Shown piece by piece: positions 1 through 52,102 of a DNA stretch of 52,102 nt. The notes under the pieces are model-generated. The model was not told where the DNA came from, did not search any database, and saw only the letters and a program-made list of their open reading frames with translations. The position numbers were made by a program, and so were the translations under genes. The DNA is taken from NCBI GenBank assembly GCA_001871165.1, contig MNUT01000002.1, forward strand, positions 1-52,102. The letters run 5' to 3'. This stretch comes from Candidatus Falkowbacteria bacterium CG1_02_37_21 (lineage in GTDB: Bacteria > Patescibacteriota > Patescibacteriia > Patescibacteriales > UBA12465). Numbering within the stretch: position 1 is the stretch's first letter; every line of letters starts with the position of its first letter.

Positions 1-1000
1 AAAAGCTATTTCGAGGAGAACCAGCTATTGCCGAGTTCGATTACAATTTCTGCGCTAACCACAAGTCATCCCATAGTGTTGCACGGCTAATGGGTTCGGC
101 CCTCCTTCCATCTTTCGATGGAGTTCAGCCTGCTCATGGTTAGATCACCCGGCTTCGGGTCTTGTCCACGCGACGAATGTATCACTCCCGGGGCACTAAT
201 AAATTAGTGCTCACGAAAGCGATACACAAACGGGCTATTAACCCTCGCTTTCACTATACATGCTCTCCAAAGGAGATTATGTTAGCCACGTAGAACAAAC
301 TCGTTGGCTCATTCTTCAATAGGCACGCCGTCACCCCTTGCGGGGCTCCGACTCTTTGTAAGTATATGGTTTCAGGTACTATTTCACCTCCCTCATCGGG
401 ATGCTTTTCACCTTTCCCTCATGGTACTAGTTCACTATCGATCATAAGAAGTATTTAGTCTTAGGCCATAGTCGGCCTGGCTTCAAACGGGATTTCACGA
501 GTCCCGCCCTACTTAAGAACACTAAAACGAAGTGACTTCTCTTTTCGCGTACCGGGCTATCACCGTCTCTGGCCGAGCTTTCCAACTCGTTCTGCTAAGA
601 GTAATCTTTTTTTACTTCGTCCTGTTGATCTGGCAACAGGTCTTAGGTCTTGCAACACCGAAAAAACATGTGGTTCCAGAACCTTCTGAAATAAATCCGG
701 CGAACCGGACTAATTTCTCAGTTATTTGGGTTTAGACTTCTCCCCTTTCGCTCGCCACTACTTGGGGAATAATTATTATTTTCTTTTCCTCCGGCTAATA
801 AGATGTTTCAGTTCACCGGGTCTTCCCGCCCTATCTTAAAGATTGGGCGTCCTCCGTCTTCAACGGAAGGGGTTTCCCCATTCGGAGATCCGCGGGTCAA
901 AGGTTGCTTGCCACCTCACCGCGGCTTATCGCAGGCTGCTACGTCCTTCATCGTCTTCTTATGTCAAGGCATTCACCATATACTCTTACTGAGATTTTCC
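1..1000 (-). rRNA. rrl: 23S ribosomal RNA, 5' portion (truncated by window start)
   Basis: Reverse complement contains conserved 23S blocks (GATGAAGGACGTAGC, GCGATAAGCCGCGGTGAGG, GGCGAGCGAAAGGGGAGAAG, GGAGAACCAGCTATTGC-like). 5' end estimated by analogy with E. coli. Confidence 0.95.
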
Positions 1001-1160
1001 CACGCTTTTATTTTTAATTAAAAACGTGTTTTTGATATCTTATTACAGCCCCTCTACCCCAGACGAAAAATTGAGATATTAGGATAAGACATCCAACTTA
1101 AATTATATTTTTATTTTCTTTACTCTAACATTGATTGTTAAGGGACTTTTTCTTAGGGCA

Positions 1161-1183
1161 CAAAAAAACCGCTGCTGAGCGGT
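1161..1183 (-). terminator. intrinsic terminator-like hairpin in the 23S leader
   Basis: Minus strand ACCGCT-CAGC-AGCGGT followed by T7, between promoter and 23S. Confidence 0.65.
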
Positions 1184-1292
1184 TCTAAGTAATCGCAAAA
1201 TGGCTGATTAACTAGAATCGCTTTTTAATATGGTTTCTTACTTCTTTTTTCATATTTTTGCGGCTTCTACAGCCCTAATAAAACTGATACTT

Positions 1293-1320
1293 ATTATAGC
1301 TGTTTTAAAAATTATGTCAA
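1293..1320 (-). promoter_or_regulatory. sigma70-type promoter upstream of 23S rRNA: TTGACA-N16-TATAAT
   Basis: Minus strand TTGACATAATTTTTAAAACAGCTATAAT. Confidence 0.8.
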
Positions 1321-1336
1321 GGGGGATAATATGTGC

Positions 1337-1365
1337 AAAAAATGGCCTATTTTAGGCCATTTTTA
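1337..1365. terminator. palindromic terminator between pilT and the rRNA promoter
   Basis: AAAAATGGCCTA-ttt-TAGGCCATTTTT. Confidence 0.75.
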
Positions 1366-1407
1366 TTAAGGTTTTTGGGTATTTTAGCTCAAGGTAAGAT
1401 ATTACAA

Positions 1408-2448
1408 CTAAGCATCCAACATATTAGTATCAGTCATGTTATTAAGTGCTACTTCCCGATCAATCTCTCCGGTCTGATATAATTCTTTAATATGCTTATC
1501 CAAAGTAATCATCCCAACATTAGAGCCGGTCTCAATCGCCGTACTAATCTGAGCAATTTTTCCTTCTCTGATTAAGTTAGCGACCGCCGCATTATTAATT
1601 AAAACACCCCGAGCGGCAATGCGTCCGCCACTAAGACGCGGCAATAAGCGCTGAGAAATAATACCGGATAAAACATTGGACAATTGCGATTTAATTTGAC
1701 CCTGTTGATACGGCGGAAAAATATCTATAATACGATCAATAGTTTGCGCGGCACTATAAGTATGAAGAGTCGCCAACACAAGATGACCGGTTTCCGCTAA
1801 AGTGACGGCGGCGGCGATACTTTCTAAGTCACGCATTTCCCCTAACATAATCACATTAGGATCCTGACGTAAAATATGTTTAAGCCCGGCCGCGAAACTA
1901 ATCATGTCCGTGCCGAGTTGACGCTGAACAACCACACTTTTCTCCGGAGTAAAAACATATTCAATTGGATCTTCTAAGGTAACAATATTAGAACGACGGG
2001 TTTTATTAATATAATTTATCATGGCCGCCAAGGTAGTAGACTTACCGCAACCAGTCGGGCCAGTAATCAAAATAAAACCTTGAGGTAAATCCAGTAATTT
2101 CTGTATTACTGACGGCATACCTAGATCCTCTAAAGTCGGAGATAAATTACTGATCACACGGGCCACAATCACAATATTATTTTGAGCATAAGAAAAATTG
2201 ATACGATAACGATAATCCCCCACCTGATATCCAAGGTCAAAATCACGTTTATTTAAAAATGTCGCCGCTTGTTCTTTATTTAAAAGAACCTCCACAAAAG
2301 ATTGCAAATCAGGAGCAGTCAAAACGGGTAAGCCCTCCGCTTCCGACAATACTCCGTCTATTCTCAAAATAGGCTGCTGGCCAACTAAAAGATGGAGATC
2401 AGAAGCCTTCTTCTCGGCCGCTAATTGTAAAAGATTATTTATATCCAT
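1408..2448 (-). CDS. pilT: type IV pilus twitching motility ATPase PilT
   Basis: Walker A GPTGCGKST, ASDLHLLVG N-terminus, LGEMRDLESI, LATLHT. Confidence 0.93.
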   Translation of the reverse strand: MDINNLLQLAAEKKASDLHLLVGQQPILRIDGVLSEAEGLPVLTAPDLQSFVEVLLNKEQAATFLNKRDFDLGYQVGDYRYRINFSYAQNNIVIVARVISNLSPTLEDLGMPSVIQKLLDLPQGFILITGPTGCGKSTTLAAMINYINKTRRSNIVTLEDPIEYVFTPEKSVVVQRQLGTDMISFAAGLKHILRQDPNVIMLGEMRDLESIAAAVTLAETGHLVLATLHTYSAAQTIDRIIDIFPPYQQGQIKSQLSNVLSGIISQRLLPRLSGGRIAARGVLINNAAVANLIREGKIAQISTAIETGSNVGMITLDKHIKELYQTGEIDREVALNNMTDTNMLDA

Positions 2449-2490
2449 AAATATTTTATTGAAATTTTAAAATATTCTGCTAACTAGCTT

Positions 2491-3189
2491 TTACCAACCC
2501 ATTTTCTTCAAACCTTTGGCGGCAGCATCAACCTGCGCCTCCTGTTTAGAAGAACCATCACCATCGGCTATTTTTTCTTCGCCAATATAAAGTCCGACTG
2601 TAAATAACTTGGCGTGATCAGGGCCTTTCTCATCTAAAATTTTATAATGTGGCGTTAAACCCTTTTTTTCCTGAGACTTTTCTTGAAACAAGGACTTCGG
2701 ATCTAAATAAGACTGATCCCGTAAAATATCATCTAAACGAGAAACAATATTTTTAAGGACAAACTTTTTAGCAACTGCCATTCCCTGGTCCAAATAAATG
2801 GCCCCGATAATTGCCTCCATGGCATTAGCCAAAATAAACTGACGAGACTTTTTATTTTTATCACGAGCTTCCCCGCGCGATAAATATAAAGAATCTTCCA
2901 CATCCAATTGGTCAGCTACCTCGTAAAGCAAATGAGCATTAACTAAAGAGGCGCGCCAATTAGTTAAATCCCCTTCCGGTGTACTGGTAAAATTAAGATA
3001 TAAAAATTCCGTCACGATAATTTCTAAAACTGCATCACCTAAGAATTCTAATCTCTCATTATGACCAATACGAAAATCGGGATGTTCATTTAAATATGAA
3101 CGGTGTACTAAAGCTTGGCGCAATAAATCTTCATTCTTAAAAGTTACACCCAAATTTTTTTGTAACTTCAGAAAAGTATTATTAGTCAT
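2491..3189 (-). CDS. rnc: ribonuclease III
   Basis: NERLEFLGDAVLE signature, C-terminal dsRBD. Confidence 0.95.
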   Translation of the reverse strand: MTNNTFLKLQKNLGVTFKNEDLLRQALVHRSYLNEHPDFRIGHNERLEFLGDAVLEIIVTEFLYLNFTSTPEGDLTNWRASLVNAHLLYEVADQLDVEDSLYLSRGEARDKNKKSRQFILANAMEAIIGAIYLDQGMAVAKKFVLKNIVSRLDDILRDQSYLDPKSLFQEKSQEKKGLTPHYKILDEKGPDHAKLFTVGLYIGEEKIADGDGSSKQEAQVDAAAKGLKKMGW

Positions 3190-3222
3190 AACTGATTATG
3201 TAAAATATAAAAAGACGGCGCT

Positions 3223-3759
3223 TTACTGAACACCGTCTCCAGTTTTATCTTTTATAATATCTTCATCTGCGGAGGCAACCGCAGCTCCTTCCGTTACCTT
3301 CGCTTGAGCGAGAGCCTCCGCTTCTTCTTTGTTATCTCTCTTCTGAATTTCCGGTTCGTCATTGTAGAGGGCACCTAATACACCATTCACAAATTTACCA
3401 GAAGCATCACCGCCAAAACTTTTGGCGACTTCAATGGCTTCATTAATAGCGACACGGGGCGGAATAGCCGTATGCAACAACTCATAAATACCTAGGCGCA
3501 AAATATTTCTATCAACGGCTGTAATTTGATCAAGAGGCCATTCCGTCGCATATTTAATAATATGCTTATTGATTACGTCTAAATTATTCTTAACACCAAT
3601 TACTAAAGCCCTGACAAAGCCCCCATCATCAAAATTTGGAGCAAAATTAGCAAAATTATCGGCAATTAAATTTTCAATATCACCATCCTTCCGACCGTTA
3701 AAATCCCAAGCAAATAAAGTCTGGAGAGCGATGGTTCGCGCTAAATGCCGATTAGACAT
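3223..3759 (-). CDS. nusB: transcription antitermination factor NusB
   Basis: [44 protein letters not shown]. Confidence 0.92.
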
Positions 3760-3776
3760 AGTTTAAATTTTTAAAA

Positions 3777-3974
3777 TTATTTTTTCTTAGCGACGCGAGT
3801 CTTCATCTTAATGACTTCATGGCCATTATAATAACCACAAGCTGGGCATGCATTGTGCGGCTTAAGAGCTTTACCGCATTTTGGGCACTTATTTAAAACT
3901 ATCTTCTTCAAAGCTAAATGAGAACGACCGCGATGAGTAGCGGCATGAGTTTTCTGTTTCTTAGGATTAGCCAT
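3777..3974 (-). CDS. rpmF: 50S ribosomal protein L32
   Basis: MANPKKQKTHAATHRGRSH, CPKCGKALKPHNACPACGYY zinc ribbon. Confidence 0.93.
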   Translation of the reverse strand: MANPKKQKTHAATHRGRSHLALKKIVLNKCPKCGKALKPHNACPACGYYNGHEVIKMKTRVAKKK

Positions 3975-4039
3975 ATTATTAATTTAAATCTTTTATTATT
4001 TAATTTTAGTATAACTTAATGCTGTTATTAGTCAATTGC

Positions 4040-5890
4040 TTAAACGGCGGATACCGGGTCGGGATTTGCCCCTGGTTTAGCGCCAACAATCTTCTCAAAC
4101 TCTTCACGCTCAATAGTTTCCTTGTCTAATAACACTGCTACAATTTTTTCTAGAGCATTTTTTTGTTCGTTAATGATTGCTACTGCCTTTACTTCTCCTT
4201 GCATAATAAAACCAGAAATTTCTTCATCAATTCTTTCCGCTACTTTTTCGCTGTAATTTCTTTGTTCATGAATTTCACGACCGAGGAAAATCATTTCTTC
4301 TTTTTCGCCGTAAGTACGGGAACCTAAATTATCACTCATACCATAATCAGTTACTAGGCGACGTGCTATTTCGGTCGCCCGACGTAAATCAGAAGTAGCT
4401 CCGGTCGTAACTTCACCATATATTTTTCTTTCTACTAAGTGACCAGCGAGCAGTACGGCAATTTCATCAATAAATTCTGACTTAGCATGCATGTGACGAT
4501 CTTCCGCGGGGACTTTCAAAGTATAGCCCCCGGCGCTACCGCGAGAAATAATGGAAATTTTGTGAACCGGATCAGCGTTAGGTAAATAATGCGCCACTAA
4601 AGCATGCCCCGCTTCATGATAGGCGGTAATTTGTTTTTCTTTATCAGTAATAACTCGGCTACGGCGTTCCGGACCAATCATAACTTTTTCAATCGCTTCA
4701 AACATATCTTCATTAACTATTTCTTTCTTACTATTTCGGGCTGCTAAAATAGCCGCCTCATTAAGCAGATTCGCTAAATCAGCACCAGAAAATCCCGCCG
4801 TCCGTTCCGCAATAGTGCGCAAATTAGCATCTTTAGCTAAAGGTTTTTTCTGAACATGAACTTTTAGAATTGCTTCTCTGTCATTTAAATCTGGTAAATC
4901 AATCGTTACTCGTCTATCAAAACGGCCGGGACGAAGCAAGGCTGGATCTAGAACATCCGGGCGATTAGTGGCAGCAATAACTATAATATTTTGCGTCGGT
5001 TCAAAGCCATCCATCTCCACCAAAATTTGATTTAAGGTCTGTTCACGTTCATCGTGACTACCACCTAAACCAGCGCCACGCTTACGACCAACCGCATCAA
5101 TTTCATCAATAAACAAAATACAAGGAGCATTATGTTTAGCCTTATCAAATAAAGAACGCACGCGACTAGCGCCCACACCGACAAACATTTCTACGAATTC
5201 CGAACCGGACATATGGAAAAATGGCACTTGCGCTTCTCCGGCCACAGAACGAGCCAGCAAAGTTTTACCGGTACCAGGCGCTCCTAACAATAAAACGCCA
5301 CGAGGAATTTTGGCACCTAGCTCATGAAATTTTTTAGGAAAACGTAAAAATTCCACAATCTCTTGCAATTCTTCTTTAGCTTCTTTAGAACCGGCGACAT
5401 CTTTAAAGGTTGTCCGATTTTTAGCGTCAGGACGAAAATCTTTAGCAGTAGACTGGCCAAAACTCATAGCGCGAGAATTAGCATTCTGTAAACCGCGCAT
5501 CATAAAAAATAAAAAAACACCGATTAAGACCACCGGCAAAACAAAAGGTACAATAGTGGTTAGCCAATAATCCCAGCCACTTTCATCCGCAACAGAAATC
5601 TTAACATCCGCTAACTTATCTGAAGCGACATTAAAATTAGCTAGTAAAGAAGATAATGACTCTCCCGTTTCCTTACGTACATTTTCCCTAGTATCATCTT
5701 TTAATGTTACCTCTAAAGTATCTCCTCGGACGACAATGCTTGAAACTTGCCCGTCGTTGAGAGTACTGATCATGTTTTCAATACCAACCGTCGCGATTTT
5801 TTCATCCGATCCGGAAAAAGAACTAAAAAGAGCCGCCAGTAGCAGAAAAACTACGAAAAATATAAAAAAATTTTTAATTAATTTCTTCAT
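4040..5890 (-). CDS. ftsH: ATP-dependent zinc metalloprotease FtsH (start probably MKKLIKNFF rather than the ORF start at 5926)
   Basis: [27 protein letters not shown] region. Confidence 0.95.
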
Positions 5891-5930
5891 AATCTTAATT
5901 ATAGACACAAAAATCTCTTTTGGCAATTAT

Positions 5931-5956
5931 AAAAATACCCAATTTTGGGTATTTTT
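5931..5956. terminator. palindromic bidirectional terminator
   Basis: AAAAATACCCAATTTTGGGTATTTTT. Confidence 0.7.
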
Positions 5957-5962
5957 ATTTTT

Positions 5963-7222
5963 TTATTTATCTTTCTTGGTAGCCTTCTCCGACTTATCAA
6001 CCTTGGTCTTCTTCTCAACCTTTACTTTCTCCTTATCTTCTTTATCAGACTCATCACTCTTTGTATTTTTTTCTTTAGAAGATTTAGCGGACTTAGAAAC
6101 TTTAGCTCCGTCTGAAGCTAACTTCAAACCCAAACGATGTTCACTCGGAGAAATGCTAACTACTTCAAAATTCTTAATTTCACCAGACTGATATAATTCA
6201 CTCAACTTATCTTTAGCACCCAAATTTAATTGACTAACATGCGCCAAACCATGAATTTCTTCATCCAGCTTAACAAAAAGTCCAAAAGGATTAATCTTTA
6301 AAATTTCTCCGGAAACAACCTGTCCAATCTGATATTTGGCACTCGCCTCTAACCAAGGATCCTTTAATAATCTCTTAGCACTCAAGAAAACTTTGGCGCC
6401 ATCAATGGAAATAATCTCTACAGAAATATCATCACCAACCTGATACATATCATTAGGAGAATCAATTCTCTGCCAAGCTAATTCCGAAATATGAATTAGA
6501 CCTTCAATATTTTCACCGAAGGAAACAAAAACTCCAAAATTGGTAATCGCCGTAATCTTGCCATCAACCGGCATACCGACGCGATATTTATCCAAAGCTG
6601 GTCGTTGTTTTTTATTCCAAACATCTTTTTCGCTGAAAATAATTTTATTTTCTTCTTCGTTCAGAGTAATAACAGCCACTTCAAATTCTTGACCAACAAA
6701 AGATTTTAATTTTTCTAAAATTCTACTCTTATCACCACCGGCAATACGGGGATAATTATCTGGCGCTAATTGTGAAACCGGCAAGAAACCGTCAATTTGT
6801 CCGTAACGGCTCAAAAGTCCACCCTTATTAGCATCAACAATCTTAACCTTAATAGTAGTTTTATCTTTAAGCGCTGCATGTAGTTTTTCCCAAGCTTTTT
6901 CCTGACCAACCAAACGAAAAGACAATTCTAATTCACCATTTTCATTTTCCGCATCAATAACTGCTGCCTCAATTTCATCACCTGACTTTAAATTGGCAAA
7001 TTCTTCTACTTCATTATAAAGTTCCGGGCCACGAATAATACCCATTAAAACACCATTGATATCCATCTTCACTTCTGACTTAGAAGCGGTCACAATTACA
7101 CCCTTAACAATCTCTCCGACCTGAGGGATTTTAATATCATCTTTGGCTAATAATTTTTCAAACTCATCGCTAGCAGCGACATCGTTTGTTTTGTTTTCTT
7201 CCTCTTTATTATTGTTTCCCAT
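5963..7222 (-). CDS. rpsA: 30S ribosomal protein S1-like, multiple S1 domains
   Basis: Repeats of VDGKITAITNFGVFVSFGENIEGLIHISEL type; Lys/Glu-rich C-terminal tail. Confidence 0.85.
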   Translation of the reverse strand: MGNNNKEEENKTNDVAASDEFEKLLAKDDIKIPQVGEIVKGVIVTASKSEVKMDINGVLMGIIRGPELYNEVEEFANLKSGDEIEAAVIDAENENGELELSFRLVGQEKAWEKLHAALKDKTTIKVKIVDANKGGLLSRYGQIDGFLPVSQLAPDNYPRIAGGDKSRILEKLKSFVGQEFEVAVITLNEEENKIIFSEKDVWNKKQRPALDKYRVGMPVDGKITAITNFGVFVSFGENIEGLIHISELAWQRIDSPNDMYQVGDDISVEIISIDGAKVFLSAKRLLKDPWLEASAKYQIGQVVSGEILKINPFGLFVKLDEEIHGLAHVSQLNLGAKDKLSELYQSGEIKNFEVVSISPSEHRLGLKLASDGAKVSKSAKSSKEKNTKSDESDKEDKEKVKVEKKTKVDKSEKATKKDK

Positions 7223-7393
7223 ATTATATATATCTTTTTATACTACGCATCCAGCGACAGAAAAATCGCTCCGAGCAATAAAAAAAGCTATTTAAACCCG
7301 ATTTTATTGATTATCGAGCCCGACGGCCACCTCCTGCTTAACATTGAGCATTATAATCCGCCGGTATTCTTAGAGGTGTATATTAAATTGAAT
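7223..7393 (-). promoter_or_regulatory. structured 5' leader of rpsA with terminator-like hairpin
   Basis: CACCTC...GAGGTG stem, CCGGCGG/CCGTCGG possible pseudoknot, CTCGAT/ATCGGG hairpin, ATTGCT-CGG-AGCGAT-TTTTT. Confidence 0.5.
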
Positions 7394-7399
7394 AATAGT

Positions 7400-7428
7400 A
7401 TTATAAGGAAAAATCTGGGATATGTCAA
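7400..7428 (-). promoter_or_regulatory. promoter TTGACA-N17-TATAAT for rpsA
   Basis: Minus strand TTGACATATCCCAGATTTTTCCTTATAAT. Confidence 0.85.
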
Positions 7429-7518
7429 CCCAACAAAAGATAAAAATAGCCCTATAACAAATACCATTATTATGATATAATCTATTTACAATTTAATAAA
7501 ATTAAAAAAATATAATTT

Positions 7519-8322
7519 ATGACACAAACTATTAAAAATATCTTAGCTGGAGCGATTGCTGTAGCGGTACTGGCTATTGGCTATGCTTCGTTAAGTTATG
7601 TTAGTGCTTATAGTAAAGTAATAGAACCTTCTTCCTTCCGGAGTTTTTCCGTCACCGGTGAAGGAAAAATTACAACCGTACCTGATATCGCAACTTTTGA
7701 CTTCCAGGTAATTACTGAAGGAGACAGAGATGTGACTACCCTGCAAACTAAAAATACCAATGACACTAACAAGGTCATAGCTTTTATCAAAGACCAGGGA
7801 GTTGATGAAAAAGATATAAAAACTCAGTATTATAATGTTAATCCTCGTTATACAAGTTATCGTTGTGTGACACCTATGTTTAGTAATGATGGTGTTGCTA
7901 AAGCAGATGTCTGCCCGCCACCTTCAATCGTCGGTTACACTGTTAGTCAGTCAGTTAGCGTAAAAATAAGAGACTTTAGTAAAATCGGTGATATTATGGG
8001 AGGGGTAGTAACTAATGGCGCTAATCAAGTTGGTTCACTGTCATTTACTGTTGATGATTCCGATCAGGCTCATGACCAGGCTCGCGCTGAGGCTATTGCC
8101 AAGGCCACGACTAACGCTGAGTCTATTGCTAAAGAAGGTAAATTTAAAGTTGGACGACTACTAGGTATTCAGGAAGGCTCTAATTCTCCAATTTATTACA
8201 AAGCAATGGCTACAATGGAAATGGACTCTAACGGTGTAGGCGGTGGTGCCGCCGCTCCAAGTATTCAACCCGGTTCACAAGAAGTGACGGTAACAGTAAC
8301 AATGCAATACGAAATTCAATAA
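7519..8322 (+). CDS. SIMPL (DUF541) domain-containing protein
   Basis: FSVTGEGKITTVPDIATFDFQVITEG...; N-terminal TM segment. Confidence 0.85.
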   Translation: MTQTIKNILAGAIAVAVLAIGYASLSYVSAYSKVIEPSSFRSFSVTGEGKITTVPDIATFDFQVITEGDRDVTTLQTKNTNDTNKVIAFIKDQGVDEKDIKTQYYNVNPRYTSYRCVTPMFSNDGVAKADVCPPPSIVGYTVSQSVSVKIRDFSKIGDIMGGVVTNGANQVGSLSFTVDDSDQAHDQARAEAIAKATTNAESIAKEGKFKVGRLLGIQEGSNSPIYYKAMATMEMDSNGVGGGAAAPSIQPGSQEVTVTVTMQYEIQ

Positions 8323-8349
8323 AAGAGAAAACTACAAATAAAAATAAAG

Positions 8350-8380
8350 GAGACTAGATATAACTCTAGTCTCTTTTTTT
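8350..8380 (+). terminator. intrinsic terminator
   Basis: GAGACTAGA...TCTAGTCTC-TTTTTTT. Confidence 0.75.
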
Positions 8381-8409
8381 GCGCCACATTGTAATGATGC
8401 CAAATATCT

Positions 8410-9069
8410 TTAGCTCCTAATTCTTTTAATAAGATACCCCGCTACTTCTTTAGCTCGAACTTTTAACATCTTATCCGGCTGACTTAATATGTAATCTTTC
8501 AACTGATCAATACGCAAAACCGGAAAATCTCCCACTGTGATATTCAATTCCAGAGGTTGCCCAGCAAAAACTACCAAAGCAAAAGCAAAATAATCATAGT
8601 GCCCTTCCCGAAGTAAATCGGCTACTTTAAAAGAATGAGTTTTAGACTGTTTAATGGGGTTATAGAATGTTTTAAAACGACTGTTTCTAGTCTTAGTCCA
8701 TTTCTTGTCCTCTCTATTACCATAAACGATTCCCTTATAGTTTTTCGTTTCAATAACAAAGATTCCTTTTGGCCCAATTAAGATATGATCTATCTGAGCT
8801 TTGTTAACTATACAGTCATTAATTAAGTACCAAGAATTATCCAATTCTTTCAACAACAATTTACTGACAGCATTTTCTCCTTTAGCCCCAGCGACTAATA
8901 TTTTATTTCTTTTAAAAAATGGCAGAGTTAAAAAACCTAACAAGCCGGCCCATAACATAAAACCGGTCGCCCAGAGGTACACCGCAATAGCCAAAATAAA
9001 GCCGGCAATAAGTCGGCGACGTCGCCAAATCCGGCGAAAACTACTTTGTGGCTTCAGAAGTTTGGACAT
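8410..9069 (-). CDS. NERD-domain (nuclease-related) membrane protein
   Basis: AGAKGENAVSKLLL...IDHILIGPKGIFVIETKNYKGIVYG. Confidence 0.85.
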   Translation of the reverse strand: MSKLLKPQSSFRRIWRRRRLIAGFILAIAVYLWATGFMLWAGLLGFLTLPFFKRNKILVAGAKGENAVSKLLLKELDNSWYLINDCIVNKAQIDHILIGPKGIFVIETKNYKGIVYGNREDKKWTKTRNSRFKTFYNPIKQSKTHSFKVADLLREGHYDYFAFALVVFAGQPLELNITVGDFPVLRIDQLKDYILSQPDKMLKVRAKEVAGYLIKRIRS

Positions 9070-9272
9070 AATACTATTTTATCATTTTTATGAAAGGCTA
9101 CCAAGCTAAAAGTGAAACTGACAACAGACTAGCTCTTTTATAGAATAAAAACCTAACAAAGTAAAGCTATATCTCTTCAAACTCAACTTGACAAGAGCAA
9201 ATTTATGTGTAAAAATAATTTGAACTAACTAGTCGTTCATTCACAATTCATCAACCAAACAAGGAAAGATCT

Positions 9273-9692
9273 ATGAAAAAAACTAGACCAAATCCAAATG
9301 AAGATTTTTCAAAAATTACTCTTGCTGTTGTGCCTCCTCCCAGGATTGTATGTCCATTATGCCATGGTTGCTTAGCAACTCATGACACAAGTGCTGTTTA
9401 CTACACAGCGAAAAAGGGGCATATTAATAAAACAATCGCTGCTCATTATTACTGCTTGCATGAGCTAAAAAAAACGCCAAACAGTTATTTTGGTGATGTA
9501 AAGTTGTCGGCGGCGATGCCGAAAAATTATAGTTTAGAAAGTTATTTGCGAGAGTTAAAAGAAGTTCTTTTGCCTAAACAAATAGGTAATCCTAGGGTGG
9601 AAAGAACACTACAAATTGTTCAAGCTCTATTTTTCGAAGGCTTTCATGAATCCTTCGTAAAAATGTTTTTCATCGCAAAAAAAATCATGTGA
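9273..9692 (+). CDS. hypothetical protein with CPLC cysteine pair
   Basis: ORF with C-P-L-C-H-G-C motif; no family recognised. Confidence 0.6.
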   Translation: MKKTRPNPNEDFSKITLAVVPPPRIVCPLCHGCLATHDTSAVYYTAKKGHINKTIAAHYYCLHELKKTPNSYFGDVKLSAAMPKNYSLESYLRELKEVLLPKQIGNPRVERTLQIVQALFFEGFHESFVKMFFIAKKIM

Positions 9693-9760
9693 ATATTAAA
9701 AAGAAGGTTGACGAAAAAATCGTCAAAGAAATAAAAACAATTTTTAAGCCATAACCCTGC

Positions 9761-9793
9761 ACCCGTTCATTAATTTTGAACGGGTCTTTTTTT
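9761..9793 (+). terminator. intrinsic terminator
   Basis: ACCCGTTCA...TGAACGGGT-CTTTTTTT. Confidence 0.7.
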
Positions 9794-10373
9794 AAATAAT
9801 ACTCAAGTTTATTTTCTTTAATTCCCTTCTCAATGCCAGATAGCCCGGTTTTTCTTTAGCCACTAACTGCCAAAATTTAGCAGAATGATTCATCTCACCC
9901 AGGTGACAAAGCTCATGCACAATTATATAATCACTTAACTCCGGTGGTAAAAAAATCAAACGATAATTAAAATTAAGATTTTTTAAACGAGAACAACTGC
10001 CCCAGCGAGTTGATTGATTTCTAATACTAAAACGCCGGAATTTAAAAGCATAATTTTTATTTAAAACTGCTATTCTATTTCTAACTAGTTCCTCGGCTTG
10101 AGCTTTATATTGTTTATATTCCGAACCATCATCTAAAACTGGAGCCGGCAAATTTTTAAAATAATCCTGTTTCTTCAAAATCCAATCGGCATGTTCATTA
10201 ATAAAATGCAGCACCATTTTCTGACTAATATATAGAGGAGCACTCACCCTAACTGTGGTGTCACGACGAATAGTCAAACGTAAACGCCTGAAACGTCTAT
10301 GTCTGTTAAAAATATATTTTATTGTTCTCCCTTGAATTTTTAATTCTGACTCCATAAATATTAAGCACTCCAA
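9792..10373 (-). CDS. YgjP/M48-type metal-dependent hydrolase
   Basis: RWGSCSRLKNLNFNYRLIFLPPELSDYIIVHELCHLGEMNHSAKFW. Confidence 0.9.
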   Translation of the reverse strand: MECLIFMESELKIQGRTIKYIFNRHRRFRRLRLTIRRDTTVRVSAPLYISQKMVLHFINEHADWILKKQDYFKNLPAPVLDDGSEYKQYKAQAEELVRNRIAVLNKNYAFKFRRFSIRNQSTRWGSCSRLKNLNFNYRLIFLPPELSDYIIVHELCHLGEMNHSAKFWQLVAKEKPGYLALRRELKKINLSII

Positions 10374-10401
10374 GTTCTTAACAACATCTAAATCATAGCA
10401 T

Positions 10402-10596
10402 AAAAAAAACCACTAACTCATAGAATTTAAAAGTGCATTGTCTGCGAGGATTTATTTCAACCCACTTTTAGTGTTTTTTTCGCTTGTCGCTACTAAAAAC
10501 AAATCTATAAGTTAATGGCAACCTTAATTCACTTCCCTAACTAACACATTCACAACTCCAAGGGGTGACAGAATCGGTCAGCTTTCCATCACGAAT
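10402..10596 (-). ncRNA. candidate ~190-nt non-coding RNA, class unknown
   Basis: Promoter at 10603-10631; 3' end in nested hairpin CACTAA/TTAGTG plus AAGTG/CACTT followed by T8. Confidence 0.45.
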
Positions 10597-10602
10597 AATT
10601 AG

Positions 10603-10631
10603 ATATTATTGTAAGCACTATTATTTGTCAA
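10603..10631 (-). promoter_or_regulatory. promoter TTGACA-N17-TAATAT
   Basis: Minus strand TTGACAAATAATAGTGCTTACAATAATAT. Confidence 0.65.
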
Positions 10632-10942
10632 TGACTCTATGGGTTGTCTCTATGGGTTGCGTGACTAGGTTTTAGTCGTATAAAAAAGCCCCATACAAGT
10701 CGGGGCTTAGACTTTAAGTGGCTTAATTAGTTTAGTAGCTTTTGGATTTTTCTGGTTGGAAAACTTGCCTAAGGCAAGCCGACGACAAAAAAGTTCGTTC
10801 AAGGCACTCAAAACATTGAGTGCTTTTATTTTTATAAAATAAGGCTCAACTGTGATAATATAAAATTACCATGGTTAAACGATATTGCTATTTAACCTGA
10901 TAAAGAGTTAAAGTATTAATAATATTCATAATTATAAGTGCT

Positions 10943-11917
10943 ATGTTTTTCGTCTATATTCTGTTGCTCATTATTGCTTCCGGCTGGTTTTCCGGCATGG
11001 AGATTGCTCTGTTTTCCTTGACTCCAGGCAGCGTAAAATCTCTGGTTATAGCCAAGAAAGTTAATGCCAAGATCGTGCAGCAGGTTTTGAGCCACAAAAA
11101 GCGACTGCTAGTAATTCTCTTGCTCGGCAATAATGTCGTTAACGTTCTGATTGCTTCTATGACTAGCTTATGGGTGAATGAGAGATTTTCTAATGGCGCC
11201 TTAGGTATAGCGACCGGAGCAGTTACCATGTTGATTTTAATATTTGGCGAAATGTTTCCCAAAGCCTTCTGTCAGGCGCGAGCAGAAAAGATGGCTTTGT
11301 TGTTTGTGCCAATAATTAGATTTTTAGAAATAATTCTATACCCCATAGTTTTTCCTTTAGAAAAATTATTGATTTTAATGACGGGTAATAAAAAGCGAGC
11401 TCTAGTTTCCGAGCAGGAATTTCGCGCTTTAAGTAGAATCGCTGTGGAGCACGGCGTTCTGGATTTTAACGAACACGAGATGATTATGAATATTTTGGAA
11501 TTCGGTGATACTCCGGCTAAAACAATTATGACACCGCGCTATAAACTATCTATCGTTAACGGTGAAGCGGAGATAGATCAGATTGCCTATTTCATGGCTA
11601 AGGAGGGTTATAGTCGTTATCCGGTCTATAAAAACCAGGAAGACAACATTATTGGCTACATACATCTTATAGATGTCATGAAAGTACTTAATAGTGATAA
11701 CAGACAAGACGAATTAGCTAAATATATTAGCCCCATCATTAAAGTTGATGAGAATATAAAAATTTATAGTGTCTTTAAAAAGATGATAAAAAAGCGGACA
11801 CATGTGGCCGCTATCTATCGTGATAAGGACAAGCTCGTCGGCCTGATAACGCTAGAAGACATTTTAGAGGAGATAGTGGGAGAGATAGAAGATGAAAATG
11901 ATAATGAGAGAAGTTGA
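10943..11917 (+). CDS. CNNM/CorC-type transporter (DUF21 + CBS pair, hemolysin-like)
   Basis: SGMEIALFSLTPG; IMTPRYKL...; LVGLITLEDILEEIVGEIEDE. Confidence 0.92.
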   Translation: MFFVYILLLIIASGWFSGMEIALFSLTPGSVKSLVIAKKVNAKIVQQVLSHKKRLLVILLLGNNVVNVLIASMTSLWVNERFSNGALGIATGAVTMLILIFGEMFPKAFCQARAEKMALLFVPIIRFLEIILYPIVFPLEKLLILMTGNKKRALVSEQEFRALSRIAVEHGVLDFNEHEMIMNILEFGDTPAKTIMTPRYKLSIVNGEAEIDQIAYFMAKEGYSRYPVYKNQEDNIIGYIHLIDVMKVLNSDNRQDELAKYISPIIKVDENIKIYSVFKKMIKKRTHVAAIYRDKDKLVGLITLEDILEEIVGEIEDENDNERS

Positions 11918-11994
11918 GGGGGGAGGTAGGTGTGAGGGGCTGAGTTGCAAGGGGCGGATTTAGCTTTGGTTAAATATTAATAATTTTTTGATGT

Positions 11995-12022
11995 TAAAAA
12001 ACAGCCTGGGACGGCTGTTTTT
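11995..12022 (+). terminator. intrinsic terminator
   Basis: AAAAACAGCC-tggga-cGGCTGTTTTT. Confidence 0.7.
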
Positions 12023-12117
12023 GGTTGGAGCTCCTTTTGCAGTTTGGCCATAAATTTAAGATTTCTTTAAAACATTAACTATTCCTTTATCTGCATTAAC
12101 TTCTAAAAAATCACCAA

Positions 12118-12573
12118 TTATTTACTACTTTGATTATTATCTAATATTTTATAAGATAAATTAATATCCAGGGGCGTCTCTGAGGCAACTTCAAATTTAG
12201 CACCTTTTTTTTGCAATACTTTATAATAATATCTTCCTCCTTCAGTTATCTGTATACCTTGTATGTTCGTTATACTTCTTAGCCTCTTTTCGCCCTTTCC
12301 CGCTTTTAAAGTAACGAGAAATTCATTTAAAATTTTTCCTTTAGGATCAACAAGGTCTATTTTTATTTCAGTTAAATTATCTTTTGAACTATCCTTTATA
12401 ATCCAGAAACTAATGATTTGGAGGTTAAAGGGAATAACTAATTTGTCACTTTTAGGCATTTTGTCTTTATCAATCGTTAATTGTATTTCTTCAACACAAT
12501 TAAACAAGCTGAGGAGATTCGTTTGAGCATCTATCGATGATTTTTCACAAATTATTGACCAAATGTTTTTCAT
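12118..12573 (-). CDS. hypothetical protein (possibly DUF6941-like beta-sandwich)
   Basis: ORF downstream of the TA pair; family assignment weak. Confidence 0.5.
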   Translation of the reverse strand: MKNIWSIICEKSSIDAQTNLLSLFNCVEEIQLTIDKDKMPKSDKLVIPFNLQIISFWIIKDSSKDNLTEIKIDLVDPKGKILNEFLVTLKAGKGEKRLRSITNIQGIQITEGGRYYYKVLQKKGAKFEVASETPLDINLSYKILDNNQSSK

Positions 12574-12584
12574 ATTTTTATTAT

Positions 12585-12995
12585 TTATTTAGTGGATATA
12601 TTATAAGCTTCATGTAATAAAACATTATCCTTCACCCTATCAACAGTGTTACTTGTCGTCTCGCTGCCTACAAATACAATGTTATATGGGATATTAAAAT
12701 CTAAAATACTACTCCAATTTTTATAACTAAAATTTAAAACACTCGCTATTCGATTAAGCAATGCGAAGCCAATATTAACATCTCCATTTTCAACTTTTGA
12801 AATAACCTTTTGGGTAGTTTGGGCTTCTTTAGCTAATTTTTGCTGGCTCATGCTTAAAATTTCTCTAGCGTTATAAATTTCAACTCCTAATTTAATCCTT
12901 TCTTTGGCCTCTTTTGAGTATTGCTCAAAATATTTGCCTTTTCTGGCCTCAGCGATTGGGTCAATTTGCACTTTTTTGTTATTAATATTTTTCAT
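12585..12995 (-). CDS. XRE/HigA-type antitoxin
   Basis: HTH: EILSMSQQKLAKEAQTTQKVISKVENGDVNIGFALLNRIASVL. Confidence 0.8.
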   Translation of the reverse strand: MKNINNKKVQIDPIAEARKGKYFEQYSKEAKERIKLGVEIYNAREILSMSQQKLAKEAQTTQKVISKVENGDVNIGFALLNRIASVLNFSYKNWSSILDFNIPYNIVFVGSETTSNTVDRVKDNVLLHEAYNISTK

Positions 12996-13284
12996 AGTTT
13001 TGCGGATTTAATTTAAAAATATTTAAATATTTTTCGCCAATCTTATTTTGTTTCTCTACCATTTTCTTTTCTCTATCCGTGGTGTAACTAGCAGGCTTTT
13101 CAAAAGCATGAAGAAGAACTATTTTTTGCTGATGTCGAAAATAAAGAATTCTAATTACTGTGTTTGCATCTTTCGGATTTAATATTTCAAAACAACTGTA
13201 ACCATGTAGTGGTTTTGAAATCGGGGGAGTCGGTCTGCCTTCATTACATGTAACGTGCTGTATCTTAGCATCTATATCGGCCAA
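12982..13284 (-). CDS. HigB / phage-derived Gp49-like (RelE superfamily) toxin
   Basis: IRILYFRHQQKIVLLHAFEKPAS...; overlaps the HTH gene by 14 bp. Confidence 0.75.
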   Translation of the reverse strand: MADIDAKIQHVTCNEGRPTPPISKPLHGYSCFEILNPKDANTVIRILYFRHQQKIVLLHAFEKPASYTTDREKKMVEKQNKIGEKYLNIFKLNPQNYEKY

Positions 13285-13433
13285 TATTTTCTATTTTCTC
13301 TTAGTAACAGTCTATTTATCTTCTTGGTTTGTTAAATATTGTTTTAAATATTTTTTTACTGGACAGATTTTTGAAACTATATCATAAAAATAAACTATTT
13401 CCATATACACATGATTAGATTGATCACTATCTC

Positions 13434-13461
13434 ATTATACCCTATTGGATATAATTGTCAA
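13434..13461 (-). promoter_or_regulatory. promoter TTGACA-N16-TATAAT driving the toxin-antitoxin operon
   Basis: Minus strand TTGACAATTATATCCAATAGGGTATAAT. Confidence 0.65.
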
Positions 13462-13471
13462 TATCAAATAC

Positions 13472-13498
13472 AAAAGCCCTCCCAAAATGGAAAGGCTC
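13472..13498 (-). terminator. terminator-like hairpin downstream of element A
   Basis: Minus AGCCTTTCC-attttt-GGGAGGGCT-TTTG. Confidence 0.45.
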
Positions 13499-13550
13499 TT
13501 GTAAACACTGGGAGTTATAAATTTATAAATACCCTATACGGAGCGGGTAA

Positions 13551-13704
13551 CGGGAATTTCGCCCTCGCCGGCCGCCGGAATTGCGGCCGGCTCACTTGTC
13601 CTGGGTCAGCGCTAAGCATCCCCCGGATGCTTAGCGACGCTCGCCCGCTCGTTCCGGCTTCCGCCGTTCCCTCGCGTCTCGCTTCTGACCTGTTCGATTC
13701 CCGT
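13551..13704 (-). ncRNA. candidate structured RNA inside element A
   Basis: Stems covary with element B; GGAA tetraloop on minus strand; GC-rich in an AT-rich genome. Confidence 0.55.
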
Positions 13705-13709
13705 AAACT

Positions 13710-13756
13710 AACACAGCAAAAATAAAAACACAGGATAAAATCCTGTGTTTTTATTT
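13710..13756. terminator. 17-bp perfect palindrome, probable bidirectional terminator
   Basis: AAATAAAAACACAGGAT-AAA-ATCCTGTGTTTTTATTT. Confidence 0.7.
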
Positions 13757-13976
13757 GGAGCGGGTAACGGGAATCGAAAGGATAGGAACTATTTTTATAA
13801 TTTATTAAATAGTAGATAAATTTCTTTAATGTTAGAAATTTTTTCACATTTTCTAAGTTATCAGTTTTTATCTGAAATAATGGCTATTTACCACCTTTAC
13901 GTCACAATAGCGTCACACTTTATTTGTGAGGCGACAATATAGGAAGGGTGGTAGTAGTCATTCCTAAACTCATAGT

Positions 13977-14894
13977 TTAAATAATATAATTTAATATTCC
14001 CTTTTCAATCATTTCTAAACTAAAAATATAATCATTATGATTAAAGGCCTCTCTTAACGGCCTCGACGTTGATTTCCATCCGTTACCATCAGTAATCCAA
14101 ACAAATTTATATTGGCCATTTAAAACATTAAATAAATCCCTGTATTCACCGGCCGTTGATTTTAACTTTGAACCGCCACCACCATAAAAATTTGTTTCAA
14201 AAATTACTATATCTTTACCGGTGTTTATAACATAATCATAACGTCTAGAAGATTTATCAACCGGCACATCAAAACCCCATTCACTTTTTATTTTTTCCGA
14301 AGTTGCTTCTTTCAAATATTTAAAACCTTTAGTTTTACAAATATCGGCTATAAAAAAGCCGACAATATCTTCCATGGAATGGCCACCTCTATTTTTACGG
14401 CCGTTGCTATCAAGACCGGCCTCTACGCCAATCATATAATCAACCAGATTTTTAATTTTTTGGGAAATGATTAAATCTTTAAGGCCAGTTTCTTTTACAA
14501 ATAATAAATACTTATCAATATCTTTATCGGTTACCGCCTCTTTAGAAAAATCATAATCCTCATAAACTAGCTTTTTCTTTTTATAATCAACTAGAATTTT
14601 AAATTGATTTGTATTACCACCATCACGAACGACTAAAGCCGGAATAACTTTGATAATTTCTGGATTTTGTTTAACTAAAAACTTAAATTCTTTATCAAAA
14701 TCATCTTTGCCAATTAAATAATTAAGATTATTTAAAGCAATTTCTATTTTTCTGGTGTTTGTAAAAACTTTTTCCCAATTTACGAAATAAGACCAAAGCA
14801 TATTGCTTGGCTTGAGATTATTTAAAAAATAATCGAATACCTCGTCCTCGTTTTTACATCCCAAAACTTCATTATAAAATTTAAGAAATTTCAT
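13977..14894 (-). CDS. DpnII/MboI-like type II restriction endonuclease (GATC predicted)
   Basis: KNRGGHSMEDIVGFFIADIC; YDYVINTGKDIVIFETNFYGGGGSKLKSTAGEY; adjacent to MTase. Confidence 0.88.
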   Translation of the reverse strand: MKFLKFYNEVLGCKNEDEVFDYFLNNLKPSNMLWSYFVNWEKVFTNTRKIEIALNNLNYLIGKDDFDKEFKFLVKQNPEIIKVIPALVVRDGGNTNQFKILVDYKKKKLVYEDYDFSKEAVTDKDIDKYLLFVKETGLKDLIISQKIKNLVDYMIGVEAGLDSNGRKNRGGHSMEDIVGFFIADICKTKGFKYLKEATSEKIKSEWGFDVPVDKSSRRYDYVINTGKDIVIFETNFYGGGGSKLKSTAGEYRDLFNVLNGQYKFVWITDGNGWKSTSRPLREAFNHNDYIFSLEMIEKGILNYII

Positions 14895-14898
14895 AAAT

Positions 14899-15759
14899 TT
14901 ACTTAATTAAATCCTTATATCTCTTAACTGACAATTCTAAATAATTTTTTTCTAAATCAATACCAATAAATTTTCTATCGTTAAGAGCGCAGGCTAAACC
15001 AGTCGTTGAAGAACCCGTAAATGGGTCGATGACTAAATCACCTTTGTTGGTACTAGCCATAACAATACGAACCAATAGATCTATTGGCTTTTGTGTCGGG
15101 TGCTTACCAAACTTCTTTTCGGTAGGTTTCGGCGTCCCCATAGACCAAACACTGCGCATTTGCAGATTTGGCTTTTTTAAAAAGTCTTCTGGCCAATTAC
15201 CATTTTTCATTAAGTCATAATTAAACTTATGTTTAGTGGTTATTGGTTTTCCGGTTTTAGGATGGACTAATTCTTTTCTCGCCCAGATCAAAGTTTCATG
15301 ACTGGCCGTAAAAAAGCGACAGCTTAAATTTGGTGAAGCATTGGGTTTAAACCAGGCAATATCGTTTAAGATGTGAAACTTGCTAACTTGGAGAGCGAAA
15401 CCGCATTGATAGATAGAGTGATAGGTGCCGGAAATCCAAATTGTGCCTCCTGGCTTTAATACTCTATGGCAAGCCTTAATCCAGGCTAATTGAAACTCAA
15501 AGTCTTTCTTTAGACCATTACTGACGTCCCATTCGCCTTTATTAACGCTAACCATCCGCCCAGCGTGAACGGAAAAACCACCATTAGATAATAAATAAGG
15601 TGGATCAGCGAATATCATATCAACCGAGTTCTCTGGCAAAGTAGCTAAAAATTCCAAGCTATTGGCCTGGTACAATTTAAAGTCTTTATCTTTAAAAAAT
15701 GGATCTAACATTTTTTTGCTTTTTTTCTTAGTTTTTATAGCCTTTTTTGAGGTAGTCAT
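14899..15759 (-). CDS. site-specific DNA-methyltransferase (adenine), DpnA-like; start may be internal at ~15711
   Basis: MIFADPPYLLSNGG (DPPY), VIDPFTGSSTTGLACALNDRKFIGIDLE. Confidence 0.92.
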   Translation of the reverse strand: MTTSKKAIKTKKKSKKMLDPFFKDKDFKLYQANSLEFLATLPENSVDMIFADPPYLLSNGGFSVHAGRMVSVNKGEWDVSNGLKKDFEFQLAWIKACHRVLKPGGTIWISGTYHSIYQCGFALQVSKFHILNDIAWFKPNASPNLSCRFFTASHETLIWARKELVHPKTGKPITTKHKFNYDLMKNGNWPEDFLKKPNLQMRSVWSMGTPKPTEKKFGKHPTQKPIDLLVRIVMASTNKGDLVIDPFTGSSTTGLACALNDRKFIGIDLEKNYLELSVKRYKDLIK

Positions 15760-15894
15760 ATTATAGCAAATTGGATATGAAGAAAAGATAAAGTCCTATT
15801 CTCTGGCCTAATTTTACGATTTTTTTAGCCAAAAGTCAAAATAATAAAGGGGGCTATTAAACCCCCTTTAGTACCGAACTGTCAAAAACCAACC

Positions 15895-16200
15895 CTATTT
15901 AGTTATGGGCAAATTTAGGGGGCATTGATTTAGTGAAAGTAAGTTATTATTCCAGTCACCATCACTATACGTTCTAAGAAATGGATATCTTCCATCGTTT
16001 GGACGCACAACGCCGACATCAGACCTTTTATTATTTATTGGGTCTAATACATAAAAAGTGTTAGTTTTTTCGTCAATGCTTTTTATTACGGCTTCACGAG
16101 TCCACATCCAATTATTACTGGGATTCCCCACGTGAGTAATATGTTCGTGTGGACTGTTTCTATCAGGTTTTCTAATACAAGTAATTTGGCAATCTGCCAT
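15895..16200 (-). CDS. DUF3892-like protein
   Basis: HITHVGNPSNNWMWTREAVIKSI...FYVLDP...YPFLRTYSDGDWNNNLLSL. Confidence 0.7.
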   Translation of the reverse strand: MADCQITCIRKPDRNSPHEHITHVGNPSNNWMWTREAVIKSIDEKTNTFYVLDPINNKRSDVGVVRPNDGRYPFLRTYSDGDWNNNLLSLNQCPLNLPITK

Positions 16201-16225
16201 ATATTTTTAAATTAATTTATTAAAT

Positions 16226-16317
16226 TTGCTAAGATCTGAAAAACCTGTTATACTTTTTTTGCAATGAAGTAAATTAGGAAAAACACGTCATCTTAACTGG
16301 TGCTACGTGTTTTTTTG
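16226..16317 (+). ncRNA. candidate small RNA 1 (promoter TTGCTA-N17-TATACT; ends in hairpin + T7)
   Basis: AACACGT...ACGTGTTTTTTT. Confidence 0.35.
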
Positions 16318-16347
16318 ATCATAGAATTTTAGTATCATATTGATATG

Positions 16348-16481
16348 TTGACTTAATTAATTAAAACTATTAATATTGAATTAACAAAAAGCCATATAAA
16401 AAATTAGGATTTTCCTGATTTCTTGGCTTTCTGGCGAAAAGTAGACCTTATTGCTTTCCACGGCGCAAGGTCTATTTTTTT
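16348..16481 (+). ncRNA. candidate small RNA 2 (promoter TTGACT-N17-TAATAT; two hairpins + T7)
   Basis: AAGCC...GGCTT hairpin, then AGACCTT...AAGGTCT-ATTTTTTT. Confidence 0.45.
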
Positions 16482-16857
16482 ATTTAGTTACCTCTTTTAG
16501 ATCAATAACGTACATTTTTTCTCCATTATTATCAATTTCTTTAGGTGTATACCGTCCTACGTAATTCAAAAAATCAAAATTGTATTTTCCCCAAAATGAG
16601 TTAGACTTAAAATAACCACCCACACCCGAATTTCTTAGTTTTGCAGTTGCTGGTTCTGACGTTTTAAAAAATTTAAAACCAATCGCCAAATGTTCTCTAT
16701 CAAAAAATATCTTAAGAAAATGATAATCCGATAGATTATATTTATTCATAAACCCCGAACTAAATCCGAAGCCACCGTTTTGCCCAATACTAATTCGTGG
16801 GGCAAACTTGCCCTTATAATCAGTAAATTCATCAAAATTGTAATTATTTTCTTCCAT
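16480..16857 (-). CDS. hypothetical protein
   Basis: 125-aa ORF, plausible composition. Confidence 0.6.
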   Translation of the reverse strand: MEENNYNFDEFTDYKGKFAPRISIGQNGGFGFSSGFMNKYNLSDYHFLKIFFDREHLAIGFKFFKTSEPATAKLRNSGVGGYFKSNSFWGKYNFDFLNYVGRYTPKEIDNNGEKMYVIDLKEVTK

Positions 16858-17138
16858 ATAGTTTGACTTAATAATATAAATAATTGAATTATAGACATCC
16901 AGTAAGGTACTGAGATAAGTTTAGCAAATTGAAATTGTTTTGTCAAGATAGTAATAGTAAATGGTTAAGTAAAATGAACTGTCGCTAACATTAAACAAAA
17001 ATAAGCATTAATTTAAATAATAGTTGATAACTTGTTAATAACTAAATTGAACAGATAAGAATATTATAATACAATAAAGTAAACAACTAGCTATTATTAA
17101 TGTTGAGATTTTGATAACTAAAGTGATAAAATGCTAAC

Positions 17139-18197
17139 ATGACTGAAAAAGCCAAACAACTCAAAAAGAACCTGGATGTCATAATTGATGAATTTACTGA
17201 CGAATACTATAAGGTTTTATTTTCCCCAAAAAAGATGAAAGTAGGAAATAAGCTATCTATATCCTATGAGCTTCCTCGGCTTTTTGTAATTATTAAAAAA
17301 TACATAAGAGAAATTGAATCTAGCAGAATTTTGGACGGCTTTATGAAAGTCCTAAGACAAGAAGTAAAAGCAAATGATCATGACGGCTCACTATTCGGTG
17401 AAAATTTAAATAAAATAAAAAATAACAAAACAAAATCTTATAACTGGGCTTACTATTCTCTTTTTAAAGCAATGCTAGGAGAAGCAAGTGTTCTTGCGTC
17501 ATCTATGCAAAAAATATTAAAAACGGCTGATGTTAATTCTGCCAAGAAAATGCTAGAAAATACGCAAAAACAAATAGAAGAAATAAAGAACATGGAAGAA
17601 GAAATAATAAAACTGAACCTAGATACTATATTAAGGCCAAAAATATATAAAAAATTTCTTAAAGATTTTCATAAAAGCATTATTTCCTGGGTGAATGCCT
17701 ATATTATGACTTCTGAATTTATAGATGATGAAGAAACAATAACCAAAGAACCTTTAACTGATAAATGGGAAGATGTGGGAATAATATTTAATGATGATAT
17801 AAATATAAAATTAGTAATAGACAACAAAGAGGAAAATTCTGATTACGAAAAATTAGGATTTGCTGACACTAGACGTAATTTATTTAAAAAAGCTGTATAT
17901 GTTAAAAGTTGGAATATTCTAATGCTATTTTCTATTAGAAATGGAGTAATAAAAATGAGTGATTTCGCGGGAAACAAAAACAAAAAAGAACTATTTAAAA
18001 AAGACCGGCAAGACTTATCAAAAAGGCTTAAGCGTTATTTCGGGCTAGCAGACGATCCAATAGTCTATGAACCGGATGGCGAAAGATATCGAATCAGAAT
18101 AAAATTAACCCCATCGCCAGATTTTAGAGATTCCTACCTTGATCAAAAAAAGAAGATATCTGAATATAACAAAAAGGATTTTCTAGGAGATTACTAA
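17139..18197 (+). CDS. hypothetical element-encoded protein (possible C-terminal winged-helix-like region)
   Basis: 352-aa ORF; no family recognised. Confidence 0.7.
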   Translation: MTEKAKQLKKNLDVIIDEFTDEYYKVLFSPKKMKVGNKLSISYELPRLFVIIKKYIREIESSRILDGFMKVLRQEVKANDHDGSLFGENLNKIKNNKTKSYNWAYYSLFKAMLGEASVLASSMQKILKTADVNSAKKMLENTQKQIEEIKNMEEEIIKLNLDTILRPKIYKKFLKDFHKSIISWVNAYIMTSEFIDDEETITKEPLTDKWEDVGIIFNDDINIKLVIDNKEENSDYEKLGFADTRRNLFKKAVYVKSWNILMLFSIRNGVIKMSDFAGNKNKKELFKKDRQDLSKRLKRYFGLADDPIVYEPDGERYRIRIKLTPSPDFRDSYLDQKKKISEYNKKDFLGDY

Positions 18198-18229
18198 AGA
18201 AATTTCGTCGCTATTTCCCTGGCAATTTA

Positions 18230-18262
18230 ATCCTCTAACTTACCTAAAGTTAGGGGATTTTT
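18230..18262 (+). terminator. intrinsic terminator
   Basis: CCTCTAACTT-acct-AAAGTTAGGGG-ATTTTTTT. Confidence 0.65.
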
Positions 18263-18404
18263 TTATTGCCTAAGAAATTTCGTCCATATAGGTTAGGAGA
18301 CAATCAAAAAGGTCGAGCTCCTCACTAATTCTTAATTCTACTCATATGCTTTTTCGTCAAAAATTATTCCCAATAAACAAACGGTCTAGCGACTACTTAA
18401 TTCT

Positions 18405-18481
18405 TTGCCCGCCTTTCTGTTTTTTTCTTTTTCGGCGGCTACCCCGTGGGGGAGCCGAAAAAGAAAAACAGAGGCGGCAAG
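18405..18481. repeat. long imperfect inverted repeat upstream of rep, candidate replication origin
   Basis: GCCCGCCTTTCTGTTTTTTTCTTTTTCGGCGGCTACCCC / GGGGGAGCCGAAAAAGAAAAACAGAGGCGGCAAG. Confidence 0.65.
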
Positions 18482-18540
18482 ATATGCAACGCTTCATACC
18501 TGCTTATTAACTTGATTATATGCACACTTAAGAACACATC

Positions 18541-18760
18541 TATGTTTTACACTCCAAAACAAATATTCAAAGACCATGATTATCATTCCTGGCTTAAGGA
18601 ACGAATCCAAAATCTAGAGACGGCTATTAGCGAAAATATGCCCTGTGATAGCACCGATGACATGGAACTTTTGAAAAGAAAATTAGCCTCATACCGACAA
18701 GTCGAGGCTGATTTAGCCAAACAATATGGAATACAAAACGAAATGGATAGTAACCGGTGA
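18541..18760 (+). CDS. small hypothetical protein (start likely MFYTPKQ, not the GTG at 18446)
   Basis: Overlaps rep start; the upstream part of the ORF lies in the inverted repeat. Confidence 0.5.
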
Positions 18761-19418
18761 CCAGGTTGAAGTTTATAAAAATTCAGTCGGGATTAGGATT
18801 GGCAAACGCAAACATAAAAAGAAAAAGACGATTAAAAAAATAGTTAAAACTATCTCTAAAAAATTAAACGAATTTTCCGTTTACCGCACACGCCGAGCCA
18901 TTAAATGGCGCATTAATTCTAATCCCGATATGAATAAATTTTTAACCCTAACTTTTGCCGAAAATCTGACGGATCTCAAAAGTTGTAATGAAAAATTTAA
19001 AGCCTTTATTAGAAAATTAAAAACGATTAAAGAGAATTTGAAATATTTAGTCGTCCCGGAATTTCAGAAACGTGGTGCCGTTCATTATCACGCCTTGCTC
19101 AATCTTGACTACATCGACCAAAAACAATTAGCGGATTTATGGGGTCATGGATTTATTAAGATTAAAAATATTAAAGACGGAATTAATATGGGTTTATATG
19201 TTTCAAAATATATCGGCAAGGATTTAGAGGATGAACGATACTTCAATAACAAAAAATACTTCTGTTCTCGCAACTTAGACAAACCTATGATTTTTTATTC
19301 ACGAGATGAAATTGATAATTTTTTACAGCTTAATTCTTTGACCCCGACTTACGAAAAAACGTTTCAAAGCTATTATGGCTTGATAAATTATCAACTTTTC
19401 AAATTAGACAAAAAATAA
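18726..19418 (+). CDS. HUH-superfamily replication initiator (rolling-circle Rep, phage-type)
   Basis: FLTLTF (motif 1), PEFQKRGAVHYHALLNL (HUH motif), YVSKYIGKD (YxxxY motif). Confidence 0.82.
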   Translation: MEYKTKWIVTGDQVEVYKNSVGIRIGKRKHKKKKTIKKIVKTISKKLNEFSVYRTRRAIKWRINSNPDMNKFLTLTFAENLTDLKSCNEKFKAFIRKLKTIKENLKYLVVPEFQKRGAVHYHALLNLDYIDQKQLADLWGHGFIKIKNIKDGINMGLYVSKYIGKDLEDERYFNNKKYFCSRNLDKPMIFYSRDEIDNFLQLNSLTPTYEKTFQSYYGLINYQLFKLDKK

Positions 19419-19492
19419 AATTGGTAATAGAGTAATACTGTGACTGGCGTAATCCCGTTTTACGTTCCTGTATTGCTCTTTAATAACTTAAT

Positions 19493-19690
19493 ATGTCAAT
19501 TGACCTAACTACAATTGAATTTCTAACTACTGAGCAATTAGCAGGTCTATTAAATATTTCTAAAACTTCTATATATCGTCTAATTGGAAATCGTTTAATT
19601 CCTTTCTACAAACTCGGCCACAATATACGCTTCAAAAAAGCTGATGTTTTGGATTACTTAGAAAAAAATTGTCTTAGGCCGATTTCATGA
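19493..19690 (+). CDS. excisionase-family HTH DNA-binding protein
   Basis: EFLTTEQLAGLLNISKTSIYRLIGNRLIPFYKLGHNIRFKKADVLDYLE. Confidence 0.88.
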   Translation: MSIDLTTIEFLTTEQLAGLLNISKTSIYRLIGNRLIPFYKLGHNIRFKKADVLDYLEKNCLRPIS

Positions 19691-19701
19691 TTATATGATT
19701 T

Positions 19702-20871
19702 ATGAGTATCTATAAACGAAAAAATAAATGGTGGGTAGACTTTAGCTTTCAAAATAAACGCTATCGTTTCTGTAGTCCGGAAAATTCCGCTAGTGGTGCT
19801 AGAGCTTATGAGGGATTATTAAGACAAGGCCTATTAAAAGGAGAAAATATTTCTACCAAAATAGAGCCCTGTCCAGTTTTTTCAGCTTTCGCCGAAAAAT
19901 GGTTTATCAATTATGTTAAATCAAATAATAAGTTCTCTGAGTACTGCAATAAACAAAGCGTTTATAAAGTCCACCTTGAACCATTTTTTGGTAAATTAAG
20001 TCTTGATCAAATTACAGCTTATAAGATAGAAGAATTTAAGGCATTAAAGACCCAGTCTACTCTTGCCCCTAAAACTATCAATAAGATGCTCTCAACCCTC
20101 AGGAAAGCCTTAAATACGGCAGAGGAGTGGGGTTTACTAGTTTCTGTGCCCAAAATTAAGCTTCTAAAAGTACCACCTCAAAAATTTGATTATCTTTTAC
20201 CAGAAGAAGAAGACTTTCTACTAGAAAACACCGAAGGCATATGGCACAATATGATTCTATTAGCTCTTAAGACCGGATTAAGATTTGGCGAGATAATTGC
20301 TTTAAACTGGGAAGACATTGATTTCTCAAATAAACTCCTAACCGTTCGCCATTCCATTGTTCGAGGAATAATGGGAAGTCCAAAAAGTAACAAGATTAGA
20401 TATATTCCAATGACTGATTCTTTATTGGAAATGCTTTGGAATAAATCAAAAAATGAAGATTATATTTTTACTCTAGGAAACAATAAACCAATGAAGCAAA
20501 TTTATTGTTTAAAAAATATGACTCGCATTTGTAAGAAATTAAATATACGCAAAATAGGTTGGCACGTTTTACGCCATACTTTTGCTTCACGCCTAGCAAA
20601 CAACGGAGTTTCTATGAAAGTTATTCAAGAACTTTTAGGCCACTCCGATATTACCACGACAATGCGCTATGCTCATTTGTCGCCGATCACTCTTCGAGAA
20701 TCTATACGCACTTTAGATAATCGAAAAGCCATTGAATTAGAGATATGTCACAAAAATGTCACAAATGTCACAATCACTAATTTAAAAGAGACGGATTTAG
20801 CTCCGGTTAAATCTCAAATTTTCCCCGAAGATAAACAAAAACAGACATCTCTGTCTGTTAATGTTTTGTGA
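19702..20871 (+). CDS. tyrosine-type recombinase/integrase
   Basis: TGLRFGEIIALNWEDID, WHVLRHTFASRLANNGVSMKVIQELLGHSDITTTMRYAH. Confidence 0.95.
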   Translation: MSIYKRKNKWWVDFSFQNKRYRFCSPENSASGARAYEGLLRQGLLKGENISTKIEPCPVFSAFAEKWFINYVKSNNKFSEYCNKQSVYKVHLEPFFGKLSLDQITAYKIEEFKALKTQSTLAPKTINKMLSTLRKALNTAEEWGLLVSVPKIKLLKVPPQKFDYLLPEEEDFLLENTEGIWHNMILLALKTGLRFGEIIALNWEDIDFSNKLLTVRHSIVRGIMGSPKSNKIRYIPMTDSLLEMLWNKSKNEDYIFTLGNNKPMKQIYCLKNMTRICKKLNIRKIGWHVLRHTFASRLANNGVSMKVIQELLGHSDITTTMRYAHLSPITLRESIRTLDNRKAIELEICHKNVTNVTITNLKETDLAPVKSQIFPEDKQKQTSLSVNVL

Positions 20872-20942
20872 GCGGGTAACGGGAATCGAACCCGTCTCTT
20901 GAACTTGGCAAGCTCACATAATAACCACTATACGATACCCGC
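20871..20942 (-). tRNA. tRNA-Gly (GCC)
   Basis: GCGGGTATCGTATAGTGGTTATTATGTGAGCTTGCCAAGTTCAAGAGACGGGTTCGATTCCCGTTACCCGCT. Confidence 0.95.
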
Positions 20943-20966
20943 AATTCTTCTGCTTTAAATCTAGCC

Positions 20967-21051
20967 TGGTGGTCCAGGTGGGAATCGAACCCACATGCCT
21001 GTTGGCACAACATTTTAAGTGTTGCGTGTATACCAGTTCCACCACTGGACC
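20967..21051 (-). tRNA. tRNA-Leu (TAA), CCA encoded
   Basis: GGTCCAG...CAACA-CTTAAAA-TGTTG...GGGTTCGATTCCC...CTGGACCACCA. Confidence 0.95.
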
Positions 21052-21071
21052 GTTTATCTTAGTATACTTTG

Positions 21072-21449
21072 TGGAGATGATGGGAATTGAACCCATGTCC
21101 AACCGGTTTCTGTAAATAAGTGTACAAAAGTAGTCCGTTTTGTTGTTTGACTAGTACCATAGGAAAACGAACGAAAAGCGATACTAGCGATCTTCCTATT
21201 GTTTCGAGATTAACCGGAAAGCGCGATTAAAGTCTAGTCTCATGATTATGACACCGAACGCCGCTTATGAAACCTGGGCGTCGTCGATGGTTGTGGCTAT
21301 ATTAAGCGACAACAGGAGCGTAGCTCGGAGTTAACCAAGTGAACGCTGTAGCCGATTTGGCATTTATGTTTTTTAGCCAGTTTTACGTGTTAGCTAAGCG
21401 CGTTTTGCTTATTTAGAGAAAGGTCCGGCTGTCGACGCCTGACATCCCC
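21072..21449 (-). ncRNA. ssrA: transfer-messenger RNA (tmRNA)
   Basis: GGGGATGTCAGGCGTCGAC 5' end pairs with CATCTCC 3' end; T-arm GGGTTCAATTCCC; candidate tag frame 21302-21361 ending SYAPVVA*. Confidence 0.9.
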
Positions 21450-21454
21450 TATCT

Positions 21455-21919
21455 TTATCTCATCTGTCTCTTTGTCAAAGACCTTAGACTTCTATCTAAC
21501 TCTCTTTTCTTAATGCTCTCCCTTTTATCATACTTCTTTTTGCCGCGAGCAATGGCAAATTCCAGCTTCAGAAAACTATGCTTAGTATATATTTTGAGAG
21601 GTATCAGTGTCAAGCCTTCTCCCAGCTTCTTCCCTATTAATCGGTTAATCTCCTGACGGTGTAATAACAGTTTACGTTCTCGTGTCGGCTCCCAATCGCT
21701 AGGCGAGGCAGCACTTTTATAAGGTGAAATATAGGCGCTAAGGAGATATAACTCTACCTTGCCTTTATTGTTACGGGGACTAATAAAGCTACCTTTGAGA
21801 CTAATCTGACCGGCTTTAACCGCTTTAGTCTCATTTCCGGACAACACTAAACCCGCCTCATATCTGTCTAAGAGCTCATACTCAAAATTAGCTTTTCTGT
21901 TGTGCGCCAGTTGGGGCAT
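21455..21919 (-). CDS. smpB: SsrA-binding protein SmpB
   Basis: AHNRKANFEYELLDRYEAGLVLSGNETKAVKAGQISLKGSF; KKYDKRE. Confidence 0.95.
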   Translation of the reverse strand: MPQLAHNRKANFEYELLDRYEAGLVLSGNETKAVKAGQISLKGSFISPRNNKGKVELYLLSAYISPYKSAASPSDWEPTRERKLLLHRQEINRLIGKKLGEGLTLIPLKIYTKHSFLKLEFAIARGKKKYDKRESIKKRELDRSLRSLTKRQMR

Positions 21920-23198
21920 AATTCCATTCTTTTAATTTGGCTATCACCTGCTCATTGGTTAAAATATTGGCCAAGTAGCTGAAATAGCCGGGCTCATCAA
22001 ACATTTTTAAAATTTCTTCCCTACCGACATACTGTTTCTTTAATTCCTCAACTTTTTGTTTTACTTCATCATCACTAGGATTTATTTTTTCCAAAACCGC
22101 AATCTCTCTAATAACTAAAGCGGACTTCACACGCTTAATAGCATTAGGGGTAAGTTCCAACATTAACTGATCCTTAGTCTTTTTCAAATGTTGTAAATAA
22201 TCTTCAAACTTCCCTCCCTGACGGGTCACGTTCTGTTCCAGTTCCGCTAAAACATTTTTGGTTTCGCTGGTAATTAAATTCTCCGGCAAGTCACCAAATT
22301 TAGTATCTTCCACTATCTTACCAATCATTTCTGATTCATTCTTCAAGTTAAGAGAACGACTTTTTTCATTCAACATGCTCTCCTGCAAATTCTTTTTTAA
22401 ATCCGCCAAATCTTTCATCTGAAAGAAAGCTGCTAAAGTATCATCAAGTTTTGGGATAGTACGGCTATATACTTCTTTAACCTCTACTTTAAAATCAACC
22501 ATCTTGCCGGCCAAATTTTTTTGATGATGATCATCGGGATATGGTAAAGAAAATTCTCTCGTTTCGCCTTTCTTGGCACCCATTAACTTATCATCAAAAC
22601 CGGGTACAAAATAATCTTTACCGGTTAAGACAGCTAAGTCATGATGATGGCCATCTTCCACTTGGACCTTGTCTAAAAACAAGTGAACGTCAACGGTAAC
22701 CTTATCACCTTTTTCTATCGCTCTATCAACGACCGCTTCCGTAGCGCGCATCTCTCTTAATTCATCAACAGCTTTATCCAATTCTTTATCATCAATCTGA
22801 GCCTCTTCAGTCTTCAATTTTAAATCTTTATATTTTCCTAAAGCAATTTCCGGGACTAAAGAAACAATAACTTTGTATTCCAAAGGATTGTTCGGAGCTA
22901 ACTTGGTAATGTTAACTTGAGGCTGACCAATGGCCTGACGACCCATGGTATTTTTTTCAATCACTTCATCAATAGTTTTTCTAATCGCAATATTCGCGGC
23001 CGCCTCCAGAATACTCATCTCTCCCACTTTCTGTTTTAAAACGTCAAACGGCGCTTTACCTGGGCGAAAACCTTCAATTTTTACGGTTTTAGCTACTTCT
23101 TCCGCACCCTTAGTAATATAAGGGGCTAATTCTTCCGCAGTCAATTCCACGCTTAATTCTATCTGCGATTTTGGCAAATCTTTTTTATCTACTTTCAT
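21888..23198 (-). CDS. tig: trigger factor
   Basis: VEGFRPGKAPFDVL; FKBP-like domain; overlaps smpB by ~32 bp. Confidence 0.92.
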   Translation of the reverse strand: MKVDKKDLPKSQIELSVELTAEELAPYITKGAEEVAKTVKIEGFRPGKAPFDVLKQKVGEMSILEAAANIAIRKTIDEVIEKNTMGRQAIGQPQVNITKLAPNNPLEYKVIVSLVPEIALGKYKDLKLKTEEAQIDDKELDKAVDELREMRATEAVVDRAIEKGDKVTVDVHLFLDKVQVEDGHHHDLAVLTGKDYFVPGFDDKLMGAKKGETREFSLPYPDDHHQKNLAGKMVDFKVEVKEVYSRTIPKLDDTLAAFFQMKDLADLKKNLQESMLNEKSRSLNLKNESEMIGKIVEDTKFGDLPENLITSETKNVLAELEQNVTRQGGKFEDYLQHLKKTKDQLMLELTPNAIKRVKSALVIREIAVLEKINPSDDEVKQKVEELKKQYVGREEILKMFDEPGYFSYLANILTNEQVIAKLKEWNYAPTGAQQKS

Positions 23199-23207
23199 AA
23201 ATTTTTA

Positions 23208-25217
23208 TTACATTAACAAGCCGACAATTAAAAGGGCGACGATATTCAGAACTTTAATCATAGGATTAATCGCCGGGCCGGCTGTGTCTTTATAAGGATC
23301 ACCAACAGTATCTCCGGTTACAGCCGCCTTATGAGCGTCTGAACCCTTACCGCCGTGATTACCGGCTTCAATGTGCTTCTTGGCATTGTCCCAAGCCCCA
23401 CCGCCGGAAGTCATAGAAATAGCGACAAAAATTCCTGTCACAATAGAACCAACCAATAATCCGCCGAGCGCTTCTAAACCGTGACCAGCGCCAAACAAAT
23501 TAAAACCGAAACCGACAATAATCGGAGCAACAACTGGAATTAAAGCCGGGATAATCATTTCTTTAATAGCCGCTTTAGTGACGATATCAACGGTACGACC
23601 ATAGTCCGGTTTTTCTGTGTTATTCATAATGCCCGGTTTTTCTTTAAACTGAGCACGCACATCTTCCACTACCGAACCGGCAGTACGTCCTACCGCTTTC
23701 ATAGCCATGGCTCCAAATAGATAAGGAAGTAAACCACCTAAGAAAAGACCGACTAAGACATAAGGATTATCAATTAAGAACTGAACCTGTCCGCCACCGT
23801 CTTTAATCTTAAAAGTAAAATCAGCGAAAAGTACTAAAGCCGCTAAAGCCGCCGAACCAATTGCGTAACCTTTAGTAACCGCTTTAGTAGTATTACCAAC
23901 CGCGTCTAAAGGATCAGTGACATTACGAACATCTTCTCCTAGTTCCGCCATCTCAGCGATACCACCGGCATTATCAGTAATCGGACCATAAGCATCAATA
24001 GTAACAATAATACCCGCCATAGATAACATGGCCATGGCTGCCACAGCAATACCATATAATCCGGCTAAAGAGAAAGCTCCTAAAATAGCTAAACAAATCA
24101 CAACCACCGGCCAAGCTGTAGATTTCATAGAAACCGCCAAACCAGCAATAACATTAGTACCGTGTCCGGTCGTTGAAGCTTCGGCAATTTCTTGGACCGG
24201 CTTATAAGCGGTAGAAGTGTAGTACTCAGTAATAATTACCAGGAGTCCGGTAACCGCTAAACCGATTAAGCTCGCCAAATAAATTTTCAAACTAATGTCG
24301 GCGCTAATCATATACTTCGTAATCGGATAAAAAGCGATAGCAGACAAAAGGCCGGCCGCAATTAAACCTTTATAAAGCGCGGCCATAATATTCTGACTTT
24401 TACCCAAACGAATAAAGAAGATACCAATTATAGAAGCGATGATAGAAGCCGCTCCCAGAACCAAAGGATATAAAACAATGTTTTCATTACCGACAAAAAC
24501 TAAACTACCAAGAACCATGGCGGCAATAGAAGTGACGGCATAAGTTTCAAATAAATCAGCCGCCATACCAGCACAGTCACCAACGTTATCGCCGACGTTA
24601 TCGGCAATCACCGCCGGGTTACGAGGATCATCTTCCGGAATATCAGCTTCAACCTTACCAACTAAATCCGCACCGACATCGGCCGCTTTGGTATAAATAC
24701 CACCACCTAAACGAGCAAAGATAGAAATAAGAGAACCACCAAAAGCAAAACCGATTAAAGCATGTAAGTCGTGAGTAATATAATAAAAAGAGGCAGTGCC
24801 CAGTAAAGCTAAACCGACTACCAATAAACCGGTCACACTTCCACCTTTAACCGCAACATTCAAAGCCTTACTTAAACCGCCTCGAGCCGCTTCCGTCGTT
24901 CTGACGTTAGCACGGACACTGACAAACATACCGATATAACCGGTTAAAGCCGAGAGAAGCGCGCCGCTTAAAAAGGCGAAGGCAGTTAACCAGCCGAGAG
25001 ATGGAATAAAAGCAATTATTAAAAACAAAACAACGGCCACAATAGCGACTGATTTATATTGTCTGTTTAAAAAAGCTTTCGCTCCCGCCTGAATCGCAGC
25101 AGCAATTTCCTTCATCTTGTCGTTCCCTTCCGGTAAACGCAAAATAGAAGTGATAACTATTACTCCATAAACTAGAGCTGCTAGCGCGCTAGCAAAAATA
25201 AATAAATTAGTATACAT
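23208..25217 (-). CDS. hppA: membrane-bound proton/sodium-translocating pyrophosphatase
   Basis: [54 protein letters not shown]. Confidence 0.96.
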
Positions 25218-25238
25218 ATTTTTAATTTATTTTAATTA

Positions 25239-26639
25239 TTATTTTTTAGATTTTTTAGCTTTTTTTGACTTCTCTTCTTTTTCTGGAGCTTCTTCCGAGG
25301 CTTCTTCCAAAGCAACCCCTTCTTCTACTATTACATTTTCTGCTGGCTCTATATCAGCTGAGACCACGACTTCTTCGCCGTCAGTCGCTACCCCCTCAAC
25401 TTCTCCCGCCTCATCACTACCGATAACCTTTTTTTCTCCTTCCGGGGTCGCCTCAATAATATCTATTTTCCAGCCAGTTAAGCGGGCGGCCAGACGAACG
25501 TTCTGTCCCGCCTTACCAATCGCTAGAGATAATTTATCTGAACTAACTTTAACAATCGCCTTATGCTCTACATTATCTAATTCAATGTCCATAACTTTAG
25601 CCGGAGCTAAAGCATTAGCGATAAACTTTTCTTGATTTTCACTATATTCAATAATATCAATTTTTTCTCCGCCTAGTTCAGTAATAATAGTCTGAACACG
25701 GCTACCGCGCTGACCGACGCAAGAACCGACCGGATCAACATTCTCAGCATCAGACCAAATAGCAACCTTAGCCCGAGAGCCAGCTTCCCGCGCGACTGCT
25801 TTAATTTCCACTAAACCATTAGCGATTTCCGGAATTTCCAGATAAAAAATCTTACGGAGAATTTCTTCGCTACGACGAGATAAGATAATCTCCGGACCTT
25901 TATGTCCTTCTCTAACTTCTTTGATAAATACTTTAATACGATCATTCGGATTATAGCGTTCGCTATAAATTTGTTCTTCCGAAGGCAAAAGGCCAATAGC
26001 TTTGCCTAAATCTACAAAGACTAAACGTCCTTCCCGTCTCTGAACAATACCGGAAACAACTTCCTTTTCCTTACCCTTAAATTCACTGAAGATCATATCA
26101 CGCTCCATCTCTCTGATTTTCTGAATAATAACTTGCTTGGCAGTTTGAGCGGCCATACGTCCATAACTTTCCGGAATAGGTAAATCGGTAACAATTTCTT
26201 CGCCCACCTGGGCATCATGTTTTAAAATCATAGCCTCCTTTAATTGCAAATCAGTTTTAGGGTTGAACTTTTTCTTCTCTTCCGTATCATTACCCTCTGT
26301 TCCACTCTTCGTGGCTTCCGCTACCGCCATCGCCGCCGCCATCCGAGCATTAACCTCACCTCGATCTTCTCGAGATAATTCTTTTTTATCGGGATTATAA
26401 AGATTATGTAACATTTCCGCTTCTTCCTCTTCCGGTAGATTATCTACCACCGTTTTCATATCAAAAATCTGCGACAAACCAGTTTCTGGATCAAATTTGA
26501 CCATGATATTCTGGTTTCGTTCACCATAATCTTTACGATAGGCCGCCGCTAAGGCGAGTTCTACCGCCGCAATTACCGGCTCATAACTTAAGTTTTTTTC
26601 TTCGCATAACTGCTTGATAGCAGAGCTTATTTCTGACAT
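25239..26639 (-). CDS. nusA: transcription termination/antitermination factor NusA
   Basis: S1 + KH domains: VDPVGSCVGQRGSRVQTIITELGGEKIDIIEYS; AIGKAGQNVRLAARLTGWKIDI. Confidence 0.95.
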   Translation of the reverse strand: MSEISSAIKQLCEEKNLSYEPVIAAVELALAAAYRKDYGERNQNIMVKFDPETGLSQIFDMKTVVDNLPEEEEAEMLHNLYNPDKKELSREDRGEVNARMAAAMAVAEATKSGTEGNDTEEKKKFNPKTDLQLKEAMILKHDAQVGEEIVTDLPIPESYGRMAAQTAKQVIIQKIREMERDMIFSEFKGKEKEVVSGIVQRREGRLVFVDLGKAIGLLPSEEQIYSERYNPNDRIKVFIKEVREGHKGPEIILSRRSEEILRKIFYLEIPEIANGLVEIKAVAREAGSRAKVAIWSDAENVDPVGSCVGQRGSRVQTIITELGGEKIDIIEYSENQEKFIANALAPAKVMDIELDNVEHKAIVKVSSDKLSLAIGKAGQNVRLAARLTGWKIDIIEATPEGEKKVIGSDEAGEVEGVATDGEEVVVSADIEPAENVIVEEGVALEEASEEAPEKEEKSKKAKKSKK

Positions 26640-26667
26640 ATTTTTACTATTTTTAGCTATTTAAGAC

Positions 26668-26698
26668 AAAAAGCTAATTGTGATTAACAACTAGCTTT
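26668..26698 (-). terminator. terminator-like hairpin in nusA leader
   Basis: Minus AAAGCTAGTTGT...ACAATTAGCTTT-TTG. Confidence 0.4.
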
Positions 26699-26707
26699 CT
26701 ATATACT

Positions 26708-26735
26708 ATGATAGCACTCCGGGTATTTCTGTCAA
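26708..26735 (-). promoter_or_regulatory. promoter TTGACA-N16-TATCAT for nusA
   Basis: Minus TTGACAGAAATACCCGGAGTGCTATCAT. Confidence 0.65.
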
Positions 26736-26769
26736 ATTGACTGACAGCCAGACCATAGAGATAAAAGAT

Positions 26770-27207
26770 TTAATAACTAGGATAAAATTGATAACCAGGC
26801 ATTCCGTTAACTGTTTGACTCATCACAATAACGGAATAACGTGTCAGAATCCAGGCCACTAACACGATTACCAAACCAATAATAGCATTACGTAACATAG
26901 ACATAGCTTCTTTAGTTTTTTCTTCATTTCCTCTAGAAGTCATATACTGGAAACCGGCTACTACTGCGATAATTAAAAATATAATACCCAAGAAGCCCAA
27001 AGCGACATTAATAACTCTCGCCATAGTAAAACGAATGTCATCGGGGGTATCACTACTGCCAAAAGCAATCTGGCCTATTTCAGCCCAACCGGCTTGAGAA
27101 TCAACTAAATCTGGATTAGCCTGAGCTGGCAGAGAAAAACTTATCGTCGCGAGAGAAAAAATAGCCAATAAAACAAAGGAGAAGAGACGCTTTTTAGTAA
27201 TGCTCAT
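26770..27207 (-). CDS. pilin-like / T4SS-pilin family two-TM membrane protein (start likely MSITKKR)
   Basis: Signal peptide then two TM segments with SRGNEEKTKEAMSMLRNAIIGLVIV. Confidence 0.7.
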   Translation of the reverse strand: MSITKKRLFSFVLLAIFSLATISFSLPAQANPDLVDSQAGWAEIGQIAFGSSDTPDDIRFTMARVINVALGFLGIIFLIIAVVAGFQYMTSRGNEEKTKEAMSMLRNAIIGLVIVLVAWILTRYSVIVMSQTVNGMPGYQFYPSY

Positions 27208-27273
27208 ATTAATATTGTATGATATAATAATCTTAGCTTCAATTATATAAAAATCCCCATAAAAACACAAGAA

Positions 27274-28746
27274 ATGAGTCTAGCAAAAAAGGTGGCGCGT
27301 AATATAATTGTTCAAGTAGGCGGTAAAATTATCTCCGTCATTTTGGGTTTATGGTCTTTAGTACTTATAACCCGTCTGCTCGGTCCAGATGGATTTGGTG
27401 AATACACTACTATAATGACCTACCTTTCTTTTTTTGCAGTCATCGCTGACCTGGGTCTAACTTTAGTGACAGTACAAATGGTTTCCGGTCGCGATAATGA
27501 TGAAAATAAAATCCTTAATAATTTATTCGGACTACGTTTAGTTTCTATTATTTTACTTCTAGCCTGGGCGCCAATAATAATAATTTGGCTCCCTTATAGT
27601 CAGGCCATAAAAATTGGAGTGGCTATTTCTCTCGCGGCTTTTTTCTTCCCCGCTTTGAATCAAATCATTGTTGGTTTTTTTCAAAAAAGGTTAAGCATGG
27701 ATCGCGATGCTATTGCTGAAGTTATTAGCCGGATAGTATTAGTCATCGGCATCGTGTGGGCTAACAATAAAAACGCCGGTTTAAACGGCGTCTTAATTGC
27801 CACAGTCTTGTCAGCGGCGGCAAATTTTATCGCCCATTATCTTTTTGCCTGTCAATTTACTATTATCAAACCGGAATTTGACTGGAGTATTTGGAGAAAA
27901 ATAATCACTCGCTCCTGGCCTCTCACTATCACTATTATCTTAAATTTAATTTATCTACGCGCTGATACTTTAATTCTCTCTTTACTGCGGAGCTCAGCTG
28001 AAGTTGGTCTTTATGGTGCTACTTATAAAATAGTGGATGTTCTCACCACTTTTCCCTTTATGTTCGCCGGCTTAATCCTGCCGATTTTAACGGCCGCTTG
28101 GTTAGAAAAAAAACCGGACTACTTTAATCATGTCCTACAAAAATCTCTTGATTTTATGATCATGATAGCTATCCCTCTGGCTGTTGGCACTCAATTTCTG
28201 GGCCAACCGGTAATGCTATTTATCGCCGGACGCGATTTTGCTCCCGCCGGACAAATTTTACAGGTTTTAATTTTTTCTGTTGTGGCAATTTTTTTCGGAA
28301 CTATGTTTTCTCATGCCGTTATTGCTTTAGACCAACAAAAGAAAATGATTATCCCTTATATCTTTACAGGCTTAAGCGCCCTCGCCGCTTATTTAATTTT
28401 TATTCCTCAATTTTCTTATTTCGGCGCGGCCGGAGTAACTATTTACAGCGAAATTGCCATAGCAATTTTTTCTACGCTATGCGTATTTAAATATAGTAAG
28501 TTTCGACCAAACTTTAAAATGTTCTTCCGTTCTATCGCCGCTAGCTTAATTATGGGGATTTTCCTGTACTTTTCTGCCAATACCTGGCAAACTACTTATC
28601 TATACTTAATTTTGCTTATCATTATATCTTCATTAATATACTTTATCGCCCTATACTTTCTGGGCGGAATCAAGAAATCTGACTTATCAATAATATTTAA
28701 ATCAAAAACTGGTGGTGGTCAGGCCTACGGTGGTACTAACTTATAA
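27274..28746 (+). CDS. oligosaccharide flippase (MOP superfamily)
   Basis: Polytopic; ITRLLGPDGFGEYTTIMTYLSFFAVIADLGL. Confidence 0.9.
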   Translation: MSLAKKVARNIIVQVGGKIISVILGLWSLVLITRLLGPDGFGEYTTIMTYLSFFAVIADLGLTLVTVQMVSGRDNDENKILNNLFGLRLVSIILLLAWAPIIIIWLPYSQAIKIGVAISLAAFFFPALNQIIVGFFQKRLSMDRDAIAEVISRIVLVIGIVWANNKNAGLNGVLIATVLSAAANFIAHYLFACQFTIIKPEFDWSIWRKIITRSWPLTITIILNLIYLRADTLILSLLRSSAEVGLYGATYKIVDVLTTFPFMFAGLILPILTAAWLEKKPDYFNHVLQKSLDFMIMIAIPLAVGTQFLGQPVMLFIAGRDFAPAGQILQVLIFSVVAIFFGTMFSHAVIALDQQKKMIIPYIFTGLSALAAYLIFIPQFSYFGAAGVTIYSEIAIAIFSTLCVFKYSKFRPNFKMFFRSIAASLIMGIFLYFSANTWQTTYLYLILLIIISSLIYFIALYFLGGIKKSDLSIIFKSKTGGGQAYGGTNL

Positions 28747-28748
28747 CT

Positions 28749-29543
28749 ATGTTAAAAAAAATTAAAAAAAACACTAGTCCCTTAAACGTTGAGCCAATAA
28801 TAATCAGCGAGACAGACGATTATTTGGTTATTAATAAACCAGCCGGTTTAGCCGTCCATGGCGGCGGTAATTTAAAAGAAGCGACTCTGGCCGACTGGTT
28901 AGTTTTCTCTTACCCAAAAATTAAAACTGTCGGAGACGACCAAACTCGTCCCGGTTTAGTGCATCGTTTAGATAAGGATGTCAGCGGACTAATGGTTGTC
29001 GCTAAAACGACGGCCAGCTTTGATGCTCTTAAAAGTCAATTTAAAGATCGTGAAGTTAATAAAGAATATACCGCCCTGGTACACGGTCAAATAGTTAAAG
29101 ACGAGGATATTATTGACTTTCCCATTGTCCGTTCACAAGCCGGTTATAAAATGGCGGCCGTACCGGCTGGAGCAGAAGATTTATTAACTAAATCAAAGCC
29201 ACAAGGACGTGACCAAGGGAATATATCTAGCTGGTTTAAGTCACGCACCGCTTTAACTGAGTTTGATGTCATTCAACGTTTCGTAAATTACACGCTCCTA
29301 CACATCAAAATAAAAACCGGACGAACTCATCAAATCCGTGTTCATTTTTTTGCATATGGACATCCCCTAGTCGGTGATGATTTATACCAAAATAAAAAAT
29401 CCAAAATTAAAAATAAGAAATTACAACTGGGACGAGTCTTCTTGGTAGCAGACCATTTAAATTTTCGAGATTTACAAGGAAAAATTCAAAAATTTAAAAT
29501 AGACTTGCCGGCTGAGTTACAGAGCTTCCTCCCTCGTCACTAA
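28749..29543 (+). CDS. RluA-family pseudouridine synthase
   Basis: PGLVHRLDKDVSGLMVVAKT; GRTHQIRVHFFAYGHPLVGDDLY. Confidence 0.93.
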   Translation: MLKKIKKNTSPLNVEPIIISETDDYLVINKPAGLAVHGGGNLKEATLADWLVFSYPKIKTVGDDQTRPGLVHRLDKDVSGLMVVAKTTASFDALKSQFKDREVNKEYTALVHGQIVKDEDIIDFPIVRSQAGYKMAAVPAGAEDLLTKSKPQGRDQGNISSWFKSRTALTEFDVIQRFVNYTLLHIKIKTGRTHQIRVHFFAYGHPLVGDDLYQNKKSKIKNKKLQLGRVFLVADHLNFRDLQGKIQKFKIDLPAELQSFLPRH

Positions 29544-29566
29544 AAAATGAAAAGTTGAGAAACCCC

Positions 29567-29595
29567 TTTGACACTACTTAAGATTTTTACTATAA
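29567..29595 (+). promoter_or_regulatory. promoter TTGACA-N17-TATAAT
   Basis: TTGACACTACTTAAGATTTTTACTATAAT. Confidence 0.75.
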
Positions 29596-29655
29596 TAAAG
29601 AAATATTTAATAATCATGGTGCCATAGCACCACTTAAAAAATAATTTTAAAAACT

Positions 29656-30660
29656 ATGAAAAAAATCGTACATTCCGTTTTCGGCCGCGACAATTTCGTG
29701 CGCATTACTTTGCCGATTTTATTGGTCGTCGTGTTAGCGATTATTGGCTGGTCTTCTTTTCGTCCAGCTAATACAAATTTGAGTGAAGATCAAGCTAAAA
29801 CTAAAGCCGAGACTTTCATAAACAATAATTTAATGCAAGCCGGCAGTAAAGCAACCATTAAAGATATTACAGAAGCTTACGGTTTATACAAATTGAACAT
29901 AGATATTACCACCAGCGTTGTGGAGTCTTATATGTCTAAAGACGGGAAATTATTCTTTCCTCAAGCTTTAGATATTGATCAGTTGAGCGGTGAACAAGGT
30001 AGCGCCGCTGGCAGTGCTACTGCCCCGGCCGCTACAGTTAGCACTAAGAACGACAAACCAGTCGTTGAACTTTTTGTGATGTCTTATTGCCCATATGGAA
30101 CCCAGATTGAAAAAGGTATTTTACCGGTTATTAAGGCTTTAGGCGATAAAATAGATTTTCAACTTAAATTCGTTAACTATGCTATGCATGGTGAAAAAGA
30201 ATTACAAGAAAATCTTGCCCAGTACTGTATTCAGAAAGAACAAAATTCTAAATTCCAAGATTACTTAAATTGTTTCTTGGCCTCAGAAGATTCTGCTTCT
30301 TGTCTCAGTTCTACTGGTGTTAACAAGAGTAAACTGGACTCTTGCGTTTCAATCACTGATAAACAATACAAAATCACCGAAAACTTTAAAAATAATGTAG
30401 AGTTCCAGGGTACTTACCCGAGCTTTAACGTAGAAAAAGCCGATAACGTTAAATATAGTGTAGCTGGTTCTCCCACCTTAATCATTAATGGTGAAGAAAT
30501 TTCCAGTAATCGTGATGCTGCTTCCCTATTAACAACAATCTGCAGTGGCTTTAATAATAGCCCAGCAGAATGTAGTACAACTTTATCATCCGCTTCTCCT
30601 GCCCCTGGTTTTGGGACAGGAACTACGGCTTCCGGAACTGGAACCGCTGAGTGTCAATAA
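29656..30660 (+). CDS. secreted/membrane-anchored thioredoxin-fold (DsbA/GILT-like) protein
   Basis: VVELFVMSYCPYGTQIEKGILPVIKALG; VAGSPTLIINGEEI. Confidence 0.8.
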   Translation: MKKIVHSVFGRDNFVRITLPILLVVVLAIIGWSSFRPANTNLSEDQAKTKAETFINNNLMQAGSKATIKDITEAYGLYKLNIDITTSVVESYMSKDGKLFFPQALDIDQLSGEQGSAAGSATAPAATVSTKNDKPVVELFVMSYCPYGTQIEKGILPVIKALGDKIDFQLKFVNYAMHGEKELQENLAQYCIQKEQNSKFQDYLNCFLASEDSASCLSSTGVNKSKLDSCVSITDKQYKITENFKNNVEFQGTYPSFNVEKADNVKYSVAGSPTLIINGEEISSNRDAASLLTTICSGFNNSPAECSTTLSSASPAPGFGTGTTASGTGTAECQ

Positions 30661-30676
30661 AAATAAAGTAAAGCTA

Positions 30677-30706
30677 AAAGACGGACCGATTGGTCCGTCT
30701 TTTTTT
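30677..30706 (+). terminator. intrinsic terminator
   Basis: AAAGACGGACC-gatt-GGTCCGTCTTTTTTT. Confidence 0.8.
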
Positions 30707-30739
30707 ATTCCGAGAAACTAAATTCGTATAGCAATATTT

Positions 30740-31975
30740 TTACTTAGCAGCCACTCGTCCGCGATATTTTTCCGCTTTTAAAATACGCTGAACTGCAATA
30801 CTGTAAGCGGCCTGACGTAAAGTTATAGAACCTGACCGCTCCTTATACTTATCATAGACTCGCCCCCAATTAACAATCATCTTTTTATGTAAAAGATTTT
30901 TTAGATAATCTTCAGCTAAAATTTGTCCGGTTCTATTCTGAGCCCATTCAAAATAACTAACGATAACTCCACCGGAGTTCGCCAAGATATCAGGAACGAC
31001 CACTATTTTTTTATTGAATAAAATCTTATCAGCTTCATAAACAATAGGACCATTAGCCAATTCTACAATCACTTTAGCTTTAATATTGTCAGCATTCTCA
31101 ACTGTAATCTGGTTTTCCAGGGCCGCTAAAACTAGAATATCAGTCTCTAATTCTAGTAATTCAGCGTTAGTAATGGCCCGACCGGCGGAGTATTCATTAA
31201 CAGCCTTACCACTATTTTTAAAGGTAACCAAAGCAGCCACATCCAGGCCAGCTTCATTATAAATTCCGCCACGACTATCAGAAACAGCAATAACTTTATA
31301 ACCGTCAGCGGCTAATTTTTCTGTCATAAACAAACCGGCATTCCCGAAACCTTGCACAACAATCTTAACCTCTTTTTTATCCTGCAAAATTTCTTTAATA
31401 GCTTCCTTAGTGACTAAATATCCACCAGCCGCCGTGGCATCACTGCGTAAAGCAATTCCTCCTAACTCTAAAGGCTTGCCAGTAATCATGCCGGGCTCAT
31501 GATGTCCTACCTTCTTCTCAAACTCATCCAGTATCCAAGACATAATCCGACCATTAGTATAAACGTCGGGAGCTGGTACATCTTTATCTTGACCAAGTTC
31601 TTGATAAAAAGCATCAGCATAGGCACGACTTACCGCTTCTAGTTCTTTATCATCAGCCTCTTTAGGATTAAATTTAACGCCACCCTTAGCGCCACCATAG
31701 GGAATATCAGCTAGAGAATTTTTCAACACCATCCAGAAGGCTAAAGACTGTACCTCGTCTTCACTCACATCGGGATGAAAACGAATACCACCCTTACCCG
31801 GCCCGAGGGCACGATTATATAGAATTCTCCAAGCGGGATATTTTTTATCGCCAATAGCTAATTCAGAATAATTAACTTTTACCGGCTCTCGCAGGAGAGC
31901 TATTTCCTCCTCTTTAATATTATCTAATTTAGCCACATCCTCTAAACGCTTAAGATTGTCTGCGAAGATATTCAT
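30740..31975 (-). CDS. gdhA: Glu/Leu/Phe/Val dehydrogenase (glutamate dehydrogenase)
   Basis: GPGKGGIRFHPDVS, PYGGAKGGVKFNP, VVQGFGNAG. Confidence 0.92.
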   Translation of the reverse strand: MNIFADNLKRLEDVAKLDNIKEEEIALLREPVKVNYSELAIGDKKYPAWRILYNRALGPGKGGIRFHPDVSEDEVQSLAFWMVLKNSLADIPYGGAKGGVKFNPKEADDKELEAVSRAYADAFYQELGQDKDVPAPDVYTNGRIMSWILDEFEKKVGHHEPGMITGKPLELGGIALRSDATAAGGYLVTKEAIKEILQDKKEVKIVVQGFGNAGLFMTEKLAADGYKVIAVSDSRGGIYNEAGLDVAALVTFKNSGKAVNEYSAGRAITNAELLELETDILVLAALENQITVENADNIKAKVIVELANGPIVYEADKILFNKKIVVVPDILANSGGVIVSYFEWAQNRTGQILAEDYLKNLLHKKMIVNWGRVYDKYKERSGSITLRQAAYSIAVQRILKAEKYRGRVAAK

Positions 31976-32032
31976 ATATATTAATATAATAAGCAAAAAA
32001 CTAACACCTTTAGCATTGGTTTAAATTGCTTT

Positions 32033-32368
32033 TTATTTATTGAGATAAGACATTATTTCTCTCTGTAAGGTTGCTTTATCACGTAAACCAATAAATTCTC
32101 CGATTACCTGACCATCCTTAAATAATTTCATATTTGGGATGCTCATAATCTGATACTCTACAGCTAAATCACGATTAGCTCCGTCTTCCGTATTTAATTT
32201 AGTGATTTTAACTTGACTGGCCATCTCTTCCGCCAGCTCATCAAGCACCGGAGCCATTATACGGCAAGGACCACACCAAGGAGCCCAAAAATCTACCAAC
32301 ACCGGTTCTTTGCTTTGTAAGACTTCAGCCGCGAAATTGTCTTTGTTGACATCTAAAGCTTTAGACAT
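32033..32368 (-). CDS. trxA: thioredoxin
   Basis: VLVDFWAPWCGPCRIMAPVLDELA. Confidence 0.95.
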   Translation of the reverse strand: MSKALDVNKDNFAAEVLQSKEPVLVDFWAPWCGPCRIMAPVLDELAEEMASQVKITKLNTEDGANRDLAVEYQIMSIPNMKLFKDGQVIGEFIGLRDKATLQREIMSYLNK

Positions 32369-32394
32369 AAATTTTTTATTAATTATTAAACTGC

Positions 32395-32640
32395 TTATTT
32401 AACTTTTATAATTTCTTTAAATATTTTTTCCATTTTATTCTTATCCTTCCCGTCAGTATTCATCAAACAATTATCCAGTTCCGCTCCTACCAATTTCTCC
32501 ATTAAAGAAGACAGGGCGGATCGCGCCGCTTTTAACTGGGTTAACAGGGCAAAACAGTCTCGCTGCTCACTCGTCAACATTTTTTTAGCTCCCGTTAATT
32601 GACCAATAACATTATTGATACGTTGTTCTAAAGTTTTCAT
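32395..32640 (-). CDS. CsoR/CstR-family repressor (CstR-like: two Cys, no metal-site His); start MKTLEQ
   Basis: MKTLEQRINNVIGQLTGAKKMLTSEQRDCFALLTQLKAARSALSSLMEKLVGAELDNCLM. Confidence 0.85.
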   Translation of the reverse strand: MKTLEQRINNVIGQLTGAKKMLTSEQRDCFALLTQLKAARSALSSLMEKLVGAELDNCLMNTDGKDKNKMEKIFKEIIKVK

Positions 32641-32646
32641 ATTTCT

Positions 32647-32676
32647 ATTATACAGTACACCCCTATGGGGTGTCAA
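32647..32676 (-). promoter_or_regulatory. promoter with embedded palindromic operator ACACCCC-TAT-GGGGTGT
   Basis: Minus TTGACACCCCATAGGGGTGTACTGTATAAT; start codon 6 nt after the -10. Confidence 0.8.
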
Positions 32677-32689
32677 GGGCTAACAAATT

Positions 32690-34471
32690 TTATGACAAAT
32701 ACTCTTTAACCGGAGCCTTTTTGCTAGACGCGGTTAATGACCCCTTCCCCTGTAAGCAGCTATCACATTTACCACAAGGAGCGGCTGAGTGATCGCCAAA
32801 ATAACGTAAAATGTATTGCTGTCGACAGCCGGTATGGTAAACGTAATTCTCCATCTCATCCAATTTTTCATAAGCGCGCGCCGCCTTATTTTTAAGTTCT
32901 TCAAAATTTAAATTTAGATCCTCTGCTTTAACCTGTTTCAAAATTTTAATTTCCGTACCGCGGAAAGGCGGATGATAATCTACTAAATCTTGTTCTGCTA
33001 ATTTTTTTACGGCCCGCAGCAAGGCCTCTTTTTTAAAATGTAATACTACTGCCACTTCTTCCGGACTAAAATCCCAACCGGCAATTAATTCTGAAGCATA
33101 TTTTATGCCCAAAGCTGTCGCGATTTCCCGCTGACTTTTAGCGCGAGGACTAATAGCTGCCAAAACTTCAGTCCAAGGCTTTTTAGCTTTTAAATAAGAG
33201 TTAGAAGTTTTTTCATTAGGCCGTGAAATATAACCCTCTCTTTCTAAAATTTTTAAAGCCGTTCCAATCGCCATTTCCGGGACAGAGTCCGATAAACTTT
33301 GTCCAATCTCAGCATAAGTTATAATAACAGAGGCCTTAGGGTCTACTTCCGCTTCTACCCGATTCTGTAAAAAATCATAAATTTCAATAATTATTTTGGG
33401 ATCAGGATTATCTCCTTTAATAAAAAATTCTCGTAAATAACGATCCTGTTGATGATAAAATAATAAACAAAAACTATCCTGTCCGTCACGGCCAGCTCGT
33501 CCCGCTTCCTGATAGTAAGCTTCTATTGTGCCCGGTAAATCATGATGAATAACAAAACGAATATCCCTTTTATTAATTCCCAGGCCAAAAGCATTAGTCG
33601 CCACTACTACTTGAGCGGCGCCACTCATGAATTGTCCCTGAACCCAGTCACGGCTGGAAGCATCTAGGCCGGCGTGGTAAGCTACCGCCTTCACTCCGTT
33701 GTCCATCAAAGCTTCTAGAATTTCATCAGCTTTAGACCTAGTTCCTACATAAATAATACCATTTCCCAAATCCTTATTCTCAGTCAATAAATTCACAATC
33801 GTCGAAACCTTCTGACCATTACCGGTTGGGGTCACTGCAAAATGTAAATTAGGACGAGAAAAACCAGTTATCACTAATTCCGAATCTTGCAAACCTAATT
33901 GTTTTACAATATCATCACGCACTTCCGGTGTCGCCGTGGCCGTCAAAGCCACGACCGTAGGCGAACCGCTAAACTTTATAGCACTTTTTAAGCGAACATA
34001 GCTAGGGCGAAAATCATGTCCCCACTGACTGATACAATGCGCTTCATCAATCGCGAATAAAGAAACTTTAATTTTTTTTAACTCAGTCAAAAAAATGTGA
34101 TTATAAAAACGTTCCGGAGCGATATAAACTATTTTATAAGCGCCGTTTCGTAGAGCCTCTAAACGCCGATCAGTCTCCTGTAAAGAAATAGAAGAATTAA
34201 TAAAAGTTGCCGGAATACCAACCCTCTCTAAAGAATCAACTTGATCTTTCATTAAAGCAATTAAAGGAGAAATAACAATAGTAATGCCCTCTAAAATTAA
34301 GGCTGGCAACTGAAAAATTAAAGACTTACCACCTCCGGTCGGTAAGACTACCACCGTGTCACGACCGCTCAAAATACTATCAATAGCCGCCTCTTGTCCG
34401 GGCAAAAAAGATTCATAAGCAAAATGAATCTTTAGCAGTTCTTTTAATTGTTGTTTTTGTTTGGCTATCAT
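32690..34471 (-). CDS. recQ: ATP-dependent DNA helicase RecQ
   Basis: [29 protein letters not shown]. Confidence 0.95.
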
Positions 34472-34516
34472 GGAGTCGTAAAGTCTACGATAATTTATTA
34501 AAACTATTAATTACAC

Positions 34517-35308
34517 TTACTGACGTCGTTTAAAAATTTCCCAAGTGTTCTGGAATAAAAAGGCGATAGTCATTGGGCCAATACCACCCGGCACCGGCGT
34601 GAGAAAAGAGGCAATATCTTTAGCTTCCTTAGTATCAACATCACCTAAAATTTTATCGCCGACTTTAGTAATACCAATATCAATAATTACCACATCCTTT
34701 TTTAACATTTCTTTTTTTATCTTACCCGGTTCGCCTAAAGCACTCACTATTAAATCTGCTTGCTCCGGATTCTTTTGCAAACTGACAATCATTTCTTCTT
34801 GTTCCAGAAATTTTTTAACACTCTGGCCAAAAACCTCGGAATTATACAGGACGCAAACACTTTTACCGGCCGGCATAAAATTAATATCATCCAAACACGC
34901 TTTAATGGCTGCCAAAACCGGTGATACAATATAATCGGGATGATGAGGATGAAAACCATCCACATCTTTATCCGGTTGAATAGCTTGAATTATTTTATCG
35001 GTATTGAATTGTTTCGGCAGAGGCAGTTGAACTAAAATGCCATCGATCAATTCATCTTTATTTAAAAAATCAATGACAGACAACAATTCTGCCTCTGGAG
35101 TGTCAGCTGCCATTTTATATAAATGAGTATCAATACCCACCTTCTTGCCTTCCTGTTCTTTTTTACTGACATAAAGCTGAGAATCCGAACGATCGCCAAC
35201 TAAAATAATAGCCAAGTTGGGTCTTGGTCCTTTTGACTTTTCAATTTCCGCCGCAATTTTTTTCTTAATTTTTTCGGCAATAGCTTGTCCGTCTATTTTT
35301 TGCATCAT
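34517..35308 (-). CDS. folD: methylenetetrahydrofolate dehydrogenase/cyclohydrolase FolD
   Basis: LVGDRSDSQLYVSKKEQEGKKVGI; DGILVQLPLP; PDKDVDGFHP; TPVPGGIGPMT. Confidence 0.95.
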   Translation of the reverse strand: MMQKIDGQAIAEKIKKKIAAEIEKSKGPRPNLAIILVGDRSDSQLYVSKKEQEGKKVGIDTHLYKMAADTPEAELLSVIDFLNKDELIDGILVQLPLPKQFNTDKIIQAIQPDKDVDGFHPHHPDYIVSPVLAAIKACLDDINFMPAGKSVCVLYNSEVFGQSVKKFLEQEEMIVSLQKNPEQADLIVSALGEPGKIKKEMLKKDVVIIDIGITKVGDKILGDVDTKEAKDIASFLTPVPGGIGPMTIAFLFQNTWEIFKRRQ

Positions 35309-35309
35309 A

Positions 35310-36551
35310 TTATTTAGTAGGTATCGGGAAACGTTCACAAAGTTCCTTAACTTTTATTTTTAATTCCAATAATTTTTCTTCATCGCCGGCATTCATTAGA
35401 GCTATGTCCATATAATCGGCGATTAATTTCATTTCCGTCTCTTTCATGCCGCGAGTAGTAACAGCCGGGGTTCCTAAACGCAAACCAGAAGGATTCATCG
35501 GCGGATTAGGGTCATTAGGAATAGTAGAGCGTGAAGTAGAAATACCAATTTTTTCTAAAATCTTTTCCGCTTCTTTACCGACTAAATTTTTAGAAGCTAA
35601 ATTTACAACCATCATATGATTATCAGTTCCCCCGGAAACAATCTGATAACCGCGTGTCATAAATTCCTGAGCTAAGGTACGAGCGTTGCTAATAATTTGT
35701 CTGGCATAATCTTTAAATTCCGGACGAAGAGCTTCGCCAAAGGCCACGGCCTTAGCGGCGGTAATATGATCATGCGGACCACCTTGCATACCGGGAAAAA
35801 CAGCGCGATCAACCTGCTTAGCAAACTTTTCCTTACACATTATTATTGCGCCACGCGGTCCCCGTAAAGTTTTATGAGTGGTGGTAGAAACTACATCAAA
35901 AATTGGTACAGGATTTTTTATTTCTCCGGCAGCAATCAAGCCAGCAATATGTGCAATGTCAGCAAAAGTATAAGCCCCTATCTCGTCAGCAATGGCTTGA
36001 AATTTTTCCCAATCAATCTCACGAGAATAGGCACTAAAGCCGGCGACGATCATTTTTGGTTTCTCGGCTAAAGCAATACGACGCACTTCTTCCATATCTA
36101 TCAAACCACTTTTTTCATTCACGCCATACTGCACAAAATTATAAAGACGACCGGAGAAATTAACGCTATGCCCGTGTGAAAGATGACCGCCATGGTCAAG
36201 TTTTAAACCCAAAACTTTATCGCCTGGTTCCAAAAAAGCCATATAAACAGCGGCGTTGGCCGGTGATCCGGATAAAGGTTGCACATTTACATGTTCCGCC
36301 TGAAATAATTGTTTAGCTCGCTCTATTGCCAAAGTTTCTATATCATCAATATTACAATTACCGCCATAATAACGCTTACCGGCGTAACCTTCGCTATATT
36401 TATTGGTTAAAACCGTGGCCATCGCCTCTAAAACAGCCGGCGAAACATAGTTCTCTGAAGCAATAAGTTCTATTTCCTCATTTTGCCGTTTTTCTTCCTT
36501 CTGAACTATTTCCCAAACAGCCGTATCATTTTGTAAATTATTATATTTCAT
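35310..36551 (-). CDS. glyA: serine hydroxymethyltransferase
   Basis: ELIASENYVSPAVLEA, NKYSEGYAGKRYYGG, TTTHKTLRGPRG. Confidence 0.97.
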   Translation of the reverse strand: MKYNNLQNDTAVWEIVQKEEKRQNEEIELIASENYVSPAVLEAMATVLTNKYSEGYAGKRYYGGNCNIDDIETLAIERAKQLFQAEHVNVQPLSGSPANAAVYMAFLEPGDKVLGLKLDHGGHLSHGHSVNFSGRLYNFVQYGVNEKSGLIDMEEVRRIALAEKPKMIVAGFSAYSREIDWEKFQAIADEIGAYTFADIAHIAGLIAAGEIKNPVPIFDVVSTTTHKTLRGPRGAIIMCKEKFAKQVDRAVFPGMQGGPHDHITAAKAVAFGEALRPEFKDYARQIISNARTLAQEFMTRGYQIVSGGTDNHMMVVNLASKNLVGKEAEKILEKIGISTSRSTIPNDPNPPMNPSGLRLGTPAVTTRGMKETEMKLIADYMDIALMNAGDEEKLLELKIKVKELCERFPIPTK

Positions 36552-36607
36552 ATCGTTAATCTTAAGTGAGTGATAATCTTTTGTCAAAAATAATTTTAAA
36601 TAAAATT

Positions 36608-37306
36608 TTATTTAAATTTTCTAAATAAAGGTCCGTACATATCATCTCTTATATCAATTCTTAACTCGTTTTTATTAACCTTATTACAATAACTAACTGG
36701 CGCGCCGCTAATAACGGCGACTGGCTGTCGTTCTGCTCCTTCACCCATTAATAATACCGCTGCTGTGGCTAAACTATCAGCCATATCCACGCTGGAAAAA
36801 TGAAAAGGTCTTCCAAAAATATCTTCTTCCTGACGATAATCTTTTAGACCATGAAAACCGGCATAACCAAGAGCCACGCCGGTAATCCCAGAGCGTAAAG
36901 GTATTACTCGACTATCAGTGATAATCACTCCTAAATTTTTAAGAGAAAATTTGCGACGAAAATGATTACGAATCTTAGCCGCCGATAAAAAGCTGTCTTT
37001 TGGCAAAAGGATTAAATCGCCATTAGCATTACTCTCATCAACCCCAGCGTTAGCCATCACTATTCCCTCTTTAATAGTTAAGTAAACATATTTTGTTTCC
37101 ATTTGAAATTCACTCTCGCTATTAATGATTTCTCTTTTCTGTTTATCACTAACATTCTTCACTACCCTGTTTTCCGCTAAAGCTACAATTTTAGAAGTCA
37201 CCACTAAAATATCACCTTCGGCCAGGCACAAAAAATATTTTTCCAAAAAAAATAATAAATTTTCTCCCGGTTTAAATATCCTGGTTTTGCTGGCTTTTAT
37301 TTTCAT
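36608..37306 (-). CDS. coenzyme F420-0:L-glutamate ligase (CofE)-like protein
   Basis: DILVVTSKIVALAENRVV; GIVMANAGVDESNANGDLILLPKD; SGITGVALGYAG. Confidence 0.8.
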   Translation of the reverse strand: MKIKASKTRIFKPGENLLFFLEKYFLCLAEGDILVVTSKIVALAENRVVKNVSDKQKREIINSESEFQMETKYVYLTIKEGIVMANAGVDESNANGDLILLPKDSFLSAAKIRNHFRRKFSLKNLGVIITDSRVIPLRSGITGVALGYAGFHGLKDYRQEEDIFGRPFHFSSVDMADSLATAAVLLMGEGAERQPVAVISGAPVSYCNKVNKNELRIDIRDDMYGPLFRKFK

Positions 37307-37940
37307 AAGATAAAAGATGAATCCCTAAATAAGATAAAGGGGTATAGACAAAGCCCATCCCCACTTTATATAACCACCAAGGCAAACCCATTAAAATTAT
37401 AGTTTTTAAGGGATACACTCCAATAAAAGCGACCAACATAAATATTCCCGTATCTAAAAATTGCGACCACAGGTTAGATAAGTTTGATTGTAGCCAAAAA
37501 GCTTTATCATTTAATTTCTTCTTAAACCAAAAGAAAGCCAATACGTCCTGATATTCACCAATAACATAAGCTAAAAGAGAGGCTAAGGACATCCGCAGAG
37601 AAACGCTAAAGATTGTATTGTATGAATCTTTAAAAGCTAAACCACCCTGAGACCAGGGGGCGCTCAAAGAAATAAGAGAATATAACATAAATACCGCGAC
37701 ACTGATAAATCCAGCCATCACAAAATTCTTAGCCATACGACGGCCATAAACTTGACCAATAACATCCGTAGTTAAGAAGACAAAAGGGAAAAAAATAATT
37801 GATACCGATAAATGTGTACCAAAAATAAAAGGCATGATTTTTAAGCCTAAGGTGTTAGCCGCAAATAAGGACGCTAAGTAGAGCGTAAGGGCGATAATAA
37901 TCCTGAAATTTATTTTTTCTGTTGATATTGAACTTGGCAT
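37272..37940 (-). CDS. queuosine precursor transporter (VUT/YhhQ family); start MPSSIST
   Basis: FLTTDVIGQVYGRRMAKNFV; QSNLSNLWSQFLDTGIFMLVAF. Confidence 0.88.
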   Translation of the reverse strand: MPSSISTEKINFRIIIALTLYLASLFAANTLGLKIMPFIFGTHLSVSIIFFPFVFLTTDVIGQVYGRRMAKNFVMAGFISVAVFMLYSLISLSAPWSQGGLAFKDSYNTIFSVSLRMSLASLLAYVIGEYQDVLAFFWFKKKLNDKAFWLQSNLSNLWSQFLDTGIFMLVAFIGVYPLKTIILMGLPWWLYKVGMGFVYTPLSYLGIHLLSYENKSQQNQDI

Positions 37941-37974
37941 TGAAATGAAAACTAAATAATTAAAATTAAACAAA

Positions 37975-38089
37975 CAAAAAACGCCCAAGAGGCGTTCCTA
38001 AACAACAAAAAATCGCCTCCAGCTTATGACATACTGTTGGTGGTCGGATTACAACCGGACCAAGTTTTAATATTTTTATTGATTAGCAT
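37975..38089 (-). promoter_or_regulatory. candidate riboswitch-like leader with terminator/antiterminator upstream of the queuosine precursor transporter
   Basis: GAGGCG...CGCCTC antiterminator overlaps terminator AACGCC-TCTT-GGGCGTT-TTTT; upstream hairpin TTGGTCCGG...CCGACCACCAA. Confidence 0.6.
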
Positions 38090-38095
38090 GGTAAT

Positions 38096-38124
38096 ATTAT
38101 ACACTAAATCCCAGCAAAATACAA
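38096..38124 (-). promoter_or_regulatory. promoter TTGTAT-N17-TATAAT
   Basis: Minus TTGTATTTTGCTGGGATTTAGTGTATAAT. Confidence 0.6.
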
Positions 38125-38211
38125 ATTTTTATTGATTGCTCCGTCAAGCAATTTAAGTTATAATCACTATATAAGTTTAATAAATAATAAATAAATTAAT
38201 TTAAAGAACAT

Positions 38212-39351
38212 ATGAAAAATAAAGGCCTAAAATTCCTCATATTAGCCGTTCTGATTTTGCTGCCCATATCCGCTCTTCGGGCCGCCGGTAATCATGCCGG
38301 GGCTAATATCTATGTGCCTGAGAGTGAGATTATCAGCGGTAATTTTTATGCCACCGGACAAGACATCACAGTTGACGGCAACATCGGCGGAGACTTAATA
38401 GTCGCCGGACAAAATATTAAAGTTAACGGAGATGTAGAGGGGGACATAATCGCTGTCGGACAAAGTATAACTATTGACGGTTTCATAGGCGGCAATGTTC
38501 GTGTCGTCGGAAACTCTTTAACTATTAATGGTTCTGTGGCGCGCAATGTTAATGCTTTTGGCACCAATGTTATATTAGGGCCAAACTCTAATATAGGCTG
38601 GGACGTTTATAGCGTCGGTTCTCTCGTAGAAGCTAGAGGAATAATTAACGGTAATTTAAACGGTTACGCCGCCCAGGCCTTAATAACCGGTACAGTTGAA
38701 AAAGATATTAATCTTAATCTGGGTGAAAGTGATGATGTTTCTTCTTTAACGATTAGCTCTACGGCCGTTATCAATGGAAATCTAAACTACACATCTAATA
38801 ATACAGCCAATATTGCCACCGACGCCAAAATAAACGGTACTACCGAACAAAAATTTCCGAAAATACAAGAGAATAGTTGGCTAATGGCTTGGGCCTGGAA
38901 AACTCTATTTACGATGTTCTCTGCCTTCTTCATCGGTTTAGTATTAGTCTTTGGCTTAAAAAATATTACTGACGGTATCTTAAACGGAATGGAAAAAACT
39001 CCCGCCAAAAAAATTCTACCGGGATTGATCATTATGCTAATTACCCCACCGCTCGCTATTATTTTAATGTTGACTCTAATCGGTATTCCTCTGGCCGTAA
39101 TACTCTTGGCGCTATGGATGATACTTTTATATGTAGCCAGAATTATTACCGCCCTCTGGATTGGAAAATTAATTGTCTCTAAAATAGATAAAAAAAGTTC
39201 ATCTCTCATGTGGCCTCTAGTCATCGGCGTCTTAGTTCTTTTCTTATTAACATCTATTCCTATCTTGGGCGCATTCATTTGTTTAATCGCTGTCTGGCTC
39301 GGGCTAGGCGCTATCTACTCTTATGCTTACAATCAATACAAAAATATTTAA
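38212..39351 (+). CDS. bactofilin/polymer-forming-like protein with C-terminal TM domain
   Basis: Repeating DVNGDIIAVGQSITIDGFIGGNVRVVGNSLTI beta-helix repeats. Confidence 0.8.
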   Translation: MKNKGLKFLILAVLILLPISALRAAGNHAGANIYVPESEIISGNFYATGQDITVDGNIGGDLIVAGQNIKVNGDVEGDIIAVGQSITIDGFIGGNVRVVGNSLTINGSVARNVNAFGTNVILGPNSNIGWDVYSVGSLVEARGIINGNLNGYAAQALITGTVEKDINLNLGESDDVSSLTISSTAVINGNLNYTSNNTANIATDAKINGTTEQKFPKIQENSWLMAWAWKTLFTMFSAFFIGLVLVFGLKNITDGILNGMEKTPAKKILPGLIIMLITPPLAIILMLTLIGIPLAVILLALWMILLYVARIITALWIGKLIVSKIDKKSSSLMWPLVIGVLVLFLLTSIPILGAFICLIAVWLGLGAIYSYAYNQYKNI

Positions 39352-40696
39352 AGCCTACGACATCAGAGGTATTTATAACCAAGACTTTGATGATGAAATG
39401 GCTTATCTCTTAGGCCTCGCTTTTGTGGAACTGAGAAAAAACGATGCTGATTATCAGCCAGGGCAAGTTCTTCAAATCGCTGTGGGCTCTGATATGCGTT
39501 TATCCTCCCCTTCTCTTAAAGAGAACTTATTACGCGGTCTAACGGCAGCCGGGGCCGAGGCGGTTGATATTGGTTTAGTTGCTACCCCTACTTTCTACTT
39601 TGCTGTGAGTCGTTATAACTATCAAGGTGGTATTATGATTTCCGCCTCACATAATCCGAAAGAGTGGAACGGTTTCAAATTAGTACGTTCTAAGTCCGTA
39701 CCGGTTAGCGGCGATAGTGGTATAGAGTTTCTCAAAGAAAAAATAATATCCGGGGAACTTAAAGTTGCTGAAAAAAGTGGCCAAGTTATAAAAAAAGAAG
39801 GAGTGCTGGAAGATGAAATAAATTATGCTTTAACCGCTACTAATACTTCCCAAACTAAAGCATTAAAAATAGTTGTTGATACCGCTAACAGCATGGGCAT
39901 CGTCTACTTTCAAGCTCTCGCTAAAAAATTACCTCATACTTTTATTACTATTAATTCTGAGCTAGACGGCACTTTTCCGGTCCATGAAGCTGATCCCTTA
40001 AAAGAAGAAAACCTGGCACAACTGAGAGAGGAAATAATTAAACAAAAAGCTGATTTAGGCATCTCCACCGATGGCGATAGTGATCGTATTTTCTTTGTGG
40101 ATAACAAAGGGATAACAATAGAACCGGCTTTACTACGTGGTTTACTCGCTCAAATCTTTCTTAAAGACAAACCGGGAGCTAAAATCGGTTATGATGTTCG
40201 ACCAGGGAAAATTACTGTAGATATGATTGAAGCTGGCGGCGGTCTTCCCATTCTTACTCGCGTCGGACATTCTTTAATTAAAGAACAAATGTTAAAAGAA
40301 GACATTTATTTTGCCGGCGAATCTTCCGGACATTTCTTCTTTAATGATCCTCAAGGCTGTTTTGAGTATCCACCCTTAATGATCTTAAAATTACTCAGTG
40401 TCTTTTCGGCAAATGAACTAGACCTCAACAGTTATACTAATCCCTATAAAAAATATTTTCATTCCGGAGAAATTAATCGTTCCGTTGTCAGTAAGGAGGC
40501 GGTGTTTGCCCAAGTTTTAGAAAAATATAAGGACGGCCAAATTAGCACCTTAGATGGCGTCTCGGTAAAATTTGCTGATTTCTGGTTCAATGTCCGTGGC
40601 TCCAATACCGAACCTTTAGTGCGCCTAAATCTGGAAGCCATCAGCCAAGAAGTTATGGAAAAACGGCGTGATGATGTTTTAGAACTACTAAAATAG
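39323..40696 (+). CDS. phosphomannomutase/phosphoglucomutase
   Basis: FKAYDIRGIYNQDF; MISASHNPKEWNGFKLV; STDGDSDRIFFVD; GESSGHFFF. Confidence 0.95.
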   Translation: MLTINTKIFKAYDIRGIYNQDFDDEMAYLLGLAFVELRKNDADYQPGQVLQIAVGSDMRLSSPSLKENLLRGLTAAGAEAVDIGLVATPTFYFAVSRYNYQGGIMISASHNPKEWNGFKLVRSKSVPVSGDSGIEFLKEKIISGELKVAEKSGQVIKKEGVLEDEINYALTATNTSQTKALKIVVDTANSMGIVYFQALAKKLPHTFITINSELDGTFPVHEADPLKEENLAQLREEIIKQKADLGISTDGDSDRIFFVDNKGITIEPALLRGLLAQIFLKDKPGAKIGYDVRPGKITVDMIEAGGGLPILTRVGHSLIKEQMLKEDIYFAGESSGHFFFNDPQGCFEYPPLMILKLLSVFSANELDLNSYTNPYKKYFHSGEINRSVVSKEAVFAQVLEKYKDGQISTLDGVSVKFADFWFNVRGSNTEPLVRLNLEAISQEVMEKRRDDVLELLK

Positions 40697-40713
40697 GTTC
40701 AATTATTTCTACA

Positions 40714-40746
40714 AAAAAAGACCTCTATAAAGTTAGGGGTCTTTTT
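40714..40746. terminator. intrinsic terminator
   Basis: AAAAAGACCTC...GGGGTCTTTTT. Confidence 0.65.
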
Positions 40747-40768
40747 AAATTGATAATCTATTAAAACT

Positions 40769-41062
40769 TTATTTTCTGTCTACTTCAATCGTTCCCTGAT
40801 TGACTAAAGCGGCTAAGGCGCCAACAGCGGCTAAAATAGGGGCAACCACTACGCCAATGACCGCTACCGTTACCGGAATTTCCATGAGAGTTTTTCCTTT
40901 TTCGTTCTTGATAATAATCCGACGAACATTACCTTCCTTAATAAGCTCTTTAACCTTCTTCAAAATCTCATGACTGGCAACTTTAAATTGTTCTTTGTTA
41001 GACGTTCCTTTTGATTTTGAACTAGACTTAGTTTTAGTCTTAGTACTTTTTACTTTAACCAT
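40769..41062 (-). CDS. DUF4342-like protein
   Basis: LKKVKELIKEGNVRRIIIKNEKGKTLMEIPVTVAVIGVVVAPILAAVGALAAL. Confidence 0.75.
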   Translation of the reverse strand: MVKVKSTKTKTKSSSKSKGTSNKEQFKVASHEILKKVKELIKEGNVRRIIIKNEKGKTLMEIPVTVAVIGVVVAPILAAVGALAALVNQGTIEVDRK

Positions 41063-41131
41063 ATATTTATAATTAAATTATAGTTTATATTATAGCATAC
41101 TCAAACCTAAAAAATACTTCAGACATCAATT

Positions 41132-42814
41132 TTACTTAGGCCATTTCATTTTATAAGCCTCCTTATTATATTGACGTAAAACTCGCTCGGTATTAAAAAC
41201 TGGAGCATTAATAGCGATCGTAGAACGCATTAAATTTCGCCATTTCTGGGGACGCTGATAATAGAGTGGTAAAATTTCTTTCTCCAATAAATCATAAATA
41301 TTATTTTTTCTAGTTGTCTTATTTTCTCGAATTATCCAACCTGTTTTTCCTTTAACATGTCCCTCCGGCCACCAACCATCAAAAGTACTTAACTGAGGAA
41401 TACCGTTATGAGCCGCTTTCATACCACTAGTGCCGGAAGCTTCCAGGGGTGGGGTAGGGGTATTGAGCCAAAGATCAGCCCCACCGCTTAATAATTGAGC
41501 TTGATTTAAATCATAACCGGATAAAAAGATAACTTTTATCTTACCTCTCAATTTCTTCTTTATATCCCAGATAAATTTAATAAGTTTTCTCCCTTCCTCA
41601 TCTTCCGGATGAGCCTTCCCTGCTAAAACAATTTGAATTTTTCCGGCTCGTCGTTGAACCTCTAACAATTTATAAAGATTGGCAAATAAAAGTTGTGGAC
41701 GTTTATAAGAAGTGAAGCGACGCGCAAAAACAATGGTGAAAGTATTTATATCAAGGTTTTCACCTGTTTTTTTTCGCACCCATTCCGCTAATCTTTTTTT
41801 AGCCACTTGATGAGCCTGCCAAATTTCAGAGGAATTAATTGTCTCCACTTTAACCAAGTTCTGACAGTTACGACGCCAGGTCGGAATATATTTATCATAC
41901 CGTTTTTGTAGTTCCGGGGTTGTCCAGAAAAAAGAATTTACTCCGTTAGTTATCGCCTTAATTTTATAGTCAGAAAACATTTTTTGCGTCACGCTCTGGT
42001 GCAAACAAGCAACGGCGTTAACATAAGCACTATTATATAAACCAAGTTGGGTAAAATTTATATTATTATCTTGATCGGGAAAGCCGGGTAAAGAAGGCCA
42101 ATCCGGCTGATATTTTAATAAAAAATCTTCAGAAAAAACATCTTGTGTAGAGCGCAAAGGAGAGTGAACAGTAAAAACACAAAGAGAGCGGACTTCTTTC
42201 AGCTTAGCTGTCATAGTTTTTTTAGAAGACTCTAACAGCAATTCTATGGTTGCCAAACTACCATGCCCTTCGTTAAGGTGATATTTTTTAATTTTCTTAT
42301 ATCCTAAAGCAGCTAACATTTTTACACCACCTCGACCTAAAACTATTTCTTGCTTAAGTCGATATTCTCGATTAGAGGCGTATAAATAATCCGTAAGCCG
42401 ACGATTAGCCCGGCTATTACCGGGAAGATTAGTATCTAAAAAATAAACCGGTCTGACGAACTGATTGCCGACCGCTCCTTTGACAAGAAAACGCCAAGCA
42501 CCAACTGTAACTTTTTCTCGACCAATCATTACCGTCACCTCTTGCTTCATTTTTTCTAGAAGCGCTAAAGGAAAACTTTTCTCTGCCCGTGCAATCTGAT
42601 CACCCTCGGAACTAATTGTCTGTTTAAAATAACCGCGACGATTAAGTAAGGTCATGCCAACTAAAGGAAAATTATTGTCAGCGGCCGAACGCATAATATC
42701 ACCCGCTAAAACACCCAAACCGCCGGCATAAGTCGGTAGATTGTTAGATACAGCTATCTCTAGACTGAAATAAGCAACAATTTCATTATTTTCTTTAATT
42801 TGAGTTTGAGACAT
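41132..42814 (-). CDS. glgP: alpha-glucan (glycogen) phosphorylase
   Basis: VAYFSLEIAVSNNLPTYAGGLGVLAGD; FARRFTSYKRPQL; EASGTSGMKAAHNGIPQLSTFDGWW. Confidence 0.92.
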   Translation of the reverse strand: MSQTQIKENNEIVAYFSLEIAVSNNLPTYAGGLGVLAGDIMRSAADNNFPLVGMTLLNRRGYFKQTISSEGDQIARAEKSFPLALLEKMKQEVTVMIGREKVTVGAWRFLVKGAVGNQFVRPVYFLDTNLPGNSRANRRLTDYLYASNREYRLKQEIVLGRGGVKMLAALGYKKIKKYHLNEGHGSLATIELLLESSKKTMTAKLKEVRSLCVFTVHSPLRSTQDVFSEDFLLKYQPDWPSLPGFPDQDNNINFTQLGLYNSAYVNAVACLHQSVTQKMFSDYKIKAITNGVNSFFWTTPELQKRYDKYIPTWRRNCQNLVKVETINSSEIWQAHQVAKKRLAEWVRKKTGENLDINTFTIVFARRFTSYKRPQLLFANLYKLLEVQRRAGKIQIVLAGKAHPEDEEGRKLIKFIWDIKKKLRGKIKVIFLSGYDLNQAQLLSGGADLWLNTPTPPLEASGTSGMKAAHNGIPQLSTFDGWWPEGHVKGKTGWIIRENKTTRKNNIYDLLEKEILPLYYQRPQKWRNLMRSTIAINAPVFNTERVLRQYNKEAYKMKWPK

Positions 42815-42878
42815 AATCTTAAAAATTAACTTAAATTATTATAGCACATCAAGTATAATATAATAAAAAGAGGTTAAT

Positions 42879-43508
42879 TTAATTAACCTCTGTTGACCTC
42901 GTTTTTAAATAGGTTTTGTTTTCTGTATTGTGCCACAATTTTACTATATTACTACGATGTAAATACAGAACTAAGACTAATACCAACACCGAAAAAATAG
43001 TAATATATAAATTATCTCCCCAAGCACAAGATCTCCCCTTAAGTCCTTGGGAAACTAGTATTGCTGTTGCAGCATACAGAGAACCAAGCGACACATACTT
43101 AGTAAAGTAATAAATAATAACAAATACTAATATGGCTATTACGGCAGCAAGAGGGTTAAGAACTAAAAATATTCCCCCACCGGTAGCAATAGCTTTCCCG
43201 CCTTTAAACCCCAAAAATACTGAATAGGCGTGTCCGATAATAACAGCTAAACTAATTATAGCCACCTGCCACAATGGTAAAGATAAAATATTCCAACTAA
43301 CTATTACAAGAATAGCACCTTTAAAAGCATCCAGCAGTAAAGTCAATAAACCCAACTTCCAGCCCAAAGCTCTTAAGGTGTTGGTAGCACCAAAATTGCC
43401 GCTACCAACATTTTTCAAATCAATATCATGAGCTTTAGCTATGATATTGCTTGAAGAAACAGAGCCTAATAAATAGGCCGATAACAATAAACAAATAAAT
43501 AGAAACAT
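42879..43508 (-). CDS. plsY: glycerol-3-phosphate acyltransferase PlsY
   Basis: YLLGSVSSSNI; VGSGNFGATNTLRALGWKLG; FLGFKGGKAIATGGG. Confidence 0.93.
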   Translation of the reverse strand: MFLFICLLLSAYLLGSVSSSNIIAKAHDIDLKNVGSGNFGATNTLRALGWKLGLLTLLLDAFKGAILVIVSWNILSLPLWQVAIISLAVIIGHAYSVFLGFKGGKAIATGGGIFLVLNPLAAVIAILVFVIIYYFTKYVSLGSLYAATAILVSQGLKGRSCAWGDNLYITIFSVLVLVLVLYLHRSNIVKLWHNTENKTYLKTRSTEVN

Positions 43509-43524
43509 GATTTTTTCTCCCGAT

Positions 43525-43779
43525 TTAATTTACTTTTTTTGAATTTTTATGAGCGCGATAGTGAACATAAACTATCGTCCCAAATATTATTGTTAGCCAA
43601 AAATAATCCCAGAACCCCCAATTTAACCAAGATTGGTATTGTGCTATAACATTTTTAATGAACAACGTGGACTCCGTTTTAAATACCCCGAACGTAATCT
43701 TCGCACCCGTCAATATAAATGGCTTTGCATTTGCATTCAATAAGTTTTTTATTGGTATTCCAAAAAATCTCATCACCAC
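43525..43779 (-). CDS. small single-TM protein (start uncertain)
   Basis: WDYFWLTIIFGTIVYVHYRAHKN; overlaps the next ORF. Confidence 0.35.
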   Translation of the reverse strand: MVMRFFGIPIKNLLNANAKPFILTGAKITFGVFKTESTLFIKNVIAQYQSWLNWGFWDYFWLTIIFGTIVYVHYRAHKNSKKVN

Positions 43780-43837
43780 AATGAGTGCATTTGTAGTAAG
43801 TTTCTTCTTTGGTTTTGTTGGCGATTTCCTTTGACAT
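43679..43837 (-). CDS. small zinc-ribbon protein
   Basis: MSKEIANKTKEETYYKCTHCGDEIFWNTNKKLIECKCKAIYIDG. Confidence 0.6.
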   Translation of the reverse strand: MSKEIANKTKEETYYKCTHCGDEIFWNTNKKLIECKCKAIYIDGCEDYVRGI

Positions 43838-43841
43838 ATAA

Positions 43842-45128
43842 TTAAGCAGTTTTTTTATCCTCAAGGAGCCATTCCCATAATGGTCTAAAGTATATGGTCA
43901 TGCCATCTTTTTCTACTGCACGTTTTTCATCCCATGTCAGAACCGTAAGTTTTTTCACTTTCAATTCACCGCCTGCCTCTATTAAGGCCTTTACCTCTCT
44001 TTGTTCGACGTCAGAATTTATTGACTCATAGCAGACTTGTATAAGTTCAGTGACATCTATCCCATTTTTGACAACAAAATCAATCTCACGATCGTTGCGA
44101 GTCTTGTAATAGAATAAATCCCTGTTCGGTTTGACTCCACGCTTCACCAATTCGGTAAAAACAAGGTTCTCCATGAGCTTTCCTTTGTCGGGAGAATGCT
44201 GAATTGCTTTTGCAGTTATAAAACCATTGTCGACTGCATACACTTTTCGGGGAGACTTAATCCGTTGTATGGATTTTGGCGAATATCGAAGTAGAGAAAA
44301 TATAAGATATGCTTCTTCCAGATATTTTATATATTTCTCTATAGTAGACGCACTCTTTAAATTTAGAATTTCAAGAATTTTCCGTATCGTATACAAATTT
44401 GCAAAGTTGTTTATTAAATGTCCTCCTAAGTTTGCTACTTGAGTTGAAAATTTAACCCTGTGCCTTTTAACCACGTCTTTGAAAACCAGAGAGTCAAATA
44501 ACACATCAAGATAGTCCTTGGGATCAACGTTATGGACCGCAACCTCAGGAAATCCACCATTAATAAGATAGTTTTCCATGAGGTTTAAAAGCTCGCCACG
44601 CTGTTGCGGTAGTGCACTATATTCCTCGCTTATTTGAAATTTCTTTGCGCGGAGAAATTCACTAAAATCAAACGGCAGTATTTCTATGGGCATATGTCTG
44701 CCGGTCAAATGCGTAGCAAGTTCTTTTGAAAGCAGATGGGCATTCGATCCTGTAAGCACAAGATTGTATCCCTCCCGGTGCAGACGATTAACAAACAACT
44801 CCCATCCGGGGAGGTTTTGTATTTCATCAAACAAAACAGTCTTAACTTGGCCATATGCGGCGTGCAGTTCTTTCATCAGTTCATCAGTGGCTATTCCGCC
44901 CGCACTCGATAATACTTCATCATCAAAATTGAAGTACATGAACGGCCGATCCTTCAAGAGCATAAAAGAAAAGACGGATTTCCCAGCACGTCGGGGCCCA
45001 AGAATTACTTTTATCAAATTCGAATCCAGCCATTTTTTAGCAAATGGCTCCTTGGCTCGGCCTATGTACGAAAGAGTAAGAAGTTGCTCTTTCTGCAGTT
45101 TTTGGTTAGAAACTATGTCTTTAAGCAT
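43842..45128 (-). CDS. AAA_14/DUF4143 ATP-binding protein
   Basis: VILGPRRAGKSVFSFMLL; VLFDEIQNLPGWELFVNRLHREGYNLVLTGSNAHLLSKELATHLTGR; C-terminal nuclease-like region. Confidence 0.93.
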   Translation of the reverse strand: MLKDIVSNQKLQKEQLLTLSYIGRAKEPFAKKWLDSNLIKVILGPRRAGKSVFSFMLLKDRPFMYFNFDDEVLSSAGGIATDELMKELHAAYGQVKTVLFDEIQNLPGWELFVNRLHREGYNLVLTGSNAHLLSKELATHLTGRHMPIEILPFDFSEFLRAKKFQISEEYSALPQQRGELLNLMENYLINGGFPEVAVHNVDPKDYLDVLFDSLVFKDVVKRHRVKFSTQVANLGGHLINNFANLYTIRKILEILNLKSASTIEKYIKYLEEAYLIFSLLRYSPKSIQRIKSPRKVYAVDNGFITAKAIQHSPDKGKLMENLVFTELVKRGVKPNRDLFYYKTRNDREIDFVVKNGIDVTELIQVCYESINSDVEQREVKALIEAGGELKVKKLTVLTWDEKRAVEKDGMTIYFRPLWEWLLEDKKTA

Positions 45129-45136
45129 ATTATTTT

Positions 45137-45178
45137 ACTTGTATTGGACAGAATAAGTTGTTTTTGTCCACTACAAGT
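45137..45178. repeat. 14-bp inverted repeat in the 5' region of the AAA ATPase gene
   Basis: ACTTGTATTGGACA-n14-TGTCCACTACAAGT. Confidence 0.7.
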
Positions 45179-45468
45179 AGTATAATGGACAGGAACGGGA
45201 AAGTCAACAATAATTAGCACTTATGGACGATTAAGAAACCCTAATAGAATACAAGGATAAATATCAGCTCAAATGGAGGAAATTTTTATGGACAAATTAG
45301 CCTATCCAAACCATCATTCCTTCACCGATCATCAGAGGCTTAATGCAGGCCGAGGACATGGTCTTTACCAAGAAATACAAAAATCCCAACAAATTAATTA
45401 AGCTTTGGATTAGAATTGAAGTCAATCAACCGAACTTGGTTATATTAGATACCGTTTGGGGTGCCTAT

Positions 45469-45623
45469 CGGGAATTAGCGCGCTCAACCGCCGCCAGAAT
45501 TGCGGCGGTCTCGCTTGTCCAGGGTTGGCGTCCGATATGCCACCCGGCATATCGTCCGACGCTCTCCTTTTCGCTATTTCTTCCGAAATAGCTCAAGACT
45601 CGCTGCCAACCTGTCCGATTCCC
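45469..45623 (-). ncRNA. candidate structured RNA inside element B
   Basis: Same ordered helices and loops as element A with compensatory stem changes. Confidence 0.55.
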
Positions 45624-45637
45624 CGCGACTACGTCGC

Positions 45638-45680
45638 TATAATAAAAATAATCCAGAAAATTCTGGATTATTTTTATTAT
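45638..45680. terminator. 20-bp perfect palindrome downstream of tRNA-His
   Basis: ATAATAAAAATAATCCAGAA-AA-TTCTGGATTATTTTTATTAT. Confidence 0.7.
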
Positions 45681-45681
45681 G

Positions 45682-45753
45682 GGTGCCTATCGGGAATCGG
45701 ACCCGAAATAACAGGACCACAACCTGCTGTGTTACCACTACACCATAGGCACC
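45682..45753 (-). tRNA. tRNA-His (GTG)
   Basis: G-1/C73 pair; anticodon loop TTGTGGT; T-arm CGGGTCCGATTCCCG. Confidence 0.93.
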
Positions 45754-45772
45754 ATTTGTTTCTTTTGAAACG

Positions 45773-45844
45773 TACGCCCGGAAGGAATCGAACCTTCGTC
45801 TAGAGCTTAGAAGGCTCTCGTTCTATCCGTTGAACTACGGGCGC
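45773..45844 (-). tRNA. tRNA-Arg (TCT)
   Basis: AGAGC-CTTCTAA-GCTCT anticodon arm; GAAGGTTCGATTCCTTC T-arm. Confidence 0.93.
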
Positions 45845-45915
45845 AAAAAAATTAGAGAACCAGCCCTAATCACCGTTTTATATTAAAATAAATATTAACT
45901 CCTGTCAACATAAAA

Positions 45916-46701
45916 TTAAAGCTCTCTTTGTCTTAATGCTTCAAAGGCAATAACGGCTGCCGCCACTGAAACATTTAAAGAATCTAAACCAGATATCATC
46001 GGTATTTTTATTAACTTATCAGCAGATTTTAACCAATCATCACTTAAACCATCAGCCTCTGAACCTAAAACTATAGCCGCCCCTAAACACCAGTTTACCG
46101 CCGTATAATTTTGTTTAGCGCTAGTAGCGGCGGCAAAACTTTTAATCTTATTCTTTTTTAACCAAGCAGCAGTATCCTTAAGTGAAGAACTAACAACCAA
46201 CTCAGAAAAAACATAGCCCTCGCTAGCGCGAATAACATTAGGATTATAAATATCAGTTTGATTATCATTAATTATAACAGCTGTCGCCCCTACAGCATAA
46301 GCTGTTCGCAAAATAGCTCCTAGATTGCCAGGTTTTTCTACTTTTTCTAAAACAATAATCAAAGGATTCTTGTCCAACTTAATATCATCTAGATTTAAAC
46401 TAGGCCGTAATGCTAAAGCTAAGAAACCGTCCGGATTTTCTTTATAAGAAATTTTGCTAAAAATAGCTTCTGTCACTTCTATTATATTTTCTTCCGGCAC
46501 GCTAAAAACTCGCTTAGGATCAGCGTCATTCAAAGACGGACAATAAAATAAAGTAGTGACAGTAGTTCCAGATTTAAGAGCTAAGGCTATCTCTCTAATT
46601 CCGTCTATCACAATTAAACCTTGTCTTTTTCTTTCCCCAGCTTTTTTTAGACGAACCGTATTGTTAATAATAGGGTTAGCCGTACTATTTATTTTCTTCA
46701 T
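45916..46701 (-). CDS. TrmH-family (SpoU) RNA 2'-O-methyltransferase (start probably MKKINSTANP)
   Basis: VLEKVEKPGNLGAILRTAYAVGA; IVLGSEADGLSDDWL; ISGLDSLNVSVAAAVIAFEALRQ. Confidence 0.92.
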   Translation of the reverse strand: MKKINSTANPIINNTVRLKKAGERKRQGLIVIDGIREIALALKSGTTVTTLFYCPSLNDADPKRVFSVPEENIIEVTEAIFSKISYKENPDGFLALALRPSLNLDDIKLDKNPLIIVLEKVEKPGNLGAILRTAYAVGATAVIINDNQTDIYNPNVIRASEGYVFSELVVSSSLKDTAAWLKKNKIKSFAAATSAKQNYTAVNWCLGAAIVLGSEADGLSDDWLKSADKLIKIPMISGLDSLNVSVAAAVIAFEALRQREL

Positions 46702-46758
46702 ACTCTTAACAATGTGTTTAGGTTGGACAAAAACTGTAATGAAATTATAATATAAAAG

Positions 46759-46788
46759 CTGACAAAAGGCTAATGATAATGATATAAT
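46759..46788 (+). promoter_or_regulatory. promoter CTGACA-N18-TATAAT, start codon 6 nt after the -10
   Basis: CTGACAAAAGGCTAATGATAATGATATAATAAAAACATG. Confidence 0.6.
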
Positions 46789-46794
46789 AAAAAC

Positions 46795-49647
46795 ATGCCT
46801 ATCCCCCAACTAAAACGTCGTTCTTCCGACTCTTGGCGTAACTACCGAGTATCTCGTGGTATAAAAACGACTAAAAACAAAAATAGCAAATTTCCGGTAA
46901 AAAAATTAATTTTTCTATTATTAGGTATTGGTGTGGCGGGAATAGTAATATTGTCTGTTTATGCGACCTGGATTTCTCGTGATTTACCTAACCCAAACCA
47001 ATTACTTAATAGAGAAATAGCACAAAGCACTAAAATTTATGACCGCACCGGCGAACATGTTCTCTATGAAATAAGTGGCGATGAAAAAAGAACTTTAGTG
47101 GAGCTTAAAGATATTCCTGATTGGGTAAAAAAAGCAACTATCGCCATTGAAGATAAAAATTTTTATAATCATGGCGCCTTCAGTGTCTGGTCAATGTTTC
47201 GCACCGCCATTACTAACGTCATTTTTAATCGCAGTGCCGGCGGTTCTACTTTAACTCAGCAATTTATAAAAAATGCTGTTTTAACTCCAGAAAAAACTAT
47301 TCCCCGAAAAATTAAAGAACTGGTATTGTCCTATCGTTTAGAGCAAAAGTTTTCTAAAGATGAAATTTTACAGATGTACTTAAACGAAATCCCTTATGGT
47401 TCTAATGCTTATGGAATAGAAGCGGCTAGTCAAAAATATTTTGGCAAGAGTGTTAAAGACGTCTCCTTGGCGGAAGCGGCAGTTTTGGGTGCCATTGTTC
47501 AAACTCCTACCCGTTACTCTCCCTACGGACCAAATAAAGACCTTCTCCTTGGTCGTAAGGACTATGTCTTAGACCTAATGGAAGCTCAAGGTTATATTTC
47601 AGAGCAAGAGCGCGATGATGCTAAGAAAGAAGAGATAGAATTTAACGGTCCAGAGACAAATATCACTGCCCCTCATTTTGTCATGTATATAAAAAGTATT
47701 CTAACGGAAAAATACGGAGAAAAGATGGTGGAGCAGGAGGGTTTAAAAATTTACACAACTCTAGATCTATATAAACAGGAGGCGGCCGAAGAAGCTATCA
47801 CTAAGATTACTGAAAATTATCCAGAAAAATATAACGCCAATAATGCCGCTCTGGTCGCTATTGATCCTAAAACTGGACAGATTTTATCTATGGTTGGATC
47901 GCGTGATTATTTTGACGATTCTATTGACGGTCAAGTTAATGTCGCCACACGATCACGTCAACCGGGCTCCTCTATGAAGCCGTTAGTTTATACTGCCCTC
48001 TTTGAAAAAGGTTATACTCCCGACACTCTTCTCTACGACGTTAATACCAATTTCTCTACCAATCCTAACGAGCCTTATTCTCCAAAAAATTATGATCTAA
48101 AAGAAAGGGGTCCGGTTAGTATTCGCCAAGCTCTAGCCGGCTCGCTTAACATTCCGGCCGTCAAAGCTATTTATCTGGCTAATATTAATAACGTTATTGA
48201 TTTAGCAGAAAATCTTGGTTATTCCACTTTATATCCACGGAGTAATTTCGGTCTGTCTTTTGTCTTGGGCGGAGCGGAGGTAAAACTATTAGAACATGTT
48301 AATGCTTATAGTGCCTTTGCTCGTGACGGAGAAATTAATTCAATTGTTGGAATTCTAAAAATTGAAGATAAAAACGGAAAAGTAATTGAAGAATATAAAG
48401 CCTCCTCAAAAAAAGCTTTAGATTCTCAGGCTGTCAGAATGGTTAACAGTATTCTAATAGATAACAACGCTCGCGCTTATGTCTTTGGAACTAACAATTA
48501 TTTAAATTTAGGTGATCGTCAGGTCGGAGCTAAAACAGGAACCACTAATGACTACCACGATGCCTGGACTATCGGTTATACTCCATCTCTAGTGGCTGGC
48601 GTCTGGGTCGGTAACAGTAATAACGACGCTATGAAGGGTCATCCGGATGGCAGTGTGGTAGCGGCTCCGATTTGGCATGAATTCATGAGCAAGGTGTTGG
48701 GCGATACACCAAAAGAAACTTTTAAAGCTCCCGACGACTACACAAGGGGAAAGGCTATTTTAGACGGACAAATTCCTACTCAATCAATCAAAATAGATGT
48801 CAGTACAGGAGAACCGGCCAACGACAATACTCCGCCAGAATTAATAAACGAAGTAAATATACCGGAATATCATAATATTTTATATTATGTAAATAAAGAT
48901 AATCCAACCGGAGATGTTCCTAAAAATCCTGGCGACGATTCACAATTTGATTTATGGGAAAGTGCTATTCAAAACTGGGCAAAAGAAAATGCGAGCTCTT
49001 CCCCTTTTTATCAGTCTTCTGATAATTCAAATAACAACTCCGGGGATAATGGACCAAAAATAAAAATAATTAGTCCAACTGCCAATCAAACTATTACTAG
49101 TCCAGAGTTGTTAGTAAAAACTGAGGCTATTGATAATCGTAAAATCAGCCGAAGTGAATATTATATTAATAATAATCTCTGGGAAACAAAATACGGTACT
49201 CTGGATGCCTTTAACAAAAGTATAAATTTCCTTAATAATGGTTATCATAGTTTAAAAGTATGGACTTGCGACGAAGAGGAAAATTGCGGTAGTACACTAG
49301 TGAATTTCAATCTCCTAATAAACAATAATCCCATCTCCACTCTTAAAAATTCCATAGTAATAAACAGTCCTAATAACGGGGTAAGTGCCAGTAAAATTGA
49401 TTTCCCCTTGCGAGTGGAAATGTGGGTTGGCCGGCCAGAAAGAGTGGCAAAAATTAATCTTTTAGCTCTTAGTGATAAAACTGGCACAGTCCTTACTTTA
49501 AAAAATAAAGACACACAAATAAATAACAACTTAAACTTATTCTGGGAGGTCGCTCCACCACCAGGTTCATATTCTCTTTATGCTATCTTATCAGACTGGA
49601 ATGGGGATATTATAAAAAGCGCTGAAATAAAAGTTAATGTAAAATAA
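46795..49647 (+). CDS. class A penicillin-binding protein (PBP1A) with C-terminal Ig-like domain
   Basis: Transglycosylase IEDKNFYNHGAFSVWSMFRTAITN, GGSTLTQQFIKNAVLT; transpeptidase SRQPGSSMKPLVY, KTGTTNDYHDAW. Confidence 0.95.
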   Translation: MPIPQLKRRSSDSWRNYRVSRGIKTTKNKNSKFPVKKLIFLLLGIGVAGIVILSVYATWISRDLPNPNQLLNREIAQSTKIYDRTGEHVLYEISGDEKRTLVELKDIPDWVKKATIAIEDKNFYNHGAFSVWSMFRTAITNVIFNRSAGGSTLTQQFIKNAVLTPEKTIPRKIKELVLSYRLEQKFSKDEILQMYLNEIPYGSNAYGIEAASQKYFGKSVKDVSLAEAAVLGAIVQTPTRYSPYGPNKDLLLGRKDYVLDLMEAQGYISEQERDDAKKEEIEFNGPETNITAPHFVMYIKSILTEKYGEKMVEQEGLKIYTTLDLYKQEAAEEAITKITENYPEKYNANNAALVAIDPKTGQILSMVGSRDYFDDSIDGQVNVATRSRQPGSSMKPLVYTALFEKGYTPDTLLYDVNTNFSTNPNEPYSPKNYDLKERGPVSIRQALAGSLNIPAVKAIYLANINNVIDLAENLGYSTLYPRSNFGLSFVLGGAEVKLLEHVNAYSAFARDGEINSIVGILKIEDKNGKVIEEYKASSKKALDSQAVRMVNSILIDNNARAYVFGTNNYLNLGDRQVGAKTGTTNDYHDAWTIGYTPSLVAGVWVGNSNNDAMKGHPDGSVVAAPIWHEFMSKVLGDTPKETFKAPDDYTRGKAILDGQIPTQSIKIDVSTGEPANDNTPPELINEVNIPEYHNILYYVNKDNPTGDVPKNPGDDSQFDLWESAIQNWAKENASSSPFYQSSDNSNNNSGDNGPKIKIISPTANQTITSPELLVKTEAIDNRKISRSEYYINNNLWETKYGTLDAFNKSINFLNNGYHSLKVWTCDEEENCGSTLVNFNLLINNNPISTLKNSIVINSPNNGVSASKIDFPLRVEMWVGRPERVAKINLLALSDKTGTVLTLKNKDTQINNNLNLFWEVAPPPGSYSLYAILSDWNGDIIKSAEIKVNVK

Positions 49648-49677
49648 AAAAACCGTCTTTAATTTGACGGTTTTTTT
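49645..49677 (+). terminator. intrinsic terminator
   Basis: AAAAAACCGTC...GACGGTTTTTTT. Confidence 0.75.
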
Positions 49678-49696
49678 AATGGTTTATATTTTAATT

Positions 49697-50818
49697 CTAC
49701 TGTCTAATAGGCATTACTATATACAGGTAATCTTCACTGTTTTCCGGTTTTAAAAGACAGGGGGTGTCACTATTTAAAACAGAAATTTTCACGCGTGGTC
49801 CTTCAACGTTATTTAAACCTTCAACCAGATAACGATAGTTAACTGTTATTTCATTTTCACTACCATTAATTTCTGCCGTCAGCTCCGTCCTACTCTCTCC
49901 ACTTGAACCGGAGAAGGCGGTAACAGAAATTTTGTTTTTCAAAAAATGCAAAGTAACGTCGTTAATTCCGGTTTTAGAAAAAAGGGCGGCCGCTTTTACT
50001 GCTCTAATTAATTCGGAGCGTTCCGCTAAAATTTCTGTTTTACTTTGCGTGGGGATTATTTGCTTATAATCGGGATAATGACCGTTAATTAAACGCGATA
50101 TTAAATCAACCGAATCAACTGTAAATAAAATTTGATTTTCACTTAAATAAATTTTTACTTCATCTGACTCATCGTCCTCAACACTAAAATTATTTAAAAT
50201 ACGTAAAAGTTCTTGTGCGGTTTTAGCGGGAACAATAACCTTCAATTCTTCTGCTTCATTTTTTTTACTAAAATTTAATTTTTTTTCTGCTAAACGATAA
50301 CTATCGGTAGCCGCCAAATTTAATTGATCTTTATAAAAAGAAAATAAAACACCACTTAACTCTGCTCTATTCTCACTAGTTGATACCGCAAAAATTACAT
50401 TTTCTAAAGATTTTTTTAAGTCACTAGATTTACAGACGTAAGGATTATCTTTAGAAATAACGGGGATAAGGGGAAACTCTTTTGCTGATTCACCTTTTAT
50501 TTTTGTCTTATAGTTTCCAGACTCAACTAATAAATTATCCTTCTCTTCTATTAAATCTACTTTCTCGCCACCACTTAAAAGGTTAACGTATTCTGTTATT
50601 AATTTAGAATCAACAGTAAACTGCCCACCACTCTCTATTTTTCCCCTAAGTTTGTAACTTATCCCTATTTCTAAGTTAGTGCTTACAAGTTCAATATTAC
50701 CATCCTCAGCCTTTATTAAAATATTATTAAGAATTGGCAGATTAATATTTTTGGATGTAGCATGTCCAACAATGTTTAATCCTTTTTTTAAATTTTCTTG
50801 TAAACTGATTAGATGCAT
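49697..50818 (-). CDS. dnaN: DNA polymerase III subunit beta
   Basis: Sliding-clamp pattern: LPILNNILIKAEDGNIELVSTNLEIGIS; YLYIVMPIR C-terminus. Confidence 0.95.
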   Translation of the reverse strand: MHLISLQENLKKGLNIVGHATSKNINLPILNNILIKAEDGNIELVSTNLEIGISYKLRGKIESGGQFTVDSKLITEYVNLLSGGEKVDLIEEKDNLLVESGNYKTKIKGESAKEFPLIPVISKDNPYVCKSSDLKKSLENVIFAVSTSENRAELSGVLFSFYKDQLNLAATDSYRLAEKKLNFSKKNEAEELKVIVPAKTAQELLRILNNFSVEDDESDEVKIYLSENQILFTVDSVDLISRLINGHYPDYKQIIPTQSKTEILAERSELIRAVKAAALFSKTGINDVTLHFLKNKISVTAFSGSSGESRTELTAEINGSENEITVNYRYLVEGLNNVEGPRVKISVLNSDTPCLLKPENSEDYLYIVMPIRQ

Positions 50819-51069
50819 ACTAATTATTATATTAATTAATGTATTTGATTAATAATAGTAATAAGGGGGTGGATAAACTGTCGTATCTCTTATTTTTAAG
50901 CTTTTTGTTGGGATTTTTGTTGATTTATCGGTTGATAAATCACAGACTATTATGTTAACTTTTTGTGTGTTTGTGTTAATAAGTTTTTAGTCTTAGCACT
51001 TGTTCACAAAGTAACTTTATTTTTGAACAAGGAGTTAACAATTAAGTCACAGACTTATCAACAGAAATT
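50819..51069. other. candidate oriC region between dnaN and dnaA
   Basis: DnaA-box-like sites: TTATCAACA (51055-51063 +), TTATCCACC (50868-50876 -), TTATCAACC (50930-50938 -); AT-rich. Confidence 0.65.
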
Positions 51070-52102
51070 TTAATAAACGGAACTGAAAAGCTGACGAATT
51101 GACCCTAGTTCTTGTTTTACTTTTTCATTACCCTGCTCTTTTATTTGGTGTTCTATTTTATTATAAGAGTGCATGGCGGTGGTATGGTCTCGTCCACCAA
51201 GTTCAGCCCCGATAGAGGGGTAAGATGATCCGATATCTTCTCTTATTAAGAAAATGGCTACTTGTCTCGGCCAAACCAACTCCTTTTTACGACTTTTTCC
51301 AATTAAATCTTTATAAGTTATATTATAGAATTTTGCGGTAGCCTCTATAATTTCCTTGGGGGTGAGAGATCGGGTTTGAATATTAGATACGTAATCACTT
51401 AGAATTTCTTTAACACTTTTTAAGGTAGGAGTTAAACCTTTAAATTGGTGAAAAACAATCACCTTATTGAGAGCCCCCTCTAATTCACGAATATTATTTT
51501 GAACATGTTCAGCTATATAGAGGAGTAACTCTTTGTCTAGGGGATAATTTTTTTCAACGGACTTTTTTTCTAAAATCGCGACCTTAGTTTCAATGTCCGG
51601 TTTTCCCACGTCAGCTACCATGCCTGATTCAAAACGAGAAATAAGACGATGCTCAATGGCGGGAATAGATTTTGGTGGACGATCAGAGGTTAGAACTATT
51701 TGTTTGTCGTTTTGTTGTAGTTCGTTAAAGGTGTGAAAAAACTCTTCTTGGGTTCCGTCCTTACCACCCATAAACTGAACATCATCAACCAAAAGGAGAT
51801 CAACATTGCGATATAAATTTTTAAATTCTTTAGCTTTACCACTTTTTACGGCTTGGATGTAATTATTGGTGAATTTTTCACTAGTGGTATAGAGTATTTT
51901 ATTGGTTTTTTTAGTTACCGCATTACCAATAGCTTGTAACAAATGAGTTTTACCCAGCCCGACGCCACCGTAGATAAAAAGAGGGTTGTAAGCCTTACCC
52001 AGATTGTCTACTACAGCCTGACAAGCAGCACTAGCTAGCTCGTTGCCACGACCAATAATAAAATTTTCAAAAACATAGCGTGGATTCAATCCATATTTAT
52101 TA
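51070..52102 (-). CDS. dnaA: chromosomal replication initiator DnaA (truncated by window end; continues upstream of the ORF-track start)
   Basis: NPRYVFENFIIGRGNELASAA; YGGVGLGKTHLLQAIG; LLVDDVQFMGGK; GGRDHTTAMHSYNKIE. Confidence 0.97.
   Translation of the reverse strand, partial: NKYGLNPRYVFENFIIGRGNELASAACQAVVDNLGKAYNPLFIYGGVGLGKTHLLQAIGNAVTKKTNKILYTTSEKFTNNYIQAVKSGKAKEFKNLYRNVDLLLVDDVQFMGGKDGTQEEFFHTFNELQQNDKQIVLTSDRPPKSIPAIEHRLISRFESGMVADVGKPDIETKVAILEKKSVEKNYPLDKELLLYIAEHVQNNIRELEGALNKVIVFHQFKGLTPTLKSVKEILSDYVSNIQTRSLTPKEIIEATAKFYNITYKDLIGKSRKKELVWPRQVAIFLIREDIGSSYPSIGAELGGRDHTTAMHSYNKIEHQIKEQGNEKVKQELGSIRQLFSSVY

Follow-up and report, generated by a model that had tools for sequence, protein, structure and literature searches.

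A small non-coding element at tRNA 3' ends in Patescibacteria whose guide sequence follows the local T-arm

We found that a ~220-bp unit in Candidatus Falkowbacteria DNA belongs to a family of about 146 tabulated copies in Patescibacteria, in which a short guide sequence follows the T-arm of the tRNA gene at which each copy sits. The unit, element A, lies in a stretch of 52,102 nt (the window, meaning here the whole stretch analysed). With somewhat more confidence than doubt, we read element A as belonging to a family of mobile elements that are small, non-coding, non-autonomous and guide-bearing, insert at tRNA 3' ends and have their guide refitted; we infer that RNA does the guiding. We are more tentative, and lean slightly towards doubt, on a broader proposal: that the family is a new class of mobile element, a structured RNA that enters tRNA genes at the T-loop, rewrites its own guide for each new tRNA and so may harmlessly colonise nearly every tRNA gene.

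Element A is bounded by an 18-bp direct repeat (13540-13557 and 13757-13774, period 217), as originally predicted; with up to three mismatches allowed, the repeat has three matches in the window versus 0.02 expected. The predicted palindrome (arms at 13720-13736 and 13740-13756, 100% complementary) and inverted T-arm (GTTCGATTCCCGT, 13692-13704, plus strand) were also confirmed. The placement of A at a tRNA-Gly 3' end stands for the repeat, which is the tRNA-Gly end, but the tRNA gene itself is now 7.1 kb off. Between them lies an integrative island (Table 1) whose ends are the 21-bp sequence GAGCGGGTAACGGGAATCGAA, found at 13758-13778 and 20870-20890. Given these shared ends and an integrase gene that ends at the tRNA, the island entered the T-arm of tRNA-Gly and displaced A together with the old tRNA end. 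Hence, element A adjoined tRNA-Gly before the island arrived.

Table 1. Coordinates of elements A and B, their tRNA genes and the island in the window
Feature	Position	Strand	Basis
Element A distal direct copy, tRNA-Gly 3' end from position 58	13540-13557	-	exact 18-bp repeat
Element A structured body, helices P2-P5	13558-13691	-	covariance model R1 and covariation
Element A guide GGGAATCGAAC (minus strand), complementary to tRNA-Gly positions 53-63	13692-13702	-	sequence, family profile
Element A link, guide to terminator	13703-13719	-	sequence
Element A perfect palindrome, terminator-like in both directions	13720-13756	.	sequence
Proximal tRNA-Gly 3'-end copy, now far end of the island (attR)	13757-13778	-	21-bp match to 20870-20890
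Integrative island separating A from tRNA-Gly, ~7.1 kb	13779-20869	.	21-bp ends, encoded proteins
Island DpnII-type restriction endonuclease	13977-14894	-	
Island N6/N4 DNA methylase	14899-15759	-	
Island G2P-type Rep	18726-19418	+	
Island tyrosine integrase, ends at tRNA-Gly	19702-20871	+	PF00589, E 6e-36
tRNA-Gly(GCC), tRNA to which element A belongs	20870-20942	-	ARAGORN
Element B distal direct copy, tRNA-His 3' end	45459-45475	-	repeat
Element B structured body	45476-45612	-	R1, 163.2 bits over 45470-45623 (B in training set)
Element B guide GGGAATCGGAC, complementary to tRNA-His GTCCGATTCCC (inverted T-arm)	45613-45623	-	
Element B perfect palindrome, terminator-like	45639-45680	.	
tRNA-His(GTG), intact host tRNA of element B	45681-45752	-	ARAGORN

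A second unit in the window, element B at tRNA-His, repeats A's order of parts, as had been claimed: a 17-bp repeat (45459-45475 and 45681-45697, period 222), a palindrome and an inverted T-arm. The two are related, since the covariance model R1, trained on a set that includes both, scores 149.5 bits for A (over 13551-13702) and 163.2 bits for B. Plain BLAST with element A recovers further copies in the same genome, on contigs C16 (at tRNA-Glu), C14 and C21 (E 2e-21 to 1e-14), and the covariance model finds 9 copies there. By the same model, copies occur in 27 of 39 genomes of the host family (up to 11 per genome), 44 of 111 in the order and 60 of 389 in the class, and they reach other classes of the phylum as well; the named matches that the model confirms belong mainly to Candidatus Falkowbacteria and to further Patescibacteria. 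Copies form tandem arrays, and close relatives differ in their presence or absence.

All units share one order of parts: the tRNA comes first, in most cases followed by a palindromic terminator; then come the 11-nt guide, a body of ~130 nt and, last, a direct repeat of the tRNA 3' end that begins at position 58. Of the ~146 copies, 86 sit 15-80 nt 3' of an intact tRNA and share its strand; the others are mostly array members, cut by contig ends or placed behind a degenerate tRNA end. Host tRNAs are of about 15 types (Gly, Glu, Gln, Ser, His, Trp, Val, Asp, Asn, Arg, Lys, Leu, Met, Pro and Tyr). Where a unit lies at a tRNA, its body mostly begins 21-72 nt past the tRNA, usually ~55 nt, behind the terminator. 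The terminator is dispensable, as it is missing in three units (L190, L193 and L197). Rfam searches at gathering and relaxed thresholds gave no match on the body (HEARO, GOLLD and ROOL included), and no description of the family was found in literature searches. A search of viral contigs with a strict pattern found no copy, which is weak evidence against viral carriage. The family is filed under no known family; it is undescribed and absent from Rfam. Two apparently truncated relics, each with a terminator, a guide and the start of a body, were seen 3' of tRNA-Gly (L161 in G012 and L175 in G028).

The original prediction proposed aligning family members with their adjacent tRNAs, and in this alignment (70 units at intact tRNAs, then 86) the inverted T-arm does track the local tRNA. 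Guides of 70 units match their own T-arm at 11.06 of 12 positions versus 9.95 with shuffled tRNAs (best of 5000 shuffles, 10.30). Positions 53-57, which lie outside the duplicated segment, track by themselves (4.83 versus 4.60 shuffled, maximum 4.74; 70 units). Among the 86 units the fit is 11/11 in 56, 10/11 in 22 and 9/11 in 8. A fixed T-arm carried regardless of the host tRNA was not seen: guides vary with the local T-arm. In 66 of the 86 units no other T-arm fits as well as the local one, in 10 there is a tie and in 10 another T-arm fits better. The guide follows even rare loops (GTCCG answered by CGGAC, GTCCA by TGGAC) and unusual arms: the odd T-arm GTGCGATTCCC is answered by GGGAATCGCAC (L200), the shortened T-arm GTTCGATCCC by GGGATCGAAC (L193), and GTTCAATTCCC by GGGAATTGAAC (L190). 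For pairs of units with close bodies at different tRNA families, the own guide was favoured in 30 of 36 cases, with 2 against. Part of this tracking could stem from shared descent or selection instead of copying.

Element A is an insertion. In G011, a genome of the same genus, the element-free tRNA-Gly continues straight into the DNA that lies beyond A's distal copy in the window (83% identity over 400 bp). The distal copy therefore borders native downstream DNA, and what has been added is A with a second copy of the tRNA end. This detailed evidence comes from one uninterrupted site, at A's locus. The insertion leaves the host tRNA whole, since the tRNA end from position 58 onwards occurs both ahead of the element and behind it. 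A profile over units at tRNAs places the boundary sharply: identity of the distal copy to the tRNA is 93-98% at positions 58-62 and 86-100% over 58-74 but 0-9% at 54-57. Complementarity of the guide, by contrast, is 86-100% over positions 53-63 and 53% at 64, so the guide spans the 57|58 junction unbroken, covering five bases before it and six after it. Where the tRNA gene encodes CCA, the direct copy can extend to CCA (L188, L190 and L193). In L023 the distal copy begins at 64 and guide complementarity is stretched to 53-72; junction and guide have shifted jointly.

Five helical regions are supported in the fold: P1, which in element A is formed by the first half of the guide and the distal copy, P2, P3 with a GGAA loop, P4 and P5. 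In an alignment of 84 distinct rows, which was itself fitted to the structure and so biases the counts in its favour, 91.7% of cells pair and double changes occur in 34 of 35 pairs; the unfitted first MAFFT alignment has double changes in 25 of 35. The covariation score is 0.607 versus 0.188 for shuffled and at most 0.10 for slid controls. G.U pairs outnumber A.C by 67:30 in helices 2-7 and 48:11 in P1, the excess being modest outside P1. This makes the tRNA-sense strand the likelier folding strand and disfavours an antisense RNA; MFE z-scores are similar on both strands. This strand preference suits RNA, folded single-stranded DNA being less likely. A sense RNA would have to arise by read-through, since a terminator and only ~14 nt precede the guide.

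To see how bodies are distributed among tRNAs, we used a body tree built on 134 columns with the guide and ends left out, in which many forks are open. On this tree, tRNA identity changes 53 times (56.3 with shuffled labels) and T-arm class 41 times (44.3 shuffled), whereas host family changes 22 times versus 36.9. As tRNA labels are near random and host family is not, bodies stay within host lineages and hop almost freely among tRNAs. Moreover, the link between guide and terminator resembles a decayed complement of tRNA positions 64-72 (score 8.22 versus 7.17 ± 0.19, reached in 0 of 2000 shuffles), and inverted tRNA copies of nearly full length are present in L023, L138 and L142. The suggestion that the element is adapted to, or re-copied from, its local tRNA thus gains support from both guide tracking and body hopping. 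Between re-copying and a guide that chooses its target, re-copying is favoured, because T-arm class changes are near random and complementarity reaches positions 64-72, past the conserved guide.

There is no gene within the element, and an enzyme was sought nearby and across genomes. An all-against-all comparison of ORFs near units revealed no linked helper, just genes that ordinarily neighbour tRNAs and one Fic family; proteins resembling Fic occur repeatedly close to units in L021, L053, L081, L136 and L151. RVT_1 was not found in the unit-bearing genomes G001, G002, G008, G013, G016 and G023, nor Y1_Tnp (IS200/IS605) in G000, G001, G002, G006, G008, G014, G016, G023 and G030, and the IS110 recombinase domain (PF01548) is missing from 20 of 21 genomes searched. 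A resident reverse transcriptase, Y1 transposase or IS110 partner was rejected in each case by absence from complete unit-bearing genomes; G002 and G023 (single-contig) and G016 (100% complete) carry units and lack all three. The sole IS110-type domain among the 21 genomes is in the window's own genome (G000:C21, 19260-19688), on the same contig as a unit and ~8 kb from it. Separately, an RVT_1 reverse transcriptase ORF lies ~0.45 kb upstream of a unit in L136 (79-978). At least one PF00589 protein is present in all genomes checked except one. Most complete genomes have just one, as do G001, G002, G008, G016, G023 and G030 (open frame 318-345 aa), and this lone ~320-aa protein is probably the chromosomal Xer. 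For integron cassettes, which are defined by an IntI-type integrase and an attC core (RYYYAAC/GTTRRRY), the comparison covered this count of PF00589 proteins. The mover would be either a host or unrecognised enzyme, or one that visits and is then lost.

The near-ubiquity of PF00589 proteins, the shared target and the integrase island between tRNA-Gly and A also fit a reading that we think unlikely, namely that A is a minimal attP-like satellite moved in trans by T-arm-targeting integrases, its inverted T-arm being the integrase core site. However, the single PF00589 protein of the unit-bearing G002, G016 and G023 is probably Xer, and the island's repeat includes positions 54-74, whereas the element's direct copy has no identity at 54-57. 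A circle with the 3' end of one tRNA would break another, yet bodies switch tRNAs freely, and the covarying RNA-like fold would be left unexplained. A guide that spans the target junction and whose variants match T-arm classes could instead be programmable, picking its target tRNA like a bridge RNA without re-copying; tracking would then mark where guide variants could insert. We consider this distinctly improbable: T-arm class should cluster on the body tree but changes nearly as often as under shuffled labels, complementarity runs on into the unconserved link at 64-72, and the IS110 recombinase is missing from all but one of the genomes searched.

It is very unlikely, in our judgement, that an intron-kind ribozyme with a group I-like guide reverse-splices into the pre-tRNA at 57|58 and returns to DNA via reverse transcription. 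The sharp junction, the guide running unbroken over it (compare group I P1 and P10) and the joint shift in L023 speak for such a course. Yet no Rfam intron matches, no G precedes the 3' junction, the 5' side has no conserved U.G, and RVT_1 is missing from the six genomes named above; splicing would also be unnecessary, as the full tRNA end and a terminator precede the element. Last, the fixed place behind tRNAs and the conserved fold might be those of a host regulatory or tRNA-processing RNA that does not move, and theta ribozymes suggest trailer processing by RNAs at tRNA 3' ends (PMC10879173). The patchy distribution, which differs between close relatives, the tandem arrays, the random choice of tRNA along the body tree and the terminator that usually precedes the body all argue against it and make it highly improbable.

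Overall, we suggest a mobile element with a refitted guide, working as follows. The body would act as RNA read through from the tRNA gene; action as folded single-stranded DNA is less probable. The guide would pair with the T-arm and fix the position of the junction, and an enzyme supplied in trans would insert the element and duplicate the tRNA end. The guide may be refitted by copying of the adjacent T-arm through fold-back synthesis at insertion. Alternatively, the imperfect inverted repeat formed by T-arm, terminator palindrome and guide may be corrected by template switching during replication, in one direction owing to selection on the essential tRNA. Both routes are compatible with the data. 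Template-switch correction is known for quasi-palindromes and requires replication only. In G023, otherwise matching units at two tRNA-Glu genes (L074 and L075) have terminator loops that are reverse complements of each other (AGA/TCT), as if the hairpin had flipped. This inverted loop and the perfect terminator palindromes point in the same direction as template-switch correction.

Known systems share single traits with the family. Integrative elements at tRNA 3' ends (tyrosine integrase islands, satellites) likewise target tRNA genes and keep the tRNA whole via a repeated 3' end. However, the present family has no integrase, is ~220 bp long, uses many tRNA families and carries an inverted T-arm and a covarying fold; the target repeat of integrase elements is identical on both sides of the crossover, whereas here identity of the distal copy falls from 93-98% (58-62) to 0-9% (54-57). 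Like the IS110 bridge RNA, a structured non-coding RNA with a guide for the insertion site (PMC11208160), the family has a guide, but a single one of ~11 nt, continuous on one strand, with a long target duplication and refitting to the target. Group I introns, through their internal guide sequence (P1/P10), also pair with both sides of a junction; the family has no group I core, terminal G or covariance-model match and leaves the tRNA uninterrupted. Theta (HDV-like) ribozymes of gut phages (Caudoviricetes) are structured and non-coding at tRNA 3' ends too, with a cleavage site at most 5 nt from the tRNA (PMC10879173), whereas the body described here usually begins ~55 nt past the tRNA, with a terminator in between, and has a copy of the tRNA end as its border; HDV-like Rfam models gave no match on it. 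IS200/IS605 guide-DNA transposons and MITE/REP derivatives are similarly small, hairpin-rich and non-coding with guide pairing, but the Y1 transposase is missing from most unit-bearing genomes and the anatomy differs.

A protein-free element of ~200 bp that reaches ~15 tRNA types, leaves each intact and has its guide refitted would represent a new way of inserting safely. Such an element would also give reason to look in Patescibacteria, a vast and poorly understood group with tiny genomes, for an enzyme that carries out programmable recombination or copying. For annotators, many Patescibacterial tRNAs precede a conserved structured element that is missing from Rfam.

Several arrays at single tRNAs (L133, L135, L136, L137, L059, L063 and L141) have units alternating with 1-6 kb of ORFs. 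We considered whether the gene cassettes of L133, L135-L137, L059 and L063 are cargo of the element and think this less likely, as the cassettes have unlike ends and resemble independent insertions at one hotspot. Conserved right ends, for example GTTCTAACATC(A/G)TCTATTACC before a tRNA acceptor tail, recur among the ORF segments, which resemble a second cassette-like family at that hotspot. In L059, at tRNA-Gln, two identical units (654-804 and 6655-6805) lie 6001 bp apart within a 229-bp exact repeat and flank ABC-transporter and CcdA-like genes.

What the first reader, a model, noticed from the sequence alone, without database searches (positions are those of the whole stretch)
45459..45697. 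Element B: ~220-bp structured element duplicated onto the 3' end of tRNA-His
On the tRNA (minus) strand the order is tRNA-His, a 20-bp perfect palindrome, a ~155-bp GC-rich multi-hairpin core, then a second 17-bp copy of the tRNA-His 3' end (ATTCCCGATAGGCACCC). The 17-bp repeats at 45459-45475 and 45681-45697 resemble attL/attR of a site-specific insertion, but the insert is too small to encode a recombinase and has no convincing ORF. The core also carries an inverted 11-nt copy of the same tRNA's T-arm (GTCCGATTCCC, 45613-45623), so RNA from this strand would be antisense to tRNA-His's T-arm. I know of no described element with this layout. A non-autonomous integrative element or tRNA-linked ncRNA is inferred.
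Basis: partly seen in the sequence, partly recalled or inferred. Interest (0 to 1): 0.88.

Follow-up and report, generated by a model that had tools for sequence, protein, structure and literature searches.

The report
Mobile geneless cassette anchored to tRNA-His
A 222-base DNA piece beside a tRNA gene is one of well over a hundred related mobile pieces that slot in after tRNA genes in tiny, host-dependent bacteria (Patescibacteria) without breaking the tRNA, and they share arrays with one-gene cassettes in an integron-like layout for which no known integron enzyme was found.

Summary
Window 45459-45680 is an insertion of exactly 222 bp: a 205-bp gene-free element plus a 17-bp copy of tRNA-His positions A58-C74. 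A relative in another genus (G009) has the empty site, and a second pair in a third genus (G003 filled, G001 empty) also differs by exactly 222 bp. A covariance model finds 9 copies in this genome, about 90 in 26 of 39 genomes of the family, and copies across the class. Nearly all copies with an identifiable tRNA start ~50-60 nt after it (15+ isotypes). 91% of predicted pairs form, and 41 of 42 pairs show compensatory change. A 12-nt 'guide' is the reverse complement of the host tRNA's own T-arm and changes with it (0 of 20,000 shuffles). Few G-T wobbles point to a DNA rather than an RNA hairpin. Copies sit inside tRNA-anchored arrays of one-gene, co-oriented cassettes with no recombinase inside. 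I read the element as a geneless cassette of an undescribed integron-like, tRNA-anchored system moved in trans; the recombinase and the folded-strand step are inferred. No integron integrase above cut-off in 111 genomes; Rfam has no match.

The parts
45681..45752 (-). tRNA-His (GTG), the attachment platform; its last 17 nt (45681-45697, A58-C74) are the first copy of the direct repeat
   Evidence: ARAGORN and Rfam; repeat; empty site in G009
45639..45680 (.). 42-bp A/T-rich palindrome (20-nt arms) directly 3' of the tRNA, with runs of A and T on both sides, read as a bidirectional terminator; well-preserved family copies have a similar palindrome of different sequence
   Evidence: family comparison; DNA fold. 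The simple terminator scan did not call it
45625..45638 (-). short hairpin AGCGACGTAGTCGC between palindrome and guide
45613..45624 (-). 'guide': GGGGAATCGGAC, reverse complement of the T-arm of tRNA-His (11 of 12 nt), including the C55 variant of this tRNA
45605..45612 (-). 5' arm of the central stem (AGGTTGGC)
   Evidence: helix 2: 6 of 6 pairs with compensatory change
45558..45604 (-). hairpin 1, conserved GCGAG...GGAA-type loop...GAGCGTC
45529..45557 (-). hairpin 2 (10 of 10 pairs with compensatory change)
45523..45528 (-). 3' arm of the central stem (CCAACC)
45479..45520 (-). conserved GGACAAGYGAG, hairpin 3 and GAGCGCG
45459..45475 (-). distal 17-bp copy of tRNA-His A58-C74, the right boundary of the insertion
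13541..13757 (-). second family member in the window (element A): same layout, guide matches tRNA-Gly, distal copy ATTCCCGTTACCCGCTC at 13541-13557
13758..13774 (-). copy of the tRNA-Gly 3' end in front of element A; also the far attachment site of an integrase-bearing element reaching to tRNA-Gly at 20870-20942

Best explanation
Element B is a mobile, gene-free cassette inserted at the 3' part of a tRNA gene, and it belongs to a tRNA-anchored, integron-like cassette system of Patescibacteria. Each unit begins with tRNA positions 58-74, followed by a bidirectional terminator, an anti-T-arm 'guide', a folded core and a right end that abuts the next 58-74 copy, so insertion keeps the tRNA whole. 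Units are exchanged by a recombinase supplied in trans that joins the unit at the T-loop/3' end of the matching tRNA. The T-arm and the guide form a perfect hairpin when this DNA is single-stranded, and this folded site is probably the recombination substrate. SHOWN from sequence: insertion, exact boundaries, family, tRNA matching, structure, arrays with one-gene cassettes, shared cassettes between genomes. INFERRED: excision and integration as an active process today, the folded single strand as substrate, and the enzyme; the chromosomal XerC/D-like tyrosine recombinase is the only candidate found in nearly every genome.
For: Two filled/empty pairs, each exactly 222 bp: window against G009, 111 bp ungapped at 94.6% across the joint; G003 against G001, 132 bp ungapped at 96.2%. 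Copies at 15 isotypes in the tested set, plus Tyr in one further locus and Leu- or Pro-type ends in others. Guide matches own tRNA by 10.75 nt on average against 7.20 +/- 0.25 when shuffled, 0 of 20,000; position 59 matches in 98% against 42% expected. Structure: 91.2% of cells paired, 41 of 42 pairs with double changes, slid controls 37-41% paired. Arrays: 46 junctions, nearest upstream ORF co-oriented in 43, stop within 100 nt in 39, median 23.5 nt. Junction pattern 55 hits against 4 for its reversed control. A 1.2-kb cassette is first after tRNA-Ser in G035 but follows a dehydrogenase cassette in G024 at 87% identity, with edges at the junctions. Structured copies lie inside such arrays. 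Wobbles: G-T 1.7% and A-C 1.0% of inner pairs against 4.9% and 0.9% in tRNA stems. T-arm:guide hairpin as DNA z -8.4.
Against: No recombinase has been linked to the cassettes: tyrosine recombinases are present with or without copies, and serine recombinases and Y1 transposases do not track the element. Some degenerate or truncated copies lack a recognisable tRNA or distal copy. The protein-cassette junction was characterised mainly at tRNA-Ser and shares only parts of its ends with the structured element. The guide's match could in part come from homogenisation of inverted repeats rather than selection. All genomes are environmental assemblies, many ending at these repeats, so array ends are often missing.
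Confidence: 0.72

Rival explanations
1. Stacked remnants of ordinary tRNA-targeted integrative elements: tyrosine-integrase islands insert at tRNA 3' ends, lose their integrase and leave short att-flanked pieces (cis-mobilisable remnants).
For: An identity block from the T-loop to the tRNA 3' end is typical of tyrosine integrases (established knowledge). A real 7-kb integrase element sits at tRNA-Gly in this window, next to element A. Arrays carry no integrase.
Against: Decayed remnants would not share one folded core with 41 of 42 compensated pairs at many tRNA isotypes across a class, nor one co-oriented gene per unit ending ~24 nt before the junction, nor a guide that follows the tRNA.
Confidence: 0.13
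2. A structured non-coding RNA linked to tRNAs: the core is transcribed and the guide pairs with the tRNA T-arm, for example to regulate processing or to guide an insertion enzyme, as bridge RNAs do.
For: Strong covariation, a mostly conserved GGAA-type loop and tandem G-A motifs would suit RNA; the guide is antisense to the T-arm.
Against: A palindrome that looks like a terminator separates the tRNA from the core in well-preserved copies, leaving about 12 nt for a promoter, and no promoter match lies inside the element. Wobble frequency is a third of that in tRNA stems and G-T is hardly better tolerated than A-C (Fisher p 0.0013 and 8e-9).
Confidence: 0.1
3. Transposon with folded ends (IS200/IS605-like or RAYT-mobilised MITE): the two ends pair and a Y1 transposase moves the single strand.
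For: Foldable single strand, guide-like internal sequence, multi-copy.
Against: Y1 transposase genes are found in 9 of 39 genomes and not in most carriers, including this genome. Insertion is tRNA-restricted with a 17-bp identity, unlike these families (own knowledge).
Confidence: 0.03
4. A true integron with an undetected integron integrase and divergent attC sites.
For: One-gene co-oriented cassettes, folded sites and shuffling resemble integrons.
Against: No integron integrase above cut-off in 111 genomes of the order; the platform is a tRNA gene; cassettes appear to carry their own promoter and terminator.
Confidence: 0.02

Closest known systems
Integron gene cassettes (attC x attI)
   Same: One gene per unit, same orientation, gene ends just before the recombination boundary, arrays, no recombinase inside, foldable single-strand sites, units shared between genomes
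   Different: Platform is a tRNA gene instead of intI-attI; many platforms per genome; no IntI; no GTTRRRY/RYYYAAC attC pairs noted; cassettes with apparent own terminator and promoter; gene-free cassettes with a large conserved fold; site sequence changes with the tRNA
tRNA-targeted genomic islands, cis-mobilisable elements and tycheposons
   Same: Insertion at tRNA 3' ends with restoration of the tRNA; cargo without integrase in the cis-mobilisable case
   Different: About 0.2-2 kb units, a conserved folded gene-free class, inverted T-arm copy, one-gene cassettes in arrays
XerCD pdif modules and Xer-exploiting elements (own knowledge)
   Same: Units without a recombinase moved by a housekeeping tyrosine recombinase in trans (if the Xer hypothesis holds)
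   Different: Sites here derive from tRNA genes of many isotypes, not from dif
IS110 bridge RNA / seekRNA elements (own knowledge)
   Same: Structured element carrying a sequence complementary to its target
   Different: Helices behave like DNA, no transposase or IS110 ends seen, 17-bp identity at the boundary

Membership tests
Integron | integron integrase IntI encoded by the platform | tested here: not met
   0 of 111 genomes of the order above the TIGR02249 cut-off; the near-universal tyrosine recombinase of this genome is XerC/D-like
Integron | stable platform with attI next to intI | tested here: not met
   the anchor is a tRNA gene, of at least 15 isotypes
Integron | array of co-oriented single-gene units | tested here: met
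   43 of 46 junctions, 39 with stop within 100 nt
Integron | promoterless cassettes read from one platform promoter (PMC8946536) | tested here: inconclusive
   many cassettes begin with a terminator-like hairpin and a TATAAT-like box, seen by eye; no expression data
Integron | attC with R''-L''-L'-R' boxes and recombination of the folded bottom strand | tested here: inconclusive
   a strong foldable site exists but the standard boxes were not seen by eye; strand use cannot be tested
tRNA-targeted integrative element | insertion at a tRNA 3' end with a repeat that restores the tRNA | tested here: met
tRNA-targeted integrative element | integrase carried by the element | tested here: not met
   no ORF of note in the element; none among the array proteins inspected
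Rfam RNA families | match above the gathering score | tested here: not met
IS200/IS605 or RAYT elements | Y1 transposase in the genome | tested here: not met
   absent from this genome and most carriers
Xer-mobilised modules | Xer protein recombines the site | not testable with these tools
   a tyrosine recombinase gene is found in 37 of 39 genomes; needs biochemistry

The most novel reading that the evidence does not exclude
Patescibacteria have a cassette-capture platform of their own, independent of integron integrases, in which ordinary tRNA genes are the insertion sites and target choice is written in an inverted T-arm copy that folds onto the tRNA gene in single-stranded DNA; the gene-free elements are its minimal mobile units.
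Probability: 0.45. Interest if true: 0.95.

Novelty: new variant of a known kind. Interest (0 to 1): 0.86.

Why it matters
How streamlined, host-dependent Patescibacteria acquire genes is poorly known. A cassette system that uses their tRNA genes as ports would explain where accessory genes enter and would make them easy to find. It would also be an integron-like solution without an integron integrase, with a readable target code that changes with the tRNA and can be tested directly. The covariance model and the A58-C74 boundary rule give a simple way to map these sites in thousands of genomes.

Tried and rejected
Rfam at the gathering score and at permissive E-values: only microRNA models fitting the palindrome and one sRNA model at chance level. 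Phage collection by blastn: none. Viral contigs by motif: two pattern hits, neither confirmed by the model. Serine recombinase, Y1 transposase and GIY-YIG families as mobiliser: no correlation with the element. Integron integrase: none above cut-off. Group I intron idea (guide as internal guide sequence): rejected because a terminator-like palindrome lies between tRNA and core and no group I family matched. Motif hits outside Patescibacteria (SAR86, Sphingomonas, Prevotella and others) were not confirmed by the model; one Bacteroidales contig that was confirmed matches a Patescibacteria copy and looks misbinned. A first attempt to tabulate the guide by position used a wrong offset and was redone. 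MAFFT misaligned the empty site; BLAST was used instead. Reading the first G003 locus in the wrong orientation was corrected. An inverted repeat TTTGGAACGA downstream of protein-cassette junctions is only modestly enriched over shuffles and is not relied on. Literature searches in open-access papers found no description of tRNA-anchored cassettes in this group; subscription journals and preprints were not searchable.

Full report
WHAT IS THERE. On the minus strand the order is tRNA-His (45752-45681), a 42-bp palindrome, a short hairpin, GGGGAATCGGAC, a GC-rich core of three hairpins round a central stem, and a second copy of the last 17 nt of the tRNA (45475-45459). The unit folds far better than shuffled sequence, encodes nothing convincing and matches no Rfam family.

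IT IS AN INSERTION. In G009, a genome of another genus, tRNA-His is followed directly by the sequence that follows the element here. Removing exactly 222 bp from the window gives a 111-bp ungapped alignment at 94.6% across the joint. In a third genus, G003 carries a copy at tRNA-His and G001 does not; again exactly 222 bp differ (132 bp ungapped, 96.2%). The insertion leaves the tRNA intact because 17 nt are duplicated.

IT IS A FAMILY. BLAST found further copies in the same genome, including one behind tRNA-Glu with a copy of the tRNA-Glu 3' end. Four copies gave a covariance model. It finds 9 copies in this genome, about 90 in 26 of 39 genomes of the family, copies in 42 of 111 genomes of the order, 53 of 380 sampled from the class and 11 of 379 from the phylum; the last two are lower bounds because few candidates per genome were scored. 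Named records confirmed by the model belong to Ca. Falkowbacteria, Buchananbacteria, Kerfeldbacteria and unnamed relatives, apart from one contig filed under Bacteroidales that looks misbinned. Window element A (13541-13757) is another copy. It sits next to the far attachment site of a 7-kb integrase-bearing element at tRNA-Gly, which seems to have been inserted later between tRNA-Gly and element A.

ANATOMY. Nearly all copies with an identifiable tRNA start about 50-60 nt after its 3' end; larger gaps are explained by other inserts. Fifteen isotypes are seen among 68 distinct tRNA-adjacent copies, tRNA-Tyr in one further locus, and other copies carry Leu- or Pro-type ends. The repeat is exactly A58-C74 in most intact copies. 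The palindrome has a different sequence in each copy but always lies directly behind the tRNA. The core is under strong structural constraint: 91.2% of cells form standard pairs, 41 of 42 pairs show changes on both sides, and slid controls fall to 37-41%.

THE GUIDE FOLLOWS THE tRNA. The 12-nt guide is the reverse complement of tRNA positions 53-63. Its match to its own tRNA is 10.75 nt on average against 7.20 +/- 0.25 after shuffling, 0 of 20,000 shuffles. The most telling position is 59: 98% identity against 42% expected. Six of seven tRNAs with an unusual 53-57 are matched by the guide, although 53-57 is not part of the duplicated 17 nt. Examples outside the family include two tRNA-Cys with different T-stems, tRNA-Met with TTCAAAT and tRNA-Gln with TTCGACT. 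T-arm and guide close a perfect 11-bp stem round the palindrome in single-stranded DNA (z -8.4).

DNA OR RNA. In inner helices G-T makes up 1.7% and A-C 1.0% of cells, against 4.9% and 0.9% in tRNA stems from the same loci. RNA helices normally accept G-U much better than A-C; here the two are nearly equal. With the terminator-like palindrome between tRNA and core and no promoter match inside the element, a DNA function is more likely. This is an indirect argument, the tRNA comparison is only one control, and one conserved T-G position and the outer stem were set aside.

ARRAYS WITH GENES. Some tRNAs are followed by several units. Behind tRNA-Ser these include one-gene cassettes whose right end reads GTTCCAACTACGTCCC followed by the tRNA tail. 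The pattern has 55 hits in 20 of 39 genomes against 4 for its reversed control. In 46 junctions the nearest upstream ORF is co-oriented 43 times, with its stop codon within 100 nt in 39. Cargo includes nitroreductase, HIT, NUDIX, HAD, short-chain dehydrogenase, exo/endonuclease-phosphatase, peptidase S51, Fic and a weak ART-PolyVal-like match, and no recombinase. The same cassette occurs in different neighbours in G035 and G024, and a dehydrogenase cassette in G030 and G024, with similarity ending at junctions. Structured elements occur inside such arrays, so they are best read as gene-free cassettes of the same system. The ends of the two classes resemble each other only in part (GGGA...TTGG / CCAA...TCCC), so this link is strong by position but moderate by sequence.

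WHO MOVES IT. One XerC/D-like tyrosine recombinase is found in nearly all genomes, with and without copies. Serine recombinases and Y1 transposases do not follow the element, and no integron integrase reaches its cut-off. I therefore propose movement in trans by a tyrosine recombinase, Xer-like being the only constant candidate (about 25% likely), with the folded single strand as substrate (about 40%). Both are inference.

VERDICT. Mobile, tRNA-anchored, gene-free cassette: well supported. Membership in the integrons: not met on the integrase and the platform. Works like an integron cassette: likely. No earlier description was found in the open-access literature searched.

Noticed in passing
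window 13758-20942: A 7-kb element with a tyrosine integrase (19702-20871, +) is inserted at tRNA-Gly; its far attachment copy lies directly before structured element A, so two kinds of element used the same tRNA in succession.
   Followed up: partly
L009:150-527 (G000:C16): A GIY-YIG ORF is flanked by a 30-bp duplication of the 5' part of tRNA-Glu, directly upstream of the intact tRNA-Glu that carries a structured element; a mirror-image kind of tRNA insertion.
   Followed up: no
window 45681-45752; L068, L069, L117: These tRNA-His and tRNA-Gly genes have C instead of the nearly universal T55 in the T-loop, and the guide carries the matching change; homogenisation of the inverted repeat or compensatory change is possible.
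   Followed up: partly
L053, L077, L105: A protein family with weak similarity to ART-PolyVal ADP-ribosyltransferases recurs as a cassette gene in arrays of different genomes.
   Followed up: partly
L239, L242, L246, L254, L256, L261, L262: tRNA-His genes of other genomes are followed by a shared terminator-like start (GAAAAGACGAGTYTAAAAGCTCGTTTTTTC) with differing sequence further downstream, which may be another cassette class; no distal copy was found within 1.5 kb.
   Followed up: partly
L197 (JAQUBO010000330.1): A contig filed under Bacteroidales carries copies with the same model score, length and GC as a Patescibacteria locus (L190) from the same sample; probably misbinned.
   Followed up: no

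What the first reader, a model, noticed from the sequence alone, without database searches (positions are those of the whole stretch)
45487..45623. Compensatory base changes between A and B support a conserved RNA fold
Minus-strand comparison. (i) Enclosing helix GGTTGGC/GCCAACC in B (45605-45611 with 45523-45529) versus GGTCAG/CTGACC in A (13685-13690 with 13604-13609). (ii) Hairpin with a GGAA tetraloop: GCTATTTC-GGAA-GAAATAGC in B, CGGC-GGAA-GCCG in A. (iii) Hairpin CGATATGCC/GGCATATCG in B, 12-bp CGCTAAGCATCC/GGATGCTTAGCG in A. (iv) CCGCCGC-AATTCTG-GCGGCGG in B, CCGGCCGC-AATTCCG-GCGGCCGG in A. Loops and linkers (GGAA, AATTCYG, GGACAAGYGAG) are conserved while stems change in pairs. GGAA is a GNRA tetraloop only on this strand, pointing to a functional RNA with tRNA polarity.
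Basis: partly seen in the sequence, partly recalled or inferred. Interest (0 to 1): 0.82.

Follow-up and report, generated by a model that had tools for sequence, protein, structure and literature searches.

The report
Structured mobile cassettes inserted at tRNAs
In tiny uncultured bacteria (Patescibacteria), a conserved folded sequence about 150 bases long marks pieces of DNA, some carrying genes, that have inserted exactly into the ends of many different tRNA genes; it carries an 11-base tag matching whichever tRNA it sits in, and it may be an undescribed gene-capture system.

Summary
The fold is present in at least 109 distinct copies in Patescibacteria (Falkowbacteria and other classes); on 52 of them, 92% of pair cells form standard pairs and 38 of 41 pairs show changes on both sides. 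Each copy lies on the tRNA-sense strand, usually 45-66 nt after a tRNA 3' end and separated from it by a terminator. It is followed by a direct repeat of that tRNA from A58 to the 3' end. Its first 11 nt are the reverse complement of that tRNA's T-loop region (positions 53-63) and follow tRNA-specific bases on both sides of the insertion point 57|58. Empty sites in relatives show that the units, with or without cargo genes (EutH, ABC transporter, Fic), are insertions with 18-bp repeats. No cargo scanned encodes a recombinase. Five carriers have one Xer-like tyrosine recombinase and no Y1, IS110 or reverse transcriptase. Best reading: an integron-like, tRNA-anchored cassette system whose folded strand, probably single-stranded DNA, is the attachment site (compare CTXphi attP(+), integron attC). 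Insertion is shown; enzyme and DNA-versus-RNA are inferred. Nothing matching was found in Rfam, phages, plasmids or open papers.

The parts
45681..45752 (-). tRNA-His(gtg), host tRNA of copy B; its A58-to-3'-end stretch (45681-45697) is the left direct repeat
   Evidence: ARAGORN; sequence
45639..45680 (-). bidirectional intrinsic-terminator-like hairpin of copy B
   Evidence: sequence; 59/61 copies have one in sense and 54/61 in antisense
45625..45637 (-). P0 mini-hairpin GCGAC-GTA-GTCGC (GNA triloop)
45613..45623 (-). guide-like segment GGGAATCGGAC = reverse complement of tRNA-His positions 53-63 (GTCCGATTCCC); its first 6 nt form P1 with the right repeat
45471..45623 (-). structured core of copy B (P1-P6), 163 bits to model R1
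45459..45475 (-). right direct repeat of the tRNA-His 3' end (ATTCCCGATAGGCACCC)
   Evidence: (repeat found 205 nt after the tRNA)
20870..20942 (-). tRNA-Gly(gcc), host tRNA of copy A and its island
   Evidence: ARAGORN
19702..20871 (+). tyrosine integrase of the 7-kb island abutting tRNA-Gly; not an integron integrase
   Evidence: PF00589 6.3e-36; TIGR02249 65.9 bits against cut-off 265
18726..19418 (+). rolling-circle-type replication protein of the island
   Evidence: PF23343 2.9e-21
13977..15759 (-). DpnII restriction endonuclease and adenine methyltransferase, island cargo
   Evidence: PF04556 1.7e-91, PF01555 2.8e-54
13758..13779 (-). internal tRNA-Gly 3'-end repeat (TTTCGATTCCCGTTACCCGCTC) at the island's far end
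13720..13756 (-). terminator-like hairpin of copy A
   Evidence: inverted repeat
13692..13702 (-). guide-like segment of copy A, GGGAATCGAAC = complement of tRNA-Gly 53-63
13552..13702 (-). structured core of copy A, 156 bits to model R1
13541..13557 (-). right direct repeat of copy A; sequence beyond it joins tRNA-Gly directly in relative G011 (empty site)

Best explanation
The feature is the attachment site of a tRNA-anchored mobile cassette system, and each copy is one cassette or the end of one. The inserted unit runs from a copy of the tRNA 3' end (A58 onward, keeping the host tRNA intact), through a terminator and optional cargo genes, to a 150-nt folded segment. The displaced original tRNA 3' end follows. 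The folded segment opens with an 11-nt guide-like stretch complementary to tRNA positions 53-63, spanning the insertion point 57|58. Proposed mechanism (inferred): when the tRNA-sense strand is single-stranded it folds, and the guide pairs with the element's own ATTCCC to form a stem (P1) ending exactly at the exchange point, mimicking the tRNA T-arm site. A recombinase acting in trans (the single Xer-like enzyme, or a helper integrase) then exchanges that strand with the matching tRNA gene. This would be like XerC with the CTXphi forked hairpin or IntI with attC, and would give insertion, excision and tandem arrays. Shown: the fold, the tRNA-matched guide, the repeats, the insertions, cargo without a recombinase. 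Inferred: single-stranded DNA as the active form, the strand-exchange chemistry and the enzyme.
For: Fold with strong covariation. Copies in 29 of 60 relatives and in 12 of 384 genomes drawn across the phylum. 64 of 109 distinct copies have an intact tRNA just upstream on the same strand, covering 21 tRNA species; none is inverted. Guide match to the own tRNA is confined to positions 53-63 (position 52: 2%); at variable positions 59, 57 and 55 it is 97, 94 and 95% against 43, 83 and 81% by chance, permutation p<2e-4. Positions 55 and 57 lie outside the direct repeat. Empty sites: A in G011 (7.3 kb, 18-bp overlap) and the EutH cassette of G002 in G013 (18 bp); the tRNA-Gln locus carries a 0.19-kb unit in G002 but 6.2 kb in G008 with the same flanks. 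Tandem, sometimes identical units. Cargo without recombinases. Carriers G001, G002, G008, G010, G016 have one Xer-like Tyr recombinase and no Y1_Tnp, IS110 or RT. DNA-type loops in P0 and terminators that exclude tRNA read-through. CTXphi precedent: two inverted attP sites forming a 150-nt forked hairpin (PMC3089051).
Against: No recombinase is linked to the units. Xer is universal, also in genomes without copies, and its known target is dif, not a tRNA T-arm. Serine recombinases were not searched. P1 is only about 6 bp, short for a tyrosine recombinase arm. The DNA-versus-RNA argument is indirect: the strand bias would also fit RNA, and P0 is recognisable in only about a third of copies. The guide could be kept by ancestry in some tRNA-His and tRNA-Gly copies. 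The right end of cargo carries an unexplained variant site.
Confidence: 0.58

Rival explanations
1. The fold is a transcribed guide RNA: the 11-nt segment pairs with the tRNA gene's T-loop strand and directs an unknown RNA-guided enzyme to insert the cassette, as bridge RNAs do for IS110 elements.
For: Guide spans the insertion point and is sharply bounded; folded strand is fixed, purine-rich loops, G.T over A.C; GNRA-type GGAA loops.
Against: A terminator sits immediately upstream in 59/61 copies and no promoter enrichment is seen. Most carriers lack IS110 and several lack RT. The guide is one continuous 11-mer, not the split left/right guides described for bridge RNAs (from memory).
Confidence: 0.18
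2. Non-autonomous mini-elements (MITE-like) moved in trans by ordinary tRNA-specific island integrases such as the one at 19702-20871; the fold has another role (replication origin, protein binding) and the inverted T-arm copy is an accessory integrase site.
For: Integrase islands at the same tRNA genes exist (window A); the direct repeats are typical of tRNA islands (PMC4383910).
Against: Carriers with up to 7 copies have no such integrase; one kind of core serves 21 tRNA species, whereas island integrases are usually tRNA-specific; it does not explain a branched covarying fold with a guide matched outside the repeat.
Confidence: 0.14
3. A host-useful structured RNA linked to tRNA genes (tRNA regulation or processing) that happens to sit in mobile units.
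For: Orthologous tRNA-Gly(gcc) loci carry a copy in several genera.
Against: Many relatives have empty tRNA-His and tRNA-Gly loci, so it is dispensable; terminators insulate it on both sides; arrays and gene cassettes carry it far from tRNAs.
Confidence: 0.06

Closest known systems
CTXphi attP(+) / XerC single-stranded integration (PMC3089051)
   Same: Two inverted copies of the target site, about 140 nt apart here and about 90 bp in the phage, fold on one fixed strand into a ~150-nt forked hairpin whose stem mimics the chromosomal target; no recombinase of its own.
   Different: Target is the T-arm of many tRNAs, not dif; the copies carry cellular cargo genes and form arrays; no phage genes; enzyme not shown.
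Integron gene cassettes and attC sites (PMC8946536)
   Same: Cargo genes each ending in a folded imperfect palindrome, tandem arrays, gene-less cassettes, one folded strand favoured, insertion next to a fixed anchor site.
   Different: No integron integrase in tested carriers; anchors are tRNA genes; branched covarying fold; 18-bp tRNA repeats instead of GTT; guide matches the anchor sequence.
tRNA/tmRNA genomic islands (PMC4383910)
   Same: Insertion at tRNA 3' ends, host tRNA restored by the element, displaced 3' fragment at the far end.
   Different: Units of 0.2-6 kb without integrase, with a conserved fold and a target-matched segment.
IS110 bridge RNA elements
   Same: Target-complementary segment in a structured non-coding stretch.
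   Different: No IS110 transposase in most carriers; single continuous guide; repeats of 18 bp.

Membership tests
Integron | integron integrase (IntI) | tested here: not met
   Single Tyr recombinase of six carriers is Xer-like; TIGR02249 at most about 110 bits against cut-off 265
Integron | attC R''/R' boxes RYYYAAC / GTTRRRY | tested here: not met
   Ends are GGGAATCGAAC and ATTCCC; consensus recalled from memory
Integron | gene cassettes in arrays, each ending in a folded site | tested here: met
CTXphi-type single-stranded Xer integration | inverted target copies folding into a hairpin that mimics the target | tested here: met
CTXphi-type single-stranded Xer integration | target is dif, reaction by XerC/XerD | tested here: not met
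   Targets are tRNA T-arms; the enzyme was not tested
tRNA genomic island | precise insertion at a tRNA with direct repeats of its 3' end | tested here: met
   Empty sites with 18-bp repeats
tRNA genomic island | element encodes its own integrase | tested here: not met
   Scanned cargo lacks recombinases; the island around A has one, solo units have no room for any
IS200/IS605 or REP/RAYT | Y1 HUH transposase in the genome | tested here: not met
   None in G000, G001, G002, G006, G008, G016
IS110 bridge RNA | DEDD transposase in the genome | tested here: not met
   Only G000 among genus and family members
Retroelement / group II intron | reverse transcriptase in the genome | tested here: not met
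   Absent in carriers G001, G002, G008, G010, G013, G016
Any Rfam family | score above gathering threshold | tested here: not met
Transcribed ncRNA | transcript from the folded strand | not testable with these tools
   No expression data

The most novel reading that the evidence does not exclude
A gene-capture system distinct from integrons: any tRNA gene can serve as the anchor, and each cassette carries a short, replaceable, base-pairing guide inside a folded DNA (or RNA) that chooses which tRNA it enters, so that changing about 11 bases retargets a cassette.
Probability: 0.35. Interest if true: 0.93.

Novelty: categorically new. Interest (0 to 1): 0.84.

Why it matters
Patescibacteria have very small genomes, and I found no integron integrase in the carriers tested. 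A cassette system anchored on tRNA genes would explain how they gain genes one at a time. If the guide-like segment chooses the target by base pairing, this would be a compact programmable insertion system whose rules can be tested directly. If the active form is folded single-stranded DNA, it would extend the CTXphi/integron principle to tRNA genes. The covariance model and the guide rule also give a direct way to find such cassettes in metagenomes.

Tried and rejected
Rfam at gathering and at E<=10: only tRNA, tmRNA and rRNA reach their thresholds. Y1 transposase, IS110 and RT as common enzyme: absent from many carriers. Integron integrase: rejected. Viral contigs (one exact pattern), phages and plasmids (blastn): no match. 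Group I intron: the guide spans the junction as an internal guide sequence does, but there is no U.G at the junction and no Rfam hit; considered only. The main-fold terminal loops do not by themselves favour DNA (no GNA triloops), so the DNA argument rests on P0 and insulation. Literature searches for CPR/Patescibacteria cassettes at tRNAs found nothing relevant; only open-access PMC papers are held.

Full report
Checking the observation. B folds with z -4.8 as RNA and -5.3 as DNA, A with z -3.2 as RNA. Four copies from the same genome gave 24 of 41 pairs with changes on both sides. A covariance model built from them found 9 matches in this genome, copies in 29 of 60 relatives and in 12 of 384 genomes drawn across the phylum, in several classes, with up to 7 copies per genome (only a few candidates per genome were scored, so this is a lower bound). 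Exact-pattern hits in named records include several Candidatus Falkowbacteria. On 52 distinct copies 92.0% of cells pair (shuffles 67.3%, slid partners 33-40%), and 493 cells show double changes (shuffles 137). The covariation claim is confirmed.

Which strand. In 25 well-paired columns outside P1 there are 57 G.T against 18 A.C mismatches in 2408 cells. Unpaired positions are 75% purine.

What surrounds it. 64 of 109 distinct copies follow an intact tRNA on the same strand, usually by 45-66 nt; 21 tRNA species are hosts, and none is in the opposite orientation. A terminator-like hairpin separates tRNA and fold in 59 of 61 cases in the sense direction and 54 of 61 in the antisense direction. 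The fold is followed by a direct repeat of the tRNA from A58 to its 3' end. In B the repeats are 45681-45697 and 45459-45475.

The guide-like segment. The first 11 nt of the fold are the reverse complement of the host tRNA's positions 53-63. Across 63 loci the match is complete in 39 and 10/11 in 15. It stops sharply at position 52 (2% match) and fades after 63-64. At positions where tRNAs differ it follows the own tRNA: 59 (97% against 43% by chance), 57 (94 against 83) and 55 (95 against 81), each with permutation p<2e-4. Positions 58-63 can pair with the right repeat inside the fold (P1). Positions 53-57 cannot, because the repeat starts at A58, so the match at 55 and 57 refers to the target itself. 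B is an example: tRNA-His has GTCC instead of GTTC, and the guide has GGAC. Copy L022 at tRNA-Val shares 98% over 95 nt with B and keeps the His-type GGAC while its P1 part fits tRNA-Val, which looks like a partly retargeted copy.

These units are insertions. In G011 the left flank of tRNA-Gly and the sequence after the right repeat of A are contiguous, sharing 18 bp, so 7.3 kb including A is inserted in this genome. In G002 a 1.5-kb unit with a EutH gene and the fold sits at tRNA-Ser; G013 has the empty site, again with 18 bp. At tRNA-Gln, G002 has a 0.19-kb unit and G008 has 6.2 kb bounded by two identical folds, with the same outer flanks. Tandem units, some identical, occur in several genomes. 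Cargo includes EutH, an ABC transporter with MarR, DsbD and cupin, Fic, CYTH, HAD, NYN and HD proteins, and no recombinase among those scanned.

The island at A. Between tRNA-Gly and A lies an element with its own tyrosine integrase, a rolling-circle-type Rep and a DpnII restriction system, ending in its own longer tRNA-Gly repeat (13758-13779). Because relatives have the fold directly at tRNA-Gly, I read this as a classical island inserted between tRNA-Gly and an older fold unit; this order is inference.

The enzyme. G001, G002, G008, G010 and G016 carry one to several copies and have one tyrosine recombinase, Xer-like and far below the integron-integrase cut-off. They have no Y1 transposase, IS110 transposase or reverse transcriptase. 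Xer is also present in genomes without copies, so this is exclusion, not proof. Serine recombinases and unknown enzymes remain possible.

DNA or RNA. For DNA: the fold lies behind a terminator, without promoter enrichment. A small hairpin (P0) next to the guide has GNA or GNNA loops in 22 of 30 hairpins with stems of at least 4 bp, against 4.5% of hairpins in shuffles. GNA loops are known to make extraordinarily stable DNA mini-hairpins (Yoshizawa 1997, cited in PMC11101458). Against: P0 is not recognisable in most copies, and loops of the main fold are not DNA-specific. I put DNA at roughly three to one over RNA; this is a judgement, not a measurement.

Known parallels. CTXphi carries two inverted dif-like sites about 90 bp apart that fold into a 150-nt forked hairpin recombined by XerC (PMC3089051). 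Integron attC sites are folded single strands recombined with strong strand preference (PMC8946536). tRNA islands share the repeat logic but carry an integrase (PMC4383910). The present system shares features with all three and fails a defining test of each. Searches of Rfam, phages, plasmids, one viral-contig pattern and open-access papers found no earlier description. If the Xer route were proven, 'new variant of single-stranded integration' would be the fair label; with the target-matched segment and many tRNA anchors unexplained by any known kind, I rate it categorically new.

Noticed in passing
window 13781-20869: Integrative island at tRNA-Gly with tyrosine integrase, rolling-circle Rep, DpnII endonuclease and methyltransferase, inserted upstream of copy A.
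   Followed up: partly
L048, L030, L032, L051, L052, L058, L151, L197 upstream of the terminator: Cargo right ends carry a variant site, roughly TTC-N-AA-NNN-CG-TCC plus a tRNA-like tail, as if the T-loop were 5 nt longer; recurrent in unrelated cassettes and unexplained.
   Followed up: partly
L053 5326-5670, L054 103-464: Identical or near-identical tandem units at contig ends of this genome, suggesting longer arrays that broke the assembly.
   Followed up: no
window 45471-45623 versus L022 1501-1665: The P2-P5 domain is 98% identical between copies at tRNA-His and tRNA-Val in different genera while guide, P6, terminator and repeats differ: domain-wise exchange between copies.
   Followed up: partly
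L238 (G000 contig 21, 19260-19688): An IS110-family transposase is present in the window's genome but in no other genus or family member searched.
   Followed up: no
L051 6199-6774, L052 4530-5150, L058 3771-4358: Similar proteins (two match ART-PolyVal, ADP-ribosyltransferase in polyvalent proteins) recur in or next to cassettes of different loci.
   Followed up: no
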